Shown one piece after another: positions 1 to 64,000 of a DNA stretch of 64,000 nt. Position 1 is the first letter of the stretch. Each line of letters begins with the position of its first letter. Source of the stretch: Syntrophaceae bacterium (lineage in GTDB: Bacteria > Desulfobacterota > Syntrophia > Syntrophales > UBA2185); NCBI GenBank assembly GCA_003153775.1, contig PMBI01000046.1, positions 1 to 64,000 of the forward strand, written 5' to 3'. The notes beneath the pieces were generated by a model, which saw only the letters and a list, made by a program, of their open reading frames with translations, was not told the origin of the DNA and made no database searches. The position numbers and the translations under genes were made by a program.

Positions 1-23
1 TTCAAGTCCCGGCCTCGGCACCA
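1..23 (+). tRNA. 3' end of a tRNA gene, probably tRNA-Leu (truncated by window start)
   Basis: The first 23 bases fit tRNA positions 54-76 exactly. TTCAAGT gives the T-loop, CCCGG the 3' side of the T-stem, and CCTCGGC the 3' side of the acceptor stem, followed by discriminator A and an encoded CCA. The implied 5' acceptor strand GCCGAGG and the T-loop/T-stem wording resemble bacterial tRNA-Leu genes; the anticodon lies outside the window, so the isotype is inferred. A terminator follows 11 bp downstream. A 20/23 copy of this segment recurs after dsrP at 14713-14735. Confidence 0.8.
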
Positions 24-33
24 TAATTGAGAT

Positions 34-74
34 AAAGAGGTTGGCTTAGAGAGGGTCAACCTCTTTTGTTTTTT
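34..74 (+). terminator. Rho-independent terminator of the tRNA
   Basis: A 10-bp perfect stem (34-43 AAAGAGGTTG pairs with 57-66 CAACCTCTTT) with a 13-nt loop is followed by a T-rich tract to 74. It lies directly behind the tRNA 3' end and is the expected end of its transcript. Confidence 0.85.
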
Positions 75-143
75 AATGAATGCCGCAAGGTGTTTTGCTG
101 ACTCAAAATGCGAGGGACGTCGCTGCGCAGGGATCGGCAGGGG

Positions 144-1442
144 CTACGCATCTCTGATAAGATCAAACAGAAGACGGTCGACAGTGTCGATAAGCCGTTT
201 GAAATCTCCGCCATGACTCATGGCAGAGCCGAAGAGCTCCAGCCTGAGGCGGTTTATCTCTGGATCGGCGCACTCCAGAGGCGAGAGGGGGGCCGTATTC
301 AAATAGAACCTCTCCCTTATCAAGAGGCGCTTCGCCTTCTCTACGAAGGGAAGGAGTTGATCACGGATTGCCGAAATTGCCTCTCTCGCGCGTAACAAAT
401 CCGGCGCTGCGGTATGTGTCTGCCCGCCGTCAATGCCGCTTAAGCATTTCAGGATTTCTTCCGTCATTACTGTGAGCGTGCCGTATTCCAGTCCCCGTAC
501 TCCCCGGCGCCACTGGAGAAGCAGGGGGTTTCGCCAATACCAGAGAAAATTTCTTGAGCCTGTAGAGATCAGATCCGCAACGGCCGTCTTAATTACATCG
601 AAACTGTCGCTAAATTCCGCCGAGTCCGGTAGGGGCTGCTTTCGCGAACGCGACTTTCTTGCTGGAGATTCTGAAGACCAACCCGACGCCAGATAGTCCC
701 AGAGGTTTCTCAATACAGCAGTGCCGTTTGGGTCTCCCGGCGTATCAAAATGGATGAGCGACAGAAGGACTTTGCCACGGCCAAAATGCCCTTCTATGAC
801 GGCGGGCTCACCATGCAGACGCGCCGGGTCGAGAAGAATTCCGTAGCGCGCCTCCAGAGCCGGCCAGCCCGTGACCCGACCGTCGGCCACTGGAATATCG
901 GAGCTGAAGGCATCCGGCAGCACTTCTTCATAGGAGGCAAGCACGCCAACTCGTTGATCGGCGACCCGGAACTGCGAAGGCCACCATGCAAAAAAGATGG
1001 GCGCATCAATTCCTTGCCAGAGGCTGTGACCGGCCAAGGAAAGTCGCACGGGGCCGCTCACGCTGGGAACCCTCTCCGTTGTGGGCTTCCGCCGGACAGG
1101 CAGAAGACCCATACCGTCTTCCGTGGCCATGCCTGCACCCCCGCAGATTCCCAGATAGCTGCCCCCCCCATCAATGAAACGCCTTATCTCTTCCTGGCCA
1201 CGATCTTCGAGCGCGATGAGCTTCTGTGATGCCCAGCCGCCGGGGACATACAGCATGTGGTAACGGGAAAGCGCCCCGCCGCGGATATCTTCTGATCGGA
1301 GGAGATCGAAGGGCAAACCGGCCTCCGTGAGAGCCTGGCGGGCCATCAGCCCCCAGGCGAACGATTCATCCCAGAGCAGGGCACACGCCTTCTTTGAAAC
1401 ACTCTTTTTCCGGCGATGAGTCCCGGTTGTTCTTTCGGCCAT
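144..1442 (-). CDS. Glutamine amidotransferase-like protein (BPL_N domain)
   Basis: 432 aa. The N-terminal ~260 residues resemble the class-I-amidotransferase-like fold called BPL_N, seen at the N-terminus of some biotin-protein ligases. The motif LYVPGGW is near residue 65, and LGICGGAGMA carries a nucleophile-elbow cysteine at C100. The C-terminal ~170 residues are alpha-helical, Arg-rich and of no family I recognise. The start ATG at 1442 has an AGGA-type ribosome binding site. It is transcribed away from the yeiH-dsr run, with a 280-bp shared upstream region, so it is a divergent neighbour rather than part of the operon. Substrate and function are unknown; amidotransferase activity is not demonstrated by the fold alone. 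Confidence 0.7.
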   Translation of the reverse strand: MAERTTGTHRRKKSVSKKACALLWDESFAWGLMARQALTEAGLPFDLLRSEDIRGGALSRYHMLYVPGGWASQKLIALEDRGQEEIRRFIDGGGSYLGICGGAGMATEDGMGLLPVRRKPTTERVPSVSGPVRLSLAGHSLWQGIDAPIFFAWWPSQFRVADQRVGVLASYEEVLPDAFSSDIPVADGRVTGWPALEARYGILLDPARLHGEPAVIEGHFGRGKVLLSLIHFDTPGDPNGTAVLRNLWDYLASGWSSESPARKSRSRKQPLPDSAEFSDSFDVIKTAVADLISTGSRNFLWYWRNPLLLQWRRGVRGLEYGTLTVMTEEILKCLSGIDGGQTHTAAPDLLRAREAISAIRDQLLPFVEKAKRLLIRERFYLNTAPLSPLECADPEINRLRLELFGSAMSHGGDFKRLIDTVDRLLFDLIRDA

Positions 1443-1602
1443 AGGCTTTTCCTGCGGATGAATTCTCCAAGTTGTGGACTCCCGGAGATTGTTCTTGTTC
1501 TGCTATCTGACCAGCCCGCCAAAAAAAATCGACTAAATAAAATCACGGAGGTGCAAATAAGAACCCTTAAGCGACGATATGAATCCGCGGTCAAAGAAAA
1601 TC

Positions 1603-1631
1603 TTGACAGACTATTTGATTCTATCTACCAT
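1603..1631 (+). promoter_or_regulatory. Sigma70-type promoter for the yeiH-dsr transcription unit
   Basis: A perfect -35 box TTGACA (1603-1608), a 17-bp spacer and a -10 box TACCAT (1626-1631, 4/6 to consensus). Predicted transcription start is near 1638, giving a leader of about 85 nt before the start codon at 1723. No other comparably good promoter was seen in the gap between the two divergent genes. Confidence 0.5.
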
Positions 1632-1722
1632 GAAGCTGTATATCTTGTCCATCCGAACCCTTAAATAATGAGCGCATAAACAACGACAAAGAAACAAGTA
1701 GTCTTATTGAAAGGAGGATGTC

Positions 1723-3297
1723 ATGAGCGGCAAAGAATTCGAAAAAATGTGGAAGACAGAAGACTGGTGGTCCGTGTGGCTCGGTCTGGGCATCGTGTTC
1801 CTCGCGGTCTTCACTTTCTGGGCGGGCGGTTCCATCAAAAGCTGGGTTGTCGTTCCGGCCAAGCTTACCGAATTTAGCAAGGTCTGGGCGGACCTGGCGA
1901 AGAATTTAACGGGGTACCTGGCGATCTTTCTCCTCTTTGGCTCCGTGTTCAGCATATCCATGGCCATCATGGGCCATAAACTCAAACAGTTCATACCCGG
2001 ATTCATAATTCTTTTTGTCGGTTCCTGGGCTATTTTCTATCTTGCAGGGTGGAAGCTGATGGAAGACCTCAATATGGAAGCGCCACTCCTGGCGCTCATC
2101 ATCGGGCTCATCATCTCCAATGTCTTAAAGGTCCCTGCCTGGATGAAAGTCTCCCTGCGAACGGAGTATTACATCAAGACCGGTATCGTCCTTCTCGGCG
2201 CGACCCTCCCTCTGACCATGATCATCACTGCCGGTCCCGTCGCCATGCTACAGGCGACTATTGTTTCTATTGCCACCTGGCTCACGATCTATCTCGCCGC
2301 GACAAAAATTTTCAAACTTGAACCCAAGTTCGGGGCGGTGCTCGGAGCGGGCGGCGCCGTTTGCGGTGTCTCTGCTTCCATTGCGGTGGGAGGCGCCGTG
2401 AATGCAAAAAACGAGCATACATCGATCTCTATTGCCGTCGTCACGGTCTGGGCCATTGTCATGATCTTTGTCCTCTCCTTCGTCATGAAGCAGATCGTTC
2501 CGGGAACAATCACCCCCGGGGTGGCCGGAGCCATCGTCGGCACATCGGAGTTTGCCGACGCCGCCGGTTTCGCCGTTGTCGCCGAATTAGCGACCCGTTT
2601 CGGTGAGGCGCCGATCCATACGTTTACCCTGATGAAGGTTATCGGGCGGGACATCTGGATAGGTATCTGGGCACTAATCCTGTCCGTTATCTCTGTCATG
2701 TACTGGGAAACGAGTGAAGGCGAAAAGAAGTCAAAAGTGGGCGGCGGCATAATCTGGGAGCGTTTCCCCAAGTTCGTTCTCGGATTCCTCGCAGCCTCTC
2801 TCATCATGAGCTTTGTGTCCACCATGATACCGTCGACTTATCTCGGCAAGGCGAACCTGGAAGGCAAGTACAAGAACAAAGATTACAAGGCGGATTTCTC
2901 GCAGTACCAGATACCACCGCAGTACGCGGATCGCATCACTGTTGACAAGGAGAAAGGGGTGGCCACTGTCAAAGGTGAACTCTCTGACGCGGACCTGAAA
3001 GTCCTGACTGCGAATGCCACGCCGGAGCAGGCGATCGTATTCACTCAACTCGTCTCCAATTCGAACTGGTTTAACAAGGTGTTGAACCCCGAGGTGATCT
3101 CGCCGATCAAGAAGCTCCGCACCTGGGCCTTCGTTTTCTGCTTCCTGTGCATCGGCCTTTCGACCCGTTTTGCGGAGTTGGCCCACTTCGGATTAAAGCC
3201 CTTCTGGGCCTTCACCATCGGTGTCATCGTCAATGTCCCGCTGGGCATTGTGCTGTCCGCAGTAGTGTTCAAAGATTACTGGATGAAAATAGGATGA
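1723..3297 (+). CDS. YeiH/UPF0324-family membrane transporter (putative sulfate exporter family)
   Basis: 524 aa polytopic membrane protein. The core from about residue 120 to 370 shows the glycine-rich YeiH-family pattern (LLALIIGLIISN, VLGAGGAVCGVSASIA). It is clearly longer than the usual ~350-aa YeiH. There is an extra N-terminal membrane segment pair, and a hydrophilic insertion at about residues 370-450 precedes the last two membrane helices. A strong AAGGAGG site precedes ATG 1723. It ends 24 bp before dsrA, so the two are probably cotranscribed. Family members are annotated as sulfate exporters mainly by homology. Beside dsrAB it may move sulfite, sulfate or another sulfur compound in either direction; the substrate is inference. 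Confidence 0.8.
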   Translation: MSGKEFEKMWKTEDWWSVWLGLGIVFLAVFTFWAGGSIKSWVVVPAKLTEFSKVWADLAKNLTGYLAIFLLFGSVFSISMAIMGHKLKQFIPGFIILFVGSWAIFYLAGWKLMEDLNMEAPLLALIIGLIISNVLKVPAWMKVSLRTEYYIKTGIVLLGATLPLTMIITAGPVAMLQATIVSIATWLTIYLAATKIFKLEPKFGAVLGAGGAVCGVSASIAVGGAVNAKNEHTSISIAVVTVWAIVMIFVLSFVMKQIVPGTITPGVAGAIVGTSEFADAAGFAVVAELATRFGEAPIHTFTLMKVIGRDIWIGIWALILSVISVMYWETSEGEKKSKVGGGIIWERFPKFVLGFLAASLIMSFVSTMIPSTYLGKANLEGKYKNKDYKADFSQYQIPPQYADRITVDKEKGVATVKGELSDADLKVLTANATPEQAIVFTQLVSNSNWFNKVLNPEVISPIKKLRTWAFVFCFLCIGLSTRFAELAHFGLKPFWAFTIGVIVNVPLGIVLSAVVFKDYWMKIG

Positions 3298-3321
3298 TTA
3301 AGATAAGGAGGTACAAACGAC

Positions 3322-4515
3322 ATGGCAAAATCAGATACACCCCTTCTGGACCAGTTGGGAGGGGGAAAATGGCCAAGCTTCATTGACGATATGAAGCAGG
3401 CTGCCAAGAAGAAGCCTATGGCTAAGGATCTTCTCGGGCAGCTTGAGCTTTCCTATAAAGAAAAAATCGGCCACTGGAAGCACGGCGGCATCGTCGGCGT
3501 CAAGGGCTACGGCGGCGGCGTCATCGGCCGGTACTCGGACTGCCCGGAGAAGTTCCCCAACGTACAGGCGTTTCACACACTACGGGTAAATCATCCGACA
3601 GGTTGGTTCTACAAGACCGAGGCCCTGCGCAATCTCTGTGACGTGTGGGACAAACACGGGAGCGGCCTGACGAACCTGCACGGCTCCACGGGCGATATCA
3701 TTCTCCTCGGGACCACAACAGATCACCTCCAGGAGTGCTTCGATGATCTTTCGGCAAAAGGCTTTGACCTCGGCGGCTCCGGCTCGGCCCTGCGGACGCC
3801 CAGCGCCTGTGTGGGTCCGGGACGCTGTGAATGGGCATGCATCGACAGCCTCGATACATGCTACAACATCACCATGAGCTACCAGGACGAGATACACCGC
3901 CCCATGTTCCCATACAAATTCAAGATCAAGGTCGCGGCCTGCCCCAATGACTGCGTCGCCTCCATCGCCCGGTCGGATCTGGCCATCATCGGCACGTGGA
4001 AGGGAGATATCCCAATCGACCAGAAGGAAGTCGCGGCATACGCCGCTGCGGGCCTCGATATCCAGAAGGAGGTCTGCAATCTCTGCCCGACGAGATGCAT
4101 GGTCTATAATGGGAGGGAACTGAAAATCTACGATGAGGACTGCACCCGGTGCATGCACTGCATCAACCTGATGCCCAAGGCCCTGAGGCCGGGACCAGAA
4201 AAAGGCGCCACACTCCTGATCGGCGGCAAGGCCCCCATCGTGGAAGGGGCGCTCCTCTCCTGGGTCATTGTGCCCTTCATGAAGCTGGAGCCACCTTACA
4301 CTGAACTGAAAGACCTCATCATGAAGATCATAGACTGGTGGAGTGAAACCGCGCGGTCCCGCGAACGGATCGGGGAACTCATCAAGCGAGTGGGCATGAG
4401 GACATTCCTGCGGGCCGTGGGACTTCCCGCGCTGCCTCAGATGGTAAAGTCCCCGAGGACAAATCCATACGTGTTCTTCTGGCCTGAAGATATCAAGCAA
4501 AAGGAGGTGAAGTGA
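3322..4515 (+). CDS. dsrA: Dissimilatory sulfite reductase alpha subunit
   Basis: 397 aa, normal family length. DsrA forms the cytoplasmic alpha2beta2 siroheme enzyme that reduces sulfite and loads the sulfur onto DsrC. The CX5C...CX3C set ligating the siroheme-coupled [4Fe-4S] cluster is visible: C163 and C169 in CVGPGRC, C207 and C211 in CPNDC. A ferredoxin insert carries CNLCPTRC and CTRCMHC. An AAGGAGG site precedes ATG 3322, and the gene is one base from dsrB. The adjoining dsrD and the overall sequence point to the reductive bacterial type rather than the oxidative (sulfur-oxidiser) type. All key residues are intact. Confidence 0.97.
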
Positions 4516-4516
4516 T

Positions 4517-5575
4517 ATGCCAACAGATATCGGACCCCCTGACTTTAAGACCATGCTCCCTCCCATGATTCAGCGCAATTACGGGAAGTGGCGCTATCAC
4601 GAAATCCTCGAACCCGGTTTGATGGTGCACGTCGGCGAAACAGGAGAAGCGCTCTATACGGTGCGCGCAGGCTCGCCGCGCTTGCTTTCAACGGACCACA
4701 TCCGGGAGATATGCGATATCGCTGAGAAGTATTGCAACGGCTATCTGCGTTTCACGAGCCGCAACAACATCGAATTTCTCATTGAGGACAAGGCGAAGGT
4801 CGCCCCGCTCCTTGCGGAGCTGAAAGCGAAGAAGTACCCTGTGGGCGGCATCGGCCATGCGATTTCGAATATCGTCCACACCCAGGGGTGGGTGCACTGC
4901 CACACGCCGGCTACGGACGCCTCGGGCCCCGTCAAGGCGCTGATGGAAGAGATCTACGAATATTTCGTGACGATGAAGCTGCCCAACCACGTTCGCATTG
5001 CGCTGGCGTGCTGCCTGAACATGTGCGGCGCCGTCCACTGCTCCGACATCGCGATCCTCGGCATCCATCGGACTGTCCCCAAGCCGGACAATACGCGTAT
5101 TCCGAACCTCTGTGAAATCCCGACGACTGTTGCGTCCTGCCCGACGGGCGCCATCCGCGGGGACAGCAAGACCAAGACCGTCAGCGTCAACAACGACAAG
5201 TGCATGTACTGCGGGAACTGCTACACGGTCTGCCCGGCCATGCCCATTGCCGATGCGGACAACGACGGGATTTCCATCTGGGTGGGCGGGAAGGTCTCCA
5301 ATGCCCGGAGCAAACCGATGTTCTCCAAACTGGCAATTCCCTACCTGCCGAACAATCCGCCGCTGTGGCCGGAAACCGTTGCCGCCGTAAAAAATATCAT
5401 CGAGGTCTACGCAAGTAATGCGAGGAAGCACGAGCGGGTCGGCGAGTGGATCGAGCGCGTAGGCTGGGAGAGATTCTTCAACCTGACGGGCATTCCCTTT
5501 ACGGATAAGCACATCGATGATTTCGACATGGCGACAGAAACGTTCAGATCATCGACGCAGTTTAAATGGAGGTGA
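4517..5575 (+). CDS. dsrB: Dissimilatory sulfite reductase beta subunit
   Basis: 352 aa. Partner of DsrA and carrier of the catalytically active siroheme in characterised enzymes. Visible motifs are [11 protein letters not shown], the cluster-ligating CCLNMCG, and a C-terminal-half ferredoxin domain [12 protein letters not shown]. The C-terminal helical segment ([18 protein letters not shown]) parallels the end of DsrA, as expected for paralogous subunits. It starts 1 bp after the dsrA stop codon behind AAGGAGGTGA. Its last codons contain the ribosome binding site of dsrD, so translation of the three genes is coupled. Confidence 0.97.
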
Positions 5576-5577
5576 GC

Positions 5578-5802
5578 ATGAGCGAGGATCTGAAAGCAAA
5601 GGTCCTTGAGGCCTTCTGCCAGAGATCGAAGGGCGAAAAAAAGATGTTCTACATCCGTGACGTCGTCAAATGGTTTCCCGACGAAGACCGGCATGCCATC
5701 CAGGATGTCGTGAAGGCCCTCATCGAGGAGGACGCCGTAAAATACTGGTCAAGCGGAAGCACGACCTATCTTGTGCTGGCGGAATGTTATCCGAAGGAAT
5801 AG
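5578..5802 (+). CDS. dsrD: DsrD, allosteric activator of sulfite reductase
   Basis: 74 aa. Small winged-helix protein found in reductive dsr operons; in characterised organisms it stimulates DsrAB turnover rather than binding DNA. An in-frame ATG at 5566 lies within the dsrB stop/Shine-Dalgarno region (GGAGGTGA). The ATG at 5578 follows that site at normal spacing and gives the family-typical MSEDLKAKVLEAF start, so it was chosen. The conserved region MFYIRDVVKWFPDEDRH is present. Presence of dsrD is the best local indication that the pathway runs in the sulfite-reducing direction. Confidence 0.93.
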   Translation: MSEDLKAKVLEAFCQRSKGEKKMFYIRDVVKWFPDEDRHAIQDVVKALIEEDAVKYWSSGSTTYLVLAECYPKE

Positions 5803-5830
5803 CGGTGGTGGCTTGCGTGGGTGATAGAGC

Positions 5831-7234
5831 ATGAGCCGAGCCTGTCCCCGGCTGGTTATCGGGGCTTTACGCGGCAGCGCCGGCAAAACGACACTCGCTG
5901 CGGCGTTGGCTGCGGCGCTCCATGAACGCGGTGTCACCGTGAACCCCTTTAAGAAAGGGCCGGATTATATAGATGCGGCCTGGCTTGCCATGGCCGCTGC
6001 GAATCCTTGCTACAACCTCGACACCTTCTTGATGGGACGGATACAGGTCGCCCGCTCCTTTTCGCGTCACGCCCCTTCGGGTGCCGTTTCGCTGATCGAA
6101 GGGAACCGGGGGCTTTATGATGGATCGAATCCGGGAGGAGAGCACAGCACCGCCGAGTTGGCCAAACTTATCAAGGCCCCCGTGGTCCTCGTGATCGACT
6201 GCGACAAAGTAACACGGACGATTGCTGCCATGGTTCTCGGGTGCCAGCGCTTCGATCCGGATGTGGATATCCGGGGATTGATCCTGAACCGTGTGGCGGG
6301 AGACCGCCACGCTGCCGCTGTTCGCAGGGCTGTGGAAGACCACTGCGGCATTTCCGTTCTCGGCACCGTTCCGAGGATAGCGGACATCCCTTTTCCGGAG
6401 AGACATCTCGGGCTGATCCCGCCCCAGGAACACGACCGGATCCGCCAAGCGCTACAAAAGGCGGCGGACATCGCAGGAAATTACCTGGATCTGGAAGGTC
6501 TGATAAAGGTCGCCGAAAGCGCCCCGCCGTGGGAAGATCTTTTGTTTCCGGATGTCCTCCCGGCGGATGAGCCGAAAGAGCCGGTGACCATCGGAGTGAT
6601 CCGTGACAGAGCGTTTCAGTTCTATTACCCGGAGAACATTGAGGCGCTCGTGAAAGCGGGTGCGAGAGTCATAGAAGTCAGCGCCATCAGCGATGATAAG
6701 CTGCCGTCCATGGATGCCCTGTACATCGGGGGCGGTTTCCCGGAGACGCAGGCCGGGCTTCTTGCCGGAAATAAATCGTTTCGCCGCTCCCTGCGGGATG
6801 CGGCGGAGCAAGGACTGCCAATATATGCAGAATGCGGCGGTCTCATGTTTCTCGGGGAATCGCTGACCGTCGGCGACAGACAATATCCCATGGTCGGCTT
6901 CCTGCCCATCTCGGTCGGGATGGAAAAGCGCCCGCAGGGGCATGGATATACAGTTCTCCAGGTGGAAGAGGAAAATCCATTTTATCCTGTCGGGACGGAG
7001 ATTACGGGACACGAGTTCCATTATTCCCGGATCCTCTCCCGGAAAGAGGATGAAGGACGTCTGGCTTTCCGGGTCAAGCGGGGGATCGGCATAGACGGCG
7101 AGAGAGACGGGTTCTGCAGGAAAAATGTGCTTGCCACTTTCACCCACGTACACGCCCTGGGAACGCGGGAGTGGGCGGAAGGCATGGTCGGCAGGGCGAG
7201 AAGGTTTCGTGCTGAGAGGCAAGATAGCGCTTAG
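5831..7234 (+). CDS. dsrN: DsrN, siroheme amidase (cobyrinate a,c-diamide synthase homolog)
   Basis: 467 aa CbiA/CobB-family enzyme. The N-terminal P-loop ATPase half starts with GALRGSAGKTTLAAAL (residues ~11-26). The C-terminal class I glutamine amidotransferase half has the nucleophile motif YAECGGLMFLGE and the catalytic His region GHEFHYS. Family members amidate cobyrinate; those inside dsr clusters are assigned to glutamine-dependent amidation of siroheme to siroheme amide, the DsrAB prosthetic group. The position 28 bp behind dsrD and before dsrC supports the DsrN reading. No cobalamin synthesis genes are nearby. The residual alternative is a general cobyrinate a,c-diamide synthase. 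Confidence 0.88.
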   Translation: MSRACPRLVIGALRGSAGKTTLAAALAAALHERGVTVNPFKKGPDYIDAAWLAMAAANPCYNLDTFLMGRIQVARSFSRHAPSGAVSLIEGNRGLYDGSNPGGEHSTAELAKLIKAPVVLVIDCDKVTRTIAAMVLGCQRFDPDVDIRGLILNRVAGDRHAAAVRRAVEDHCGISVLGTVPRIADIPFPERHLGLIPPQEHDRIRQALQKAADIAGNYLDLEGLIKVAESAPPWEDLLFPDVLPADEPKEPVTIGVIRDRAFQFYYPENIEALVKAGARVIEVSAISDDKLPSMDALYIGGGFPETQAGLLAGNKSFRRSLRDAAEQGLPIYAECGGLMFLGESLTVGDRQYPMVGFLPISVGMEKRPQGHGYTVLQVEEENPFYPVGTEITGHEFHYSRILSRKEDEGRLAFRVKRGIGIDGERDGFCRKNVLATFTHVHALGTREWAEGMVGRARRFRAERQDSA

Positions 7235-7317
7235 GTAAGCCCACCGCAGGCCGAGCAGCTATAAGAAAGTTTTTGAGTTATATATTATAAAATATTGCAC
7301 GATAGGAGGTTTCGAGC

Positions 7318-7638
7318 ATGCCCCAGATAGAACTGGCAGGAAAAACTTATGAGGTTGACGAAGACGGTTTCCTTCAGGAACTGGACAAGTGGAATAAAGA
7401 ATTCGCCCAGGCCTACGCGAAAAATGAAGGCATCGAGGGACAACTAACCGAAGAACACTGGAAGATCATCAACTATCTCAGGGATTATTTCCAGAAGTTC
7501 GGCATCGCGCCCATGATCCGCAAGCTCGTCAAAGACAACGGCATCGATATGAAGAGGCTCTACGAGCTCTTTCCGACAGGGCCTGCCAAGGGGGCCTGCA
7601 AGCTGGCCGGACTTTCGAAACCCACCGGGTGCGTCTGA
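7318..7638 (+). CDS. dsrC: DsrC sulfur-carrier protein
   Basis: 106 aa. DsrC carries sulfite-derived sulfur from DsrAB as a trisulfide between its two C-terminal cysteines, which DsrMKJOP then reduces. Both are present: C94 and the penultimate C105, eleven residues apart, in the swinging arm GACKLAGLSKPTGCV. So this is true DsrC, not the TusE or RspA type lacking one Cys. A strong ATAGGAGG site lies before ATG 7318. The 83-bp gap upstream contains an AT-rich patch (7271-7297) and could hold an extra promoter, consistent with the usual high dsrC expression, but no clear -35/-10 pair is visible. The stop codon overlaps the next start (ATGA). Confidence 0.96.
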   Translation: MPQIELAGKTYEVDEDGFLQELDKWNKEFAQAYAKNEGIEGQLTEEHWKIINYLRDYFQKFGIAPMIRKLVKDNGIDMKRLYELFPTGPAKGACKLAGLSKPTGCV

Positions 7639-8297
7639 TGACAGGTTCAGAGTTTATTGCAGGTATCTTTCCGTATATAGCCGTCGCACTTTGCCTGCTC
7701 GGGACCGTTTGGCGGTTCGTGCGCTGGCTGTCGCTGCCGCCCCACGTGAAGTGGACCTTATACCCGGTGCCGGAAGGAATCGCGGGCCAGTTGAAATACA
7801 TGTTAAAGGAGATGTTCACCTTCGAGACCCTTTACAAATTCAACCGCCGCCTCTGGTTCGGGTCGTTCTCCATGCACATGGCGATGGCGGGTACTGTCCT
7901 TTTCTTCATCCTGTACCTTGCGGGGTGGTCAACGATTTTTGTCGTACAGTTGTGCCTCCTGGCCCTCGTGATTGCTGCAATCTATATCATCGGATTGCGC
8001 ATCTACGATAAGAACCTAAGGCTGCTTTCAAACTTCGAGGAATTTTTCAATCTGCTGTTTGTGGCAGGTGTGGCTGCTTTAGGATTCGCGGCCTCCGTGC
8101 CACATGTCTCCGTTTCTTTACGCCTGTACTTTCTGGGTTTGATCGAATTCCACCCCAACACGTCAGTCCTCTCCACAGTCCATATTCTGGCCGTGTTTCT
8201 CGGAGGACTTTTCTTGATGTATCTGCCGTTTAGCAAAATGATCCATTACGTCTCCAAGTACTTTACCTATCACCATATCAACTGGCAGAAAAAATGA
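7638..8297 (+). CDS. NarI-type cytochrome b membrane subunit, HmcE/DsrM-like
   Basis: 219 aa from ATG 7638, which overlaps the dsrC stop codon. A GTG nine bases upstream is possible but would lie inside dsrC. About five hydrophobic segments and paired histidines (HMAMAG, HILAVFLGG) fit the respiratory nitrate reductase gamma (heme b) fold. Its length matches HmcE (~225 aa) rather than DsrM (~330 aa), and a true DsrM is encoded separately at 9722. With the next gene it forms a two-protein quinone:thiol oxidoreductase module placed directly behind dsrC. Inferred role: passing menaquinol electrons to the cytoplasmic HdrD-like subunit. Confidence 0.8.
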   Translation: MTGSEFIAGIFPYIAVALCLLGTVWRFVRWLSLPPHVKWTLYPVPEGIAGQLKYMLKEMFTFETLYKFNRRLWFGSFSMHMAMAGTVLFFILYLAGWSTIFVVQLCLLALVIAAIYIIGLRIYDKNLRLLSNFEEFFNLLFVAGVAALGFAASVPHVSVSLRLYFLGLIEFHPNTSVLSTVHILAVFLGGLFLMYLPFSKMIHYVSKYFTYHHINWQKK

Positions 8298-8310
8298 CAG
8301 CAGAGCATAT

Positions 8311-9690
8311 ATGACCAAAGAAAACGAGAAGAGCCAGGAGACAGACCCCAAATATCCCTACCGCAGCGAAAAGCTCCTGCCGCGCGAGCAAAGGGTAGTG
8401 CGTTTCCTCGAAACCCTCCAGGAGGTGCTCGGCGCGAAGATCTACAACCTGCCGTTAGAGACGTATCTCGGCACCTGCGCCAAGTGCAACAACTGCGCGG
8501 AGCAGTGCCAGGTCTATCAGACCTCACGTGATCAGAAGGATCTGCCCGCCTGGCGGTCCGACCTCCTCCGGAAGGTATACAAGAAATATTTCACGACCTC
8601 GGGAAAACTCTTCGGCAAGCTCGTAGGTGCAGAGTCCCTTTCGGAAGAAGACATTGACAACATGGTGGATGCCTTCTACCGTTGCAACATGTGCCGGCGT
8701 TGCGGCGTCAACTGCCCATTGGCCATCGATAACGCCCTCATCACGCGGGTCGGCAGGGTTATATTAGCGCAGCTCGGGTTCGTCCCTACGAATATGACCT
8801 TGAGCACCAGGACTCAGCTCGGCGAGATAGGAAACACGTCCGCCATTCCCAAGGCGGCCTTCATAGATACGCTCGATTTTCTCGAAGAGGAATTGCGGGA
8901 CGAGACAGGCATCGCCATCCCCATCCCCCGCGACGTAGAAGGCGCCGAATTCTTCTTTGCCGCTCCGGTCTCCGACTATATCATGGAGGCGGACACCCTC
9001 CTCGGCATCGCCAAGACGTTTTATGCCGCCGGGGCAAGCTGGACCGTCAGCATGGAGAACTTCGACGCCATCAATTACGGGCTCTTCTACAGCGACGCGG
9101 ATTTGGAAAAGGTCCTCAACCGCCTTCTGGAAGCCGCCAACAGTCTTAAATGCAAAACCATCGTCATCGGCGAATGCGGCCACTCCACAAAGGTCGCCCT
9201 CCTCTTTCAAAAGATATACGGACGGCCGGAGTACCATGGCATGAAGGTCAAGAACATCATCGAGGTGAGTCATAGCTTCCTCAAGGAAGGAAGACTAACG
9301 TTCGATCCGACGAAGAACCCGGAGACCGTGACCTATCATGATCCTTGTAATCTGGGGCGGGGGTCGGGTCTCTATGAACAGCCGCGGGAACTGTTGAAGG
9401 CGGCGGTGATGCATTTCGTCGAAATGACACCGAACCGGCAGATGAACTATTGCTGCGGCGGAGGTGGCGGACTCGTGGTCGTTGAGGATCTTCACGACTG
9501 GCGCATGTCCGCAGGCGGACTCAAGAAAGTAGAACAGCTCCGCGCGATAGGGGCGAAGCTTGTCTGCGCGCCCTGCGCCAACTGCAAGAAACAGATCCGG
9601 GAACTTGTCCAGGCGCATAAACTGGATATGGAAGTCGTGGGACTCCACGATCTACTCGGAAAGGCCATCGTCTTATCGGGGAAGGCATAG
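8311..9690 (+). CDS. HdrD-type CCG-domain iron-sulfur protein, HmcF/DsrK-like paralog
   Basis: 459 aa. The N-terminal domain carries two [4Fe-4S] motifs, CAKCNNCAEQC and CNMCRRCGVNC. The C-terminal CCG domain has DPCN, then CCGG, then APCANC, giving a complete CXnCCGXnCX2C noncubane-cluster site as in heterodisulfide reductase HdrD. This differs from the true DsrK at 10714, which has CMC instead of CX2C at the last position. Length matches HmcF/TmcB (~460 aa). It begins 13 bp behind its membrane partner. Inferred function: reducing a disulfide or trisulfide such as DsrC, in parallel with DsrMK. Confidence 0.82.
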   Translation: MTKENEKSQETDPKYPYRSEKLLPREQRVVRFLETLQEVLGAKIYNLPLETYLGTCAKCNNCAEQCQVYQTSRDQKDLPAWRSDLLRKVYKKYFTTSGKLFGKLVGAESLSEEDIDNMVDAFYRCNMCRRCGVNCPLAIDNALITRVGRVILAQLGFVPTNMTLSTRTQLGEIGNTSAIPKAAFIDTLDFLEEELRDETGIAIPIPRDVEGAEFFFAAPVSDYIMEADTLLGIAKTFYAAGASWTVSMENFDAINYGLFYSDADLEKVLNRLLEAANSLKCKTIVIGECGHSTKVALLFQKIYGRPEYHGMKVKNIIEVSHSFLKEGRLTFDPTKNPETVTYHDPCNLGRGSGLYEQPRELLKAAVMHFVEMTPNRQMNYCCGGGGGLVVVEDLHDWRMSAGGLKKVEQLRAIGAKLVCAPCANCKKQIRELVQAHKLDMEVVGLHDLLGKAIVLSGKA

Positions 9691-9721
9691 AATAATAACG
9701 GCGGTGAAAAGGTAACAGATA

Positions 9722-10711
9722 ATGAACATGGTCTTTTCTCTTCTTGCCATCGTGATCCTGATCTTTATCGCCATGGGCGGGGCCGCGATCGCAGGACTGA
9801 AGCCTGTCTTTTTCGTCGTCATCCCCTGCGGCGCCTTTGCCGTTTTTGTGGCAGGCTTTATCCACCGGATTTTATCCTGGGGAAGACTGCCCGTCCCCTT
9901 TTCCATACCCACGACCTGCGGTCAGGCAAAATCACTGCCCTGGATCAAGTGCGATTATCTGGAAAGCCCTCCGTGTACTGCAACTGTCATCGGCAGGATG
10001 GCGCTCGAGGTTCTCCTCTTCCGTTCGCTTTTCAGAAACACCCGCCTGTATCTCTACGATGAGCGCCCTGTTTATTCCAGCGCCAAATGGCTCTGGTTCT
10101 TCGCGCTTCTCTTTCACTGGTCTTTGCTCGTAATTATCTTGCGGCATATGCGCTTCTTCATCGAGCCCGTTGCTCCTCTCATCAACGGCCTTGCAGCCAT
10201 AGACGGTTTTTTTGATATTGCGATACCGACAATTTTCTTGAGCGATGCAGCGATAGTCCTGGCATTGACATTCCTCTTTCTGCGGAGGGTCGTCGTCCGA
10301 GAGCTTCGCTACATCTCTCTTCTCACCGACTATTTCGCAGTTGTACTGATTCTGTGCGTCGCAATTACTGGCATCCTCATGCGGCATTTCTTCCCCGTCG
10401 ATATCGAAGAGGTGAAGACCATGGCCCTGGGCTGGGTTACCTTTGCGCCCTACGTCCCCAAAGAAATGAGCGCCCTTTTTTATATTCACCTTCTTTTCGT
10501 CTCAGTCCTCCTCGCGTGGTTTCCCTTCAGCAAGCTCATGCACATGGGGGGAGTCTTTCTCAGCCCGACGCGGAACATGGCCAACGACAGCCGGATGAGT
10601 AGGCACTTCAATCCCTGGAATGCGCCTGTCAAGGTTCATACCTACGAGGAATACGAGGACGAATACCGGGACAAGATGAAAGCGGCGGGACTGCCGTTGG
10701 ACAAGGAGTAG
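9722..10711 (+). CDS. dsrM: DsrM, membrane cytochrome b of DsrMKJOP
   Basis: 329 aa, the usual DsrM length. An N-terminal helix pair precedes a NarI-like heme b domain (FHWSLLVIILRHMRFF around residue 135, LMHMGGVFLSPTRNM near the C-terminus). DsrM exchanges electrons with menaquinone and passes them to DsrK. The start ATG at 9722 follows an AGGTAACAGATA leader; ATG 9728 is an alternative. It ends 2 bp before dsrK. Gene order dsrMKJOP is canonical from here on. Confidence 0.9.
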   Translation: MNMVFSLLAIVILIFIAMGGAAIAGLKPVFFVVIPCGAFAVFVAGFIHRILSWGRLPVPFSIPTTCGQAKSLPWIKCDYLESPPCTATVIGRMALEVLLFRSLFRNTRLYLYDERPVYSSAKWLWFFALLFHWSLLVIILRHMRFFIEPVAPLINGLAAIDGFFDIAIPTIFLSDAAIVLALTFLFLRRVVVRELRYISLLTDYFAVVLILCVAITGILMRHFFPVDIEEVKTMALGWVTFAPYVPKEMSALFYIHLLFVSVLLAWFPFSKLMHMGGVFLSPTRNMANDSRMSRHFNPWNAPVKVHTYEEYEDEYRDKMKAAGLPLDKE

Positions 10712-10713
10712 AT

Positions 10714-12333
10714 ATGTCCATCAAGATACCCAAACCTGAGGAGATGATCCGGGTCAGCTACAAGCCGCCGCGTACGCCGTGGATGGATACACCCGTCGAT
10801 TTCCGGCCGGGGACATGGAGCTACAGCGGCGCTGCGAAGAATCTCATCTACCTCGATTTGCCTAACCCCAGGGCCTGGCAGCCATACGAAGAGGACTGGA
10901 AACTTCCGGAGAACTGGAAAGACATCATTATTGAAGGGATGCGTGAGCGCCTGGGCAAGTACCGCTCCTTTAAGCTCTTTATGGACCTGTGCGTGCGGTG
11001 CGGCGCCTGCGCGGACAAGTGTCACTTCTACATGGGCAGCGGCGATCCGAAGAATATGCCCGTCCTCCGCGCGGAGCTGCTGCGCTCCGTCTATCGCCGC
11101 TACTTCACGGAATCGGGAAGGCGCTTCGGCAGGCTCGCCGGCGCGCGCGATCTCACCGTGAACGTCCTCAAGGAGTGGTTCTACTACTTCTACCAGTGCA
11201 CGGAGTGCCGGCGGTGTTCCGTATATTGTCCTTACGGCATCGACCAGGCGGAGATCACCATAATGGGAAGGGAACTCCTCAATCTCGTCGGGTGCAACAT
11301 CAACTGGGTCATCGAACCGGTGGCCAACTCCTTCCGAACGGGAAACCACCTTGGCATCCAGCCCGGCGGCGTCAAGGACATGCTGGAATTCCTCGCTGAA
11401 GATATTGAGGAACGCACCGGTGTCAAGCTGGAGGTGCCCATCAACAAGAAGGGCGCCGATATTCTTTTCATCACGCCTTCGGGTGACTACTTTGCCGACC
11501 CGGGGACGTATACGTGCATGGGCTACATGATGCTCTTCCACGAGATCGGCCTGAATTATACCTTCAGCACCTACGCCTCCGAAGGGGGGAACTTCGGCCT
11601 CTTCACATCCCATGAGATGGTGAAGCGCCTCAACAACAAGATCTATGCAGAAGCGAAGCGGCTGGGGGTCAAATGGATTCTTGGCGGTGAATGCGGCCAC
11701 ATGTGGCGGGTCATCCATGAATACATGGATACGATGAACGGCCCCGCGGATTTCCTTGAAGAGCCGGTATCTCCCATAACGGGGACACTCTTTGAAAACG
11801 CCCGGTCAACGAAGATGGTGCATATCGCGGAATTCACGGCCGACCTGATAAAACACGGAAAACTGAAACTTGATCCCGCGCGGAACGATCATCTCCGGAT
11901 CACCTTCCATGATTCCTGCAATCCAGCGCGCGGCATGGGACTCTTCGAAGAGCCGCGGTACGTTATCAAAAATTCCGTGCGGCATTTTTACGAGATGCCC
12001 GAAGATACAATCAGGGAAAAGACACTGTGCTGCGGCGGCGGCGCCGGTCTCGGGAACGACGAAAACATCGAGATGAGGATGCGGGGAGGCATGCCCCGTG
12101 CGATGGCCGTCAAGCACGTCAAGGAAAAGCACGGCGTTAATCGGATCGCCTGCATGTGCGCCATCGACCGCTCGACGCTGACCTCGCTGATGGAGTACTG
12201 GGTGCCCGGCGTCACGGTGACAGGCGTCCACGAACTCGTGGCCAATGCCCTTGTCATGAAGGGGGAAAAAGACAGGACAACGGATCTGCGCGGCGAACCT
12301 TTTAAGGAAAAGACGGACGATGAAGCTCTATAA
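10714..12333 (+). CDS. dsrK: DsrK, catalytic HdrD-like subunit of DsrMKJOP
   Basis: 539 aa. Cytoplasmic subunit that reduces the DsrC trisulfide. Two ferredoxin motifs are visible (CVRCGACADKC, CTECRRCSVYC), as is the special-cluster region: DSCN, then LCCGGGAGL, then CMCAIDRSTL. The CX2C of HdrD is replaced by C-M-C followed by AIDR, the pattern expected of DsrK as opposed to the neighbouring HmcF-like paralog. An AAGGAG site precedes ATG 10714. The last 14 bases overlap dsrJ, indicating translational coupling. Confidence 0.94.
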   Translation: MSIKIPKPEEMIRVSYKPPRTPWMDTPVDFRPGTWSYSGAAKNLIYLDLPNPRAWQPYEEDWKLPENWKDIIIEGMRERLGKYRSFKLFMDLCVRCGACADKCHFYMGSGDPKNMPVLRAELLRSVYRRYFTESGRRFGRLAGARDLTVNVLKEWFYYFYQCTECRRCSVYCPYGIDQAEITIMGRELLNLVGCNINWVIEPVANSFRTGNHLGIQPGGVKDMLEFLAEDIEERTGVKLEVPINKKGADILFITPSGDYFADPGTYTCMGYMMLFHEIGLNYTFSTYASEGGNFGLFTSHEMVKRLNNKIYAEAKRLGVKWILGGECGHMWRVIHEYMDTMNGPADFLEEPVSPITGTLFENARSTKMVHIAEFTADLIKHGKLKLDPARNDHLRITFHDSCNPARGMGLFEEPRYVIKNSVRHFYEMPEDTIREKTLCCGGGAGLGNDENIEMRMRGGMPRAMAVKHVKEKHGVNRIACMCAIDRSTLTSLMEYWVPGVTVTGVHELVANALVMKGEKDRTTDLRGEPFKEKTDDEAL

Positions 12334-12721
12334 CCGGGGGATAATTATCGCAGGGATCGTAGTCTTCCTGGCCGCGGTTACCTTCCCGTTCTGGTATGAC
12401 CGGGGGAAAACCATTGCCCCGCCTGCAATCGAGCTCGACACGCCTGCCATACAGAAGCTTGCGGACAAGCGCTGCGTGGAAGACACGGCCTTCATGCGCG
12501 ACAATCACATGAAACTTCTGGCGTCGTGGCGTGAAAGCGTGGTGCGAAAAAATGTCCACACTTACACGTCAAAAGACGGAAGGGTATTCGAAATGGGTCT
12601 CACCGGTAGCTGCCTTAAATGTCACGAAAACAAGTCCCGCTTCTGTGACCGGTGCCACGATTATGCAGGGGTCAAGCCGAACTGCTGGAACTGCCATATC
12701 AATCCCGAGGAGGTTTTGTGA
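12320..12721 (+). CDS. dsrJ: DsrJ, triheme periplasmic cytochrome c
   Basis: 133 aa. One N-terminal membrane anchor (residues ~7-25, uncleaved signal type) is followed by three CXXCH heme sites clustered at the C-terminal end: CLKCH, CDRCH and CWNCH. DsrJ is the periplasmic cytochrome of DsrMKJOP; one heme in characterised proteins has an unusual His/Cys ligation. A non-heme Cys in KRCVED near residue 52 is a candidate for this, though the assignment is inference. The start lies inside dsrK and the stop overlaps the dsrO start. Confidence 0.94.
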   Translation: MKLYNRGIIIAGIVVFLAAVTFPFWYDRGKTIAPPAIELDTPAIQKLADKRCVEDTAFMRDNHMKLLASWRESVVRKNVHTYTSKDGRVFEMGLTGSCLKCHENKSRFCDRCHDYAGVKPNCWNCHINPEEVL

Positions 12722-13506
12722 TGGCGCCCACCCGGAGGGAATTTCTGATTATAGCGGGCATCTCAGCCATCGGCGCCGCCTGCCCGCCTTTGAGCAGGAT
12801 CATCGCCAAAGAGACACCGTCACGGGGAACTCATCTACCCGGAGCCCCGGGGAGCGCACCGGCCCTCACGGCAAAGCGCTGGGCCATGGTGGTGGATGCG
12901 AGTAAATGCTCCAGCGATTGTAAGGACTGCATGACCGCCTGCCATGAAGCGCACAATGTCCCGGCCATAGCGAATCCCAATCATGAGGTCAAATGGATCT
13001 GGCCGGAGCGGTTTGAGAATGTCTTTCGTGCAGAGAGTCATGCCCACATTCAGGAGACCGTCCGAAAACAGATCATACCGGTCCTCTGCAACCACTGCGA
13101 CAACCCTCCCTGTGTGCGGGTCTGCCCGACGGGGGCCACATTCAGAAGGGCAGACGGCATCGTGATGATGGATTCGCATCGCTGCATCGGATGTAAGATT
13201 TGTCTCGCGGCCTGTCCATTCGGGGCGAGAAGCATCAACTTCGTGAATCCCCGTCCCTTCATCCGCAAGCTCAAGGCCGATTTCCCGACGCGCACCAAGG
13301 GAGTGATCGAAAAATGCAATTTCTGCGAGGAGCGACTGGCGCGGGGTATTCTCCCAGCCTGTGTCCTGGCCTGCGAGGAAAAGGCGCTGGTCTTCGGGGA
13401 CGTGGAAGACCCCAACTCGAAAGTCCGTCAGATTCTCGACAAGAAATTCTCGATCCGCCGGCGGGCGGAGCTGGGAACGAAACCGCAGGTCTATTATATT
13501 CTGTGA
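12721..13506 (+). CDS. dsrO: DsrO, periplasmic polyferredoxin of DsrMKJOP
   Basis: 261 aa from ATG 12721, whose A is the last base of the dsrJ stop. An upstream in-frame start at 12652 would run through dsrJ and was rejected. The N-terminus has a Tat-type signal (TRREFLIIAGISAIGAACPP). Cysteine motifs for four [4Fe-4S] clusters follow, for example CSSDCKDC, CNHCDNPPCVRVCPTGA, CIGCKICLAACPFGA and CNFCEERLARG, an NrfC/DmsB-like arrangement. It is expected to connect the DsrJ hemes to the membrane subunit DsrP. Confidence 0.94.
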   Translation: MAPTRREFLIIAGISAIGAACPPLSRIIAKETPSRGTHLPGAPGSAPALTAKRWAMVVDASKCSSDCKDCMTACHEAHNVPAIANPNHEVKWIWPERFENVFRAESHAHIQETVRKQIIPVLCNHCDNPPCVRVCPTGATFRRADGIVMMDSHRCIGCKICLAACPFGARSINFVNPRPFIRKLKADFPTRTKGVIEKCNFCEERLARGILPACVLACEEKALVFGDVEDPNSKVRQILDKKFSIRRRAELGTKPQVYYIL

Positions 13507-13513
13507 GGTAGCC

Positions 13514-14674
13514 ATGCTGGAAAAAGCGCTGACAGGTAGCCGCCGATATGGAATCTTGGTGGGCATCCTCCTTGCCCTCTTCGGGATGGGCGTGTATTTC
13601 TATCTCCGTCAGCTTGAGTACGGCCTGGGTCTTACCGGCATGAGCCGCGATGTCTCATGGGGATTGTACATATCTCAGTTCACCTTCCTGGTCGGGATCG
13701 CTGCTTCGGCGGTGATGGTCGTCCTCCCCTACTATCTGCATGACTACAAGGCATTCGGAAGGATCACGATCCTCGGGGAGTTTCTCGCCATAGCGGCCGT
13801 CATCATGTGCGTCACCTTCATCTTCGTCAATCTCGGCCAGCCCTCACGCGTCCTGTATGTCATGTTCTATCCGTCGCTCACATCGGTGCTCTTCTGGGAC
13901 ATGGTGGTGGTCAGCGTCTACCTCGTGCTCAACGTGATCACCGGCTGGACGGTTCTCTCCAGCGTAAAAGAAGGCGTCCCCCCGCCGGCCTGGGTAAAGC
14001 CATTTATCTATCTCTCCATCCCCTGGGCCATCAGCATCCATACGGTGACAGCTTTCATCTACGCCGGCATGCCCGGCAGGAGCTTCTGGCTCACGGCGAT
14101 CATGGCGCCCCGGTTCCTGGCCGCAGCCTTCGCTTCGGGCCCGGCGCTTCTGATCCTGTTGTGCTTCGTGCTCCGGCGCTTCGGCGGATTTGACGCCGGG
14201 AAAAAGGCGATAGACGCGTTAGCGACAATCGTCACCTATGCCTTCCTTACGACCATATTCTTCGTGGTAGTCGAACTGTGGACAGTTTTCTACAGTCAGG
14301 TTCCGGACGACATGGAGCATTACCGATTTCTCTTCGTGGGGCTCGATGGCTATAACACCATTGCACATGGGATGACTGTTGCCGTCATCGCCGCCGCGGC
14401 TGCCCTTGTGCTGCTCATCAATCCACGGACACGGAAGAAGGATTCCTTGCTGGCCGCGGCCTGCGTCCTGGTATTTCTTTCCCTCTGGATCGAAAAAGGT
14501 CTTGGCCTGATGGTGACCGGCTTCACCCCCTCGCCCTTAGGCCACCTCACCCGCTACACCCCCACCGGGCCGGAAGCGGCAATAGCCATAGGCATCTGGG
14601 CTATGGGGTTTCTGATTATCACGGTGCTTTACAAGATTTTTCTTTCTGTCCGGGAGGCGGCGGAGCTGGATTAG
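13514..14674 (+). CDS. dsrP: DsrP, NrfD-like integral membrane subunit
   Basis: 386 aa from ATG 13514, with a GAGG site 5-8 bp upstream; the longer in-frame ORF from 13361 overlaps dsrO and was not used. About ten transmembrane helices of the NrfD/PsrC family. It should interact with menaquinone on the periplasmic side with DsrO and DsrJ. It is the last gene of the dsr run; no hairpin terminator follows. Its final 141 bp (14534-14674) recur as diverged fragments at 18042-18143 and 18762-18902. Confidence 0.94.
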   Translation: MLEKALTGSRRYGILVGILLALFGMGVYFYLRQLEYGLGLTGMSRDVSWGLYISQFTFLVGIAASAVMVVLPYYLHDYKAFGRITILGEFLAIAAVIMCVTFIFVNLGQPSRVLYVMFYPSLTSVLFWDMVVVSVYLVLNVITGWTVLSSVKEGVPPPAWVKPFIYLSIPWAISIHTVTAFIYAGMPGRSFWLTAIMAPRFLAAAFASGPALLILLCFVLRRFGGFDAGKKAIDALATIVTYAFLTTIFFVVVELWTVFYSQVPDDMEHYRFLFVGLDGYNTIAHGMTVAVIAAAAALVLLINPRTRKKDSLLAAACVLVFLSLWIEKGLGLMVTGFTPSPLGHLTRYTPTGPEAAIAIGIWAMGFLIITVLYKIFLSVREAAELD

Positions 14675-14712
14675 GATCGTCAATCGGGCAGACGCAAAAC
14701 GCCTCATGTCGA

Positions 14713-14735
14713 TTCAATTCCCGGCCTCAGCACTA
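14713..14735 (+). repeat. Degenerate copy of the tRNA 3' end behind dsrP (att-like)
   Basis: These 23 bases match positions 1-23 at 20 of 23 sites (differences at copy positions 6, 17 and 22), including the acceptor 3' strand and CTA in place of CCA. The five bases before it do not complete a T-stem, so only the 3' tip of the tRNA is represented, as expected for an attachment-site copy. It lies in the 312-bp gap between dsrP and the sensor kinase start, which otherwise shows no gene. Confidence 0.55.
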
Positions 14736-14986
14736 AAACGCCAGACTTGATCATAGGCTTGTTTCTGATATCCTTGAAATCCGTTGTTCACAGAGACAAG
14801 AGGTTAACATCGGTAATTAATGTTCAAATCTATGATTTAGGTGTATAGACAATCTTGCAAAATTATATAGTTTGTAAAGTTACAGAGAGCTTAACATAAC
14901 TTTCTTAGTATAACTTTGACAATGAAAGAGCAAGCAAACCGGCAGACCGCAAGCTCTTGGGACTGGTGACTTCCATGGGAGCAAAT

Positions 14987-17900
14987 ATGTCTCTACCACA
15001 TGAAAGAAAGGGGAGAAGCATTCAGAGCAGATTGATCCTGCTACTCCTTCTTATTCTCATCCCTGTCTTGGCTATCCAATCCTACATGTATTATGACAGT
15101 TATCAGACTCGACGGACGTCGGAACTTCAGGCAAATCTGGAAATTGCCCGTTTACTCGCAAAGGCCTTTGAGTCATTTGTACAGGACGTCATCCATCAAG
15201 AGCTTGCAATAGGTGTTGCCATAACCTCTTCGCAGCCGATGCCTTCCAGGGACATCACTCGGCTCCTTGGGACGAGCCGGGACGATGTCGCCGTGCGCGA
15301 TTTCACCTGGATAAATCCTAAGGGTGTTGCGATCTATTCAAGTAATCCCGCCATGATCGGCATAAATTATGGTGACCGATCCTATTTTCGTGAAATCGTC
15401 AATGGCCGTGATTGGATGGTGGGTGAGCTCGTAATTGCGAAGAGTACAGGGGAACCGGTCTTTGGCATCTCGCGGGGCATTCGGGACGGCAAGGGCACTC
15501 TGCTCGGCATCGTCTTTGCTTCAATCATTCCCGAAAAATTAGATGCGCAGCTTGCTGTTGAAAGAAGCAAAGGCGGAGGTTACGCCATTGTCGATAACAA
15601 GGGCATGCTGGTCTATCGCTACCCTGCTATAGAGGCCACATGGGAAGAGCGTAACTGGCTCAAGCCGTATCCCGAGTTTGGAGAAGCACTCAAAGGGAAA
15701 GAGATTGCCACAACAGTTTATGCGCCCTACGAAGGAAAGAACCGGTTGGTTGGTTTTACTCCCATATCCTCTGTTGGCTGGGCTGCGAGTGCCGGAAAAA
15801 GGGAGGAGGATGTTACCGGGCCCATTCTCAGTTCCATTGGCAAGAATGCGCTTCTGTTTCTTTTCTTTTCGTTTGCCGCGTTTTTTGTCGCTTTAGCCGT
15901 TTCACGGAAAATCGCGAGCCCTGTTACGGCACTGCGCAATCATGCTCTTGCCTTAGGGCACGGGGAGCTGCCTGAGCAGGTGAAGATAAATCATATACTG
16001 GAATTCCAGGATCTGGCAGACGCCTTCAATACAATGGCCGAGAAGGTGCAGGCGCGCGAAATGGATCTGCGTGAGAGCGAGAAGCGTGAACGCGAGCGGG
16101 CAGCAGAGTTGGAAGCGATTTTCGTGGCGCATAATGATGCAACGCTCGTCTATGATACGGAGATGAATGTACGCTTAGTAACCCCGTCCTTCTTCACGAT
16201 CTACGGCTTCGATCCTATAGGCCTAAACGTTAGAGAGATTATCCAACGGGTTTCGTGCCGATGGCTGGATGGAAGACCTTTCAAATTGGAGGACCAGCCC
16301 ACACCACGAGCGCTCGCGGGGGAAAAAGTAACCGGGGCAATATTCGCAGTGAAGCGGGCCGATGGAACGGAGGCCGTAGTTGAAACCTCCTCCGGGCCTA
16401 TACTCATGGGAGACCATATCACTGGCTCGGTCACGGTTTGGCAGGACATCACCGAGCGCAAGCAGGCGGAGGAAAATCGACGACGAAGTGAGAATCGATT
16501 AAATGTTCTCATCGAGAACGTAAAATCAGGAGTGGCGCTGATCGATGATGCCGGTAAGTTCGGTATAGTTAACCCAGCATTTTTACTGATGTTCGGTCTT
16601 GAGGATAGGGAAACGATAAAGAGTATCAACGACCAGAATTGGGGCGATTGGCAGGTATTTGAAAGCGATGGGACTCTGTTGCACGTGGATGAACACCCCG
16701 TCCGAAAAGTTGCCCTGACAGGCAAAGCCGTCATAGATAAGTTGGTCGGCGTACGATTGCCGTCAGGCGGAGATCTCGTTTGGATGCTTATCAGTGCAGA
16801 TCCGATTCTTAGACCAGACGGAAGTATCGAATCAATAATATGCACTTACCATGACATCACCGACCGCAGGCGGGCCGAAGAGGCGCAATCGGCGCTGCTG
16901 AAAGAACTTCAGCAGGCGCATGAGGAGGCCATCCGCCAGCGCATACTCCTGGAAACGGTCATCGGCCAGATGCCCATCGGCCTGGTCGTGCTGGACCGTG
17001 AAGGGCAGACCATCGTGCGGAACGCGAAAGCGGAAGAGATGAGCCAGGAGCCGACCTATCGCGATTTTTTCCTGCATTATCATGGAACCTCAAAGTACCG
17101 CCGGGATGACGGCACTTTCTACCAAAGCGAAGATTTGCCCGCGGTGCGGGCGCTACGCAAGGGCGAGACGATAGTGGCCGCTTCCATGATCTTCGATGCG
17201 CCGGACGGAAGGGATGTACACCTGAGCATTAACTCCACTCCCTTGCTCGATCCTGAAGGCCGGATCACAGGCTCCGTATCCGTCTACTGGGACATCACCG
17301 AGCGCAAAAAGGCAGAACGAGCTATTGCAGAGCATGTGGCGAAGCTCGAAGAGATCAACAAGGAGCTCGAGAGCTTCAGCTACTCGATCTCCCACGACCT
17401 GCGTGCGCCCTTGCGCGCCATCGACGGCTATGCACGCATGCTTCTGAAGAAACACGGGCAGGAATTTGATGAAGACTCGATGCGCAAGTTTAATGACATA
17501 AGGTCAAACGCCCAGATGATGGGCAAGCTCATCGACGATATCTTGACTCTTTCCCGCCTGGGCAGGGCGAAGATGTCCGTAGTTGATCTAGAGATGGAAG
17601 GGATCATAAAGGATTTATGGAAGGAACAGCAGCACATCAACCCGAAAAGGAAGATGTCCTTGACTATTCAGTCCATGCCCTCCGGATATGGCGATAGAAC
17701 ACTTATCAAGCAGGTATATGCCAACCTTCTTGGCAATGCCGTCAAATTTACGAAGTTCAAGAATCCCGCGCAGATTGAGGCCGGGGGCTATACGGATGGG
17801 AATGAGAACGTGTACTATGTCAAAGACAACGGTGTCGGCTTTGACATGGCATACTACGACAAACTCTTCGGCATTTTTCAGAGGCTCCACAACAACCCCG

Positions 17901-18043
17901 ACTTCGAAGGCACGGGCGTTGGTCTCGCCATAATCCAGCGCGCCGTCCACATCCATGGTGGGCGTGTATGGGCGGAAGGCAAAGTAGATGAGGGGGCCAC
18001 GTTCTTTTTTTCACTGCCTTTATCATACACACGCACAAGATGA
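14987..18043 (+). CDS. Membrane sensor histidine kinase, dCache-HAMP-PAS-PAS-PAS-HisKA-HATPase
   Basis: 1018 aa from ATG 14987, chosen for the GGGAG site 8 bp upstream; in-frame starts at 14957 (TTG) and 14975 lack one. In order: TM helix (~residues 17-37), periplasmic double-Cache-like sensor (to ~285), second TM, HAMP, three PAS domains each ending in a DITER/DITDR signature, HisKA with SHDLRAPLRAID (phospho-acceptor His803), and HATPase_c with NLLGNAVKF, DNGVGFD and GTGVGLAI. It probably senses an extracytoplasmic small ligand plus internal signals. No response regulator is adjacent, so the partner is unknown. Its stop codon overlaps a dsrP-end fragment, indicating the gene arrived by recombination. 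Confidence 0.92.
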   Translation: MSLPHERKGRSIQSRLILLLLLILIPVLAIQSYMYYDSYQTRRTSELQANLEIARLLAKAFESFVQDVIHQELAIGVAITSSQPMPSRDITRLLGTSRDDVAVRDFTWINPKGVAIYSSNPAMIGINYGDRSYFREIVNGRDWMVGELVIAKSTGEPVFGISRGIRDGKGTLLGIVFASIIPEKLDAQLAVERSKGGGYAIVDNKGMLVYRYPAIEATWEERNWLKPYPEFGEALKGKEIATTVYAPYEGKNRLVGFTPISSVGWAASAGKREEDVTGPILSSIGKNALLFLFFSFAAFFVALAVSRKIASPVTALRNHALALGHGELPEQVKINHILEFQDLADAFNTMAEKVQAREMDLRESEKRERERAAELEAIFVAHNDATLVYDTEMNVRLVTPSFFTIYGFDPIGLNVREIIQRVSCRWLDGRPFKLEDQPTPRALAGEKVTGAIFAVKRADGTEAVVETSSGPILMGDHITGSVTVWQDITERKQAEENRRRSENRLNVLIENVKSGVALIDDAGKFGIVNPAFLLMFGLEDRETIKSINDQNWGDWQVFESDGTLLHVDEHPVRKVALTGKAVIDKLVGVRLPSGGDLVWMLISADPILRPDGSIESIICTYHDITDRRRAEEAQSALLKELQQAHEEAIRQRILLETVIGQMPIGLVVLDREGQTIVRNAKAEEMSQEPTYRDFFLHYHGTSKYRRDDGTFYQSEDLPAVRALRKGETIVAASMIFDAPDGRDVHLSINSTPLLDPEGRITGSVSVYWDITERKKAERAIAEHVAKLEEINKELESFSYSISHDLRAPLRAIDGYARMLLKKHGQEFDEDSMRKFNDIRSNAQMMGKLIDDILTLSRLGRAKMSVVDLEMEGIIKDLWKEQQHINPKRKMSLTIQSMPSGYGDRTLIKQVYANLLGNAVKFTKFKNPAQIEAGGYTDGNENVYYVKDNGVGFDMAYYDKLFGIFQRLHNNPDFEGTGVGLAIIQRAVHIHGGRVWAEGKVDEGATFFFSLPLSYTRTR

Positions 18044-18143
18044 AGTGGCCATCGCCATCGGCATCTGGACCATGGGGTTTCTGATTATCACGATGCTTTA
18101 CAAGATTCTTCTCTCCGTCCGGGAAGCGGCGGAACTGGATTAG
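18042..18143 (+). pseudogene. dsrP 3'-end fragment, copy 2
   Basis: 34 codons, reading EVAIAIGIWTMGFLII and onward to AAELD-stop, aligned with the last 34 codons of dsrP (14573-14674) with about 12 differences in 102 bp, mostly synonymous. There is no start codon or ribosome binding site. It begins inside the stop codon of the sensor kinase. The synonymous bias means it diverged as a functional dsrP before being truncated here. Confidence 0.88.
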
Positions 18144-18219
18144 ATGACTTGGCTGTAGTCATGTCCGAGTGATTTGTTCTTTCACACGAGATTTCAAATG
18201 CCAATCGTGATAATCAGAA
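18079..18219. repeat. 16-bp inverted repeat derived from dsrP sequence
   Basis: TTCTGATTATCACGAT at 18079-18094, inside dsrP-fragment copy 2, has its exact reverse complement at 18204-18219 in the noncoding DNA before the DUF5329-like gene. The arms are about 110 bp apart, and no T-run follows. It looks like a rearrangement scar rather than a terminator. Confidence 0.6.
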
Positions 18220-18295
18220 CGTGAAAAGGGCATTTGAATAAGTTCCATCCCGCATAATTAGTCGTGAGGGTTCGTCGCAATTTACAGAGGAAAAC

Positions 18296-18661
18296 ATGAA
18301 AAAAATATTGGTCACATCATTTGTAATCTTGGCGCTATTTTCCGTGGTGGTCAATGCACAAGATAATATTGAAAAAGAGAAAATCGAATTTTTAATATCT
18401 TCAGTTGAGAATTTAGAAGGGGCCAAATTTATTAGAAACGGCACAGAGCATGATGGCAAAGAAGCCGCAGATCATTTACGAATGAAACTTCAAAGCGATG
18501 TTGGTATGGTCCAAACCGCTGATGATTTTATAAGGCTGTGTGCTTCACAATCTTATATTTCGGGAGAACCGTATCTGATCAGATTACCTGGTGGGAAAAC
18601 CATAAAATCAGAACAATATTTTCGGGAAAAGCTAAAGGAGTATAATTCAACCGCAAAGTGA
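18296..18661 (+). CDS. Small secreted protein, DUF5329-like
   Basis: 121 aa. A cleavable signal peptide (MKKILVTSFVILALFSVVVNAQ) precedes a ~100-aa mature domain with the pattern KIEFLISSVENLEGAKFIRNG, AADHLRMKL and SGEPYLIR, which I recall from DUF5329 proteins of unknown function. A GAGGAAAAC site precedes ATG 18296. The gene is clearly more AT-rich than the dsr genes and lies between two dsrP-end fragments, so it is likely part of the same recombination history. No function can be assigned. Confidence 0.75.
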   Translation: MKKILVTSFVILALFSVVVNAQDNIEKEKIEFLISSVENLEGAKFIRNGTEHDGKEAADHLRMKLQSDVGMVQTADDFIRLCASQSYISGEPYLIRLPGGKTIKSEQYFREKLKEYNSTAK

Positions 18662-18761
18662 ATGCGCCTGACAACTGATTAAAGCTGACGGTTACTTTGG
18701 TTCACGCATCTTGCTTGTTCCGGCATGGTTAAGATCCTGGGCCGGGATCAAAAAAAGCGCG

Positions 18762-18902
18762 CCCCTTGGGCACATCACCCGCTACACCCCTACCAGGCCG
18801 GAAGTGGCAATAGCCATCGGCATCTGGGCCATGGGGTTTCTGATTATCACAGTGCTTTACAAGATTTTTCTCTCCGTCAGGGAGGCGGCGGAGCTGGATT
18901 AG
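18762..18902 (+). pseudogene. dsrP 3'-end fragment, copy 3, with 3' flank
   Basis: 47 codons from PLGHITRYTPTRPE to the AAELD stop, matching dsrP 14534-14674 with about 13 differences in 141 bp; only three change the amino acid (L to I, G to R, A to V). Similarity continues past the stop for some 85 bp, including a diverged counterpart (18942-18964, 16/23 to the tRNA tip) of the 14713-14735 element. An apparent 63-aa ORF from 18711 has no ribosome binding site and is not treated as a gene. The remaining ~210 bp to 19199 show no gene. Confidence 0.88.
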
Positions 18903-19199
18903 ATGTGTTGACGGTGCAGCTGTAATCAGACTGCATGTCTATTTGAGTACCGACATCAGCGCCATAGACATCAAGCTTGATCATAAACTTCTTCCTGTAC
19001 TCAATAATTCTTCAACTATGATAGGATGCTACATTCCAAACGGCAATAATAGATAGGCATCTTCTCCCTGATTATGATATGAAACACATCAGTACGATGA
19101 TGATTCACACCTAAGTGTTAAACAATGGCATGTTTGCGTAGCCCATTAGACGGACTTTGAGTCGCCTTATACAGACTGTATATTCTTAGGGAGACTAAC

Positions 19200-19979
19200 A
19201 TGCACTACATTGCAAAGACATTACTTGCTGATGCGGAAGCAGCTATTAACAAATCATTCATTCAGAACAAAATAAATCACAAAAATTTGCGTGGTACTCT
19301 GAGAGAGGATATCCTGCTTGCATTCATGGAAACTAGGCGCCCTTATTTCCTTGAGCCAGGAAAAGGTACGATAATCGACACAAGAGATCAGGAACAGTAC
19401 GAAGGGGAAGATGATGTTATCTTGTACGACAAAGAAATTACTCCTGCCATAAAAATATGCTCCCGTGGCACAAACGGAGTCTATCACTATAATGGAGTAC
19501 TTGGTAGAATAGAGGTCAAATCTAGTCTTGAGGCAGAGGACTACCTTCAGTTTGTTAAACGCAGCCAAGCTGTCGCTCAGTTCAGAGTTGATGTGCGTTC
19601 AGAACCCAAGGGAATAGAAGGAGCATATAATTATTTGTTTGGGTATGATTCAAGAGCAAAAGATAAGCACGAGATCATGCGTTTCTATGAAGCATGTCAA
19701 AAAAGTGGAATGGACCCGGTATCTGGAAAAGTTAGTATAATCTGTGTTCTTGGAAAAGGAATTTATAGACTGCACCATGACGGAAGACGTGGATTTTGGC
19801 AATGTGCAAGAGCGGATGAAACGAAGGCACAGCAATTGGTACGCTTTGTTGCAATGGTCAGTGAAATGTCTCTTCAATTACATATTAAGCGTATCGGCCG
19901 AATCGTTAAGGACTCTTTAGAAATTTCAATTGGCAATTTTTTGTGGGAACCCAATTGGGAAGAAGTTATATTGACCTAA
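19200..19979 (+). CDS. Hypothetical protein with PD-(D/E)XK-like motif (DUF6602-like)
   Basis: 259 aa. The segment EGEDDVILYDKE (residues 68-79) followed by VLGRIEVKSSL (100-110) fits a PD-(D/E)XK nuclease core with D71/D72, E105 and K107. The N-terminal helical part and this layout recall DUF6602 proteins, which often sit in defence or mobile regions. No methyltransferase, helicase or other partner is beside it, so it is an orphan. AGGGAG lies 8 bp before ATG 19200. A TTGAGT-16-TATATT promoter-like pair at 19157-19184 would leave almost no leader. Base composition is markedly AT-rich compared with its neighbours, a sign of transfer. Nuclease activity is inferred only. Confidence 0.6.
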   Translation: MHYIAKTLLADAEAAINKSFIQNKINHKNLRGTLREDILLAFMETRRPYFLEPGKGTIIDTRDQEQYEGEDDVILYDKEITPAIKICSRGTNGVYHYNGVLGRIEVKSSLEAEDYLQFVKRSQAVAQFRVDVRSEPKGIEGAYNYLFGYDSRAKDKHEIMRFYEACQKSGMDPVSGKVSIICVLGKGIYRLHHDGRRGFWQCARADETKAQQLVRFVAMVSEMSLQLHIKRIGRIVKDSLEISIGNFLWEPNWEEVILT

Positions 19980-20045
19980 CAATCAAATGCAGCGTACCGG
20001 TAAACCCGCCGCTTATTTGAGCTGTTACACCATTCATGAAATAAT

Positions 20046-20054
20046 TGGTATAAT
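20046..20054 (+). promoter_or_regulatory. Extended -10 promoter
   Basis: TGGTATAAT fits the extended -10 consensus TGnTATAAT perfectly. No convincing -35 box is needed or seen. Predicted transcription start is near 20061, about 40 nt before ATG 20102, and would drive the lipoprotein and the H1-like gene. Confidence 0.45.
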
Positions 20055-20101
20055 GTTTCCACAATGATCAAGGCGGGAGTTACATATTAGGGAGGTCTTT
20101 T

Positions 20102-20842
20102 ATGAGCGAACTTGAACGGAAGAACAGACATCATCACAAACCAACAAATATCGAAAGAGAGAAGGGCGGTTATATGTCAGGCATACTTTCTAAAGCCCTC
20201 CTGCTCATATTCATATTGGCCGGTCTCACTGCCTGCTCGCCCGCTGTCTATCACGTCAACCTGAAGTATGAGCCGGCGGGACAAATTCTGAAGCCGGAAA
20301 AAACCGGACCAGATATTGCTATTACAGTTGCCATGTTTAACGATATCCGAAAGGTCGATGACACGCTTGTCCTGGGCAGGGTTACGACTCTGGAGGGCGA
20401 CCGGATCCCCATTCTGCCAAGATATAATAAAGCGACCGATGCTGTGACTACAAGCGTCAGGGAATATCTTTTCAAGTCGGGCTACAACGTCTCAAAAGCC
20501 ATGCCCGTTTGGGACTTAAAGGAAGAAACGATCGGCAAAGACTGGGGGAGAATATTGATTGGCGGCAATATCGACGACCTCGAGATTATTTGCGCGAAAT
20601 CGTTCCCGGCGAAAACTTATCAAACTAAGATCAAACTAACCTTCCTCTTTGCCAATGTTCCTGATAAGAAAATATTTTATCGCGCAAGCGTGGAAAATAG
20701 CAATTCTCTGAAGGATGTTTCGTTTTCTGAAGAATTGTTGGAAAAGCAGATAAATGCAGTGCTTTCAGATGCTCTGGACAAAATGTTTAACGATCCGAAA
20801 ATGAAAAAGACAATCGAGGAAGGAGCCAAGATTAAGAAATAG
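20102..20842 (+). CDS. Putative outer-membrane-type lipoprotein
   Basis: 246 aa from ATG 20102, which has a good AGGGAGG site. An internal ATG at 20174 with GAAGGGCGG upstream would give a 222-aa protein starting directly with the lipoprotein signal MSGILSKALLLIFILAGLTAC (lipobox LTAC). The signal peptide favours the internal start and the ribosome binding site favours the outer one. The mature part has no domain I recognise by name; its layout (lipobox, ~190-aa soluble alpha/beta domain, KIFYRASVEN region) resembles YajG/LptE-like small lipoproteins, which is only an impression. Next gene 36 bp downstream. Confidence 0.65.
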   Translation: MSELERKNRHHHKPTNIEREKGGYMSGILSKALLLIFILAGLTACSPAVYHVNLKYEPAGQILKPEKTGPDIAITVAMFNDIRKVDDTLVLGRVTTLEGDRIPILPRYNKATDAVTTSVREYLFKSGYNVSKAMPVWDLKEETIGKDWGRILIGGNIDDLEIICAKSFPAKTYQTKIKLTFLFANVPDKKIFYRASVENSNSLKDVSFSEELLEKQINAVLSDALDKMFNDPKMKKTIEEGAKIKK

Positions 20843-20878
20843 TGTAACATGAATGAAGAGAAAGGAGGAAAACAGGCG

Positions 20879-21451
20879 ATGGCAAAGGCGTCTATCAGCA
20901 AAAAGAAACGGATTGCAAAGAAAAGTGTGAAGAAGGCGCAGGTAAAAAGCAAGAAGTCTGCGACGAAAAAAAATATAAAGAAAGCGGCGCCCAAGGGGAA
21001 GAAGCCGGTGGCGAAAAAGGCTGTGAAGAAGGCTGCACCGAAGACTGCAAAGCGGGTGGTAAAAAAAGCCGTGAAGAAGGCGGCGCCCAAGAAGAAAAAG
21101 CCGGCGGCAAAGAAGGCCGTGAAAAAAGCTGCACCGAAGACTGCAAAGCGGGCGGTAAAGAAAGCCATGAAGAAGGCAGCGCCCAAGAAGAAGCCGGTTG
21201 CGAAAAAGACAGTGAAAAGAGCGGCGCCAAAGATCGCAAAACCGGCGGTGAAAAAGCCTGTCGCGATAGCGCTACCAAAGCCCCAAGCACCGGTAGTAAG
21301 ACCGGAAGTAAAAGAAGAAATGAAGGCCACGGTTGTCGAGAAATCCCAATGGCCTGTATTGAAAAGCGGGCCACACCGGGAAGTGCAGGGAACCTGGGAA
21401 TTCTCGGTCAAGAATCCAAACATTGCCGCGCTTAGATTTTTGAAACTCTAA
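20879..21451 (+). CDS. Lysine/alanine-rich histone H1-like protein
   Basis: 190 aa from ATG 20879. An upstream in-frame ATG at 20849 was rejected because the AAAGGAGG ribosome binding site would then be coding. Residues ~1-135 consist of degenerate KKAAPK / VAKKAVKK repeats with almost only K, A, P, V and T, typical of bacterial H1/AlgP-like nucleoid proteins. The last ~30 residues (VQGTWEFSVKNPNIAALRFLKL) are a distinct globular-looking tail. It is expected to bind DNA or RNA non-specifically. The repeat DNA itself contains near-identical units prone to length change. Confidence 0.8.
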   Translation: MAKASISKKKRIAKKSVKKAQVKSKKSATKKNIKKAAPKGKKPVAKKAVKKAAPKTAKRVVKKAVKKAAPKKKKPAAKKAVKKAAPKTAKRAVKKAMKKAAPKKKPVAKKTVKRAAPKIAKPAVKKPVAIALPKPQAPVVRPEVKEEMKATVVEKSQWPVLKSGPHREVQGTWEFSVKNPNIAALRFLKL

Positions 21452-21723
21452 TAAAAAGAGATACGACCGGCAAGCACATAATGATCACCAGGTAAGCGGT
21501 TTGCATAGCTTGTCAGGCCTGCAACGGGACTCATTCATATCTGCGGTGTAGTTTGGCACATGTGAAACCGGCCAACCAAAATCTGCACCCGGCCATTTCC
21601 TTTGCCTTAGTATGCATGTTCTTGCCTGCAGCTTGGGAATTTCTGTTGCTTCAAGACGGAAAATCTGTAAAGCTCCATCCATCGGCGCCTTCCCACTGTC
21701 TCGGCCAGGGTATTATAAGTGTC

Positions 21724-22437
21724 ATGAAAAAAGATATTAGAGACAAGTTCCATAGATCAAACTTCGATTTCATCATCAGGAAGATTCCGTTTTTGTCCTG
21801 CCTGTCGGAAGATGAATTAGCCGATCTGAGGAAGGATGTTGTCGATAAACACTTTAAGAAAAATCAGGTCATCCTGCACGAAGAGGATACCCTCAACTAC
21901 CTCTACTTTGTCTATTCCGGGAAGGTGAAGGTCATTCAGCTCAGCGCGGAAGGACAGGAGAGGATCGTTGCCATTCGAAAGAGAGGAGAGTTCTTCGGCG
22001 AGATGGCCATACTCGACGGGATGACTGCGCCGGCAACGGTCGTTGCCATGGAGGAGACGAGCGTCGGATTCATCTCTGCAAGGGATTTTCAAAGCCGTCT
22101 GTTGCAAAACAGGAAAGTACTGATGGAGATTATTTCCATGCTCTGCTCACGGCTGAGAGAGGCATGGCTGATGCTCAAGGTGTTGAGCTTTGCCGGCGCA
22201 GAGCAGCGGATAAGAGTGGTGCTGAAAAATGTCAGCGACCAGTTCGGGGTCAAGGATCAGAGAGGAATAATCATCAACTTGAGACTCAGGCACAAGGACA
22301 TCGCCGAACTTGCAGCTACCGCGCGAGAAACAGTCACCCGCTCTCTCAAATGCTTTATTCAGTCGGAGGAGATTGAAATATTAGAAAACAAGTATATCCT
22401 TCTGAAGCCCGCCTTTTTCAAAAAGATCGATCTCTAA
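21724..22437 (+). CDS. Crp/Fnr-family transcriptional regulator
   Basis: 237 aa from ATG 21724; the longer in-frame ORF (from 21553) adds 57 residues unlike the family. The N-terminal cyclic-nucleotide-binding-like beta-roll (VILHEEDTLNYLYFVYSGKVKV, GEFFGEMAILDG) is followed by the dimerisation helix and a C-terminal HTH (HKDIAELAATARETVTRSLKCF). There is no N-terminal FNR cysteine cluster, so it is not a classical oxygen sensor. The effector is unknown; DNR/Crp-type ligands are possible. It is transcribed alone, convergent with the next gene. No strong ribosome binding site is visible. Confidence 0.88.
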   Translation: MKKDIRDKFHRSNFDFIIRKIPFLSCLSEDELADLRKDVVDKHFKKNQVILHEEDTLNYLYFVYSGKVKVIQLSAEGQERIVAIRKRGEFFGEMAILDGMTAPATVVAMEETSVGFISARDFQSRLLQNRKVLMEIISMLCSRLREAWLMLKVLSFAGAEQRIRVVLKNVSDQFGVKDQRGIIINLRLRHKDIAELAATARETVTRSLKCFIQSEEIEILENKYILLKPAFFKKIDL

Positions 22438-22456
22438 TAGTTCCCGGCAGCTATTC

Positions 22457-23383
22457 TCAGCACTGTTGCGCTTTCGTCTCTCCCGGCTTGAGCATCGCGT
22501 AGGCGAAACGCATCACCGGCGTAGGCACATTTTTCTCCGCGCCCATGCGCACAACGACGCCGATCAATGACTCAATTTCGGACGGTTTTCCGGCCTCCAC
22601 ATCACGCTGCATCGAGGGCTTTATGCCCGGTGCGCTGCTGTCAATGAAGGCTTGCGTTTTGGCGAGTATGTCGGCATCGAGTTTCACGCCCCTGGCCATA
22701 GCCACTGCCGCCACTTCGCCGATGGCCTCGCCGAGCAGAGCGCGCGCTTCCGGCACCGCGCGGTACTCGCCGAACGTCACGCGTGTCAGGCTGCCCATGG
22801 CGCTGACGGCTGAAATAAACACGAATTTTGTCCACAGGACCTTCAGGATATTATCGTTTATTTCAACTGCCGCGCCGGTTTCCTTAAGCAGGTCGCAGAC
22901 GGCAGTGAGCCGCGGTGTCGTCTTGCCGCTGAACTCTCCCAATGCGATGCGGCGAAACTCGCTGTACTGGCCGATCACTCCCGGCCCTTGGATTGCCGCG
23001 GAAAGCCAAGTGGCTCCGCCCAGCACGTGGTCCATTCCTACCACCTGGCCGATGCGGTCTGCCGCGTCTACGCCGTTCTGGAGTGGAACTACCGCCGTAT
23101 CCTTGCCGACCATGGGCTTGATCGCGTTTGCCGCTTCGTCGGTCTGATACGTCTTTGTGGCAAATATTATGAGATCAACCGGCCCGACGTCCGCAGGTTT
23201 GTCAGTTGCCTTGGCCTTCGAGACCTGGAAATCGCCGTGGACGCTCTTTATTTGCAGGCCTTTCGTGCGTATTGCCTGAAGATGCGCGCCACGGGCAATG
23301 AACGTCACATCCCTGCCTGCCTTCGCAAGCAGCCCTCCGTAGTATCCTCCGACTCCGCCTGTTCCCATGATTGCGATTTTCAT
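22457..23383 (-). CDS. panE: 2-dehydropantoate 2-reductase (ketopantoate reductase family)
   Basis: 308 aa. The N-terminal Rossmann motif IAIMGTGGVGGYYGGLLA binds NADPH. The central region has the family's PLQNGVDAAD and VLWTKFVFISAVSAMGSLTR with the catalytic-type Lys. The ATG at 23383 follows GGGAGG by 5 bp; a GTG six bases upstream overlaps that site. Reaction if orthologous: ketopantoate to pantoate in pantothenate/CoA synthesis. Many paralogs in this family reduce other 2-oxoacids, and no other pantothenate gene is here, so the symbol is a family-level assignment. Confidence 0.8.
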   Translation of the reverse strand: MKIAIMGTGGVGGYYGGLLAKAGRDVTFIARGAHLQAIRTKGLQIKSVHGDFQVSKAKATDKPADVGPVDLIIFATKTYQTDEAANAIKPMVGKDTAVVPLQNGVDAADRIGQVVGMDHVLGGATWLSAAIQGPGVIGQYSEFRRIALGEFSGKTTPRLTAVCDLLKETGAAVEINDNILKVLWTKFVFISAVSAMGSLTRVTFGEYRAVPEARALLGEAIGEVAAVAMARGVKLDADILAKTQAFIDSSAPGIKPSMQRDVEAGKPSEIESLIGVVVRMGAEKNVPTPVMRFAYAMLKPGETKAQQC

Positions 23384-23473
23384 ATGCACCTCCCGGATGA
23401 TTGACGACGATTAGATCGTATGAGTCATTGTAATATATAAATAATTTTTCACAAACAGAATTTTAGAACTTGA

Positions 23474-24220
23474 TTATACATTGAGCAGTCTTAAAATGTT
23501 GTTACACACGATATTTTCGAAATCCTCTTTCCTCAAGTTCATCCCCACTACTTCCTGAAGCTCGCCGCCGGGCGTACCGAAGGGGAAGTCGCTTCCGAAA
23601 ATAATTCTTCTGCTTCCATACCTCTCCAGGAATTGCCCGATCTCGCGCGCCGAAGCGAGCGCAGTATCTGCATGCACGGTTTCGTCATCCCAGACCCCTG
23701 AGTTGAAGAGTGCGGAAAAGCCGCCGTTAAGTGCCCCCATGTGGGGAATGATGACGGCGGTTCTGCCATTCACCCTTCTTATAAAAGAGCCGGTGTTCGC
23801 GAAGGACTCTTCAAGGACAATGGGAAGCTTAAGACGATATGCTTCCTGCAGGAATGTCTCGCAGAACGGATCATCATAATGGTAGACCGGTTCGTGTTCG
23901 TGGCGATGCCACTTGATTGCCTTATAGCCTTTCGTGAGCTCATTCTTCCGGAAGTCGTTCCATACAAAGTAGTAGGCAAAGAAATTCTCATGGGTCCGCT
24001 GGATGTCCAGTACATACTCATTAGCCTGCTGCCTGCAGGTGATCCAGGCGAAATTGTCCTTGAAGTCATAGTCGTACCGGTCGTAGATATCTTCGACCGG
24101 TGCAAAGAGGCATGCCCCCTGGATTTCCGCGGCATCAAGGTATCTCTTGATGTCCTCAAAAGGCAGATCGGAATTCTGGATGCCGCAGTGCATATGGGAA
24201 TCAATAATCTTCGCGCTCAT
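23474..24220 (-). CDS. Amidohydrolase-2 family metal-dependent hydrolase/decarboxylase
   Basis: 248 aa. TIM-barrel amidohydrolase_2 (PF04909 type). The N-terminal metal motif IDSHMHCG, an internal His-rich strand AIKWHRHEHEP, and the C-terminal GSDFPFGTPGGE, where the Asp completes the metal site, are all visible. Members hydrolyse lactones or amides, or decarboxylate aromatic acids (ACMSD-like). It is transcribed from the same strand as the PanE-like gene but separated by 90 bp. The substrate cannot be inferred from the context. Confidence 0.78.
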   Translation of the reverse strand: MSAKIIDSHMHCGIQNSDLPFEDIKRYLDAAEIQGACLFAPVEDIYDRYDYDFKDNFAWITCRQQANEYVLDIQRTHENFFAYYFVWNDFRKNELTKGYKAIKWHRHEHEPVYHYDDPFCETFLQEAYRLKLPIVLEESFANTGSFIRRVNGRTAVIIPHMGALNGGFSALFNSGVWDDETVHADTALASAREIGQFLERYGSRRIIFGSDFPFGTPGGELQEVVGMNLRKEDFENIVCNNILRLLNV

Positions 24221-24269
24221 CTATCATGTCCTTATATTCCACTTTGCATAAAGGGATGACAAAGAAGGC

Positions 24270-24317
24270 AAGAAAACGTAAAACCCCGTCCTCATGTGAA
24301 TTCGAGAAACGGGGTTT
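24270..24317 (-). terminator. Rho-independent terminator of the desulforedoxin/H1 gene
   Basis: Stem arms 24281-24289 (AAACCCCGT) and 24309-24317 (ACGGGGTTT) pair over 9 bp. On the minus strand the hairpin is followed by a T-rich tract at about 24270-24283. It lies 43 bp past the stop of the minus-strand gene 24360-24611. Confidence 0.6.
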
Positions 24318-24359
24318 CACGGTATTGCTGAAGATCACAATTATCAGACTTAATCTAAA

Positions 24360-24611
24360 TTACCTCTTTTTCTTGGCCTTGGCGGCAGGCTTTTTTACGG
24401 CCTTCTTCTTGGCGACTTTCTTTACTGCTTTTTTCTTCGCTTTCGCTGCGGGCTTTGCCTTCTTCTTCGCCTTGGCGGGGGCCTTGATTTTGACCATCTC
24501 CTCATCACAGCATATAAGTCCACCCACTGCACAGCCGCACTCTTCGTCTACGACGATGACCAAGTCGCATACTTCACACGTCAAATAATCTCCTTCTTTC
24601 AAAGTAGCCAT
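24360..24611 (-). CDS. Desulforedoxin-like domain fused to a lysine-rich H1-like tail
   Basis: 83 aa from ATG 24611 (GAGGAGG site 9 bp upstream; a GTG three codons earlier is less well placed). Residues 1-40 match desulforedoxin: C12 and C15 in YLTCEVC, adjacent C34-C35 in LICCDEEMV, the Fe(Cys)4 site of desulforedoxin and of desulfoferrodoxin N-termini. C25 and C27 are extra. Residues ~43-83 are almost pure K/A/P/V (KAKKKAKPAAKAKK), like the H1-type protein at 20879. The combination suggests a redox-active or metal-sensing domain tethered to nucleic acid; that role is inference. Confidence 0.82.
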   Translation of the reverse strand: MATLKEGDYLTCEVCDLVIVVDEECGCAVGGLICCDEEMVKIKAPAKAKKKAKPAAKAKKKAVKKVAKKKAVKKPAAKAKKKR

Positions 24612-24787
24612 TCTCTTCACCCTCCTCTAAGATTGTTTTTTCCCGGTCCCAGCGAGACCGGTTTAGTCGTCATGTATAAATTATTTTATAATACGAATGA
24701 TGATTGTCAAGACATTATGCAATTTATTTTTCCGGGTGAATGTCCTGTCGGCCGACGGAATCGACGAAGCATGTAAAAAGTATTCCG

Positions 24788-25669
24788 TTATGATGAGCGT
24801 ATGGTTTTCACAAAATCGTTGATGACTGCCGCTACTGCTGACGGCTGTTCCATAGGGATGAGATGCCCCACATCCTTGACGACGGCATGAGAGCCTTTCG
24901 TGAGCATGGAGACTATCCGTTTGAAGTCGACGAAGTTCTTGGTGTCACTATACTCTCCCTCGACGACAAGCACAGGGCATGAAACAAGAGGCAACAGGGG
25001 CCACGGATTATATTGCGCCCCGCCCATGAAGAGACCCGCTTCCATTTCTGGTTTGCAGACCAATTGAAGCCCGCCCCCTTCCTTCGGTTCCATACCGTAC
25101 GAGACATAAAGTTCAAGCATTTCATCATTCCACTTCTTGAAGAGCTCTCTCGATCTGAGATAGTCCATAGCCTCCGACTCGTTCTTCCAGTAGTTCCTCC
25201 GTTTAATTGCGAGTGACGCGAGGGGATGGTCTTTCACGGTAATCTTAGCGCGATAGAAATCATCGGCGAGGAGGATGGGCTCTATCAGGACCATGCCTTT
25301 GGCTTTGACACCGTGGGCCGCATTCGCAATTGTGCAGATTGTCGCTCCCATGGAATGTCCCACGAGGAATGCATCGTCCATATCGATACTGTTTAAGAGA
25401 GCGGCAACGTCCCCCGCAATCTTTGCCCAGCCGAGACCGCCCTTTTCAGGATCTTCTCTCCGGTAGTCGCACATGTACGGGGCGATGATCCTGTAAGATG
25501 GAGATAATTCTCTCGCGATAGGGTGCCACAGCCAGGGCGTAAACCCCGTCGCATGAAGAAGGATTAGAGTGGGCCCGCTGCCTTCATATAAGAGATACGG
25601 CAGCAGGGCGTTACCAACATCCTGAGTCATCAATATGGGTCTTATCGGGCCCTTCGCATTGGCCGGCAT
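24788..25669 (-). CDS. Alpha/beta-hydrolase fold protein
   Basis: 293 aa. Oxyanion-hole motif LHATGFTP (HG-like), nucleophile elbow GHSMGAT with the catalytic Ser, acidic residue region VVEGEYSDTKNF and catalytic His in VVKDVGHLIPMEQP: a complete triad for an alpha/beta hydrolase (esterase, C-C hydrolase or similar). GAGAGGT lies 10 bp before ATG 25669. It stands alone on the minus strand. The substrate is unknown. Confidence 0.82.
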   Translation of the reverse strand: MPANAKGPIRPILMTQDVGNALLPYLLYEGSGPTLILLHATGFTPWLWHPIARELSPSYRIIAPYMCDYRREDPEKGGLGWAKIAGDVAALLNSIDMDDAFLVGHSMGATICTIANAAHGVKAKGMVLIEPILLADDFYRAKITVKDHPLASLAIKRRNYWKNESEAMDYLRSRELFKKWNDEMLELYVSYGMEPKEGGGLQLVCKPEMEAGLFMGGAQYNPWPLLPLVSCPVLVVEGEYSDTKNFVDFKRIVSMLTKGSHAVVKDVGHLIPMEQPSAVAAVINDFVKTIRSS

Positions 25670-25999
25670 ATCAACATCACCTCTCCATAATTATGGCAAA
25701 CTGACACTATTACCTCACATCGATATTAGCAATGCAAGCGATTTTGAAGATTCTCAAGGATCAGCATCGTTCGTCATGCGCCCGTTCCGGGATGCAATTC
25801 CCCGCCGCGGGCAGGAACGATTTTTAATCGACGATGGGGAAAATAAAATGAAGGCTGAATAGAACACTGGCGGGTCTGTTCTTCACAGATACTCCAACTA
25901 TTACGGCGAAAAAAAGACGAACAGGAAATCTGACCACAACAGGATGTTAAAAGGGCGATGCTCACGCGGTTACGACAACAGATGCGCCGTCAATACGAT
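25670..25999. other. 330-bp intergenic stretch
   Basis: Between the hydrolase start and the end of the arginine decarboxylase gene. No ORF with a ribosome binding site, no clear hairpin terminator and no repeat is visible; it probably holds only the promoter of the hydrolase gene. Confidence 0.5.
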
Positions 26000-26548
26000 T
26001 CAGAAAACAAATACAGCAGCGGCGACGACCGTGGTATACCCTGAATTTCTAACAATCGCGGACTGAGTCACGTTGCGTGTCCTGACTATCTTGCCGCTGA
26101 TCTTGAATATTTCCTTCTTCTCGTCCCAGCTTTCATCGACATCAAAGTCAATGCCCAACGTGGATGCCAGCATGGCGGCGGCGAGGTCCTCAGCATAATC
26201 ACCCGCCTGCTTCTCCGTCTGGCCGAATGCATGGTGTTCGCTGATATATCCGTAAGACGATACATCGGCCGGGACGGCGCAGCCAACGGACGCAGCGAGG
26301 AGTCTCTTCGGTTCATTGCTGCAGCAGCGGCTCATGACACAGAAGGTCATGGCGCCGGGAACCATTTCCTTCAGACCCTGGGTCTTTGATACCATCTTGC
26401 AGTGCGGCGGGAATATGCTCGATACCTGAACAAGGTTGAATTTTTCTATGTCTGCTTCCCTCAGGGCCCGCTCAAATGAGTGGAGTTCATCCTTATGCGT
26501 GCCTACGCCCTTTGTAAAAAAAATCTTCTTGGGAACAAGATATTTCAT
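26000..26548 (-). CDS. Pyruvoyl-dependent arginine decarboxylase
   Basis: 182 aa from ATG 26548, preceded by TTAGGAGGGG; the 7-codon longer ORF starts upstream of that site. The proenzyme self-cleaves between the two serines of [10 protein letters not shown] (around residues 46-55) to form the pyruvoyl group. GAMTFCVMS and the C-terminal domain match the archaeal/chlamydial PvlArgDC family. Product: agmatine, for polyamine synthesis or acid consumption. No agmatinase or transporter gene adjoins, so the physiological route is not shown here. Confidence 0.88.
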
Positions 26549-26671
26549 CTCACCCCTCCTAACATTCATTGTCCCCTATCCGCGGGTCGAGCCGTGAAGT
26601 TATCGCAACGGTAACGTGTATAGGTAGGCTCATTTATCAGCTTGTGAATGATATGTCAACAATAAGGATGA

Positions 26672-28138
26672 TTACTTCGATGCCCCCTTTCTCAGCGTCA
26701 CAAAGAAGCTCATTTCTCCCCTCTTGATGAGAAGCAAAATTGTCCCCTCCCGGGATTCCTTCTTGATTTCGCTCTGAAAATCTTTCATGGAGGAGATCTT
26801 CACTCTGTTGATCTGCAGAATTATATCCTGGACCTTCAGCCCGGCGTCATCGGCTGGACTCCCGTCGCGTATCTGGGAAATTATGACCCCGCCCTTTTCG
26901 GAAAGGCCGAGATGTTTTGCCATATCAGGGGTGATCTCCTGGACTGCCATGCCGTGGTACTCACGCGCCGTGCTTTTGCGGGCTATTTCTTTTTCCTCTT
27001 TCCTTTCACCGACTACAGCAGAGAGTGTCTTTTCCTTCCCGTCACGCAGAATCTTCACCGTTACTTTCTCCCCGACCGTGAGGGCGGCAACGATCCTCAT
27101 CAGTTCGTGAGAATTCTGAATCTTCTTTCCCGCGATTTCGATGATTACGTCGCCTGTTTTTATGCCGGCCTTATCGGCCGGGTCTCCCTCAAAGACATGA
27201 CCCACGAGGGCGCCTTGCACGTCCTTCAGCTTCAAATTTTCGGCGATGTCGTCCGTGATATCCTGTATGGAAATGCCGAGCCAGCCCCGGGTAACGCTGC
27301 CCTTTGTTTTAAGATCGGCGAGAATGCCCTTTGCCGTATTGATCGGTATGGCAAAACCGATCCCGTGCCCCTGGGCAACGATGGCCGTGTTTATGCCGAT
27401 GACTTTGCCTTCCATATTGAAGAGCGGGCCGCCGCTGTTGCCCGGATTTATGGAAGCGTCCGTCTGTATAAAATTATCATATGGTCCTGAACCTATGACG
27501 CGTCCCTTGGCGCTCACAATTCCTGCTGTGACCGTGTGTTCGAGACCGAAAGGGTTGCCTATGGCAAATACCCAGTCGCCTATCCTCAGTTTATCAGAAT
27601 CACCGAACTCAACGACAGGCAGGCTGCCATCCGGTTTTATCTTTATCAGGGCGATATCGGTAGTGGGATCTTTGCCTTTAACTACCGCGTCATATTCCTT
27701 GCCGCCCGCAAGCTTCACCTTTATCTTGTCGGCCTTCTCGACAACATGATTATTCGTAAATATGTAGCCGTCGCTGGAAATAATGAATCCTGAACCAAGA
27801 CTCCGCTGTTTGAATTCCCTTTCCGGCGCCTCCTCAAAAAATCTTCTGAAGGAGTCGTCCCTGCCGAAAAACTTTTGGAAAGGCATATCATTTCCAAAAG
27901 GTGATCCCGCGCGGCCTTTGACGGTAGTCGTTGTGCTGATATTTACCACCGTAGGGCTCCATTTCTCCGCCAGATCGGCAAAGGATACCGGTTCCCTGAC
28001 GACTCTTTCTGCCGGGGCGGCTAAGGCCTTATGTGCGCTCAGTTCCGCAGGCAGGGAGCCGAAGTCTGCAATGAGAAGGAAGGGCAGCAAAAGCAGAAAA
28101 GGAATAAAGATAAAAACCCTCTGTAGCCTAGTATCCAT
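26672..28138 (-). CDS. DegP/HtrA (Do) family periplasmic serine protease
   Basis: 488 aa. An N-terminal signal/anchor (residues ~8-24) precedes a trypsin-like domain with triad H131 (TNNHVV), D161 (TTDIALIKI) and S235 (NPGNSGGPLF). Two PDZ domains follow (about 290-375 and 390-480), the typical Do architecture. It degrades or chaperones misfolded envelope proteins. It is monocistronic on the minus strand, about 110 bp downstream of the selenoprotein gene stop, with which it may or may not be cotranscribed. Nothing unusual in the active site. Confidence 0.92.
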   Translation of the reverse strand: MDTRLQRVFIFIPFLLLLPFLLIADFGSLPAELSAHKALAAPAERVVREPVSFADLAEKWSPTVVNISTTTTVKGRAGSPFGNDMPFQKFFGRDDSFRRFFEEAPEREFKQRSLGSGFIISSDGYIFTNNHVVEKADKIKVKLAGGKEYDAVVKGKDPTTDIALIKIKPDGSLPVVEFGDSDKLRIGDWVFAIGNPFGLEHTVTAGIVSAKGRVIGSGPYDNFIQTDASINPGNSGGPLFNMEGKVIGINTAIVAQGHGIGFAIPINTAKGILADLKTKGSVTRGWLGISIQDITDDIAENLKLKDVQGALVGHVFEGDPADKAGIKTGDVIIEIAGKKIQNSHELMRIVAALTVGEKVTVKILRDGKEKTLSAVVGERKEEKEIARKSTAREYHGMAVQEITPDMAKHLGLSEKGGVIISQIRDGSPADDAGLKVQDIILQINRVKISSMKDFQSEIKKESREGTILLLIKRGEMSFFVTLRKGASK

Positions 28139-28226
28139 ATTAACAGTTGAACCTCCCCGACTAAAAAAATGACAGTTTATAAAGACGCGAATGTCGCGCT
28201 GAAGAGAACTCCTGGCACTGGTGCGC

Positions 28227-28245
28227 GGCCGATTACCTATCGGCC
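28227..28245 (-). promoter_or_regulatory. Putative SECIS hairpin for the second UGA
   Basis: On the minus strand GGCCGAT-AGGTA-ATCGGCC forms a perfect 7-bp stem with a GG-containing 5-nt loop, beginning 11 nt after the UGA at 28256-28258 and just past the TAA stop. Size, distance and loop guanines fit a bacterial SelB-binding SECIS element. A terminator role is unlikely because no T-run follows. Confidence 0.6.
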
Positions 28246-28246
28246 C

Positions 28247-28462
28247 TTACACGCCTCAGCTGCCTCCGTAACCAATTTTTACCTTGCCGCCTTCCAAAAT
28301 GACGGGAACTTGCCTGAGACCGCCGGAAAGCCTGAGCATCTCCTGCAATTGTGCGCTATCAGATTTCACATCTACGTACTTTGCCTTGTTCCCATAGGCC
28401 GACCGGGCCTGGTCTGTAAACGGTCAGCCTCCCTTGCCGTAAATGATGACCTCGTCCGCCAT
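28247..28462 (-). CDS. Glutaredoxin-like selenoprotein with two in-frame UGA codons (UXX-star type)
   Basis: 71 aa if both TGA codons are read as selenocysteine: codon 13 (28424-28426) in YGKGGUPFTDQAR, and codon 69 (28256-28258) in GYGGSUGV followed by TAA. ATG 28462 has GGAGGG 7 bp upstream and lies 16 bp behind the cNMP-protein stop, so the two form an operon. The UPFT motif replaces glutaredoxin CPF/CPY; VPVILEGGKVKIGYGG matches the cis-Pro and C-terminal part of the fold. A C-terminal U-x-x-stop is the hallmark of the UXX-star seleno/Cys-protein family. SECIS-like hairpins follow each TGA. Standard gene calling misses it because of the UGAs. The selenocysteine reading is inferred; a doubly nonsense-mutated pseudogene is the alternative. 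Confidence 0.82.
28397..28429 (-). promoter_or_regulatory. Putative SECIS hairpin for the first UGA
   Basis: On the minus strand the UGA lies within the 5' arm GGCTGACCG (28429-28421), which pairs with CGGTCGGCC (28405-28397) over 9 bp including one GU. An inner GACC-AGGCCC-GGTC hairpin is an alternative with a GG loop about 13 nt from the UGA. A base-paired UGA at the foot of a hairpin is the arrangement known from fdhF. Confidence 0.45.
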
Positions 28463-28478
28463 GACGTTCCCTCCTTCA

Positions 28479-28964
28479 TCATGTCTCCGACAAAACAGAA
28501 AGGCCTCGTTCTCCGACCAGTATGATCTCCGTGTGGGTGAGACGGGCAGCTACTATTTTTGCAATCGCATGCATAAATTTTAATCCAAGGGCCTTATCGT
28601 TGTTTAACACCTCTCTCACTTTCGCGGAATTAAAATTAATCACTTGCGAATCATCGATGCATCTGGCCCCTAAGGTATAGATGTAAGGCTCAACGACTGC
28701 CGACCATCCCATGGCGTCGCCCTTCGTGACAATATCTACGGTCACCTGCATCGGCGGTCTGGTGGGTCCCGCATAGGTATCCATTGTCATGAGAACCTTG
28801 CCTTCTTTCAGAAGGGACAGATTGTCTGCGGGCTCTCCCTTTTTCCATATCTGGACACCGGCCTTGTAAGATGTCTCAGTGGCAATGTCCGCAAATTTCT
28901 TTAACTCTTCATTAGTGAAGCCTTTGAAAAAGGTGTAATTCTTGAGCAGATCTGTTGATACCAC
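28479..28964 (-). CDS. Cyclic-nucleotide-binding-domain protein without DNA-binding domain
   Basis: 161 aa. A single cNMP-binding beta-roll (residues ~12-130: FFKGFTNEELKKFA, NLSLLKEGKVLM, KGDAMGWSAVVEP) is followed by a short helix ending in HTEIILVGERG; there is no C-terminal HTH, unlike Crp/Fnr. The GTG start at 28964 follows AAGGAGG at 9 bp; no ATG is suitably placed. It is probably a stand-alone signalling or scaffold module. It is cotranscribed with the downstream selenoprotein (16-bp gap), suggesting a shared redox or energy-sensing role, which is inference. Confidence 0.8.
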   Translation of the reverse strand: MVSTDLLKNYTFFKGFTNEELKKFADIATETSYKAGVQIWKKGEPADNLSLLKEGKVLMTMDTYAGPTRPPMQVTVDIVTKGDAMGWSAVVEPYIYTLGARCIDDSQVINFNSAKVREVLNNDKALGLKFMHAIAKIVAARLTHTEIILVGERGLSVLSET

Positions 28965-29165
28965 GCGCGCTTACCTCCTTTCATTTTAGACGGGATATAG
29001 CTCTATTGTTGTTTTTTCCAAACCCTCTTATTTTTTATACCAATCTTTTATTTGGAATTCCATAAAAAACTATTTTCCCCAAGGCCCTGACACGATGGAT
29101 ATATAAAACTATTGCATACCTGAGAAAAAATACCTAATATAAGAAAGTTGGAGTCCACAGGTTAC

Positions 29166-30518
29166 ATGAGATTGCATAATATCCCCATTTTGCTCGTCCT
29201 TGTCTTGCTTACATCTGCGTGTGCCGGAACCACTGAGACGATCAGGGACATCCGGGACCTCAAGCAGGACAATCTGTTCTATCTTGATGAAACTGCATCA
29301 GATCGCGGGCTCTTGACCGCTGATGATCAAAAAAAAATGGATGCCAATTATGACTCCATATTTTTTTCCCCCTGGCATCGGGTAAAGGCATTCTCCTCGA
29401 GGGAGAGCGTCGAAGCGGCGTTCAATAAATACAGAGACAATCCGGGCTACGGTGAAAATAGAAGAAAACACGATATGTCCTGGATGAGAGATCTCGCCGC
29501 CAATGCACATCTCGAAGATTATCCGAATGCAAGCTTCACGGCCATTACCATTGATAATTCGGATTTGAGGGTTTTGCCCACGGATAAGCCCCGCTTCTAT
29601 GACGCCGATACCGAGCGGGGATATCCCTTTGACAGCCTCCAGGAGTCTTCAGTCGCTCCCAATACGCCCGTTTTCATATCCCACATGACGAAGGATAAGG
29701 CCTGGGTCTTAGCGGAAACTCCGTATGCGGTAGGTTGGATATCGGCACGAAATATAGCCCGTGTGGACGGAAATTTCGTAAGAGCATGGGAGAGGGGCCG
29801 GTACGCAGTTATCATAAAGGATAAAATCCCTATATACGACGCAGAAGGGCGGTTTCTGTTTAAGGCCCCCTTAGGCTCAGTGTTTCCCAAACTCGGGGAA
29901 GATATAAAAAACATCACGCTGCTTGTAGCCGTGACGGATCAAGACGGCAAGGCATTCATGAAAGACGCCGTCGTTTCTAAAGAGGCAGCGGTCTCAAAAC
30001 CTTTAAGGCTGACCAACTCCAATATAGCCAGACTTGCCAATGAGTTGATAAACGAACATTACGGATGGGGCGGCTTATATCAGAACAGGGACTGTTCAGC
30101 CATGACAAAGGATCTCTTTGCCCCGTTCGGGATCTGGCTCCCGAGGCATTCAGCCGATCAGGCGAAAGAGGGAGGGACGTTCATAGACCTCCAGCAACTT
30201 TCTCCAAAGGAAAAGGAACGGATGATCCTGAAGCAGGGCATACCTTATCTGACATTGATATGGCGCAGGGGACATATTATGCTGTATATTGGAAGTTATC
30301 GGGGCAGTATCCTCGTTTTCCATAATATGTGGGGGGTGAGAACAAAGGATTTCCTCGGCAGAGAAACAAAAAAAATAGTCGGTCATGCGGCAATTACAAC
30401 ACTTCATCCGGGAATAGAATTTCCAGATGGTGACAATCCCGGGATGGGCTATCTGGACGGCATCCTGGGCATGACCCTGCTAATAAAACCTGAGAATCCA
30501 GAAATATCTAATCACTGA
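29166..30518 (+). CDS. NlpC/P60-family lipoprotein with SH3 domains (peptidoglycan hydrolase)
   Basis: 450 aa from ATG 29166 (GGAG upstream; the ORF itself opens at a TTG six codons earlier). Lipoprotein signal with lipobox LTSAC. SH3b1/SH3b2-type bacterial SH3 segments follow (residues ~125-290: FTAITIDNSDLRVLPT, YAVGWISARNIARV). The C-terminal NlpC/P60 cysteine peptidase has catalytic Cys in NRDCSAMTKDLF and catalytic His in RRGHIMLYIG. The wide spacing between the domains is typical of YkfC-like cell-wall endopeptidases from Gram-negatives. It acts in the periplasm on stem peptides. The next gene follows after 12 bp. Confidence 0.87.
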   Translation: MRLHNIPILLVLVLLTSACAGTTETIRDIRDLKQDNLFYLDETASDRGLLTADDQKKMDANYDSIFFSPWHRVKAFSSRESVEAAFNKYRDNPGYGENRRKHDMSWMRDLAANAHLEDYPNASFTAITIDNSDLRVLPTDKPRFYDADTERGYPFDSLQESSVAPNTPVFISHMTKDKAWVLAETPYAVGWISARNIARVDGNFVRAWERGRYAVIIKDKIPIYDAEGRFLFKAPLGSVFPKLGEDIKNITLLVAVTDQDGKAFMKDAVVSKEAAVSKPLRLTNSNIARLANELINEHYGWGGLYQNRDCSAMTKDLFAPFGIWLPRHSADQAKEGGTFIDLQQLSPKEKERMILKQGIPYLTLIWRRGHIMLYIGSYRGSILVFHNMWGVRTKDFLGRETKKIVGHAAITTLHPGIEFPDGDNPGMGYLDGILGMTLLIKPENPEISNH

Positions 30519-30530
30519 GAGGGAAATAAT

Positions 30531-32690
30531 ATGAACGGTCTAAACGCTATATTTTCACCGGAATCTGTCGCTATCATAGGAGCCTCAAATACACCGGGAA
30601 AAGTGGGACATGACATCTTTGCCAACATCTTAAGCGGCCACTACCAGGGCACGCTGTATCCTGTCAATCCCAAGGCCAAGTCGATTCTCAGTGTCAAGGC
30701 CTATCATTCGATTACGGAAATACCCGATAATATAGATCTCGGGATCATCATTCTCCCGCCCGCTGCGTCCCTTGCTGCCATAGAAGAGGGCGTCAGGAAA
30801 GGGATAAAGGGGTTTGTAATCGTTTCCGCCGGTTTTAGAGAAGTCGGCGGTGAAGGGCTTGAAATCGAAAACAGGATTGTCGCCATATGCAGAGAAGCGG
30901 GGGTAAGGCTCGTTGGGCCCAACTGCCTTGGTGTGATCAACCCCATACCCACCGTCAGCTTGAACGCCAGTTTCTCCGCCCGCATGCCCTCACCGGGCAA
31001 TATATCTTTTATTTCTCAGAGTGGAGCGCTGTGTACGGCGGTTCTCGATTTTGCCGCAGACAGGGACATCGGTTTTTCAAAGTTCATCTCCATAGGCAAC
31101 AAAGCCGACGTGGATGAGCTGGACCTCTTGCAGTTCTTTCACGAGGACCCGGACACTGCTGTTGTCATGATGTACGTGGAGGAGTTGAGGAAGGGTGTAG
31201 AATTCATAAGGACCGTAAAGGAGATTACCTCAGGGGGGAGACCCACTCCGGTTCTTGCCATAAAGTCGGGGAGGACAACGGCAGGCGCGGCGGCAGCGGC
31301 TTCCCATACAGGCGCTCTGGCAGGGACGGAGGCCGTATACGATGCCATCTTCAAGCAGTCAGGCCTCATCCGTGCTGATTCCATTGACGAGCTCTTTGAC
31401 TATGCAAATGTGTTTGCCTACAAACAGGAGAGTAAGCTGGGGAAAAGGGCTAGAGTCCTGCCAAAAGGAAATCGCGTTGCCATCGTCACCAATGCGGGCG
31501 GGCCGGGGATCCTGGCAACGGACATGACGGTTTCATCCGACCTCGCACTTGCCAGATTTGCGCAGGAAACTATCGATGATCTATCCAGCTATCTTCCCTC
31601 GACAGCGAACATCCACAACCCGGTTGATATCATCGGGGATGCGCCGTCCGATCGTTACGAGCATGCCTTAAGGGCGGTAATAAAGGATAATGGAGTCGAT
31701 GGCGCCCTCGTCATTTTGACTCCCCAATCCATGACAAACGCCCTCGGTACGGCTCAGGCCATAGTCCGCGTCGCGAGAGGGGCCCGGAAACCAATTATAT
31801 GCTGTTTCATGGGGATTGTCGATGTTTCGGCAGGCGTTAAGTATCTGCAGGAGAACGGCTATCCTGTTTACAGGTTTCCGGAGAACGCAGCTAAGGCATT
31901 CGGGATACTTTACCGATACTCCCGTTGGCTGAACAGGGAACACCTGCAGCAGTTTGCCGTGACCTACGAAAAGGATAAGGCGGCCGATGCGATTGCCAGA
32001 TGTCTTGCGGAGGGAAAAGTACAGCTGGGCGAAATGGACAGTATCGAGCTCTTGAAGTACTACGGATTCGGCCTTCTGCCTTCCGGGCTTGCGAAGAATG
32101 CGGACGAGGCTGCGGATATCGGGGAAGGCATGGGTTTCCCGGTAGTCATGAAGATCGTTTCTGCGCAGATTCTCCACAAGACGGATGCAAAGGGTGTGGC
32201 TGTGGGAATCAAGAACCAAGATGAAGCAAGAAAAACCTTCCGTGAGATCATCGAGAATGCAAAGAAGTTTAAGCTTGATGCTGTAATCGATGGGGTCATG
32301 GTGCAAAAGATGGCCATGCAGGGGGAAGAACTGATACTGGGCGTTAACCGTACCTCCTTAGGGCCGTTGCTTATGTTCGGCCTCGGGGGAATCTTTGTCG
32401 AGATATTTCAGGATGTAGTATTTCGTCTTGCGCCCATATACAGAAATGAGACCCACAGAATGGTTCAGGAGATCAAAGGATATAAGCTTCTCACAGGTTT
32501 CAGGGGTCGGCCGCCGGCTGACATCGAGGCAATCGAGAAAGCAATTATAAGTCTGTCGAACATGGTCGTCAATCATCCGGAAATCAAGGAAATGGATATA
32601 AACCCGCTCATAGTTCACGGTGAGGGGAAGGGGGCGACAGTTGCCGACTGCAGGATCATCCTTGAGGCAGTCGGTGCTGCCAAGAAATAA
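30531..32690 (+). CDS. ADP-forming acyl-CoA synthetase (acetate-CoA ligase type, fused alpha-beta)
   Basis: 719 aa. Order: CoA-binding domain (VAIIGASNTPGKVGHDIF from residue 13), succinyl-CoA-ligase-like domains with phospho-His region (AAASHTGALAGTEAVYDA), then the ATP-grasp beta part (GFPVVMKIVSAQILHKTDAKGVAVG). This is the NDP-forming acyl-CoA synthetase family. It interconverts acyl-CoA + ADP + Pi and acid + ATP + CoA, so in a fermenter it can conserve energy as ATP from acyl-CoA. GAGAGGG precedes ATG 30531. The length and all domains are complete, so it is not the acyltransferase-fused PatZ type. Acyl specificity is unknown. Confidence 0.88.
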   Translation: MNGLNAIFSPESVAIIGASNTPGKVGHDIFANILSGHYQGTLYPVNPKAKSILSVKAYHSITEIPDNIDLGIIILPPAASLAAIEEGVRKGIKGFVIVSAGFREVGGEGLEIENRIVAICREAGVRLVGPNCLGVINPIPTVSLNASFSARMPSPGNISFISQSGALCTAVLDFAADRDIGFSKFISIGNKADVDELDLLQFFHEDPDTAVVMMYVEELRKGVEFIRTVKEITSGGRPTPVLAIKSGRTTAGAAAAASHTGALAGTEAVYDAIFKQSGLIRADSIDELFDYANVFAYKQESKLGKRARVLPKGNRVAIVTNAGGPGILATDMTVSSDLALARFAQETIDDLSSYLPSTANIHNPVDIIGDAPSDRYEHALRAVIKDNGVDGALVILTPQSMTNALGTAQAIVRVARGARKPIICCFMGIVDVSAGVKYLQENGYPVYRFPENAAKAFGILYRYSRWLNREHLQQFAVTYEKDKAADAIARCLAEGKVQLGEMDSIELLKYYGFGLLPSGLAKNADEAADIGEGMGFPVVMKIVSAQILHKTDAKGVAVGIKNQDEARKTFREIIENAKKFKLDAVIDGVMVQKMAMQGEELILGVNRTSLGPLLMFGLGGIFVEIFQDVVFRLAPIYRNETHRMVQEIKGYKLLTGFRGRPPADIEAIEKAIISLSNMVVNHPEIKEMDINPLIVHGEGKGATVADCRIILEAVGAAKK

Positions 32691-32787
32691 CGATATTGAT
32701 AACATCGATACTGCTGAAAAAATATCCGCTCAGGCATGACGAGTGAAGTGCGGTTTAATCTCTAAGTGAAGAATCAGGAGGCAAGAG

Positions 32788-33447
32788 ATGGCGAAAGTAG
32801 GGGTAGTGTTGTCAGGTTGCGGGGTGTACGACGGCGCCGAAATCCATGAGGCAGCCCTGACGCTGCTTTACCTTGACAAGGCGGGGGCGCAAATAATCTG
32901 TATGGCCCCTGATGCGGATCAGGCGGATGTCATAAACCACATAAAGGGTGAGGCCGCCTCCGAGAAGAGAAATGTCCTTATCGAGTCGTCCCGCATCGCG
33001 AGAGGGGATATCAAGAACATAAAAGATATGAAGGCTGCCGATCTCGATGCGCTGGTGTTTCCCGGTGGATTCGGAGCTGCAAAGAATTTGTGCAGCTTTG
33101 CCTTGAAGGGGGCGGACTGCACCGTTAATGTGGACGTCGAGAGACTGGTAAAAGAAATGCATTCGGCGAAGAAACCCATCGGGTTTATCTGCATCGCCCC
33201 GGTCATTGCAGCAAGGGTGCTGGGATCATTCCATCCGCAGCTGACAATCGGCAGCGACAAGGATACGGCGGATGCGATTGAGAAGATGGGAGGCAAACAT
33301 GTCGCATCTCCCGTGGAGAATATCGTGGTTGACCAGAAAAATAAGATCGTGACTACTCCCGCGTATATGCTGGGTCCGTCAATTTCTAAAGTAGCCCGCG
33401 GAATTGAAAAATTAATCCACGAAGTGTTGAAGATGGTATCCTCATAA
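32788..33447 (+). CDS. elbB: ElbB-like DJ-1/PfpI superfamily protein (glyoxalase III type)
   Basis: 219 aa. The N-terminus KVGVVLSGCGVYDGAEIHEA and the central DALVFPGGFGAAKNLCSFA are diagnostic of ElbB (isoprenoid biosynthesis protein with amidotransferase-like domain / glyoxalase). The nucleophile-elbow Cys lies in IGFICIAPV. An AGGAGG site precedes ATG 32788. The gene stands between the acyl-CoA synthetase and truA with ~90-bp gaps. Biological role is uncertain in all organisms; weak glyoxalase activity has been reported for E. coli. Confidence 0.88.
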   Translation: MAKVGVVLSGCGVYDGAEIHEAALTLLYLDKAGAQIICMAPDADQADVINHIKGEAASEKRNVLIESSRIARGDIKNIKDMKAADLDALVFPGGFGAAKNLCSFALKGADCTVNVDVERLVKEMHSAKKPIGFICIAPVIAARVLGSFHPQLTIGSDKDTADAIEKMGGKHVASPVENIVVDQKNKIVTTPAYMLGPSISKVARGIEKLIHEVLKMVSS

Positions 33448-33534
33448 ATTGCCGCACGACCTTGTTCCCCGCGATGACATGCTGCGCAATTACGAAAGGG
33501 CACATGAGCGGCCGCTGCAGGTACTTTCCCTATA

Positions 33535-34332
33535 ATGCATAAGTATAAGATCACTCTTGAATACGACGGCACCAGTTACAGAGGCTGGCAGTCGCAGAAG
33601 AATGCAAGGAGCATTCAGGACACGCTTATACATGCAGCGGAGAAACTGTTCGGAGAACCGGTGGAAATTCAGGGTGCAGGCCGCACGGATGCGGGGGTGC
33701 ATGCACTCGCCCAGGTTGCGCACTTGGGGGCGGCCTCGGGAATGTCCCCGCGAAAGATACTCGAAGGATTGAATGATCTCCTGCCCTCCAATATCAATAT
33801 CCTCGATGTTGAAGAAGTCTCCGTCAGCTTTCACGCCCGCCACTACGCAATCGCCAGAAGCTATATCTATTTAATCTCGAAACACCGGACGGCCTTCGGG
33901 AAAAGGTATGTCTGGTGGGTTAGAGACAAGCTGGACGCCAAAAAAATGCAGTCCACCGGCCGCATCTTTCAGGGCTTCCACGACTTCGTGTCTTTTGCCG
34001 ACAAGAGGATGGATAAGGACGCATCAACTAAGGTAAAGCTCGACACTGCGGAAGTGAGAGAGGTGGATGATTTGATTATACTGAGGGTTGTCGGATCCCA
34101 CTTCCTCTGGAAAATGGTCCGGAGGATGGCAGGGATTCTGGTGGAAGTGGGGAGAGGGAACCTGACGCCTCAGGATGTCGAGGCGATGCTCGAACAGGCT
34201 TCCCACCTGCCGGCAGAACACACAGCTCCCCCCTCGGGCCTTTTTCTTGAGCATGTTTTTTACGAAGGCGATGCTGAGAAGAAGGCGAAGCCGGGTGAGC
34301 TATTTCCCCCGCTTCTTTTCTCCAGCCGCTAA
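33535..34332 (+). CDS. truA: tRNA pseudouridine(38-40) synthase
   Basis: 265 aa. Catalytic Asp52 sits in GAGRTDAGVHA. Other TruA motifs are LEYDGTSYRGWQSQ at the N-terminus, SFHARHYAIARSYIY and FLWKMVRRMAGILVEVG. It converts U38-U40 of tRNA anticodon arms to pseudouridine. The start ATG 33535 has no clear Shine-Dalgarno sequence, but it begins the conserved N-terminus. The C-terminal ~20 residues beyond the family core are unconserved. Confidence 0.94.
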   Translation: MHKYKITLEYDGTSYRGWQSQKNARSIQDTLIHAAEKLFGEPVEIQGAGRTDAGVHALAQVAHLGAASGMSPRKILEGLNDLLPSNINILDVEEVSVSFHARHYAIARSYIYLISKHRTAFGKRYVWWVRDKLDAKKMQSTGRIFQGFHDFVSFADKRMDKDASTKVKLDTAEVREVDDLIILRVVGSHFLWKMVRRMAGILVEVGRGNLTPQDVEAMLEQASHLPAEHTAPPSGLFLEHVFYEGDAEKKAKPGELFPPLLFSSR

Positions 34333-34403
34333 GAAGAATCTGAGTCCCCCGGTGTTTTGTTCCCCTTATCCCTCGCATGCCGCGTCGCATATCTGGCGGC
34401 GCC

Positions 34404-34592
34404 TTACGTGGCGACACAATACGGGACGCAGTATGTGACTGCGAGTTTGAACCAGTCCACGGCGTGCATGTCGCGATAGAGGATGCGGTCGCCATAATTG
34501 ATCAGTGCGAGGATTGATCCGACTAAGAGGGCAATCTTTGCCGATGCGGCTACAGTGCCTCTTTCCAGAGCTGCCTCAAAGAATAGCTTCAT
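34404..34592 (-). CDS. NrtS-like small membrane protein
   Basis: 62 aa from ATG 34592, one base after the stop codon of the upstream alcohol dehydrogenase (TAGTATG), so translation is coupled. Two hydrophobic segments (IALLVGSILALINYGDRIL; DWFKLAVTYCVPYCVAT) and the INYGD...VPYCVAT pattern match the NrtS family, described as nitrate/nitrite transport proteins in cyanobacteria. The assignment rests on these motifs. A nitrate role in this organism is doubtful, so function is left open. Confidence 0.7.
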   Translation of the reverse strand: MKLFFEAALERGTVAASAKIALLVGSILALINYGDRILYRDMHAVDWFKLAVTYCVPYCVAT

Positions 34593-34593
34593 A

Positions 34594-35706
34594 CTAAGCA
34601 GCGACCCCCTTGCCTTCAAGAAATCCTTCCTTGCTGATGCGCAGTACCGGCTTGATGGTTGCGCCTGACCGCGCATCGGCGATGGCCGCGTTGATCTTGC
34701 TGAAGTCATAGAACTTGACGAGGCGGTCAAAGGGAAACCGTCCTGCCTTGTAGAGCGCGATCAGCTTGGGGATAAATAACTGCGGCACGGCATTGCCCTG
34801 AATTATGCCGATGGTTCTGCGCCCTTCCGACAGGGCAGCGCCGCTCTCGCCGGTGAGGAGCGCCACCGCGCCACGCGGATTCAACACGTCCATGGCGAGA
34901 CCGTGCATCTCCTCGCTGCCGGTTGTTTCCACCACGTAATCAACGCCGCTCCCTGTTATATCAGCAACGCGGGAGACGATTTTATCGCGGCGATTATCAA
35001 TCACGTGGGTTGCACCCAACTCCATGGCCAGTTTGAGCCTCTTCGGGATTATATCGACGCCTATGATCGGGTTGGCCCCGACTATGCGGGCCGCCATGAC
35101 AGCCGCGAGACCAACGGCACCCGTACCGAAGATGGCGATGCTTGCTCCTTTCGCTACCTTCAAAGAGTTCATCACCGTGCCGGCTCCCGTCTGCAGACCG
35201 CAGCCGAGCGGAGACAGAATCTCGAGATTTAATTTTTTGGAAACCTTGACAATGTTGCGCTCGGTCGCGAGGGCATGCGTGGCGAATGAAGACTGGCCGA
35301 AGAAATGTCCCCGGACACCGCTGCGATAGAGGGCATTGCTGCCGTCAAGACGTGCGAAACCGAAATTTGCCTCGTAGAAGCGCTCACAGTCCGTGGGGCG
35401 ACCGCGCCGGCATTGGCCGCAGCGGCCGCAGGACTGGTAGGATAGCACAACATGATCGCCGCGCCTGACACCCTTCACACGCTTACCAACCTCCACCACC
35501 ACACCTGCCCCTTCATGACCGAGGACGAGAGGCCCGTCCGCCTTGTCCCAGTATTCGCAGAAGCCTATGTCGGTGTGGCAGATGCCGGAGGCGACGATGC
35601 GTACGAGCACCTCGTCATACTGTGGGCCTTCCATCTCGAGGGACTCTATCTTCAATGGGCCGCCCCTCTTGCGCAGAACGGCCGCCTTGATCTTGTGCAC
35701 TTGCAT
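34594..35706 (-). CDS. Zn-dependent alcohol dehydrogenase, aryl-alcohol type
   Basis: 370 aa from ATG 35706 (MQVHKIKAAVL); 27 extra in-frame codons upstream have no family similarity. Catalytic zinc site SGICHTD and GHEGAGVV; structural zinc CGRCGQCRRGRPTDC; NAD-binding FGTGAVGLAAVMAARIVGA with an acidic D at the end of strand 2 (IGVDIIPKR), predicting NAD preference. Closest in pattern to benzyl-alcohol/XylB-type dehydrogenases. It would oxidise primary or aromatic alcohols to aldehydes. Cotranscribed with the small NrtS-like gene. Confidence 0.88.
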   Translation of the reverse strand: MQVHKIKAAVLRKRGGPLKIESLEMEGPQYDEVLVRIVASGICHTDIGFCEYWDKADGPLVLGHEGAGVVVEVGKRVKGVRRGDHVVLSYQSCGRCGQCRRGRPTDCERFYEANFGFARLDGSNALYRSGVRGHFFGQSSFATHALATERNIVKVSKKLNLEILSPLGCGLQTGAGTVMNSLKVAKGASIAIFGTGAVGLAAVMAARIVGANPIIGVDIIPKRLKLAMELGATHVIDNRRDKIVSRVADITGSGVDYVVETTGSEEMHGLAMDVLNPRGAVALLTGESGAALSEGRRTIGIIQGNAVPQLFIPKLIALYKAGRFPFDRLVKFYDFSKINAAIADARSGATIKPVLRISKEGFLEGKGVAA

Positions 35707-35787
35707 ATCGGAGTCGCGAGCCAATGTCCGGTTCCTCCCTGATTGCGGCCGCGAGTCAGATTTAGCCTGCGGCCATACGACGGCCAT

Positions 35788-36243
35788 TTATGGTTTGTCC
35801 CGTAAGGCGCGGTCTCCATTTAACTTGAGACCTGGAGACCGTGCCGCAAGGGCTCGAAGAAATCCCGCCTTGTCTTGCGGCGATATCATTATTCCCGGAG
35901 AGCTCTTGCCATAGCGGATTTGCAGCCTGTCCAGCGAGCACGCAGGGCTTGAAAGGGGGTTGCGCGTGGGGAAAACCTCGGTGATTGCTTCCATGTCAAT
36001 GACCCAGCGAAACGGCCCCGACTGAACAATGAGGGTGCTTTCCGTGAGCGTGTAGCGCGTTCCATACAGCGTCCACAGCACGAAAGCGGCAACAAGAATC
36101 AACAGAACGGAGATCAGCAGGCGAAACGCGAATGGCGCCGGCGCCCGCCAAAGATTGACGCCAACGAAAAGCATGATTGCCGCTCCCGCCCAGAGCAGGA
36201 CGACAATCCATCCGTCCCTCTTAGATGGATAGACTTGTTTCAT
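35788..36243 (-). CDS. Small membrane protein with bacterial PH-like domain
   Basis: 151 aa. Two N-terminal transmembrane helices (residues ~12-28 and 38-60) are followed by a beta-rich domain YGTRYTLTESTLIVQSGPFRWVIDMEAI, the layout of bPH-type (YdbT/PF bPH_6-like) proteins. GAAGGGAAC lies just before ATG 36243. It has no partner gene; function unknown. It could be cotranscribed with the alcohol dehydrogenase downstream (81-bp gap). Confidence 0.7.
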   Translation of the reverse strand: MKQVYPSKRDGWIVVLLWAGAAIMLFVGVNLWRAPAPFAFRLLISVLLILVAAFVLWTLYGTRYTLTESTLIVQSGPFRWVIDMEAITEVFPTRNPLSSPACSLDRLQIRYGKSSPGIMISPQDKAGFLRALAARSPGLKLNGDRALRDKP

Positions 36244-36338
36244 GTTCCCTTCTCATTTGTTCACACAGTATTTCTTGTCTTTATCCCACAAAATAGCAAA
36301 CGAATAGTAAAAGTGAAAGAAAAAAAGGTCGGCGGGCG

Positions 36339-36614
36339 TCAGGTGCGGATGGACCAGGCGTCGAAAAGAGAGAGATACCGGAGTATGATAATATCGCCGT
36401 CCGTCGTCTTCACCTTGAAATAATTTGTAGTCGGCCTGCCCGGATCGACTCCTCCTTCATACCAGCGGTCGACGATCTCCTCCACTTCCCTCCGGCGTCC
36501 CTGATAGGTAAAAGCATCGGGACGCTCATTGGCCTTATGGCCGCTGTAGCATTCCACGTGTATCCGTTCATAGGATACGGGGAGGATGTTTTGCTTTTTT
36601 GCCTTCGTCGCCAT
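36339..36614 (-). CDS. Small conserved cytoplasmic protein, DUF6504-like
   Basis: 91 aa from ATG 36614 (MATKAKKQNILPV); the longer in-frame ORF reaches back into the LUD-protein gene and was not used. The core RIHVECYSGHKANERPDAF, YQGRRREVEEIVDRWYEGG and YFKVKTTDGDIIILRY is a conserved unit that I associate with DUF6504, often found near DNA polymerase IV genes. None is present here. Only 8 bp separate it from the upstream gene, so an operon with the LUD protein is likely. Confidence 0.7.
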   Translation of the reverse strand: MATKAKKQNILPVSYERIHVECYSGHKANERPDAFTYQGRRREVEEIVDRWYEGGVDPGRPTTNYFKVKTTDGDIIILRYLSLFDAWSIRT

Positions 36615-36622
36615 GGGATTTC

Positions 36623-37276
36623 TTAAAGGCCCAGTTCTTCGTTGATGAGGACGACCTTGATCCTGTCTTTTGGAACGGACCTTTCCGTGATCATCCATGT
36701 GTTGCAGAGTCTTTGGGGGCTTTTACAGTCTGCGCACCGGGAAGTTGCAGCGCACGGGGTTTCAAATTCGTGGCGTATTGAATTTATCGGTGCGGCATAG
36801 TTCCTGATGCGCGACATGGCGCTGGCAACATCGGAAACTATTTTATTTCGTCCGGCGAGAATGACTACGGTTCTTGGACCGAAGGCTATCGCCGCGACCC
36901 GGTTTCCCACCATGTCCAGATTCACAAGCTGGCCGCTCTCCGTTATCGCGTTCGTGCCGGTGATAAAGAAATCGACAAGCAAGGCCTGGCGCCTGCGTTC
37001 GATGATTTCCGGGCGGGGAACGCCGACTTCAAAGGTCTTCACGATGGAGAGGCCGGGATTGGTCAGCAACGCATTTAAAATTCCCGTCGCGTGGAGAGTC
37101 ATGGAATCTCCCCAGGATGCGCTTTTTGTTTTGGCCTTAGGGAAGATTTCTTCAAGCACGATGTTTCTTGCCTGAACTCTATCTTCGGCAACAAATGCCT
37201 CAAACGCGTTTTCGCGGAGCGACTCCCTGCAGTTATTCAGCCTCTCCCGCCAGTACTGCGCGTTCTCCGTATCCAT
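36623..37276 (-). CDS. LUD-domain protein (LutC/YkgG-like)
   Basis: 217 aa from ATG 37276. A single LUD domain (DUF162): SASWGDSMTLHATGI, DFFITGTNAITESGQLVNLDMVGNRVAAIAFGP, and GRNKIVSDVASAMSRIRNYAAP. It ends with a cysteine cluster, CAATSRCADCKSPQRLC, of 4Fe-4S-like spacing, as in the stand-alone LUD proteins of anaerobes. LutC participates in lactate oxidation with LutA and LutB, which are absent here, so lactate use is not implied. Confidence 0.82.
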   Translation of the reverse strand: MDTENAQYWRERLNNCRESLRENAFEAFVAEDRVQARNIVLEEIFPKAKTKSASWGDSMTLHATGILNALLTNPGLSIVKTFEVGVPRPEIIERRRQALLVDFFITGTNAITESGQLVNLDMVGNRVAAIAFGPRTVVILAGRNKIVSDVASAMSRIRNYAAPINSIRHEFETPCAATSRCADCKSPQRLCNTWMITERSVPKDRIKVVLINEELGL

Positions 37277-37320
37277 GGTCTGTTTTTTTATTAACTGTGA
37301 CCGAGGGTTGTGCAATCACA

Positions 37321-39459
37321 CTACCCGGCTATTGTAGAGACAGCGCTTGCCGCAGGCAGATAGAACCGCTCGACATAGTCTATGACCATGCGGTCTGCGC
37401 TAAAGCGCCAACCGAGGCTTCGCATCGCATGCTTCATTCTCTGCACCCAGAGATGCGGGATTCCGCTTGCGTCTCTTTCGTAATAGAGAGGAATAACCTC
37501 ATTTTCTAATGTCTCATAGAGATAGTCTGCATCTCTCTGATACTGCACATTCGGGTCATTATGCATGCCGCCATAACCGATGGCAAAACCATTCCTGCCG
37601 TCATATGCTTCATTCCACCATCCATCGAGGACCGAAAGGTTCAGCCCTCCGTTTAGGACCACCTTCTGGCCGCTGGTGCCGCACGCCTCCAAAGGCCGCC
37701 GCGGATTGTTCAGCCACACATCAACCCCCTGGACGAGGTGGCGTGCCAAGTTGTAATCATAGTTTTCAACAAAGACAACCCTGTTCCTGCTGGCCGTACT
37801 ATAGCTGTACTGGGCGATTCTCTGTAATAGACGCTTGCCCTCGTCATCGCGCGGGTGGGCCTTCCCCGCAAAAATGATCTGGATAGGCCTCTTGGTGTCT
37901 TCAACCAGTTTAGCCAAACGCTCTGCCTGGGATAATATCAGGTCTCCCCGCTTATAGGTCGCAAACCTGCGGGCGCAACCGATTGTCAGAACATCCGGGT
38001 CAAGAAGCTGATCGATCTGTTTTAACTTGTCGCGATAGCCCAGACGCTCGGCCTGCGATTGCAGGCGCCTGCGGACGAACCGGATGAGGCGCATCTTCAG
38101 GCTCTGGTGCGTCTCCCACATCTCTCCGTCATCGATCTCGGTTATTTTCTCCCAGATGTCCGGGTGCACCATGCGCGTGGGCCAGTCTTGGCCAAGGCGC
38201 GTCTCAAACAACTGGTACATCGAGGGCGCCAGCCATGATAATACATGAACCCCGTTGGTAATGTGGCCGATAGGCACTTCAGACTCGGGACGCTGCGGCC
38301 ACAGGGGATGCCACATCAGACGGCTCACAGTCCCATGAATAGCGGAGACGCCGTTCGCCCAGCAGGAAGATTTCAGAGCGAGGACCGTCATGCAAAACGG
38401 TTCCGACCGGTCATACGGATTGATGCGCCCTAAGGCCATAAAATCGTCATGCGAAAGTCCCAGGCTTTCTCTGAAGATGCCGAGGCTGTCTTCCACGAGA
38501 TCCGGGTGGAAGCGGTCATGGCCTGCGGCTACGGGGGTATGCGTGGTAAAAACCGTGCGCAGAGTTACGCGCCGGAGAGCGCGGTGAAATGGAATCTGGT
38601 CATACTGCATAACCCAGCGGGCCTCTTCGAGGATGGCAAAGGCGCTGTGCCCCTCATTTAAATGCAGCACCCCGGGGATAATATTCAATGCTTGCAGGAC
38701 GCGCGCACCGCCAATTCCCAGCAGGAGCTCCTGTCGAATGCGCAGTCTATCGTCGCCGCCGTAGAGGCGGGATGTCAATTCGCAGTCCTGGGCTGTATTG
38801 CAATCGACATTCGAATCGAGGAGCAGCAGACGAATCCTGCCTACCTGTGCCAGCCATACACGTGCACTGAGGAGACCGCTCCGGGTGTCAATGCGTATGA
38901 GCAGTGGCGCTCCACTCGCATCCAGGAGAGGTTGCAGCGGCAAATTGCTTGTATTGAGGTTCACGTAGTTTTCTTGCTGCCAGCCATCTTTATTCAGGCT
39001 CTGATTGAAATAACCCTGTTGGTAGAGAAGCCCGATTCCAATCAAAGGGACTCCCAGATCGGAGGCGCTTTTCAAATGGTCGCCTGAGAGGATGCCTAAT
39101 CCGCCGGAGTAAATCGGCAGCGATTCATGCATTCCGAACTCTGCGGAGAAATACGCAACCGGCCTACGGTTCAAGTTCCCACAGTGCGTCATTCCCCATG
39201 TCTTATCCTTTTCGATATATTCATTCAGCCGCCGGAAGGCGTAGTTTATCCGGCTGTGCAATACAAGCTCAGACGCCCTCTCCTCGATTTCTTCCGGTGT
39301 GATCTGATTGAGAAACGCTATCGGGTTATGGTCAACCTGCCGCCAAAGATGCGGGTCCAGGTCGGTGAAGAGGCTGATGACCTCCGGATGCCACGTCCAC
39401 CAGAGATTTTGAGCCAGGGCGCGAAGGCGGTCATGGAGATTGATTTTCGTTCCTTTCAT
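37321..39459 (-). CDS. glgP: Alpha-glucan (glycogen/maltodextrin) phosphorylase
   Basis: 712 aa, the shorter bacterial/archaeal GlgP type (MalP of E. coli is ~800). Signature segments are YFSAEFGMHESLPIYSGGLG, HLNEGHSAF, TVFTTHTPVAAGHDRF, and the PLP-lysine region EACGTSGQKVVLNGGLNLS near residue 580. It releases glucose-1-phosphate from storage polysaccharide. AAGGAG lies 10 bp before ATG 39459. No glycogen synthase, branching or debranching enzyme gene adjoins. Confidence 0.93.
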   Translation of the reverse strand: MKGTKINLHDRLRALAQNLWWTWHPEVISLFTDLDPHLWRQVDHNPIAFLNQITPEEIEERASELVLHSRINYAFRRLNEYIEKDKTWGMTHCGNLNRRPVAYFSAEFGMHESLPIYSGGLGILSGDHLKSASDLGVPLIGIGLLYQQGYFNQSLNKDGWQQENYVNLNTSNLPLQPLLDASGAPLLIRIDTRSGLLSARVWLAQVGRIRLLLLDSNVDCNTAQDCELTSRLYGGDDRLRIRQELLLGIGGARVLQALNIIPGVLHLNEGHSAFAILEEARWVMQYDQIPFHRALRRVTLRTVFTTHTPVAAGHDRFHPDLVEDSLGIFRESLGLSHDDFMALGRINPYDRSEPFCMTVLALKSSCWANGVSAIHGTVSRLMWHPLWPQRPESEVPIGHITNGVHVLSWLAPSMYQLFETRLGQDWPTRMVHPDIWEKITEIDDGEMWETHQSLKMRLIRFVRRRLQSQAERLGYRDKLKQIDQLLDPDVLTIGCARRFATYKRGDLILSQAERLAKLVEDTKRPIQIIFAGKAHPRDDEGKRLLQRIAQYSYSTASRNRVVFVENYDYNLARHLVQGVDVWLNNPRRPLEACGTSGQKVVLNGGLNLSVLDGWWNEAYDGRNGFAIGYGGMHNDPNVQYQRDADYLYETLENEVIPLYYERDASGIPHLWVQRMKHAMRSLGWRFSADRMVIDYVERFYLPAASAVSTIAG

Positions 39460-39597
39460 TAGTGAGACTCCTTATTTTAGTTAATTAATGGAACGTGTCT
39501 GGACAGTTTCAAAAAAGACAAGACATTTAGATGCATTGACTACCACAAAAATCACGAAGATAATACGAGAAAATGCGCCGTCAACGAAAATCGATGC

Positions 39598-39822
39598 TCA
39601 GGCATCCCCATCCGATTCGTCCTTCGATTTCCGGTAGGACAAATAACTGTGTAAAACCCATCCAAGTGCAACGCCGATAATCAAGAGAAAAAATATCATC
39701 AGGGCGCGGGACATGGAGACGTTCCAGAATAGAAAGCTGACGTTAACTACTGCCGCATTTTGGGTTATGAATATAATGACGAGACTTGCAATGATAATGA
39801 TTAATACTAATTTGAGATTCAT
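39598..39822 (-). CDS. LapA-family (DUF1049) small membrane protein
   Basis: 74 aa from ATG 39822 with AGGTG 6 bp upstream; a GTG three codons earlier overlaps that site. Two transmembrane helices with the LapA signature (ITQNAAVVNVSFLFWNVSMSRAL, then GWVLHSYLSYRK). LapA/YciS proteins assist lipopolysaccharide assembly in enterobacteria. The gene is isolated, between glgP and a methyltransferase. Confidence 0.78.
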   Translation of the reverse strand: MNLKLVLIIIIASLVIIFITQNAAVVNVSFLFWNVSMSRALMIFFLLIIGVALGWVLHSYLSYRKSKDESDGDA

Positions 39823-39891
39823 ATTTTTCACCTGTGTGCCGGTGTCGGGGCACTACTTGAGATTAGATTCTATTCGAGATGGCCGTCTTTC

Positions 39892-40575
39892 CTATTTTTT
39901 CCTGAGTGTCACCAGAAACAGTTTTCGCGGAAGTTCTCCTTCTTCGAACTCATCTACACTCGCTATCTCGAAGCCTTCGGCGAGGCGTTCTACCTTTTCC
40001 CGACTGAAGAAATGGACGATGAAGCCGCCGCATTCGTACATATCCTCGCCCCGGTGAATCCCTTTTCCAAAGTGGGGGTCTTTCATGTGCCTCACAGTAT
40101 AAATATGAAGGCCATTGGGGCGGAGAACCCTTCTCACCTCCCGCGAAACGAACTCAAGCTCCGAGGTTGTCAGCGCCATGCAATACAGCATGTGCGAGTA
40201 GCAGCCATCCATGGATTCATCCGCGAACGGAAGGGCGACGCGCACATCATGCTGAAGCGCCGTGATATAACCGGATAAACCGAGTCTCTCGGCCGTGTCG
40301 GCAATCGTCCCAACGGCGCTTTCGGAGTAATCAAGAACCGTCACATGGAGGCCACTCCTGGCAAAGAAGATTGTATCCCGCCCCTGCCCGCCGCCGAGTT
40401 CAAGAATAAGTTTCTTCCCTTCCTTATTGAACATCTCCGCGGCTATCCCGGCAGGATAGCTCGGTAGAGAGCCAAACACGCCAGGATTTCGGATAAAAGT
40501 GTCCTGCCAGTGCTGGCGCTGAGCATCCAATATTTCTGTCACGCAAGTGCTCCGTTTAATCTTCTCCGGATGCAT
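39892..40575 (-). CDS. SAM-dependent class I methyltransferase
   Basis: 227 aa. Motif I LILELGGGQGRDTIFFA (SAM-binding glycine loop), acidic motif II in HVTVLDYS, motif IV LPFADESMDGCYSHMLY and motif V-like VRRVLRPNGLHIYTVRH identify a Methyltransf_11/25-type enzyme. The gene order and sequence suggest small-molecule methylation (tellurite/thiol-like or unspecific); the substrate is unknown. No Shine-Dalgarno sequence is seen before ATG 40575. Confidence 0.8.
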   Translation of the reverse strand: MHPEKIKRSTCVTEILDAQRQHWQDTFIRNPGVFGSLPSYPAGIAAEMFNKEGKKLILELGGGQGRDTIFFARSGLHVTVLDYSESAVGTIADTAERLGLSGYITALQHDVRVALPFADESMDGCYSHMLYCMALTTSELEFVSREVRRVLRPNGLHIYTVRHMKDPHFGKGIHRGEDMYECGGFIVHFFSREKVERLAEGFEIASVDEFEEGELPRKLFLVTLRKK

Positions 40576-40588
40576 CTATCTGAACCAG

Positions 40589-40849
40589 TTAAGGTATGCT
40601 CTTCCAATAATGGAGCAAACAGAACCCGGCGATGATGACAAAAAGGAACGGAATGCTGATGACCAGGACTTTGACGAGTTCCACTGCACTGGCCCAGAAG
40701 GCTTCCTGCACGCTGAATTGCTGCGGATAGAAGGACTTTAGATAATGTATCTCCTGCACCGAATGCCAGGAGACAGCAGTTACGATGATAGCACTGACGG
40801 CGAATGCCGTGAGAATGAGTATTCTGGATGTCCGGTTCACTGATAGCAC
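40589..40849 (-). CDS. Small two-helix membrane protein, unknown
   Basis: About 86 aa from GTG 40849 (GTG 40840 is an alternative). There is no ATG start that avoids the upstream isochorismatase gene and no good ribosome binding site, so the start is uncertain. Two hydrophobic helices (ILILTAFAVSAIIVTAVSW; VKVLVISIPFLFVIIAGFCLL) flank a ~30-aa loop. The gene begins 8 bp after the isochorismatase stop and is likely cotranscribed. No family recognised. Confidence 0.5.
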   Translation of the reverse strand: MLSVNRTSRILILTAFAVSAIIVTAVSWHSVQEIHYLKSFYPQQFSVQEAFWASAVELVKVLVISIPFLFVIIAGFCLLHYWKSIP

Positions 40850-40856
40850 TTTAATG

Positions 40857-41408
40857 TTATGCCAACTTAACGATAAAGTCTTTCGCAGATAGGACTCTTG
40901 CATAAGGCACAACCAGGGCGGCCATGAATGCTGCCTGAACCTTACCCGCCTCCACCGTCGTGCCTTTGTATTCGAGATTACGGGTCGCACATGCATCTTC
41001 AATAACAGTGCACCTGAATCCTAAATCAAATGCTGCGCGTGTCGTAGCGTCAACGCACATGTGGGTCATCGCCCCGCAAATTACAGCTTCATCCACTTCT
41101 GACTTCTTGAGAATATTTAGTAGATCAGTGTCTCTGAATGCATTGGGGAAGTATTTTTCAATTATTGCTTCACCGGGCTGAGGAGTGACGGACTTGTGGA
41201 TTTCAACGCCGCTTGTATTCGGGAGGAAAAATGTTGATCCCGGTCGTTTAGAGATATGCTGAATGTGAAAGACAGGGAGTGCCCTATTCCTCCATTCCTT
41301 CAGCAGTAATCCTGCATTCGCCGCCGCCTGCTCCATTCCGACAAGTTCCATGTTCCCGCCGGGGAAGTAATCATTCTGAATATCGATTAAGATTAATCCT
41401 TTCTTCAT
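40857..41408 (-). CDS. Isochorismatase-family cysteine hydrolase
   Basis: 183 aa. Catalytic triad Asp9 (ILIDIQNDYF), Lys85 (IIEKYFPNAF) and Cys118 (GAMTHMCVDATTR), with the non-proline cis-peptide context before the Cys. Family members hydrolyse amides such as nicotinamide, N-carbamoyl compounds or isochorismate. AAAGGAG precedes ATG 41408. No siderophore or pyridine-nucleotide genes adjoin, so the substrate is open. Confidence 0.87.
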   Translation of the reverse strand: MKKGLILIDIQNDYFPGGNMELVGMEQAAANAGLLLKEWRNRALPVFHIQHISKRPGSTFFLPNTSGVEIHKSVTPQPGEAIIEKYFPNAFRDTDLLNILKKSEVDEAVICGAMTHMCVDATTRAAFDLGFRCTVIEDACATRNLEYKGTTVEAGKVQAAFMAALVVPYARVLSAKDFIVKLA

Positions 41409-41433
41409 TTGTTCTCCTTTGTCAATGTGTCAA

Positions 41434-41676
41434 TTATTTGAAAGGAAGAAACGAAAACAATTTGCCGAAGAGATCGACGGCTTCCGGACTCCTATGCATG
41501 GCTGAAATCATGTACTTGCCGTAAGCGGCTCCTCCTGCTGCATAATATCCGACGGCAAACCCGCCGACAGCAATGAAGTCTACGGCTCCTCCTATAGCGA
41601 TATCAAAGAGGGGCAATCCCAGTACCATCGTGGCCGAACGTTTGCGAATTCCCCATCCAATCTGTTGATTCGCCAT
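41434..41676 (-). CDS. Small glycine-rich hypothetical protein
   Basis: 80 aa from ATG 41676. The upstream in-frame ATG at 41688 starts the string ATGGAGGAAGGT, which is the ribosome binding site, so it was rejected. The middle (LPLFDIAIGGAVDFIAVGGFAVGYYAAGGAAYGKYMISA) is a run of short GG-containing hydrophobic repeats, reminiscent of repeats at the ends of some bacterial zinc-ribbon or membrane proteins. The end reads SPEAVDLFGKLFSF. Function unknown. Confidence 0.6.
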   Translation of the reverse strand: MANQQIGWGIRKRSATMVLGLPLFDIAIGGAVDFIAVGGFAVGYYAAGGAAYGKYMISAMHRSPEAVDLFGKLFSFLPFK

Positions 41677-41823
41677 ACCTTCCTCCATCCAATATGCACC
41701 GGGCCGCTAATCGATCACTATGCACTTGTTTTGATGAGACACTTTAAGTAAAATATACTTGTCTGTCAAGGGCTTATCATGGCGATAATGGTCAGAATTA
41801 AGTTGAGATAAACGCGGCTTTCA

Positions 41824-41840
41824 TTTAAGTGCAACTTAAA
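41824..41840. promoter_or_regulatory. Palindromic operator-like site upstream of the alcohol/aldehyde operon
   Basis: TTTAAGT-gca-ACTTAAA is a perfect 7-3-7 palindrome, 90 bp before the Zn-ADH start. A related half site CTTTAAGT occurs about 80 bp further upstream (near 41741). Such dyads bind dimeric regulators (MarR/TetR/LysR types); the cognate factor is unknown. Confidence 0.45.
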
Positions 41841-41930
41841 GTAAATTACTACGAGTCGCTCTTAGGTTCCATGATGTATTGATATGCGTCCCGCCTGAAG
41901 GCAAAGTCAGCGACAGGGAGGATCTAAAGA

Positions 41931-42959
41931 ATGAGGGCCATGATACTTGCAGGCATATCCAACATCCGCGAGAACAGAACACCATTGCAACTGGTCGATA
42001 TGCCGGAGCCTGCGCCAGATGAGAAAGAAATCCTCATTAAGGTTTCCGCCTGTGGTGTCTGCCATACGGAGCTGGATGAAATCGAGGGCAGGACACCACC
42101 CCCTGCATTCCCCGTTGTTCTAGGCCACCAGGCGGTTGGCAGAGTGGCGGGAATCGGAAGAGGGGTGACGAAGTTCCGTGCGGACGAGCGGGTCGGCGTG
42201 GGCTGGATATTTTCCGCCTGCGGCCATTGCAGTGCGTGTCTCGAAGGGAATGAGAATGTCTGTCAAGAATTCAGGGCTACGGGCAGGGATGCCAACGGCG
42301 GATATGCCATGTTCATGACTGTTTCGCAGGATTTTGCGTACGCTATCCCCGACATTTTTTCCGATGTTGAAGCAGCGCCCCTGCTGTGCGCGGGCGCCAT
42401 CGGCTACCGGTCCCTGCGGCTTGCCAAGCTGAAAAATGGGCAGGGCCTGGGTCTTATGGGATTCGGGGCATCGGCACATCTTATCCTCAAGATGGTACGC
42501 CATAAATATCCGGATTCCAGGGTTTCTGTCTTTGCCCGGAGCGAGAAGGAGCAGGCATTCGCCCGGGAACTGGGGGCCGTGTGGGCGGGGCGTATGGAAG
42601 ACGAACCGCCGGAAAAACTGCATGCCATAATCGACACCACGCCGGCGTGGAAACCCGTCGTCGAGGCCATGAAGAATCTTAAAAACGGCGGCAGGCTGGT
42701 CATCAATGCCATCAGGAAAGAAGAGACCGACAAGGACAACCTTCTCAATCTTAATTACCCGACACACCTCTGGCTCGAGAAGGAAATCAAGAGTGTCGCT
42801 AACGTGGCGCGGAGAGACATCAGCGAATTCCTCCAACTGGCGTCAGAGATTCCGATCAGACCGGAGGTGCAGGAATTCGCATTGGAAGAGGCAAATGAAG
42901 CCCTCGTCGAACTCAAGGAGGCGCGGATCCGCGGGGCGAAGGTGCTCCGCATGGATTGA
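41931..42959 (+). CDS. Zn-dependent alcohol dehydrogenase
   Basis: 342 aa. Catalytic zinc motif ACGVCHTELDE and GHQAVGRVAG; structural zinc CGHCSACLEGNENVC; a nucleotide-binding loop GLMGFGASAHLILKM. The last is GFGASA rather than GxGGxG, as in AdhA-type bacterial ADHs. GGGAGG precedes ATG 41931. It is the first gene of a + strand run of alcohol- and aldehyde-oxidising enzymes up to 48471 and follows the palindromic site at 41824. It presumably oxidises a substrate alcohol with NAD(P). Confidence 0.87.
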   Translation: MRAMILAGISNIRENRTPLQLVDMPEPAPDEKEILIKVSACGVCHTELDEIEGRTPPPAFPVVLGHQAVGRVAGIGRGVTKFRADERVGVGWIFSACGHCSACLEGNENVCQEFRATGRDANGGYAMFMTVSQDFAYAIPDIFSDVEAAPLLCAGAIGYRSLRLAKLKNGQGLGLMGFGASAHLILKMVRHKYPDSRVSVFARSEKEQAFARELGAVWAGRMEDEPPEKLHAIIDTTPAWKPVVEAMKNLKNGGRLVINAIRKEETDKDNLLNLNYPTHLWLEKEIKSVANVARRDISEFLQLASEIPIRPEVQEFALEEANEALVELKEARIRGAKVLRMD

Positions 42960-43020
42960 CAAGACGAGAACATCACAAAATATTTTTGCGCTGTCTGTTC
43001 GACTGAATGTATTATCACGG

Positions 43021-43560
43021 ATGACATCAATGAAGAATTTCAGGGAAGTTGCAGCGGGGAAAAAATCGCTGAAAAAAGATTATGTGGCTGTCATGATGTG
43101 GTTTATGGGGAGGGCCATTCAAGCCGCGGCAGCAGTAGACATGGCAGCAAGAAAGGAATTCGCAGGCATGCCGGATGGATTTACCTTTGCGCTCTCTGTT
43201 ATGCCGAACGGGCCGCATATGATTATAGGGAAGGACCAGAGGGGGTTTGTCAGATACAAGGGATGGGACCCTGAAGGTAAGAAAATAGACCTGGATATGA
43301 AGATCAAAAATATCGAAGCTGCCCTGCTGCTCTTTACCTTTCAGGAGAGTACCACCCTTGCCACAGCGAGGAACCGATTGGTTGTAGACGGTGATGTGGC
43401 ACACGCATGTGCAGTCGTGCGCATCCTTGATATTGTCGAGGTCTATCTCCTTCCGAAGATCATCGCAAAGTTGGCGGTGAAGAGGTATCCGGGCTGGTCT
43501 TTCCGCAGAAAGTATCTCGGGCGGATGCTGATCTATGTCCGGAGCATATTTGGTTTATGA
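43021..43560 (+). CDS. Conserved hypothetical, SCP2-like (putative sterol-carrier-type domain)
   Basis: 179 aa from ATG 43021 (ATG 43030 is possible); the longer in-frame ORF would overlap the ADH gene by 250 bp. The region FALSVMPNGPHMIIGKDQRGFVRYKGWDPE, then LLLFTFQESTTLATARNRLVVDGDVAHACAVVRILDIVE, has the alpha/beta pattern of SCP2 lipid-transfer domains. The assignment is tentative. Its stop overlaps the next start (ATGATG), so it belongs to the operon; it could deliver hydrophobic alcohols or acids to the dehydrogenases. Confidence 0.6.
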   Translation: MTSMKNFREVAAGKKSLKKDYVAVMMWFMGRAIQAAAAVDMAARKEFAGMPDGFTFALSVMPNGPHMIIGKDQRGFVRYKGWDPEGKKIDLDMKIKNIEAALLLFTFQESTTLATARNRLVVDGDVAHACAVVRILDIVEVYLLPKIIAKLAVKRYPGWSFRRKYLGRMLIYVRSIFGL

Positions 43561-44732
43561 TGAGGTCGCCGATGTATTTGCCGGAGCGCTATGAATTCTT
43601 CTGCCCCGTGAAAATAAACTCGGGGAAGAGGGCGCTGGAACAGCTCCCTTTCGAACTGGATGCCTTGAATGCGAGAAAGCCCCTTGTGATCGCAGGAAAT
43701 GATGCCGGTGAAAAGGGCCTGGTTGGCGTAATCATCGATGCCTTCAAGGATTCGGGACTCGCTATCGGCATCCACGACGGTGTGCCATCTGCTCCTGATC
43801 TGAGATTGATCAGGGAACTGTTCAACATTTATCGTGACAGGGGCCACGATGCGCTCATTGCCATTGGCGGCGGCTCCGCGGCGGATACGGCAAAGGTGCT
43901 GAATATTGCCGTCTCCGGCAAACCGGAAGATATCGAGGGATGCGCGGGAGAGAATCTGATCAAAAAACCGCTGAAGCCTCTTATCATAGTGCCAACCACA
44001 GCGGGCACCGGCTATGAAGTGTCCAAATATGCTTTCTTCGCTGGCAGGGATTATGCCTCCCATTTCTTGATGCCCAATCTTGCAGTCATCGACCCCCGCA
44101 TGACTATCCCGGAGGACGCGGTAACGACAGCGGCCGCTGCGCTTATTGCACTGACACACGCGGCGGAGGCGTATACCGGCGCCGGCAAAAATCCTTTAGC
44201 CGACGCTTATGCTTATACCGCGATTCAGCTAATCATGGAAAATCTGGTGAATGTAATTGGAGATCAACGGGACAAGAACGGACGACTGTCCCTTGCCAAT
44301 GCCAATGCCCTGGCCGGCTGCGCCTTCTCCAACGTAGCTTTGGGTGTTGCGCATAAACTCGGAAAGGTGATGGGCGATCTATGCGGTCTCCCTCCGGGGT
44401 TGTGCATGGGGATGCTGCTTCCTCGCGTTCTTGAGAGGGAGATGTCGGAAGGCGGTTATCATATAGCGGACCTCCTGCTGCCGCTGGCGGGATTCGACAC
44501 ATATGCAAGCACGGCGGCAGACATGAAGGCCCGAAGGGCGGCGGAAATCATCCATGATTTGCTCAAGGACTTATCGGCAGCGAACGGTGGTGTCATTTCC
44601 CGGATATGGAAAGATATACAAGTATCGGAAGATACATTGCAGGATATAGCGCAGAGAGCCGGCGTTAATGAAGCGAGCTTCGACATTGACGGTTGTGCTA
44701 AAATTTTAAGAGAAGCGAGAGAAGGAAGATAG
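43557..44732 (+). CDS. Iron-ADH family protein lacking two metal ligands
   Basis: 391 aa group III (iron-type) alcohol dehydrogenase fold. The NAD-binding GGGSAADTAK (residues 105-113) and PTTAGTGYEV are intact. Of the four metal ligands expected (D, H, H, H), only H201 (ALTHAAEAY) and H266 (GVAHKLG) remain. The Asp position holds I197 and the last His position holds P280 (LPPG instead of VPHG). The paralog 12 bp downstream has all four. This copy is therefore probably not an iron/zinc alcohol dehydrogenase; it may be a structural or regulatory partner or act on another substrate. The reading frame is intact with no sign of decay. Confidence 0.85.
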   Translation: MMRSPMYLPERYEFFCPVKINSGKRALEQLPFELDALNARKPLVIAGNDAGEKGLVGVIIDAFKDSGLAIGIHDGVPSAPDLRLIRELFNIYRDRGHDALIAIGGGSAADTAKVLNIAVSGKPEDIEGCAGENLIKKPLKPLIIVPTTAGTGYEVSKYAFFAGRDYASHFLMPNLAVIDPRMTIPEDAVTTAAAALIALTHAAEAYTGAGKNPLADAYAYTAIQLIMENLVNVIGDQRDKNGRLSLANANALAGCAFSNVALGVAHKLGKVMGDLCGLPPGLCMGMLLPRVLEREMSEGGYHIADLLLPLAGFDTYASTAADMKARRAAEIIHDLLKDLSAANGGVISRIWKDIQVSEDTLQDIAQRAGVNEASFDIDGCAKILREAREGR

Positions 44733-44744
44733 CGGGAGCACACG

Positions 44745-45992
44745 ATGGACATGCCGGCATACTACGAATTTTGCTGTCGGGTTAAGATTATCTCCGGCCA
44801 TGACGTCCTGGAGCGGATCCCGGCCACTCTTGCGGAACTGACTGCACGAAGGCCGATGATCGTCACAGACAAGGGCGTAGTCGGCGCCGGGCTGATCAAC
44901 GTAGTGGTTAATGCTATTGGCGGCCGCGTTGACATCACCGCGATTGCAGACGATGTTCCCCCAGATTCAGACTTGAGGATTGTCAACAGCCTGGCACGGT
45001 TGTATCGTGAGAAAGGTTGCGATTCTCTCCTTGCCATAGGCGGCGGATCTGTCATGGATACGGCCAAGGGAATTAATATAATCGTTTCTGAAGAGGCGGA
45101 CGATCTGATGCGGTTCAGTGGCGCCAACGCCCTGAAGCGGGCATTGCGGCCGCTGATAGCGATACCAACAACAGCGGGAACGGGCTCCGAAGTCACCCTG
45201 GTGGCAGTAATCAAGGATCATGAAAAACACCTGAAAATGGCCTTTGTCAGCAATTTTCTTTTGCCGAACGCTTGTGTTGTGGATTCCCGGATGACACTCA
45301 CCCTTCCGCCGGCTGCAACCGCGGCTACGGGCATGGATGCGCTTTCACATGCAGTGGAAGCATACACCTGCCTCGCAAAAAATCCTCTGAGTGACGCCCA
45401 TGCGTTGGCGGCCACCAGACTGATCAGCGATAATCTTCTCAAGGTGACGTTGAATCCCGGTGATAAAGAGGGACGACTTGGCATGGCCAGCGCCGCGACC
45501 CTGGCGGGCATTGCCTTCGGGAACTCGATGGTCGGTATGGTGCATACTCTCGGCCATTCCGTTGGCTCTGTCTGCGGTGTTCCCCACGGGGCATGCATGG
45601 CGATTCTCCTTCCCTATGGGTTGGAGTATAACATGCATAAGAACGGCCATCTTACGGCGGAGTTGCTGTTCCCTATGGCAGGCGCTCCCGTATACGCTGC
45701 GACCCCGAAGGAAGAGAGAGCCCAAGCAGTTATCGCCCTCATCCGTCGGATGAACCAGGAACTTTATGAAGCAACGGGCGGAAGACATGCGCGCTTCTTC
45801 AAGGAGGCGCTGGATAGAGACGGAAGAGAAATGGTGCCGAAAGAGCGGCTGCCGGATATTGCCGAAACAGCCCTGAGAGACGGCTCCATCTCTTACAATC
45901 CTGAAGACCTGGATTACGACGATTTTCTCATGGTCATGGAGGCGGCCTGGGAAGGAAGGCCCCTCGATACAGGGCTGATAAGAAAGGGATAG
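44745..45992 (+). CDS. Iron-containing alcohol dehydrogenase
   Basis: 415 aa. Complete group III ADH: NAD motif GGGSVMDTAK, PTTAGTGSEV, and metal ligands D198 (TGMDALSH), H202, H267 (GMVHTLG) and H281 (GVPHG). It has a longer C-terminal region than its upstream paralog. It would oxidise primary alcohols or hydroxy acids to aldehydes with NAD. Within the operon it can supply the aldehyde substrate of the AOR encoded next. Start ATG 44745 sits 12 bp behind the paralog. Confidence 0.92.
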   Translation: MDMPAYYEFCCRVKIISGHDVLERIPATLAELTARRPMIVTDKGVVGAGLINVVVNAIGGRVDITAIADDVPPDSDLRIVNSLARLYREKGCDSLLAIGGGSVMDTAKGINIIVSEEADDLMRFSGANALKRALRPLIAIPTTAGTGSEVTLVAVIKDHEKHLKMAFVSNFLLPNACVVDSRMTLTLPPAATAATGMDALSHAVEAYTCLAKNPLSDAHALAATRLISDNLLKVTLNPGDKEGRLGMASAATLAGIAFGNSMVGMVHTLGHSVGSVCGVPHGACMAILLPYGLEYNMHKNGHLTAELLFPMAGAPVYAATPKEERAQAVIALIRRMNQELYEATGGRHARFFKEALDRDGREMVPKERLPDIAETALRDGSISYNPEDLDYDDFLMVMEAAWEGRPLDTGLIRKG

Positions 45993-46085
45993 CAAAAAAT
46001 TAGTTATCCCGGAGGCAGATGATCATTTGCCGGAAAGTCTCTTTTTCGAATTAGCGGTTAAGCGTTACTTATTAAGGAGAGCAAT

Positions 46086-48053
46086 GTGCATTTTGGATAT
46101 ACGGGGAAAATATTAACGGTGGATCTCTCCACGCGCCACATCCGCGAGGAGACTATACCCGACCGTGTTTACGAACAATATCTCTCCGGCATAGGTCTGG
46201 CTGCGTACATTCTCCATGACAGGATTCCCGCAGGCGCCGATCCCCTCGGTCCGGAAAATATCATGGGCTTTGTCTCCGGCCTTTTGACGGGGACGGGCAG
46301 TCTGTTTGCCGGCAGATGGATGGTAGTGGGGAAATCACCTCTCACTGGCGGATGGGGGGAGGCAAACTGCGGCGGCAGTTTTTCACCGGCGATCAAGCGC
46401 TGCGGCTATGACGGCATTTTTTTCACCGGAATAAGCGAGAAGCCTGTCTATCTTTATGTGAATAACGGTGGCGCGGAGCTTCGCGATGCGTCACACATAT
46501 GGGGCAGGGATACCGTAGAATCAGAGGCGATGCTGGTTTCGGAGACGAGTGCCAGTTCACGAGTTGCCGTCATAGGTCCCTCAGGAGAGAGGCTTTCTCT
46601 CATCGCAGGCATTTGCAATGACAGAGGGAGAATGGCGGCACGGTCTGGTCTCGGCGCCGTTATGGGCGCGAAGAGGCTAAAGGCGGTTGTCCTCGACGGC
46701 AAAAAAAGAATCGATGTTCATAACAGGGCTGAGATAAAGAGATTGAGTCAGATGTGTAACCGGTGGGTGCAGTTTCAACCACCTATTTTTGCAGGTCCGG
46801 TGGCTGCATATGTGGGCGCTCTCATGAGAATCTTGCCTGTGCAGATGGCCATGGACGGGATGGTCTATAAGATGCTGCTGAAAAAATGGGGCACAGGCGG
46901 CATGAACCAGATGTCTGTTGAGATGGGGGACGCTCCGGTAAAGAACTGGCGGGGCAGCAGCGTGGACTGGGGAATCAAGAAAACTCTGTCTGTAAACCCG
47001 GAGGCAATTAGAAAGTATGAAAAGGTGAAGTATCACTGCTATGCCTGTCCTCTGGGCTGCGGCGGCATATGTTCAACGAAGGGGAAAGACGGTGAGACAC
47101 ATAAGCCGGAGTATGAGACAGTCCTTTCCTTGGGCGGACTATGCATGAATGCGGACGTGGACAGCATCTTCCACCTCAATGAGATATTGAACAGGGCCGG
47201 CATGGATGCAATCTCTGCGGGCGGCACGGTGGCCTTCGCCATTGAGTGTTATGAGGCAGGCATCCTCACAAAGGAAGATACGGATGGGCTCGAATTAACA
47301 TGGGGGAATTCGGAGGCAATCGTTGCCCTCATTGAAAAAATGATCAGGCGGGAGGGCATCGGCGATGTACTGGCGGATGGTTCGAAAGTAGCCACGCGGA
47401 AAATCGGCAAGAAAGCAGGAGCAGCAGCGATGCATGCCGGCGGCCAGGAACTTCCCATGCACGACGGCAGAAATGATCCCGGTTATAATGTTCATTACTC
47501 CGTGGAAGCCGCACCCGGCAGGCATACTGTGGGCGCCCAGATGTATTATGAGATGTTCCAGCTCTGGAAGGTGGCAAAAAGGCTGCCGCGCGTGAAGCCT
47601 CTCTATTTCAAGGCCAGAAAATACATAGCTGATGAAGAGAAAGCGGTGACGGCCGCTGCCTGCAGCAAGTTTATGAATATCGCCAACTGTGCCGGGCTAT
47701 GTCTTTTTGGCGTCTTCTTAGGTGCAAAGAGGACGCCGACATTTTCTTGGTTGAATGCGGCAACAGGATGGAACAAAACGCCCGAGGAATATCTGGATAT
47801 CGGGGCGCGGATCCAGACACTGAAGCAGGCCTTCAATATCAAGCACGGCATAGATCCCAGGACGTTTCGACCGGGCGACAGGGTCATCGGGAAACCGGCG
47901 CAGACCGAAGGAGCGAACCGGGGGAGAACTGTGGACATAGAAAAATTGATAAGAGATTACTATCGGCAGTTCGGGTGGAACCCCGAGACGGGGAGACCAA
48001 CGGAAGAGGATATTGACCATTTACGAATCCGTGGCAATGAATATGGCATATAG
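46086..48053 (+). CDS. aor: Aldehyde:ferredoxin oxidoreductase (tungsten type)
   Basis: 655 aa AOR family. GTG start at 46086 preceded by AAGGAG; the ATG two bases earlier is out of frame. N-terminal domain: YTGKILTVDLSTRHI and GRWMVVGKSPLTGGWGEANCGGSF, pterin-binding. The [4Fe-4S] motif CYACPLGCGGIC is near residue 319, with CMNADVD contributing the fourth Cys. The enzyme oxidises aldehydes to acids, reducing ferredoxin, with a tungsto-bispterin cofactor in characterised members. The adjoining ferredoxin gene overlaps its end and fits as electron acceptor subunit. Confidence 0.92.
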   Translation: MHFGYTGKILTVDLSTRHIREETIPDRVYEQYLSGIGLAAYILHDRIPAGADPLGPENIMGFVSGLLTGTGSLFAGRWMVVGKSPLTGGWGEANCGGSFSPAIKRCGYDGIFFTGISEKPVYLYVNNGGAELRDASHIWGRDTVESEAMLVSETSASSRVAVIGPSGERLSLIAGICNDRGRMAARSGLGAVMGAKRLKAVVLDGKKRIDVHNRAEIKRLSQMCNRWVQFQPPIFAGPVAAYVGALMRILPVQMAMDGMVYKMLLKKWGTGGMNQMSVEMGDAPVKNWRGSSVDWGIKKTLSVNPEAIRKYEKVKYHCYACPLGCGGICSTKGKDGETHKPEYETVLSLGGLCMNADVDSIFHLNEILNRAGMDAISAGGTVAFAIECYEAGILTKEDTDGLELTWGNSEAIVALIEKMIRREGIGDVLADGSKVATRKIGKKAGAAAMHAGGQELPMHDGRNDPGYNVHYSVEAAPGRHTVGAQMYYEMFQLWKVAKRLPRVKPLYFKARKYIADEEKAVTAAACSKFMNIANCAGLCLFGVFLGAKRTPTFSWLNAATGWNKTPEEYLDIGARIQTLKQAFNIKHGIDPRTFRPGDRVIGKPAQTEGANRGRTVDIEKLIRDYYRQFGWNPETGRPTEEDIDHLRIRGNEYGI

Positions 48054-48471
48054 AATTACGGATAAATGCAATGGCTGCGGCGCTTGCATGAGGTTATGCC
48101 CGGTTGATGCAATAACGGGAAGTAAGAATGCGCTTCACGGCATCGCGAAAGATCGATGTATTGAATGCGGCGCCTGCGGGCGCATCTGTCCGAGAGAAGC
48201 AGTGAATGATCCTTTCGGCATTTCCCGTATAATGGTAAAGAAGTCTCTGTGGGAAAAACCGCATTTCGATCAAATGATCTGCGTATCCTGCAGGATCTGC
48301 ATCGATGCCTGTCCGGCTTACTGTCTGGGACTGTCTGACGCATCAACTGACGGTGATCCTCATGCTCGTCCATATATTGCGCATGAGAAGGCCTGCATCG
48401 GATGCGGTTTTTGCGCCCGGGAATGCCCCGTAGAAGCCATTACTATGGCCGTATCTCCGGGCACACAATAG
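48037..48471 (+). CDS. Polyferredoxin (four [4Fe-4S] motifs), AOR partner
   Basis: About 144 aa from ATG 48037 (ATG 48043 possible), overlapping the AOR gene by 17 bp. Four cysteine motifs: CNGCGACMRLCP, CIECGACGRICP, CVSCRICIDACP and CIGCGFCARECP, so up to four [4Fe-4S] clusters. It resembles AorA/HycB-like electron-transfer subunits. Likely accepts electrons from the AOR. A 70-bp gap then separates it from the glutaredoxin gene, with no strong terminator visible. Confidence 0.87.
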   Translation: MNMAYRITDKCNGCGACMRLCPVDAITGSKNALHGIAKDRCIECGACGRICPREAVNDPFGISRIMVKKSLWEKPHFDQMICVSCRICIDACPAYCLGLSDASTDGDPHARPYIAHEKACIGCGFCARECPVEAITMAVSPGTQ

Positions 48472-48557
48472 ATTTTCACGGAACGAATGGCTTGATAATG
48501 GATACGTGATGGTTTAATGTAGTCACATATAATGACAAAGACGAAAGGAGAACATTT

Positions 48558-48809
48558 ATGCAGCAGCCTGTCAAAATATATACGTTAAGTACGTGCAGCC
48601 ACTGCAGGTCGACGAAGAAATTGCTCGACGAATGCAACGTAAAGTACGAATTCACGGACGTGGATTTGCTTTCCGACGAGGAGAAGAAAATAATTATAGA
48701 AGATGTCAGAAAATTAAATCCGCAATGCACCTTTCCTACGATTGTCATCGGAAACAACGTCATCGTGGGATTTGACGAGACGAAGATCAGAAAGGCGCTG
48801 GGGCTGTAA
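48558..48809 (+). CDS. Glutaredoxin-family thiol-disulfide protein
   Basis: 83 aa. Active site C13-S-H-C16 (LSTCSHC), cis-Pro region CTFPTIVIG and C-terminal GFDETKIRKAL give a complete glutaredoxin fold. AAAGGAG precedes ATG 48558. Its stop overlaps the start of an FTR-type catalytic subunit (TAATG), coupling the two. This suggests that the glutaredoxin is reduced by ferredoxin through that subunit rather than by glutathione. Confidence 0.9.
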   Translation: MQQPVKIYTLSTCSHCRSTKKLLDECNVKYEFTDVDLLSDEEKKIIIEDVRKLNPQCTFPTIVIGNNVIVGFDETKIRKALGL

Positions 48810-49144
48810 TGGAAGTCAATGAGCTTTACGAGATGTTGAGGAAGATGCAGGAGCCCAAAGGCTATTTTTTTAGCAGGGATAAAGATTGGGTGCTTGAGAT
48901 CCTGAGAGGACTCCTCACAAATAAGGAGCGTTACAGCTACATGTCGTGTCCCTGCCGCCTGGCGTCACGGGACCGGGAAAAGGATAAAGACATCATCTGC
49001 CCCTGTGTCTATCGTGCTCCAGATGTGAAAGAATACGGAAGCTGCTATTGCAATCTCTATGTCTCGAAGGAATGGAACGATGATAAGATTCCGCACGTGT
49101 ATGTGCCGGAACGGCGGTCCTCGGAGAAAAACCCTATTATATAG
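48809..49144 (+). CDS. ftrB: Ferredoxin:thioredoxin reductase catalytic (beta) chain-like protein
   Basis: 111 aa. Three Cys pairs of the FTR catalytic subunit are present: CPC at 47-49, CPC at 64-66 and CYC at 79-81. These provide the [4Fe-4S] cluster and the adjacent redox disulfide; plant and cyanobacterial enzymes have CHC at the third position. No variable alpha subunit is encoded nearby, as is normal for non-photosynthetic bacteria. It is translationally coupled to the glutaredoxin gene, its presumed target. Probable role: ferredoxin-driven disulfide reduction in the anaerobic cytoplasm. Confidence 0.9.
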   Translation: MEVNELYEMLRKMQEPKGYFFSRDKDWVLEILRGLLTNKERYSYMSCPCRLASRDREKDKDIICPCVYRAPDVKEYGSCYCNLYVSKEWNDDKIPHVYVPERRSSEKNPII

Positions 49145-49521
49145 GGGGAGCCTCCACGATCTTCAAAGAAGATGATAGTTGAGCAAATGCTTGCTCCCCG
49201 ATTCACAGAAGCAACAAAAAAAGTTGCAGTTTAATGTTTATTTTGGTATGAACTTGTTCAAGTACTTGCCGGGTTAGCGGTTCTATGGGAGCCGCGAGGA
49301 AAGAACTATGAGCGGATCGTCTTTGTATACCCCGTTTTTTTTGAGGACGGGGTTTTTTATTTGTTCGAGATAAACAAGCGATCGCATGAAGTGAGGTGAT
49401 GCCGTAATATAGTATCGATTTCTGTTCTATCATTTCTTATTTTACTGTAGATATCTTACGTAAATGAGTGCTTCTATCGGTGATACTTTAAGAGTGCGTT
49501 TTTATGAAAGGAGAATGAAAA
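49145..49521. other. 377-bp intergenic stretch
   Basis: No protein gene is supported. It contains a terminator at 49329-49358 and an AT-rich 120-bp region before the transporter gene that could hold its promoter. A small stem (GCAAC/GTTGC) lies near 49210. No riboswitch consensus was recognised. Confidence 0.5.
49329..49358 (+). terminator. Rho-independent terminator
   Basis: ACCCCGT (49329-49335) pairs with ACGGGGT (49347-49353), followed by six T. It lies 185 bp beyond the ftrB-like gene and can end the operon transcript. Confidence 0.6.
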
Positions 49522-50940
49522 ATGGCAGAAAAGAAAAATGCGGACGCCGGCAAGCCGCAAGAAGGGCTTCTTGAGCGCTTCGGCCTATGGCTGGCGGCGT
49601 GGAGCGAGAAATGGTTTCCCGACGCGTGGGTATTTGCCCTTGTGGGTATTGTTATCGTTTATGTCTTTGGTCTTCTCATCGGTGAAAACCCGGTCAAACT
49701 CGCGACCGAAGGCGGCAAGGCATTCTGGATCCTGATACCCTTTACCATGCAGATGGCGTTTATTATCATCGGCGGATATGTGCTTGCCTCTACTCCCGCC
49801 GTTTACTGGGTGATCCAGAAGGTGGCCGGAATACCCAAGACGGGAAGGGGTGCCATCGCCTTTGTTGCCTTCTTGTCTCTGGTGACCTCCCTGATCTCCT
49901 GGGGGTTAAGCCTCATCTTCAGCGGCCTTTTGGTCCGCGAATTGACGAGAAGGGTTAAGGGAATGGACTACCGGGCCGCGGGAGCGGCGGCGTACCTCGG
50001 GTTGGGCGCCATCTGGGCCCTAGGTCTTTCCTCCTCGGCGCCCCTCATGATGGCCACAAAGGGGTCCATTCCGCCTAAACTCTTTGAGATCAGCGGATTG
50101 ATCCCCCTGACCCAGACGCTTTTCATCTGGGGGAATTTCTGGATGATAATCGCCCTCATTGCGGTTTCGGTACCCATTGCCTACTTCTCGGCTCCGAAGC
50201 CCGAGCGCGCCAAAACAGTGGATTACTTCAACCTGAAATTTGACCAGATCGATACGAGCATCGAGCCGCGGCAGAAACCGGGAGAGTGGCTTGAATACAG
50301 CCCTCTGCTGATTATCCTCGTAGCAGGTCTTCTTTCTTGGTACCTGATAGACCTCTTCAGCAAGGATCCAAGGGGGCCCATCGCGGCTCTGGACCTCAAT
50401 AACTACAACCTGATTTTCATCACCGTCGGTATGCTCCTGCATTGGCGCCCGAAACGGTTCCTCAAGGCTGTGGCCCAGTCGGTTCCCGCAACGGGCGGCG
50501 TTCTGATCCAGTTTCCCTTCTATGCCGTGATCTTCGGGATGATCGTCGGTACGGGGATCAACAAGTGGTTGGCCGACCTCTTTTACAGCGTCACGACCCA
50601 GGGAACCTACCCGCTTCTGGTGGCCGCTTATTCGGCCATCCTGGGTGTTTTTATTCCCTCAGGCGGAGGCAAGTGGGTCATCGAGGCGCCTTATGTCCTG
50701 CAGGCGGCAATTCAGCATAACGTGAACCTTGGATGGGTGGTGGTGATCTACAATGCAGCCGAGGCCCTGCCGAATCTGCTAAATCCATTCTGGATGCTGC
50801 CGCTTCTGGGACTGCTCCATATGAAGGCCCGGGACCTTGTCGGCTATTCAGTGCTCCAGATGTTTGTTCACATACCGCTGGTCTTCTTCCTCTGCTGGCT
50901 CTTTGCGCAGTGGATTCCCTTTGTCCCGCCCCTGAAGTGA
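49522..50940 (+). CDS. atoE: Short-chain fatty acid transporter, AtoE family
   Basis: 472 aa with about eleven transmembrane helices. AtoE/SCFA-transporter pattern: LERFGLWLAAWSEKWFPDAW, SLISWGLSLIFSGLLVREL, GLGAIWALGLSSSAPLMMAT, FIPSGGGKWVIEAPYV. It imports acetoacetate or short-chain fatty acids with protons. It neighbours CoA-transferases and acyl-CoA dehydrogenase genes, supporting uptake or export of the short or branched acids handled there. AAAGGAG precedes ATG 49522. A strong bidirectional terminator follows. Confidence 0.9.
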   Translation: MAEKKNADAGKPQEGLLERFGLWLAAWSEKWFPDAWVFALVGIVIVYVFGLLIGENPVKLATEGGKAFWILIPFTMQMAFIIIGGYVLASTPAVYWVIQKVAGIPKTGRGAIAFVAFLSLVTSLISWGLSLIFSGLLVRELTRRVKGMDYRAAGAAAYLGLGAIWALGLSSSAPLMMATKGSIPPKLFEISGLIPLTQTLFIWGNFWMIIALIAVSVPIAYFSAPKPERAKTVDYFNLKFDQIDTSIEPRQKPGEWLEYSPLLIILVAGLLSWYLIDLFSKDPRGPIAALDLNNYNLIFITVGMLLHWRPKRFLKAVAQSVPATGGVLIQFPFYAVIFGMIVGTGINKWLADLFYSVTTQGTYPLLVAAYSAILGVFIPSGGGKWVIEAPYVLQAAIQHNVNLGWVVVIYNAAEALPNLLNPFWMLPLLGLLHMKARDLVGYSVLQMFVHIPLVFFLCWLFAQWIPFVPPLK

Positions 50941-50963
50941 CGGAGCGTTATTAGAGTTGCAAT

Positions 50964-50998
50964 AAAAAGGGCGCTGCCATAAAAGCAGCGCCCTTTTT
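50964..50998. terminator. Bidirectional rho-independent terminator
   Basis: A 14-bp perfect stem (50964-50977 with 50985-50998) whose arms are A5- and T5-flanked GGGCGCTGC/GCAGCGCCC, with a 7-nt loop. It lies between the convergent ends of atoE (+) and the acyl-CoA dehydrogenase (-) and can stop both transcripts. Confidence 0.92.
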
Positions 50999-51032
50999 GT
51001 TATGAACCGATATGTTAAATAAGAATTCGGTT

Positions 51033-52223
51033 TTATTTACCGCTCTTGAAGTCGTCCCTCATGAGTTCTCTTGCAATGATCATCCTTCTGATCTCGGATG
51101 TACCGGCACCGATCTCCCAGAGTTTCTGATCCAGGAAATGTCTGGTGACGGGATATTCCGTGCAGTAGCCGTAGCCGCCGAATACCTGGATGGCGTCGAG
51201 GCCGATCTTCGTTCCCATTTCACCGCAGAAAAGAAGCGCCGCTGCAGCCATGCGGTCGAGGTCCGTGCCCTTTCCGCCGACCTTGTTTGTCAGGGTATCG
51301 CAATATGCGGCCGCGCTGTATGCCATCCACTTGGAGGCCAGGTAACCGGTGTACATATTGGCTATCTTTTCCTGGATGGCCTGATAGCTGATGATGGGCT
51401 TTCCAAACTGTACCCTTTCCTTCGCATACTTCAAGCTAAGCTCAAGACAGCTTCTCTGGCTGCCGAGGGTGCAGCCGGAGAGGGTGATTCTTTCCGTGCA
51501 GAGGCCGCTCGTGAGAACGGAGACGCCTTTGTTCAAACCGCCGATGAGATTCTCTGCCGGCAGTTCGACATCTTCAAAAGTGATCAAAGCCGTGGGGGAT
51601 GTCCTCATGCCCCATTTCTTGATTTTCTCCCTTGTAACGCCCTTGACCTTATCGAACTCGAAGAAGAAAGCGGAAATACCCTTCGGGCCCGCGGCCGGGT
51701 CGGTCTTCGCGTAAAATGTCATGAAGTCCGCGATAGGACCGTTGGTGATGAATATCTTGCTGCCGTTGATAATGTACTTGTCTCCCTTTTTCTCCGCTTT
51801 CGTCGCCATGCTCATGGCGTCGGAACCTGCATTCGGTTCGGTGATTCCAAGGCATCCGACCCACTCGCCGGTGCAGGACTTGGGAAGGACATACATCCTC
51901 TGTTTTTCCGATGCGTTGCGCCGGAAGTTGTCGAAGCAAAGGGTCTGGCTTGCGCCGACAGTCATGGACAGGGCGTTGCTTACACGCGCGATCGTCTCAT
52001 AAACGAGGAGCGTCTCCACATATCCCAGAGCGGTACCGCCGTACTTTTCCTCAAAGACGATTCCGTTGATACCCAGGTTTCCCAGTTCCTTGAACAAGGT
52101 CGGTGGCATCTCGTCGACTTCATAAAGATGCTCCATCTGCGGCTCCAGCCAGCTGACTGCCCACTTGTAAACGCTGTCCTCCAACATCTTTTGTTCATCT
52201 GTAAAATTAAAATCTAACGCCAT
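51033..52223 (-). CDS. Acyl-CoA dehydrogenase, isovaleryl-CoA-dehydrogenase-like
   Basis: 396 aa from ATG 52223 (AGGAGG 9 bp upstream). FAD/substrate motifs CLGITEPNAGSD and YIINGSKIFITNG are present. The usual catalytic Glu of short/medium-chain enzymes (YEGT) is Ala here (LWEIGAGTSEIRRMII). A Glu appears instead in helix G, E244 (GLCTERITLSG), the arrangement of isovaleryl-CoA dehydrogenase. Together with the AUH-like hydratase and HMG-CoA lyase in this region, isovaleryl-CoA or another branched acyl-CoA is the likely substrate. Electron acceptor: ETF, not encoded here. Confidence 0.88.
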   Translation of the reverse strand: MALDFNFTDEQKMLEDSVYKWAVSWLEPQMEHLYEVDEMPPTLFKELGNLGINGIVFEEKYGGTALGYVETLLVYETIARVSNALSMTVGASQTLCFDNFRRNASEKQRMYVLPKSCTGEWVGCLGITEPNAGSDAMSMATKAEKKGDKYIINGSKIFITNGPIADFMTFYAKTDPAAGPKGISAFFFEFDKVKGVTREKIKKWGMRTSPTALITFEDVELPAENLIGGLNKGVSVLTSGLCTERITLSGCTLGSQRSCLELSLKYAKERVQFGKPIISYQAIQEKIANMYTGYLASKWMAYSAAAYCDTLTNKVGGKGTDLDRMAAAALLFCGEMGTKIGLDAIQVFGGYGYCTEYPVTRHFLDQKLWEIGAGTSEIRRMIIARELMRDDFKSGK

Positions 52224-52316
52224 ACACAAATACCTCCTGATAAATTAGAATTTATTTAATCAGCTGTCGAAGCCGCGCACGGAAGTTTGAACTGACTGGC
52301 TTTGGCAACTTAACTC

Positions 52317-52343
52317 GAAAAGCCCGGATAGCCCGGGCTTTTC
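52317..52343 (-). terminator. Intercistronic hairpin between CoA-transferase and acyl-CoA dehydrogenase
   Basis: An 11-bp perfect stem (52317-52327 with 52333-52343) with a 5-nt loop, 23 bp beyond the CoA-transferase stop. The poly-T is only within the stem (CTTTTC), so termination may be partial; it could protect or attenuate the dehydrogenase message. Confidence 0.6.
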
Positions 52344-52365
52344 AAGTCGTCTAACGCGAAACAAC

Positions 52366-53880
52366 TTATTTTGCTGACTGATAACCCTGCTCCCAATCGA
52401 ATCCTGATGTCTCACCGTGTAAGGCCATCTTGTAGTTCCGTCTATCTGAGTAAGACGGATACCGTCTGGTCTTGCCCTCAACCGGCATCATGGATACGGG
52501 GAATTTCGGGGCAAGGAGGCCGTTCTCTTTCGCCGCTTTTTCCAGCATCTCACGGTCATCCGGGTGGGCGATGGAGATCAGCGCTGCGGCCCTTTCATAA
52601 CCGGACAGACCGCGCAGGTTCACGATGCCGTACTCAGTACAAACGTAATTTGTTAACTGAGCCGGGACATCCACTGATGATCCTTCAGGCAGGAAGGGAA
52701 CAATCCTCGAGGTGCCGTGCTTGCTTCGTGCCGTCATGGAGGCGACGCCGCGTCCGCCTTTAGACTGTGCGCAGAAGGAGACAAAATGGAAGTAGCCGCC
52801 GGAGCTCGAGATCGGCCGTTTTTCATAGAAACCGGAGCACTGCTGTCCGAGAAGGTCGACAGCCACGCAGTTGTCGATTGCGATCATGTTGTCGAGCCTC
52901 GTGAGGTTGTGCAGGTTATTGGTGTAACTGATATCGTAGGCAGCGAGATTCTGGTTCCGGTGGATAGTGTCATAGTACCACTTCACATCAACTGGGAATG
53001 CGAATGTCCACACGCTCTTGCCGCGGTCGGCGGGGAGGGTTTTGTATTTGTTTGTCACCTGGCCGGATTCGATCAGCTTGATAAGACCGGCATTGAGCAT
53101 CTCCGTGTGGATGCCGAGGTCCTTGAGTCCCGCATCGGTCATAGCGCTTACACATGCGGAGGGAAGAGAACCGATACCGAGCTGGATTATGTCTCTATCC
53201 TTCATGATGGTCATGACATGTTTGGCAATCGCCTCTTCCTCTGGTTTTGCTTTGATGGCCTTTTCATTGATCTGTGGCCACTTGTATTTCTCGCAGTCCA
53301 CTTCGACCCAGAAGTCGATGTCATCAATATTAATGGTGTTAAAGCGGCCGCCTTCGGCCCAGGGATAGTCTGAACGAACTTCGATTACGGTTTTCTTTGC
53401 GCACTGGCTGAAGATATTGGCGTTGTTGGTGCCGTAAGAGAAGTTGGCAAATCCGTGCTCATCCCAGGGCGTTGCCGCATTCCACCACCAATCAAACCCG
53501 CGCTTTTCTTTTATTGCATTGGTGAAACGATAATGAGCGAACCACATGCCCATTGCCCATCCCCAGTGTGCCCAGTCGGTTACATTGTTGGTATCTCTTG
53601 CCTTGCGGTTCCATGGAAAGAAGAAATACTCATGGAAGCAGTGGAATTCCTGCATGGGGTCGACCGCCTGAAATTCAGGGTGAGGGAAGAAATTAGCATA
53701 ATTCCAAATCTCAATGTCCTTCAATTTTGGACCGACCCTCTTCGCCAACTCCTTCATACATTCCGTTGAATCACCTCCGACTGAACCTGGCTGGATCCAG
53801 CTTCCTGACTTGACCATATCCAGAATCTGCTGGGGTGTTCTCTTCTTGTCACGAATCTTTTGTTGAACCGGTGTTGTCAT
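52366..53880 (-). CDS. Acetyl-CoA hydrolase/4-hydroxybutyrate CoA-transferase-family protein
   Basis: 504 aa from ATG 53880 (AAGGAGGGAG upstream). Family I CoA-transferase of the AbfT/butyryl-CoA:acetate type. The catalytic glutamate is E260 in DLGIHTEMLNAG, aligning with E238 of Clostridium aminobutyricum AbfT. IQLGIGSLP and DYPWAEGG-like segments support the fold. The N-terminal ~170 residues are unusually rich in Trp/Phe/His (WAHWGWAMGMWFAHYRF) and diverge from AbfT. It moves CoA between acyl-CoA and free acids. It is on the minus strand with the dehydrogenase gene. Confidence 0.87.
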   Translation of the reverse strand: MTTPVQQKIRDKKRTPQQILDMVKSGSWIQPGSVGGDSTECMKELAKRVGPKLKDIEIWNYANFFPHPEFQAVDPMQEFHCFHEYFFFPWNRKARDTNNVTDWAHWGWAMGMWFAHYRFTNAIKEKRGFDWWWNAATPWDEHGFANFSYGTNNANIFSQCAKKTVIEVRSDYPWAEGGRFNTINIDDIDFWVEVDCEKYKWPQINEKAIKAKPEEEAIAKHVMTIMKDRDIIQLGIGSLPSACVSAMTDAGLKDLGIHTEMLNAGLIKLIESGQVTNKYKTLPADRGKSVWTFAFPVDVKWYYDTIHRNQNLAAYDISYTNNLHNLTRLDNMIAIDNCVAVDLLGQQCSGFYEKRPISSSGGYFHFVSFCAQSKGGRGVASMTARSKHGTSRIVPFLPEGSSVDVPAQLTNYVCTEYGIVNLRGLSGYERAAALISIAHPDDREMLEKAAKENGLLAPKFPVSMMPVEGKTRRYPSYSDRRNYKMALHGETSGFDWEQGYQSAK

Positions 53881-54370
53881 CTTGACTCCCTCCTTAAGGT
53901 AATTAAGTTTTGACATTCAGCCGAATTGAATCAGCCACTCTTAAGCGGTATACAGCTTTACAATATTACTTGCCCTTATAAATCAATCTAAAAAAATTAC
54001 CGAGTATAGCCTAATCTTGTAGCGGATAGAAGTTACGCCGCGGGTCTACTCCGTAATTGGCACAGCTCATAGAACGTTTGTTCATAGCGGAAACGTTAAG
54101 GTGTAAGAGATTTGATAATAAGCAGATACAAGATTTTCTATTTGTCACCAATATGAACCCTTTGAGATGTTCTCAGTTTCCGTCCATTGCCGACACCAAG
54201 GCGTATCTCATATAGTTGCTGACTTTGCAAGCTTTAGTCATAAAGAATCTCAAATAGCACGACACTACAAGACTGCGTCCGATAAGCTGCCGATGGACGC
54301 ACGCCACAAATCCTCCTTAGGGGGAGGGAAGTATCACAGACAGTCTTGTATGGAAAAAAAATCAGAAATA

Positions 54371-54741
54371 CAATATTAAAAGGTTTATAAATAATATTTA
54401 GAAAAAACTAATAATTAAGAATTAGATGGGATCGCCACTTCAAAAATAACGCCTCCGCTATTGACAGATGAAAAGGAATTTCATCTGTCAAAACTCCTAT
54501 TCCTCGAAGAAAGCAAATTTCTTTTTAATAATGAAGATACTTTTACATCAGCAGGGTCAGGTGTGAGCCTAACCCAATTTTCTTGGCCGGCTTTTGAGAT
54601 GATAGCAGTGAGATTATTCATAAATTGACGAGGTTTTTTTCTTGCGAAAATGGAAGCAGTACAATTGAGATGCTTCGTCCTTGATCTTTCTCATTTGAAA
54701 TTAATTCTATCTTAATATTATTTATAAACCTTTTAATATTG
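54371..54741. mobile_element. MITE-like element with 28-bp perfect terminal inverted repeats
   Basis: Positions 54371-54398 are the exact reverse complement of 54714-54741 (outer ends CAATATTAAAAGG and CCTTTTAATATTG). The 371-bp span has no coding capacity for a transposase. TTAA tetranucleotides lie symmetrically 5 bp inside the ends and could mark a target-site duplication, with a shorter core element. An internal 13-bp stem is present. Sequences outside the arms do not match each other. Classed as a miniature inverted-repeat element by structure; a regulatory foldback is the alternative. Confidence 0.6.
54461..54491. repeat. 13-bp inverted repeat within the MITE-like element
   Basis: TTGACAGATGAAA and TTTCATCTGTCAA (54461-54473 and 54479-54491) form a perfect stem with a 5-nt loop. 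No T-run follows, so it is not a typical terminator. It may be an operator or RNA foldback. Confidence 0.7.
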
Positions 54742-54945
54742 CTTTCCCTCTCCGTTTGGTACAATAGACGCAGTTATAAATTCTCAATAATTATTCCTGA
54801 GCTACAAGAAAAGAAGAAAATTATATAGAGCGTTTCATTTAAAATATACCACTTTTTCAGCACTTTTATCTCGTTGATCAGTAGAAGAAAAGAAACCAGC
54901 GCGGCTTTAAGCAAAACTTATTGCTTGATTAATTGAATAGCATTG

Positions 54946-55013
54946 ACAGGGCGATAGTCTAAATAGCCGATTTCGGCGGTTGCGGTTTATGCATCTTTAA
55001 CAGGGCGATCGTC
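54946..55013 (+). repeat. Direct repeat upstream of gctA
   Basis: ACAGGGCGATAGTC (54946-54959) recurs as ACAGGGCGATCGTC (55000-55013), with one mismatch, 54 bp apart start to start. The downstream copy is 57 bp before the gctA start codon. Tandem spacing of about five helical turns suggests paired regulator-binding sites. Confidence 0.45.
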
Positions 55014-55069
55014 CCCATATTATCCGTGTGGGGCGGGGGCTGAGAATAATGAAAAGGAGGTAGGGTCCA

Positions 55070-56062
55070 GTGGAATCGATTGAACAAGGGATTGGAAAAA
55101 TATTTACAGATCCTGATCCAGATAATGCGCGTGCTTTCTTCCGCACGAAGAGCCGCAAACTGGAATCCAAGGTGATGTCAGTAAAAGAAGCCGTGGAGAA
55201 GTTTGTTCATGATGGCGATTATCTGACACTCGGCGGTTTTGGGGCAAACAGGGTACCGATAGCGGTCGCGCATGAAATCGTGAGGCAGGGAAGGAAGAAT
55301 ATGGGTTTTGCCGGCCATACATCCACCCATGATTTTCAGATACTCTGCGCGGGTGAAGTGTTCAATAGGGTAGACGTTGCCTATATCGTCGGCCTGGAAG
55401 CTCGGGGCTTATCCCCCAATGCGAGGCGCTACATGGAGAGCGGCAAGGTCGAGGTAAGTGAATGGACCAATTACTCGCTGTCCGTTCGTTTTAAGGCAGC
55501 GGCGGCAGGCGTTTCTTTCTACCCGGCGAGAAATATGATGGGGACGGATACGTTCAAATACAGCGGTGCAAAGATCATTGAATGCCCGTTTACGGGCACA
55601 AGGTATGTCGCACAGCCTGCTCTCTATCCGGATGTGTCAGCCATTCATGTCCATGAGGCTGATATCTATGGGAATTGCCGTGCAAGGGGCATTACCGTTT
55701 CTGATTTCGATGTCGCAAGGGCTTCCAAGCGTCTGATTATAACGTGTGAAAGGCTGATCGCCAATGATGAGATACGTAGAGATCCGAGCTATACGGTTAT
55801 TCCTTACTGGTGCGTTGATGCCGTATGTGAGGTCCCTTATGGCAGTTATCCCGGAAATATGTATGCGGAATATTTCTCTGATGAGGAGCATATAAGAGAA
55901 TGGATGAAGACGGAAGAAGATCCGGTCGAGTTCAAGAAATTCCTCGAAAAGAATATTTACAGCTGCAAGGATCATTTTGAATATATCGAGAAAAACGGCG
56001 GAATAAATAAATTGCTGAAACTTAGGGACAAAGAATTCATGTTTGTCAAAGCGAGAGACTAA
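55070..56062 (+). CDS. gctA: Glutaconate CoA-transferase-like subunit A
   Basis: 330 aa, GTG start at 55070 with AAAGGAGGTAG upstream. CoA-transferase family I alpha chain: VMSVKEAVEKFVHDGDYLTLGGFGANRVP at residues ~35-63, and HVHEADIYGNCRARG, YWCVDAVCEVPYGSYPGNM. It pairs with the beta chain 15 bp downstream. Characterised relatives transfer CoA from acetyl-CoA to glutaconate, while AibA-type relatives are 3-methylglutaconyl-CoA decarboxylases. The neighbouring leucine-type genes make a methylated C5/C6 diacid a plausible substrate. Confidence 0.87.
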   Translation: MESIEQGIGKIFTDPDPDNARAFFRTKSRKLESKVMSVKEAVEKFVHDGDYLTLGGFGANRVPIAVAHEIVRQGRKNMGFAGHTSTHDFQILCAGEVFNRVDVAYIVGLEARGLSPNARRYMESGKVEVSEWTNYSLSVRFKAAAAGVSFYPARNMMGTDTFKYSGAKIIECPFTGTRYVAQPALYPDVSAIHVHEADIYGNCRARGITVSDFDVARASKRLIITCERLIANDEIRRDPSYTVIPYWCVDAVCEVPYGSYPGNMYAEYFSDEEHIREWMKTEEDPVEFKKFLEKNIYSCKDHFEYIEKNGGINKLLKLRDKEFMFVKARD

Positions 56063-56077
56063 AGGAGGATATCCGAT

Positions 56078-56848
56078 ATGGCTGACTATAACACCATGGA
56101 ACTAATGATATGCACCGCCGCAAGAGAGTTGGAAGACGGGGCTTCTATCGTAGTTGGAACTGGAGCTCCCAATGCGGCGGCAATGCTTGCTCAGAAGGCC
56201 CACTCACCTAATCTGGTTATCCTTTTTGAGGCTGGCGGGGCGGCACCATTGATCCCTGAAATGCCCATATCTGTGGGAGATTCCAGAACGACTTGGAAGG
56301 CCTTGATGGCTTCCGGCATGTGTGAAATTATGGAAACGTGCTGTCGTGGAATGATCGATTATACTTTCCTCGGCGGTGCACAGATTGATATGTACGGAAA
56401 TTTGAATTCGACGAGAATCGGTCCTGACCATCAGAAACCGAAAGTTAGATTCCCCGGGAGTGGCGGTGCAAATGACCTCGCCTCATTTTGTTGGAGGATG
56501 CTTGTCATGACACCCCAGGACTCCAAGAGATTTGCCGAGAAGTGTCAATTCATTACAACGCCGGGATGGCTTACGGGCGGAGATTCGCGTGCAAAATCGG
56601 GTCTTCCGAGGGGGGCCGGTCCATACAAGATCATTACTAATATGGCGGTGATGGATTTTGAACCGGAATCAAAGAGGATGCGGATTATAGGAGTAAACCC
56701 AGGATATTCCGAAAAGGATGTTCAGGATAATTGCGGGTTCGAACTTCTGAAGGCGAAGAAGATTGTGGAGAACAAACCTCCGACGGCGAGGGAGTTATCA
56801 ATCCTGAGGGATGAGATAGACCCGTATCGCTACGTTATTGGGAGATAG
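56078..56848 (+). CDS. gctB: Glutaconate CoA-transferase-like subunit B (catalytic Glu present)
   Basis: 256 aa. Family features: IVVGTGAPNAAAMLAQ, GGAQIDMYGNLNSTRIG, RFPGSGGANDLASF. The catalytic glutamate aligned with E54 of Acidaminococcus GctB is present as E51 (VILFEAGG). That argues for a true CoA-transferase, since the myxobacterial decarboxylase AibB lacks it. AAAGGAGG precedes ATG 56078. The AB pair heads a + strand operon with the carboxyltransferase, hydratase and lyase genes. Confidence 0.88.
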   Translation: MADYNTMELMICTAARELEDGASIVVGTGAPNAAAMLAQKAHSPNLVILFEAGGAAPLIPEMPISVGDSRTTWKALMASGMCEIMETCCRGMIDYTFLGGAQIDMYGNLNSTRIGPDHQKPKVRFPGSGGANDLASFCWRMLVMTPQDSKRFAEKCQFITTPGWLTGGDSRAKSGLPRGAGPYKIITNMAVMDFEPESKRMRIIGVNPGYSEKDVQDNCGFELLKAKKIVENKPPTARELSILRDEIDPYRYVIGR

Positions 56849-56911
56849 TTTTCTTTTAAGCATTAAAGCTCTCAGGATAACATTCAATCCGGGGAGCAGA
56901 GGAGGATTATA

Positions 56912-58567
56912 ATGGCGGATGAAATAAAAGAAGGTATGGCAGGAGACGACAATAACTTGAAGCATTGGGAGGAGCAGGATACTATCCTCATGAAACACCG
57001 TGAAGAGGCATACAACATCGGTGGTGAGGAGCAGCTCAAGCGCCTTGCCAAACAGGGTAAGAAACCGATGCGTGAACTCGTTGCGATGTTGATCGATCCG
57101 GGTACGGAGTTCTTTGAGATCGGCCTCGATGCGGGCTACAACATCGGAAAGATAAAACTCTACGGCGGAGAAATCTATGAATCGGAGAAAAGAGGTCACA
57201 TCCCCGGCGGTGGAATGGTTACCGGCGTAGGCGTTATTCATGGAAAGGATTGTATGATCTTTGCCAATGAAAACCGCTATGCTGCGGGAACCTATTTCCC
57301 GATTACTCTGAAGAAGCACATGAGGGCCCAGGCGATTGCTGAACGCCTTCGATTACCCTGCGTCTACCTTGCCGACTCAGGAGGGATCAACCTTCCCTTG
57401 CAGCTGGGCTGTTTCGCTGACGATGGGCACTTTGGCAGTATGTTCTACAACATGTGCCGCATGTCCGCCGCGGGAATAAAACAATACACGCTGTCCACCG
57501 GCGGAAACACGGCGGGCGGCGCCTATATCGTTTATCTCGCTTCCGAGTCAATCATGATAGAAAAGCTGGCCTTCGCCTTCCTGGCAGGTCCCCCTATGGT
57601 AAAGTCCGCGATCGGTGAGACCGTATCCATGGAAGACCTGGGCGGCGCCTATGTCCACACCCAGCACTCCGGAGGTTGCGACCATTTTGTGAGATCCCAG
57701 GCGGAGGGAATCCAGAAGCTGCGGGATATCATTGAATTTGAACCATCCCAGAAGCTGCACTGTGACCGCATACAAACCCTGGAACCAAAATATGGCTACA
57801 AGGACATGATGCGCTCCGCCCCCATGAATACCTATAACGCAATCAATATCAGGGACACCCTCAAGTGTATTGCTGACGATAGCTATTTCCATGAATACAA
57901 ACCGACGTACGGCCTCAACCGCGGTGAAAGCGTCGTCGCAGGCAAGATGTGGCTGAAAGGCATGCCCGTGGGCGTCATTGCTTCCAACGGGACCGGCGTT
58001 ATCTATATTGAAGCGGCGAGAAAAGCGACGGAGTGGATGATCCGTTGCGGAAACTCAAAGCTGCCGGTTCTCTTCCTCCAGGGGTCTCCCGGCTATATGG
58101 TCGGCAAGGCCGAGGAATGGGGAGGCATCGGGAAATACGGATCCGACATGGTCCGTACGTGTAGTGTGCTGAATGTCCCGAAAATACAGTATGTCATTGG
58201 TCCGGACCACGGGGCGGCAAACTACGGGATGTGCGGGAGGGCCTTCAGGCCGGTCTTCTGCTTTACAAACATGAGAGGCCGCACCACTGTTATGTCCGGC
58301 CGGACAGCGGGTTTCATCGTGGAGAGCGTCCGCAGGAAGAATATCGTCGACAAGGGGCAAACGGTCAATGAGGAAGAAATGGCCAAGTTCCGCCAGATGA
58401 TGATAGATCGTTATGATAACGAAGGGCATCCCTTCCTGACGGGTTCGCTCCTATTCCACGACGGCGTCATCACTTACAGCGAGACGCGCGAAAAACTGGG
58501 CAGATCATTGGAACTTTGCTATCGCGTACCCATAGACAAGTCAGACTGGGGTGATCTGAAGGTTTAA
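56912..58567 (+). CDS. Biotin-dependent carboxyltransferase subunit, MccB/GcdA-like
   Basis: 551 aa. Two crotonase-type halves: N-terminal VYLADSGGINLP and GNTAGGAYIVYL, then VSMEDLGGAYVHTQHSGGCDH; C-terminal GVIASNGTGVIYIEAARKATEW. Closest in pattern to the methylcrotonyl-CoA carboxylase beta chain, with the DSGGxNLP loop; glutaconyl-CoA decarboxylase alpha is a related alternative. It acts on carboxybiotin and an enoyl-CoA. No biotin carboxylase, biotin carrier or membrane decarboxylase subunit is encoded in the window, so its partners must be elsewhere. Start ATG 56912 behind AGAGGAGG. Confidence 0.87.
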   Translation: MADEIKEGMAGDDNNLKHWEEQDTILMKHREEAYNIGGEEQLKRLAKQGKKPMRELVAMLIDPGTEFFEIGLDAGYNIGKIKLYGGEIYESEKRGHIPGGGMVTGVGVIHGKDCMIFANENRYAAGTYFPITLKKHMRAQAIAERLRLPCVYLADSGGINLPLQLGCFADDGHFGSMFYNMCRMSAAGIKQYTLSTGGNTAGGAYIVYLASESIMIEKLAFAFLAGPPMVKSAIGETVSMEDLGGAYVHTQHSGGCDHFVRSQAEGIQKLRDIIEFEPSQKLHCDRIQTLEPKYGYKDMMRSAPMNTYNAINIRDTLKCIADDSYFHEYKPTYGLNRGESVVAGKMWLKGMPVGVIASNGTGVIYIEAARKATEWMIRCGNSKLPVLFLQGSPGYMVGKAEEWGGIGKYGSDMVRTCSVLNVPKIQYVIGPDHGAANYGMCGRAFRPVFCFTNMRGRTTVMSGRTAGFIVESVRRKNIVDKGQTVNEEEMAKFRQMMIDRYDNEGHPFLTGSLLFHDGVITYSETREKLGRSLELCYRVPIDKSDWGDLKV

Positions 58568-58603
58568 TTCCGGTTGAAGAGTGAAAGAAGGAGGAGTATT
58601 CCT

Positions 58604-59404
58604 ATGGCAGATATACTTTTAAAAGAAAGGACTGATGAAGGCATACTTATTCTCACGCTGAATCGTCCTGAGGCTATGAACTGTTTTAACTTTGATCTAT
58701 TGGCTGTACTGGCCGACACCGTAAGGGAAGCAAATTTTGACATGGGTCTGCGCTGTATCATCATTACCGGTGCCAAGGCGGGTGACGATCCCAAGAAGTG
58801 GTCCTTCTCCACGGGCGCAGACCTGAAGGAAAGAAGGACGCTGTCAGACGACCAGGTCCGCCGCTTCATATTCACGATACGCAACACTTTCACGGCAGTA
58901 GAGCAGGTCCGTGTCCCCGTGATTGCCGCCATAAACGGATTTGCTTTTGGCGGCGGTACGGAACTCGCCCTTGCCTCTGACATCCGTATCTGCTCGTCCA
59001 ATGTCCTGATGGGACTTACCGAAACCTCTCTGGCGATAATCCCCGGCGCCGGCGGAACCCAAAGACTGACCAGGATTGTTGGTGTGGCAAAGGCGAAGGA
59101 ACTGGTCTTCACGGCGAGAAGAATAAATGCGGAGACGGCTTTACAGATCGGTCTTGTCAGCAGGGTTGTGGAACCTGATAAGCTCATGGAAGCCGCGCTC
59201 GAACTGGCAAGGGAGATCGCCAAGAACGGTCCCATCGGCGTTGCCCAGGCCAAGTTCGCCATTAACTACGGTTCCGAAGCGAGCCTCGGAGTGGCGCTCC
59301 CGCTTGAATCCAAGGCTTATGAGGTTACCATCCCGACGAAGGATCGGCTGGAGGCGCTGGCTGCCTTTGCGGAGAAACGTAAACCCGTATTCAAGGGGGA
59401 ATAA
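58604..59404 (+). CDS. 3-methylglutaconyl-CoA hydratase-like enoyl-CoA hydratase (AUH type)
   Basis: 266 aa from ATG 58604 (GAAGGAGG upstream; the ORF opens ten codons earlier). Crotonase fold with both catalytic glutamates: GGGTELALASD and GLTETSLAIIPGAGGTQRL. The C-terminus TIPTKDRLEALAAFAEKR is the pattern I recall from human AUH, the 3-methylglutaconyl-CoA hydratase of leucine degradation. Placed between the MccB-like and HMG-CoA-lyase-like genes, exactly where this step would fall in the pathway. A general enoyl-CoA hydratase cannot be excluded. Confidence 0.87.
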   Translation: MADILLKERTDEGILILTLNRPEAMNCFNFDLLAVLADTVREANFDMGLRCIIITGAKAGDDPKKWSFSTGADLKERRTLSDDQVRRFIFTIRNTFTAVEQVRVPVIAAINGFAFGGGTELALASDIRICSSNVLMGLTETSLAIIPGAGGTQRLTRIVGVAKAKELVFTARRINAETALQIGLVSRVVEPDKLMEAALELAREIAKNGPIGVAQAKFAINYGSEASLGVALPLESKAYEVTIPTKDRLEALAAFAEKRKPVFKGE

Positions 59405-59470
59405 CGCTCTTTCACCCGGAGATACATTGAACTTAATAAATAATAAAATTGAGGAGGTCATTACTGTTCT

Positions 59471-60649
59471 ATGACGGAATATGATTATTGGAAAATCTTT
59501 CCAAAAATGCCAAAGAAGGTAACCATCGGAGATATAACCGTGCGCGATGGTTTCCAGCACGAAGAAAAATTCATATCCACTAACGCCAAGATCTTTTACG
59601 CCCAGGAGATGATCCTCGCGGGTGCAAAGGAGATTGAGGTTACCAACCTGGGAAACCCGGCTGGCATTCCCCAGTTCAGAGACGCGGAGCAGGTTCTTAC
59701 AGCCCTCAGGGGTGATGCGTTCAAGAAGCGCTGCGAGAGGGCGGGGGTCAAATACGATGAGCTTGTCATGACTGCTGTTACGATCCGCGAACCCGCTGTC
59801 GATACGGCGATTGAGCTCAGGAAGAAAGGAATAGGTCCGGACCGAGTCCTGATGATGGTCTCCACCGATCCGGAACACCATTTTGCCAACTCCGGAACGA
59901 CGCTGACCCAGTATTGGAAAGAGGCAGAGCGCTGCATCAAGAAGGCCGCCGACCATGGCATGAAGATGTGCGGCACGGTGAGCACCATTTGGGGGAGCCC
60001 GATTACCGGCGCCACGAAGCTGGAAGACGCCGTGGAATTTACGAAGCGTTTCTTATCCATCGGCGCGCATGATATCGAGCACGCCGACCATGACGGCTCT
60101 GCGTCCGCGGCACAGGTCTACCGTTATTTCTCCATGGTGCTCGACGCCATGCCGAATCCTGATGCTCATCTGTGCCATCTCCATGAAACGAAGCGCGTTG
60201 CCTCGGCCTCGATCCTTGCGGCCCTTCAGGCCGGGATCACCCGCTTTGAGGGAACCCTGGGCGGTCTGGGCGGACAGCCGGCAAATTTCCTCGATGACTG
60301 TCCCGTAAGAGGAACGGGCGATTACTATTACGATCCTCGGTTTGTGGGTCTCATTACCATGGAGGATCTCCTGGTAATGATCGACGAACTGGGCATAGAG
60401 CACGGGTACGACGTGGACCGTGTCCTCTCACTCGGAAGGAAGATGGAAAAGACGATCGGACGGAGGCTCCGTTCCGAGGCAGTCATTAATGGCCGGACAT
60501 TGAAAGAAGGGCATCCGGAGCACGCACGTCCCGGTCTTGCCAAACTCATCCAGAAAGTTGGCGAGAAACCCGGCCAGCTGGTGCCGCCCGAATGGTCACC
60601 CAAGGCTGTTTTGGGTGAAAAATGGGGCCCCACGGCCTGGAAGAAATAG
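59471..60649 (+). CDS. Atypical DRE-TIM metallolyase (HMG-CoA lyase-like, catalytic Cys absent)
   Basis: 392 aa, longer than HMG-CoA lyase (~300). The TIM-barrel start ITVRDGFQHEEKF (R25-D26) and metal ligands H236 and H238 (CHLHETKRVA) are conserved, but the usual HNT/HDT is HET. The glycine-rich loop reads GLGGQP, with Q269 in place of the catalytic Cys of HMG-CoA lyase. The extra ~80 C-terminal residues are unassigned. So it keeps the metal site but cannot use the standard lyase mechanism. It may be a carboxyl-transfer, aldol or synthase-like member. It is separated from a normal HMG-CoA lyase by a terminator hairpin. Confidence 0.83.
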   Translation: MTEYDYWKIFPKMPKKVTIGDITVRDGFQHEEKFISTNAKIFYAQEMILAGAKEIEVTNLGNPAGIPQFRDAEQVLTALRGDAFKKRCERAGVKYDELVMTAVTIREPAVDTAIELRKKGIGPDRVLMMVSTDPEHHFANSGTTLTQYWKEAERCIKKAADHGMKMCGTVSTIWGSPITGATKLEDAVEFTKRFLSIGAHDIEHADHDGSASAAQVYRYFSMVLDAMPNPDAHLCHLHETKRVASASILAALQAGITRFEGTLGGLGGQPANFLDDCPVRGTGDYYYDPRFVGLITMEDLLVMIDELGIEHGYDVDRVLSLGRKMEKTIGRRLRSEAVINGRTLKEGHPEHARPGLAKLIQKVGEKPGQLVPPEWSPKAVLGEKWGPTAWKK

Positions 60650-60664
60650 AATTATTGTCTCGCG

Positions 60665-60699
60665 CAGGGGGAGAAGTTATTCTCCCCCTGTTTCTTTTT
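60665..60699 (+). terminator. Rho-independent terminator inside the gene run
   Basis: An 11-bp perfect stem (60665-60675 with 60680-60690; CAGGGGGAGAA arms), a 4-nt loop GTTA and a TTTCTTTTT tail. It lies 16 bp past the atypical lyase stop and 18 bp before the next start, so it ends the gctAB operon or attenuates the lyase gene. Confidence 0.88.
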
Positions 60700-60716
60700 G
60701 CATACGGGGTAAGCCT

Positions 60717-61616
60717 ATGCAAAGCCGCCTCCCGCAAAGAATTGAAATCCACGAAGTCGTACTTAGAGACGGCATCCAAAACGAGAAGAAGCTTGTATCC
60801 ACCAATCAGAAACTGAAGCTCATCGATGCATTGACCGATTGCGGAGTACGGCGCATTGAGGTGTCATCCTTCGTCAATCCGCGCTTGGTTCCGCAAATGG
60901 CAGATGCAGAGAAACTCTGGAGCATGGTCAGGCAGAGGAAGGGCATCATGTATGCGGCCCTTATCTTAAACGAGAAGGGCCTGGAGAGAGCCATGCGGTG
61001 CGGGGTGCAGCAGGTAGGCGTCTATGTGTCCGCAAGTGAAACGCACAGCAGGAAAAACAGCAATGCGTCCACTGCGGAGGCGATGAGGGAAGCCGGGCTG
61101 CTCGTGGGGAAGGCGCACGGTGCGGGCATGGAAGTGAGAACGGGAGTGATGAACGCCTTCGGCTGTGCCTACGAGGGAAATATTCCTCAAGCCAAAGTTA
61201 TCAAGGTGGTGAAGGATCTCCTGAAAAAAGAGCCGGATGAAATATGTCTTGCCGATACATCGGGCATGGCTAATCCATCACAAGTTAGGAAACTCGTGAA
61301 GCGTGTGCGGGAAATTGCAGGGGCGGTGCCACTTTCCCTGCATCTTCACAATACGCGTGGCCTGGGGCTCGCTAATGTCTGGGCGGCAATCAACGAGGGG
61401 GTTTCCATTTTCGATACGTCTCTCGGAGGGCTGGGTGGATGCCCTTTCATCATTGGCGCCAGAGGAAACATCTCCACGGAAGACACCGTCAATATGCTCC
61501 ATGAGACAGGTATAGAGACCGGCATAAACCTGGACATGCTCATCGGAGCGAGCTCGCACTTTGAACGCTACATGGGGCAGAAATTTCCTGCCATGGTATC
61601 CCACCTTGCACGCTAA
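60717..61616 (+). CDS. Hydroxymethylglutaryl-CoA lyase
   Basis: 299 aa from ATG 60717; the longer ORF reading through the terminator was rejected. HMG-CoA lyase motifs: LRDGIQNEKK (R17-D18), metal-binding HLHNTRGLGLAN (H209, H211), and the catalytic cysteine loop GGLGGCPF with C242. It cleaves HMG-CoA to acetyl-CoA and acetoacetate, the last step of leucine/isovalerate breakdown. No clear ribosome binding site (GGGGTAAGCCT). Since a strong terminator lies 18 bp upstream, expression needs readthrough or an internal promoter. Confidence 0.9.
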   Translation: MQSRLPQRIEIHEVVLRDGIQNEKKLVSTNQKLKLIDALTDCGVRRIEVSSFVNPRLVPQMADAEKLWSMVRQRKGIMYAALILNEKGLERAMRCGVQQVGVYVSASETHSRKNSNASTAEAMREAGLLVGKAHGAGMEVRTGVMNAFGCAYEGNIPQAKVIKVVKDLLKKEPDEICLADTSGMANPSQVRKLVKRVREIAGAVPLSLHLHNTRGLGLANVWAAINEGVSIFDTSLGGLGGCPFIIGARGNISTEDTVNMLHETGIETGINLDMLIGASSHFERYMGQKFPAMVSHLAR

Positions 61617-61694
61617 TCCTCTCCACCTACAGGCATAGATCATTAGCTGGCGCTGAAAGAACCTTGAAATACTGAACATCGCCTTTGGAACGGA

Positions 61695-62480
61695 TCAACT
61701 GTAGAATTCTTTCCTTCTATCCAGAAGGGTATGGTTGTATGGATTCAGATTTTTGTTCCGAGCCAAATCAATGTCTATTTCGGCTATACCGATTTCTTCG
61801 GTTTCAGCGCCTGCCTGGTACAGAATTCTTGCATCCGGTCCTGTTATCTGGCTTCTGCCTGTATAGCGGCAACTTTTTCCGTTTCTATTCTCCTCGCCTG
61901 TCCTGTTGGCCGTCACGGCGAAAACACGGTTTTCCAGGCATCTAGTCTTCATCGCATCCTGACAGAAAGGGAGAACCAGGTTTGCACTGTGGCAGATCAA
62001 ATCGGCTCCGTTGAGTGCCAGGGTGCGCATGGATTCAGGGAAGAACCAGTCAAAACAGATCATCACCCCTATCTTGCATATCCCTATATCAAAGAAATTA
62101 AGCCCAAGGTCGCCGGGCTGAAACCAGAGTTTTTCTTCGTTAAACAGATGAATCTTCCTGTACTTTCCCAGATAACCAGTGGGCGATATAATCACTGCTG
62201 CATTGAAAAGATTTTCATCCTGCCTTTCGATCAGACCGGCGATGATGTGAACTTTGCTTTCCAGCGCAGCCGCACATAACGCCTCTGTTGTCTTGCCGTG
62301 AGGTAGCGGCTCCGCGAGGTCAAACGCCTCGTCCTTTGATACGATGAGATAACCTGTGTTGAACAGTTCCGGAAGGACGATAATTTCAGCCTCAGTTCTC
62401 TCTATATGCTTTACCGCTTTCTTGATATTGGCTTCTATTTCCCCGAATTGAGGGTTGAACTGTATAAAGGCGGCCTTCAT
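61695..62480 (-). CDS. Carbon-nitrogen hydrolase (nitrilase superfamily)
   Basis: 261 aa from ATG 62480 (AAGGTG upstream). The Glu-Lys-Cys triad is visible in IIVLPELFNTGYL, KYRKIHLFNEEK and GVMICFDWFFPES. The segment NRTGEENRNGKSCRYTGRSQI and the length match amidase/N-carbamoyl-hydrolase branches. It hydrolyses an amide or omega-amido acid. It is convergent with the HMG-CoA lyase gene, and the link to the pathway is unclear. Confidence 0.88.
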   Translation of the reverse strand: MKAAFIQFNPQFGEIEANIKKAVKHIERTEAEIIVLPELFNTGYLIVSKDEAFDLAEPLPHGKTTEALCAAALESKVHIIAGLIERQDENLFNAAVIISPTGYLGKYRKIHLFNEEKLWFQPGDLGLNFFDIGICKIGVMICFDWFFPESMRTLALNGADLICHSANLVLPFCQDAMKTRCLENRVFAVTANRTGEENRNGKSCRYTGRSQITGPDARILYQAGAETEEIGIAEIDIDLARNKNLNPYNHTLLDRRKEFYS

Positions 62481-62591
62481 AGCAATCACCTTGATATATG
62501 TGTGGATAGGATTATCCCACACGCAGTTGAAAAATGAAATCACCCGGAAAGCGTCAGACGTTCGCTTCCAGAAGGAAATAGCCGGATGCCT

Positions 62592-62882
62592 CTACACCTT
62601 GAAATCCACTGCCAGAATGTTTTCACATATCTCCTTCACCTTCGTGAGAACGGGAAGGTGGTCAGGATGAGGTTGATAACGTTTCAGTGCGTCCAGGTCT
62701 TCAAAAGCGGAAATCAGAGCGAAATCGTATGATCTTTCGGAACGAACGATATCGCGACCGAATTGATAATCTTTGATTTCCGGAATTCTGCCGGGAAGGC
62801 GCGCCATTGCTTTTTCCAGATCGTCGATGTCCTTGTCGGTAACACCTGCCTTAAATTTCATGAAGACTACATGCTTGATCAT
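62592..62882 (-). CDS. Dabb (stress-responsive A/B barrel) domain protein
   Basis: 96 aa. The N-terminus MIKHVVFMKFKAGVTDKDIDDL and central YDFALISAFEDLDALKRYQPHPDHLPVLTKVKE match the dimeric alpha/beta-barrel Dabb domain. These small proteins often bind or process hydrophobic or polyketide-like compounds. AAAGGAG precedes ATG 62882. It lies 111 bp upstream of the nitrilase-family gene on the same strand. Confidence 0.85.
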   Translation of the reverse strand: MIKHVVFMKFKAGVTDKDIDDLEKAMARLPGRIPEIKDYQFGRDIVRSERSYDFALISAFEDLDALKRYQPHPDHLPVLTKVKEICENILAVDFKV

Positions 62883-62956
62883 TGCGTTGCTCCTTTCTGC
62901 ACAGGTTGATTTAAATAACTCCTATTTCTCTTTCCATCTCACAGCAAAACAGAGGC

Positions 62957-64000
62957 TCAGGTCTTCCTGCTTATCCGGCACGGCAGACCCTTGAGATTGG
63001 GCGTGCCGTACTCCCTGCCGAGTTTGTCTGTTGAGGTAAGCATATTGAAATTGGATTTGTCCCATTCGTACTGGGTTTCCGGCCTTCCTTCCGGGAACCA
63101 CCATCCATGCGCAGCGCAGAGCACGCGGGGATCGATGCCGTCTGTCAGGTGGGCCGCCTGGGTGATCCGGCCGTATTTCGTTTCGATAACAACTTCATCA
63201 CCTTCGTTGATGCCGTATTTCTGAGCGGTAGCGGGATTCATTTCCAGCAGAGGATGCGGCCTCAGTTTTCTCAGCTTTTCCAGCCACCGGTAGGACGAAT
63301 GTAGGAAGAAGCGGCTCTTGGCGCCGGTGAGAAGCAGGGGATAGGCGGGGTCGTCGTCTTCCGGCAGACCCGTGTATTGCGGCAGGGGAGTCAGCTTAAA
63401 CTTCTCCGCCGTGCTGAGGGCGAGTTCGGCCTTTCCAGTTGGGGTCCTGAATCCTTTCTTCTCGTAGGATTTGAAACGGTCCGGTCCTTTCAGATATCCC
63501 TTCTCCACAAACTCGGCATACGTCAGGCCGGCCGGTTTAACGACGTCTTCGAGGAACGTATGGTAGTCGTCGTGCCAGAGCTCCGGCGGACTTATGCGTT
63601 TGCCCAGCTCATTCATAATCTTCATATCCGGCCAGCACTCGTCCGGCGGTTCCACAACCTTGGGCCTTGCCAGGATGTAACCGTGACCGATTCCAAGATG
63701 GCCGATATCATCAAATTCGAAGTGTGTAGCTGCGGGAAGAACGATATCCGCCAGGGCCGCGGTCGGAGTCATGAAGATGTCCGCTACGGCGAGGAAGTCC
63801 AGTTTTATGAGGGCTTCATAAGTCTGACGGCTGTCTGCGTAAGTCAATAGGGGATTGCAGCACATGGCGTAAAATCCCTTCACCGGGTAAGGAATGCCCT
63901 CCAAAACGGCCTTCCGGAAATACGCGGGCGCAATTGTCATCAGGCGCGGGATTACACGGTGGTGGGCGCTGATCATGTTCTTGTGCTTGTCAGGAATGAG
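62957..64000 (-). CDS. Molybdopterin-dependent oxidoreductase, C-terminal part (truncated by window end)
   Basis: The C-terminal ~347 residues are visible; the frame stays open to base 64000, so the start lies outside. Segments MTPTAALADIVLPAATHFEFDDIGHLGIGHGYI, PLLLTGAKSRFFLHSSYRWLEKL, MNPATAQKYGINEGDEVVIETKYGRI and AAHGWWFPEGRP belong to the DMSO reductase (CISM) family. The end includes the molydopterin-dinucleotide-binding domain. The catalytic metal ligand and any N-terminal FeS site are not in view, so substrate and cofactor metal cannot be assigned. Confidence 0.9.
   Translation of the reverse strand, partial: LIPDKHKNMISAHHRVIPRLMTIAPAYFRKAVLEGIPYPVKGFYAMCCNPLLTYADSRQTYEALIKLDFLAVADIFMTPTAALADIVLPAATHFEFDDIGHLGIGHGYILARPKVVEPPDECWPDMKIMNELGKRISPPELWHDDYHTFLEDVVKPAGLTYAEFVEKGYLKGPDRFKSYEKKGFRTPTGKAELALSTAEKFKLTPLPQYTGLPEDDDPAYPLLLTGAKSRFFLHSSYRWLEKLRKLRPHPLLEMNPATAQKYGINEGDEVVIETKYGRITQAAHLTDGIDPRVLCAAHGWWFPEGRPETQYEWDKSNFNMLTSTDKLGREYGTPNLKGLPCRISRKT

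Follow-up and report, generated by a model that had tools for sequence, protein, structure and literature searches.

The dsrP gene end and its copies

The window, which is the whole stretch of 64,000 nucleotides analysed here, contains a dsrP gene (13514–14674) encoding a 386-residue membrane subunit of the NrfD family (Pfam NrfD, E = 7e-35). By gene order and translations, from which the operon names were assigned, we take this gene to close a dsrMKJOP-like run. Downstream of its own 3′ end (copy 1, 14534–14674) lie the final 102 bp of a dsrP (copy 2, 18042–18143) and the final 141 bp of a dsrP (copy 3, 18762–18902). All three copies have the same orientation within 4.4 kb; dsrP, the copies, their flanks, the cargo, the leader-like element and the lipoprotein gene described below are on the forward strand. 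A BLAST search with the 141 bp located the dsrP end in exactly three places in the 3.13-Mb genome of the window (G000, 98 contigs), and a 30-base dsrP-end probe gave three matches in the window against a mean of 0.00 over 100 shuffles.

Copies 1 and 3 differ at 13 of 141 positions (10 synonymous), copies 1 and 2 at 12 of 102 (7 synonymous) and copies 2 and 3 at 9 of 102 (6 synonymous). The coordinates of both recurrences and their 13 and 12 differences from copy 1 agree with the original prediction. With 0.264 as the synonymous fraction expected at random, each pair shows a significant excess of synonymous differences (one-sided binomial, p = 2e-4 for copies 1 and 3, 0.019 for 1 and 2, and 0.013 for 2 and 3), which indicates that most of the divergence predates the loss of coding. 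The prediction that the copies diverged while still coding is thereby supported. With 88–91% DNA identity and mostly synonymous differences, the fragments are pieces of dsrP and not independent NrfD paralogues. Copy 2 has five private bases relative to the other copies and the genus members (sites 51, 67, 91, 106, and 123), and three of them alter an amino acid, which is what drift in a fragment would produce.

The sequences that follow the copies fall into two types. Flank B lies 3′ of copy 1 (14675–14766) and of copy 3 (18903–18997), and dsrP is followed by these ~95 bp in two other genomes of the genus as well (G002 and G003). Copies 1 and 3 together with this flank are 79.4% identical over 238 bp, coding part included, and flank B alone gave a score of 31 in the comparison of the two, the maximum in 200 shuffles being 25. 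The common flank, originally put at ~85 bp, is real yet diverged and extends over ~95 bp. Flank A lies 3′ of copy 2 (18144–18250) and also follows the dsrP of a third genus member (G001). Most of flank B is absent from it and a leader-like element starts almost immediately. Flank A is thus a derived feature common to copy 2 and the G001 end.

The element in and just past flank A (18189–18270) is a truncated copy of a dispersed sequence of ~157 nt with a conserved core, AATCGTGATAATCA, and a terminator-like hairpin follows in many copies. The model of the element (R1) includes G000:C60:20588-20740, G000:C10:28501-28652, G002:C288:1728-1877, and others. It has 10–22 matches in each of G000–G003 and 4–18 in each of five other genomes of the family; at least one match is present in 30 of 60 relatives, and 8 matches are the model's own sequences. 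Of 13 copies examined in an uncontrolled count, 12 were accompanied on the same strand by an ORF of 60 aa or more, with its start −11 to +204 nt past the element and often with an exported protein as its product. The hairpin has little covariation, and none of 9 loci gave an Rfam match at the gathering threshold. An Rfam search of the window from 14500 to 20200 returned two sub-threshold matches (E = 0.18–0.19), which were treated as chance. The element is a candidate family of regulatory leaders or promoters. An attC site of integron-like cassettes was considered for the flank A repeat and rejected because the element lies 5′ of same-strand genes, often with a terminator-like hairpin at its end. 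A 16-bp exact inverted match links 18079–18094 in the dsrP tail of copy 2 (TTCTGATTATCACGAT) with 18204–18219 in the leader-like element of flank A and is possibly due to chance. A second dispersed repeat (18988–19064) starts at the end of flank B and begins with TTCTTCCTGTA, resembling the start of the leader-like element; copies of 89–91% identity are present at G003:C195:390-460 and G002:C162:5438-5494.

Cargo between dsrP and the lipoprotein gene

Three cargo units occupy the interval downstream of dsrP. The first (14957–18043) is a sensor kinase with dCache-HAMP-PAS-HisKA-HATPase architecture, and its stop codon abuts copy 2. The second is a segment at 18267–18769 that carries a gene for a small secreted DUF5329 protein (18296–18661; Pfam PF17263, E = 8e-27). 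The domain matches confirm both proteins as they had been read from the sequence. The third (19200–19979) encodes a DUF6602 protein resembling PD-(D/E)XK nucleases (Pfam; PADLOC PD_DExK, E = 2e-15). On the right, the interval is bordered by a conserved lipoprotein gene (ORF 20102–20842) and its upstream region (20083–20842 in all); synteny resumes at 20083–20089 with G002 and G003 and at 20644 with G001. Beyond it lies a lysine- and alanine-rich repetitive ORF of 200 aa with internal repeats (20849–21451), whose relatives have 156 aa in G002 and 155 aa in G003. It has no Pfam match, and we presume it to be histone H1-like.

Each of the four genus genomes (G000–G003) has a left border at dsrP and a right border at the lipoprotein gene. 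Between them, G000 has the kinase, DUF5329 and DUF6602 genes, G002 has one DUF2971 gene, and G003 has an RRM gene, further small genes and a DUF2971 gene different from that of G002. In G001, the 107-bp flank A runs directly into the middle of the lipoprotein gene, which is a deletion. In these four genomes the stretch behaves as an integrase-free hotspot of accessory genes, its content differing in each of them. The G003 DUF2971 protein matches the PDC-S31 profiles of PADLOC; taken with the PD-(D/E)XK match of DUF6602, this suggests that the variable region carries some defence-like cargo. Among the six proteins scanned, the kinase, the DUF5329 protein, the G002 DUF2971 protein and a 157-aa G003 protein had no PADLOC match at E = 0.001.

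Additional dsrP ends are rare. A dsrP-end match was found in 46 of 155 genomes of the class, and clear extra pieces are present in two of the 46, namely the two fragments of G000 and one 54-bp piece inside an unrelated stretch of G002. The latter (G002:C45:5743-5796, minus strand) is 93% identical to copy 3 and 89% to the G002 dsrP, is unlinked to the G002 dsr operon, and lies between ORFs that we take to be BON-like and PAS-like. One genome (G136) has a marginal dsrP-end match of 25 positions (E = 6e-5), six have two full-length matches, the second of which was regarded as a paralogue, and two (G051 and G099) have just one match, which lies in a shortened frame. In a search of 44 loci for second dsrP ends, covering 1.4–9.0 kb downstream of each, there was none in 43, including those of G001–G003 and G051, and the 44th was the 54-bp piece of G002. 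One 26-nt match (E = 0.005) among the 43 was taken as chance. As a control, 366,613 bp of G000 (12%) were inspected for repeats, and 21 local pairs were found within 10 kb, three of which are the dsrP copies. No other duplicated end of a protein gene was recognised among the inspected pairs in this sample; the sole other pair recognised as resembling a gene 3′ end consists of tmRNA-like repeats on contig C4. A narrow literature search for dsrP gene fragments and recombination found nothing related.

Junctions, sister alleles, and the probable origin of the extra dsrP ends

The DUF5329 segment has a parent elsewhere. All 503 bp of it (18267–18769) match contig C118 of G003 with 93% identity, and 18267–18672 matches G004 with 85% identity. 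No dsrP end was detected on C118, the sole dsrP-end match of G003 is on another contig, and G004 has no dsrP-end match. Past 18769, C118 diverges and the window goes on as dsrP. The 10 bp common with the DUF5329 parent at this junction (18760–18769, CGCCCCTTGG) are matched at 10 of 10 bases in C118 and at 9 of 10 in the G003 dsrP, and the join between DUF5329 and copy 3 is therefore read as a microhomology join of 9–10 bases. At least this junction formed with little or no homology. For the kinase, paralogues are alike in the C-terminus up to the stop codon, and the native sequence downstream of it was not found among the relatives compared. The possible homology at the kinase/copy 2 join amounts to a few bases at most.

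The explanation that we favour, with moderate confidence, is that cargo was added at this integrase-free hotspot at least twice by homologous pairing in dsrP combined with an illegitimate join on the cargo side. Incoming DNA with a dsrP end and cargo would pair homologously with the resident dsr locus, and its cargo end would be joined, with little or no homology, within the tail of the resident dsrP. The newcomer would bring its own dsrP end, so that dsrP stays intact and the older end is stranded downstream as a fragment. The DUF5329 segment would have arrived first, leaving copy 3, and the kinase second in an analogous event, leaving copy 2. Two routes may be envisaged. In route (i), linear DNA would enter by homology-facilitated illegitimate recombination. 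In route (ii), a linear fragment would recircularise after part of its homologous end had been lost, and its integration through one crossover would yield a partial duplicate of the 3′ end. Among the observations in favour is a ComEC-family protein in G000; none was found in G001, and the presence of such a protein does not prove competence.

Comparison with sister alleles bears on the source of the ends. Over the final 102 bp, copy 3 differs from the G001 dsrP at 3 positions and from the local dsrP at 7. By these counts copy 3 is closer to the dsrP of another species than to the local one, the comparison called for in the original prediction; the tree of dsrP ends, with bootstrap values of 21–75, cannot settle the sources of the copies. 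The further proposal of repeated cargo acquisition next to dsrP is supported in the form of recombination with diverged dsr loci, to which the affinity of copy 3 points. Flank A adds to this history. Since copy 2 and the G001 end share it, a flank-A end may once have sat on the intact dsrP of this lineage and later been displaced in G000, when the kinase came in together with an end of the flank-B type. Flank A follows the G001 dsrP, whereas copy 3 bears flank B, so the history would include at least one further exchange or deletion.

When G001 serves as the reference, 13 sites are usable, at which copies 1 and 3 differ and one of them matches G001. Copy 1 is the matching one at end positions 4–34 (6 of 6 sites) and copy 3 at 44–118 (7 of 7). 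The maximum-chi-square permutation test gave p = 0.0014, or 0.006 when sites 4 and 6, which the DUF5329 partner in the join may have contributed, were dropped. None of the other tests, with G002 or G003 as the reference or with copy 2, was significant, so that one of nine triples was significant. On these 13 (or 11) sites, copies 1 and 3 have the appearance of reciprocal mosaics when set against the G001 dsrP. A single crossover between the resident and an incoming dsrP end predicts such a pattern, and the mosaic, if real, favours the recircularised fragment of route (ii). The whole dsrP is 7.5% diverged from that of G001 (87/1161), so copy 1 may instead be a non-mosaic local allele; only the 3′ part of copy 3 need then be native.

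The divergence extends to the operon. The identity between G000 and G001 is 91.3% in dsrK-P (3961 bp) and 97.7% over the 1.8 kb directly downstream; per kilobase, it is 87.6–93.3% at 7–14.7 kb and 90.8–98.5% at 21–62 kb. This step agrees with one lineage or the other having taken in a diverged dsr allele, and similar dips occur elsewhere. On G000:C6:1-20000, the identity to G001 drops from 95–98% to 80–91% at ~10 kb, suggesting mosaic ancestry there as well, and such steps are thus not unique to the dsr locus.

In genomic islands at the 3′ ends of tmRNA and tRNA genes, the duplicated 3′ end lies at the far side of the cargo. By analogy, site-specific integrative elements could have targeted the dsrP 3′ end, bringing in a replacement end and leaving the displaced one at the far side, with their integrases lost since. 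The topology at dsrP agrees with this, and G000 itself offers an example of what such an element may leave. On contig C4, two diverged repeats (80%; 7107–7221 and 8027–8137), which we take to resemble a tmRNA gene 3′ end, bracket a response-regulator-like ORF, with a tyrosine recombinase ~5 kb away (1401–1862). ARAGORN found no gene in the stretch of these repeats, which are probably remnants of an island at ssrA. They have the look of an integrase-type duplication, and the dsrP locus is without such company. The three tyrosine recombinases of G000 are on C37, C77, and C4, no resolvase-family protein was found in that genome, no recombinase lies between dsrP and the lipoprotein gene in G000, and tyrosine recombinases are absent from the dsrP contig in all four genomes. 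The interval in which the match to G001 switches between copies 1 and 3 (end positions 35–43) includes position 40, where copy 2 begins, and the 54-bp piece in G002 could also be cited for a specific site, but copies 2 and 3 start 39 bp apart, so that there is no constant crossover position. Moreover, the copy 3 join is accounted for by the similarity to the unlinked DUF5329 locus, and an att core would not require the ~95 bp that copies 1 and 3 share past the gene. We therefore regard site-specific elements as unlikely; the companion suggestion in the original prediction, that elements recognise the dsrP end, is not supported, given the lack of a recombinase at the locus, the staggered starts, and the microhomology at one join.

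A history in which the dsrP end was tandemly duplicated on the spot, unrelated genes were then inserted and the copies drifted would explain the common orientation of the copies within a short distance and a base at site 60 that copies 1–3 share and G001–G003 lack. It is nevertheless quite improbable, since copy 3 is nearer to G001 than to copy 1 in its last 102 bp, the synonymous excess places the divergence mostly before pseudogenisation, and the flank of copy 2 is common with G001 and not with copy 1. An assembly artefact, in which strain variants of the dsr locus were merged in a metagenome bin, might be suspected because the genus relatives are metagenome-assembled genomes and G000 is in many contigs. 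The longest exact match among the copies is only 21–23 bp and that at the DUF5329 join 10 bp, shorter than usual assembly overlaps, and the flank of copy 2 recurs in the independent assembly of G001; misassembly is very unlikely. Slimmest of all is the chance of a preferred break or recombination point in the dsrP tail at about end positions 35–44 (14567–14577, CCGGGCCGGAAG) that captures cargo without an integrase; the switch interval and the copy 2 start agree to within ~10 bp, which could mark such a point or be chance, and the relocated piece in G002 would be cited for it as well.

Relation to known systems

The dsrP scars are genuine and unusual, and the process behind them was most likely ordinary recombination with related bacteria, with no dedicated mobile element. 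The case reveals no new mobile element; its value lies in a readable natural scar of additive recombination, in which part of the parent is available, one junction is legible, and the displaced ends record the order. It also illustrates that conserved respiratory operons can be exchanged along with unrelated sensor or defence-like cargo. The duplicated 3′ end is shared with the tmRNA and tRNA islands, whose integrase and constant crossover point are absent at dsrP.

The same additive logic has been published for Vibrio T6SS immunity arrays, Rhs loci, and E. coli conjugation. In the T6SS effector-immunity arrays of Vibrio cholerae, a homologous upstream anchor and an illegitimate downstream join add a module and shift the old 3′ part downstream, and homology-facilitated illegitimate recombination has been proposed for it (PMC5361080). 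In those arrays it is immunity genes that are displaced, and the gene serving as anchor varies (PMC5361080); at dsrP, a conserved respiratory gene is the anchor, and the displaced pieces are tails of 33–46 codons with no evident function. A review covers natural transformation with joins of this kind (PMC6382021). For E. coli conjugation, homology-facilitated illegitimate recombination is reported at very low frequency and a recircularised single crossover as the commoner outcome (56 of 60 clones), with partial 3′-end duplications of 109–950 bp in the 14 that were sequenced (PMC3240628). These duplications are of the same size class as the dsrP ends, in a laboratory plasmid system with a selected marker (PMC3240628). 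Integrase-free hotspots with recombination at the flanking core genes are well described and resemble the present locus in their core-gene borders, fast cargo turnover, lack of a recognisable mobile element, and more diverse flanking core gene (PMC5635113). The model given there invokes double homologous recombination (PMC5635113), a process that leaves no scars of gene ends such as those at dsrP.

Follow-up and report, generated by a model that had tools for sequence, protein, structure and literature searches.

A predicted double-selenocysteine gene of UXX-star family 1 in a Syntrophaceae bacterium, with its second SECIS-like hairpin just beyond the stop codon

The window analysed here (the whole stretch of 64,000 nucleotides) carries on its minus strand a short frame at 28247..28462 that starts with an ATG at 28462, comprises 71 codons, and closes with a TAA, provided that two TGA codons on the way are read as selenocysteine (Sec). 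The first of these is codon 13 (28424..28426, minus), located in a UPFT motif where glutaredoxins have their active site, and the second is codon 69 (28256..28258, minus), located within a C-terminal U-G-V-stop tail, with the TAA (28247..28249, minus) following 9 nt past it. Translation of the minus strand from ATG 28462 then yields a product of 71 residues, MADEVIIYGKGGUPFTDQARSAYGNKAKYVDVKSDSAQLQEMLRLSGGLRQVPVILEGGKVKIGYGGSUGV, and over codons 1-71 the frame is free of TAA and TAG. A ribosome-binding site, AAGGAGGG, is found at 28469..28478 (minus), inside the 16-nt gap behind the upstream gene, and most orthologs also have a GGAG-like site ahead of the start codon. The upstream neighbour (28479..28964, minus) encodes a 161-aa protein with a cyclic-nucleotide-binding domain (PF00027), and the downstream neighbour (26672..28138, minus) a Do/HtrA family serine protease (TIGR02037 at 513 bits).

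The first-pass annotation of this DNA had proposed exactly this frame, including the ATG, the TGAs at codons 13 and 69, the terminal TAA, a strong ribosome site, and the 16-nt spacing from the upstream gene, and all of these coordinates and signals proved correct. It had also held that ordinary ORF calling misses the gene. Indeed, the standard ORF list (at least 70 aa) contains no minus-strand gene at 28247-28462 and shows only an overlapping plus-strand frame. We took this plus-strand ORF (28169-28525) to be no more than a shadow of the conserved minus frame and discarded it.

The protein matches NF041114.2, “UXX-star selenoprotein family 1”, with 107.8 bits (cut-off 72) over positions 1-70 of the 70 in the profile, and the broader NF041212 with 78.1 bits (cut-off 66), which bears out the earlier UXX-star assignment. 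It displays the hallmarks of family 1, namely UPFT (UxxT), Sec codons 13 and 69, and the U-G-V-TAA tail. Having the same length, motif, two Sec residues, and C-terminal U-x-x-stop as the rest of the family, it shows no feature that separates it and is typical of the family. A related glutaredoxin-like domain, with Sec or Cys in a C-terminal tail, also occurs in UXX-star families 2 and 3 and in the HUGP/GUXX-star fusion (NF041211, NF047338, and NF045501), but the protein scores only 46-50 bits against these models, far under their cut-offs of 97-325. Judged by its predicted translation, 28247-28462 almost certainly encodes a 71-residue, truncated glutaredoxin-fold, double-Sec protein of UXX-star family 1. 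Such a protein is already catalogued, and the gene is one further member: where a 2026 review (PMC13188914) tabulates prokaryotic selenoproteins, NF041114 appears under the name ‘Distant Grx-like protein 1’, with UxxT and two Sec. Two publications to which the review refers, Haft and Tolstoy 2025 and Haft and Gwadz 2023, may treat the family further. The first-pass remark that two Sec in about 71 aa are rare is true in general, but it overstates the rarity here, as double Sec is usual in UXX-star family 1.

To what extent the two Sec positions are retained can be read from the relatives. A search of 119 related genomes with NF041114 gave matches in 80, of which 54 were over the cut-off, and the ortholog set from the same order comprises 39 loci with the family-1 tail, one of them unreadable at site 1. 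All 39 of these order-level orthologs have TGA at site 2; of the 38 that are readable at site 1, 32 carry TGA there and 6 carry Cys. All 39 also have the U-x-x-stop tail, in which two codons separate the second Sec codon from the stop. Phylum-wide, 75 of the 297 genomes searched contain a family match over the cut-off, and 25 further loci show TGA at both sites (22 loci) or Cys followed by TGA (3 loci), so that site 2 is again TGA throughout (25/25); the pattern used for these loci permitted Cys at site 2 but required the x-x-stop tail, and their tail count is partly by design. Taking the order and phylum sets together, both TGAs occur at identical codons in 54 family members. A distant named homolog (L100) carries Cys at both sites, CPYT...GGACGV-stop, and relatives thus bear TGA or Cys at positions 13 and 69, as the original proposal had anticipated. 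Every aligned member has Thr at +3 from site 1 (column T16, invariant). Because Sec 69 is kept more strictly than Sec 13, the alignment suggests that the Sec of the tail is harder to replace than the one at the active site.

An AlphaFold2 model built with 38 family sequences (mean pLDDT 80, pTM 0.65) predicts the order strand-helix-strand-helix-strand-strand, without the last glutaredoxin helix, the C-terminal tail being its least certain part (pLDDT 63). The best Foldseek matches in the PDB are glutaredoxins (top E 0.0018), a likeness by fold class and not a close one, and a profile search also points to a glutaredoxin (2klx, E 2.4e-6). Pfam Glutaredoxin (PF00462) is matched at 29.5 bits; the first description was of a glutaredoxin-like protein with UPFT in place of CPF/CPY. 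The fold and the position of the nucleophile are held in common with selenoprotein and thiol glutaredoxins (PF00462; cGrx structures 4tr1 and 7c10), but the present protein lacks a Cys at +3, and the last helix of glutaredoxins is replaced by the short GGSUGV tail bearing the second Sec. Of the marks of a classical dithiol glutaredoxin, the CxxC/UxxC motif is absent from the sequence and the C-terminal helix after the fourth strand is absent from the model.

We propose that Sec 13 would take the place of the nucleophilic Cys of glutaredoxins, with no resolving Cys at +3, and that Sec 69, on the short C-terminal tail that stands in for the last glutaredoxin helix, would act as its partner. Sec 69 could resolve the reaction intermediate, through a diselenide or a selenylsulfide, or it could join Sec 13 in gripping a soft metal or metalloid. 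That the two Sec residues are redox partners is, in our judgment, somewhat probable. A metal or metalloid chaperone, in which the two Sec would be ligands of a soft metal such as Hg, As, or Cu and no thiol-disulfide exchange takes place, seems less likely: metal-ligand roles for UXX-star Sec have been suggested in the 2026 review (PMC13188914), the UxxT motif offers no resolving Cys, and Sec 2 is invariant whereas Sec 1 can be replaced by Cys. Such a chaperone fits less well with a predicted glutaredoxin fold that retains the position of the active-site nucleophile, and no metal-resistance genes were recognised among the recurring neighbours.

We envisage that both UGAs would be decoded as Sec by SelB with Sec-tRNA, the second UGA being served by a hairpin past the stop codon. 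The published bSECIS model (PMC13188914) calls for a loop of 3-9 nt, a stem of 4-16 bp, a G in the first two loop positions, a spacing of 16-37 nt, and an MFE of at most -7.5. After the first TGA, a candidate hairpin at 28396..28410 (minus), AGGCC-CGGTC-GGCCT, combines a 5-bp stem with a loop CGGTC 18 nt past the TGA. After the second, the hairpin at 28227..28245 (minus), GGCCGAU-AGGUA-AUCGGCC, is located in the 3' UTR just beyond the stop and has a perfect 7-bp stem and a loop AGGTA 17 nt past the TGA, exactly as first described. Loop, stem, loop G, spacing, and MFE all lie within the limits of the model at both UGAs, with the reservation that at site 1 the local MFE fold is a different one, and the earlier claim of a hairpin at a SECIS-like distance after each TGA is in line with the model in spacing, loop G, and stem length. 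At site 1, the extended hairpin alone reaches -9.1, yet in its own sequence it comes to -10.4 against -11.7 kcal/mol for the MFE fold, with a pair probability of about 0.3. The site-2 hairpin is itself the predicted fold (-10.7, pair probabilities 0.94-1.0). An Rfam search returned nothing relevant near the gene, its two weak matches being at chance level.

The orthologs add comparative weight to both hairpins. By one fixed criterion, a hairpin is present at site 2 in 34/39 orthologs versus 5.4% of dinucleotide shuffles, and at site 1 in 29/38 orthologs versus 8.4% of shuffles. Position, loop, and stem of the site-1 hairpin are conserved among orthologs. In a strict test, the site-1 hairpin was found in 27 of 32 TGA orthologs versus 2 of 6 Cys orthologs, in a sample that is small and made up of related sequences; this loss is in the direction expected if the hairpin serves Sec insertion. 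The site-2 stem shows compensatory changes at most positions (e.g., C-G/G-C/T-A, A-T/G-C, and T-A/C-G), where the pair counts were anchored on each sequence's best hairpin and the shuffles were given the presence test without a pair count. Since this hairpin lies mostly past the stop and shows compensatory changes, coding offers no explanation, and the comparison indicates that it is selected as RNA.

A GC-rich hairpin directly past an ORF could also be an intrinsic transcription terminator, in which case codon 69 would be a real stop. We regard this as very improbable, as no T run follows the hairpin, its loop keeps a distance of 16-23 nt from the TGA and has a G in its first two positions, the U-G-V-stop peptide after codon 69 is conserved, and the Cys homolog L100 has a sense codon there, followed by G-V-stop. 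In 31 of 64 members (19/39 at the order level and 12/25 at the phylum level), the frame is terminated by a further TGA, located 9 nt past the Sec TGA. The loop of the SECIS-like hairpin, at 16-23 nt from the Sec TGA, is only roughly 7-14 nt away from the stop TGA in these members, which falls short of the minimum of 16 nt set by the model. This geometry is compatible with a discrimination of Sec UGA from stop UGA by spacing. We infer that the second TGA of this close pair is read as a stop because no protein conservation was seen past it, beyond what the hairpin itself imposes. Our literature searches found no report of a Sec UGA and a stop UGA arranged 9 nt apart, which is no proof that the arrangement is unreported.

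All components needed for Sec insertion that the first-pass annotation had suggested looking for (selA, selB, selC, and selD) are encoded in the genome, a 3.13-Mb assembly that is 99% complete: SelA (527.5 bits), SelB (388.4 bits, over the cut-off), SelD (383.2 bits), and a tRNA-Sec (76.6 bits versus a gathering score of 47; anticodon TCA according to ARAGORN). Co-occurrence of the family with this machinery is uninformative, because SelA is present in 107/119 relatives and does not discriminate. The SelD gene (G000:C84:14667-15596 (+), L048) itself carries an in-frame TGA, in the motif HGAGUACK.

Two readings without Sec can be put aside quickly. A chance frame or decayed pseudogene, with the TGAs as true stops and the similarity as a remnant, would explain why ordinary ORF calling gives no minus-strand gene of at least 70 aa here, but it is refuted by conservation across species, with both TGAs at the same codons in the 54 members, hairpins retained after both, a frame free of TAA and TAG, and a dN/dS of about 0.1 (0.07-0.15 in 6/7 ortholog pairs over codons 1-68, and 0.43 in the remaining one, whose two sequences are very close and show few changes), so that its probability is negligible. 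Equally negligible is a genome-wide reassignment of TGA (e.g., to Trp), for which no support was found and which is refuted by site-1 substitutes in homologs that are Cys and never Trp and by the normal use of TGA as a stop (it closes 13/44 long non-overlapping ORFs of the window as well as the upstream cNMP gene), and is opposed by the tRNA-Sec with its TCA anticodon.

The same genome contains a divergent second UXX-star-like gene at G000:C26:170784-170972 (-), L073, whose type is present in many relatives. Its product reads MEAKIIIYGTDIUPFCNQ...GFAGDISLRGGIPIFGGTUPVKRPLGEE-stop, with two in-frame TGAs (in UPFC and in GGTUPV), and this paralog thus also appears to be a double-Sec protein. It differs from the family-1 protein in having UPFC instead of UPFT, an insert before the second Sec, and a longer tail. 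The L073 type may be a subfamily that has not been separated, because it passes the NF041114 cut-off only across its first 67 residues. As a separate observation, the protein encoded at 7318-7680 (+) of the window ends in ...GLSKPTGCV, followed by two consecutive TGA codons; by this C-terminal motif, it may be a DsrC-type sulfur carrier.

Gene neighbourhoods provide a further angle. A cNMP-binding homolog lies directly upstream on the same strand in 20/39 order-level loci; in 19 of these, roughly 15-41 nt separate the two genes. A Pfam scan of the 28479-28964 protein recognised PF00027 as its sole domain and no DNA-binding domain. The linkage is confined to part of the order, because tblastn does not find the cNMP neighbour in the phylum-wide loci L102-L128. 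The HtrA protease is also close downstream in a number of orthologous loci, and this proximity may simply be shared gene order. Four relatives (L021, L029, L038, and L039) have another neighbour in common, a protein starting MSDVKLRRLDEYRWEVPREGSMRVPGMIYASAKLMKAMGQD, with an apparent likeness to RtcB RNA ligase.

In short, the interest of this locus rests on its decoding geometry and on a new neighbour lead, and not on a new type of gene. It illustrates that a double-Sec gene overlooked by ordinary ORF calling can be correctly read from raw sequence. For UXX-star family 1, the analysis adds facts that can be tested, namely that the Sec UGA and the stop UGA are often 9 nt apart, that most of the second SECIS falls outside the coding sequence, and that the C-terminal Sec is kept more strictly than the active-site Sec. 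For this order, the conserved cNMP-binding neighbour is a first clue to function. Tentatively, and with somewhat less than even confidence, we suggest that the family may offer a natural experiment on how a Sec UGA is told from a stop UGA, and that its cNMP linkage in part of the order hints at second-messenger control over a function in redox or metal chemistry.
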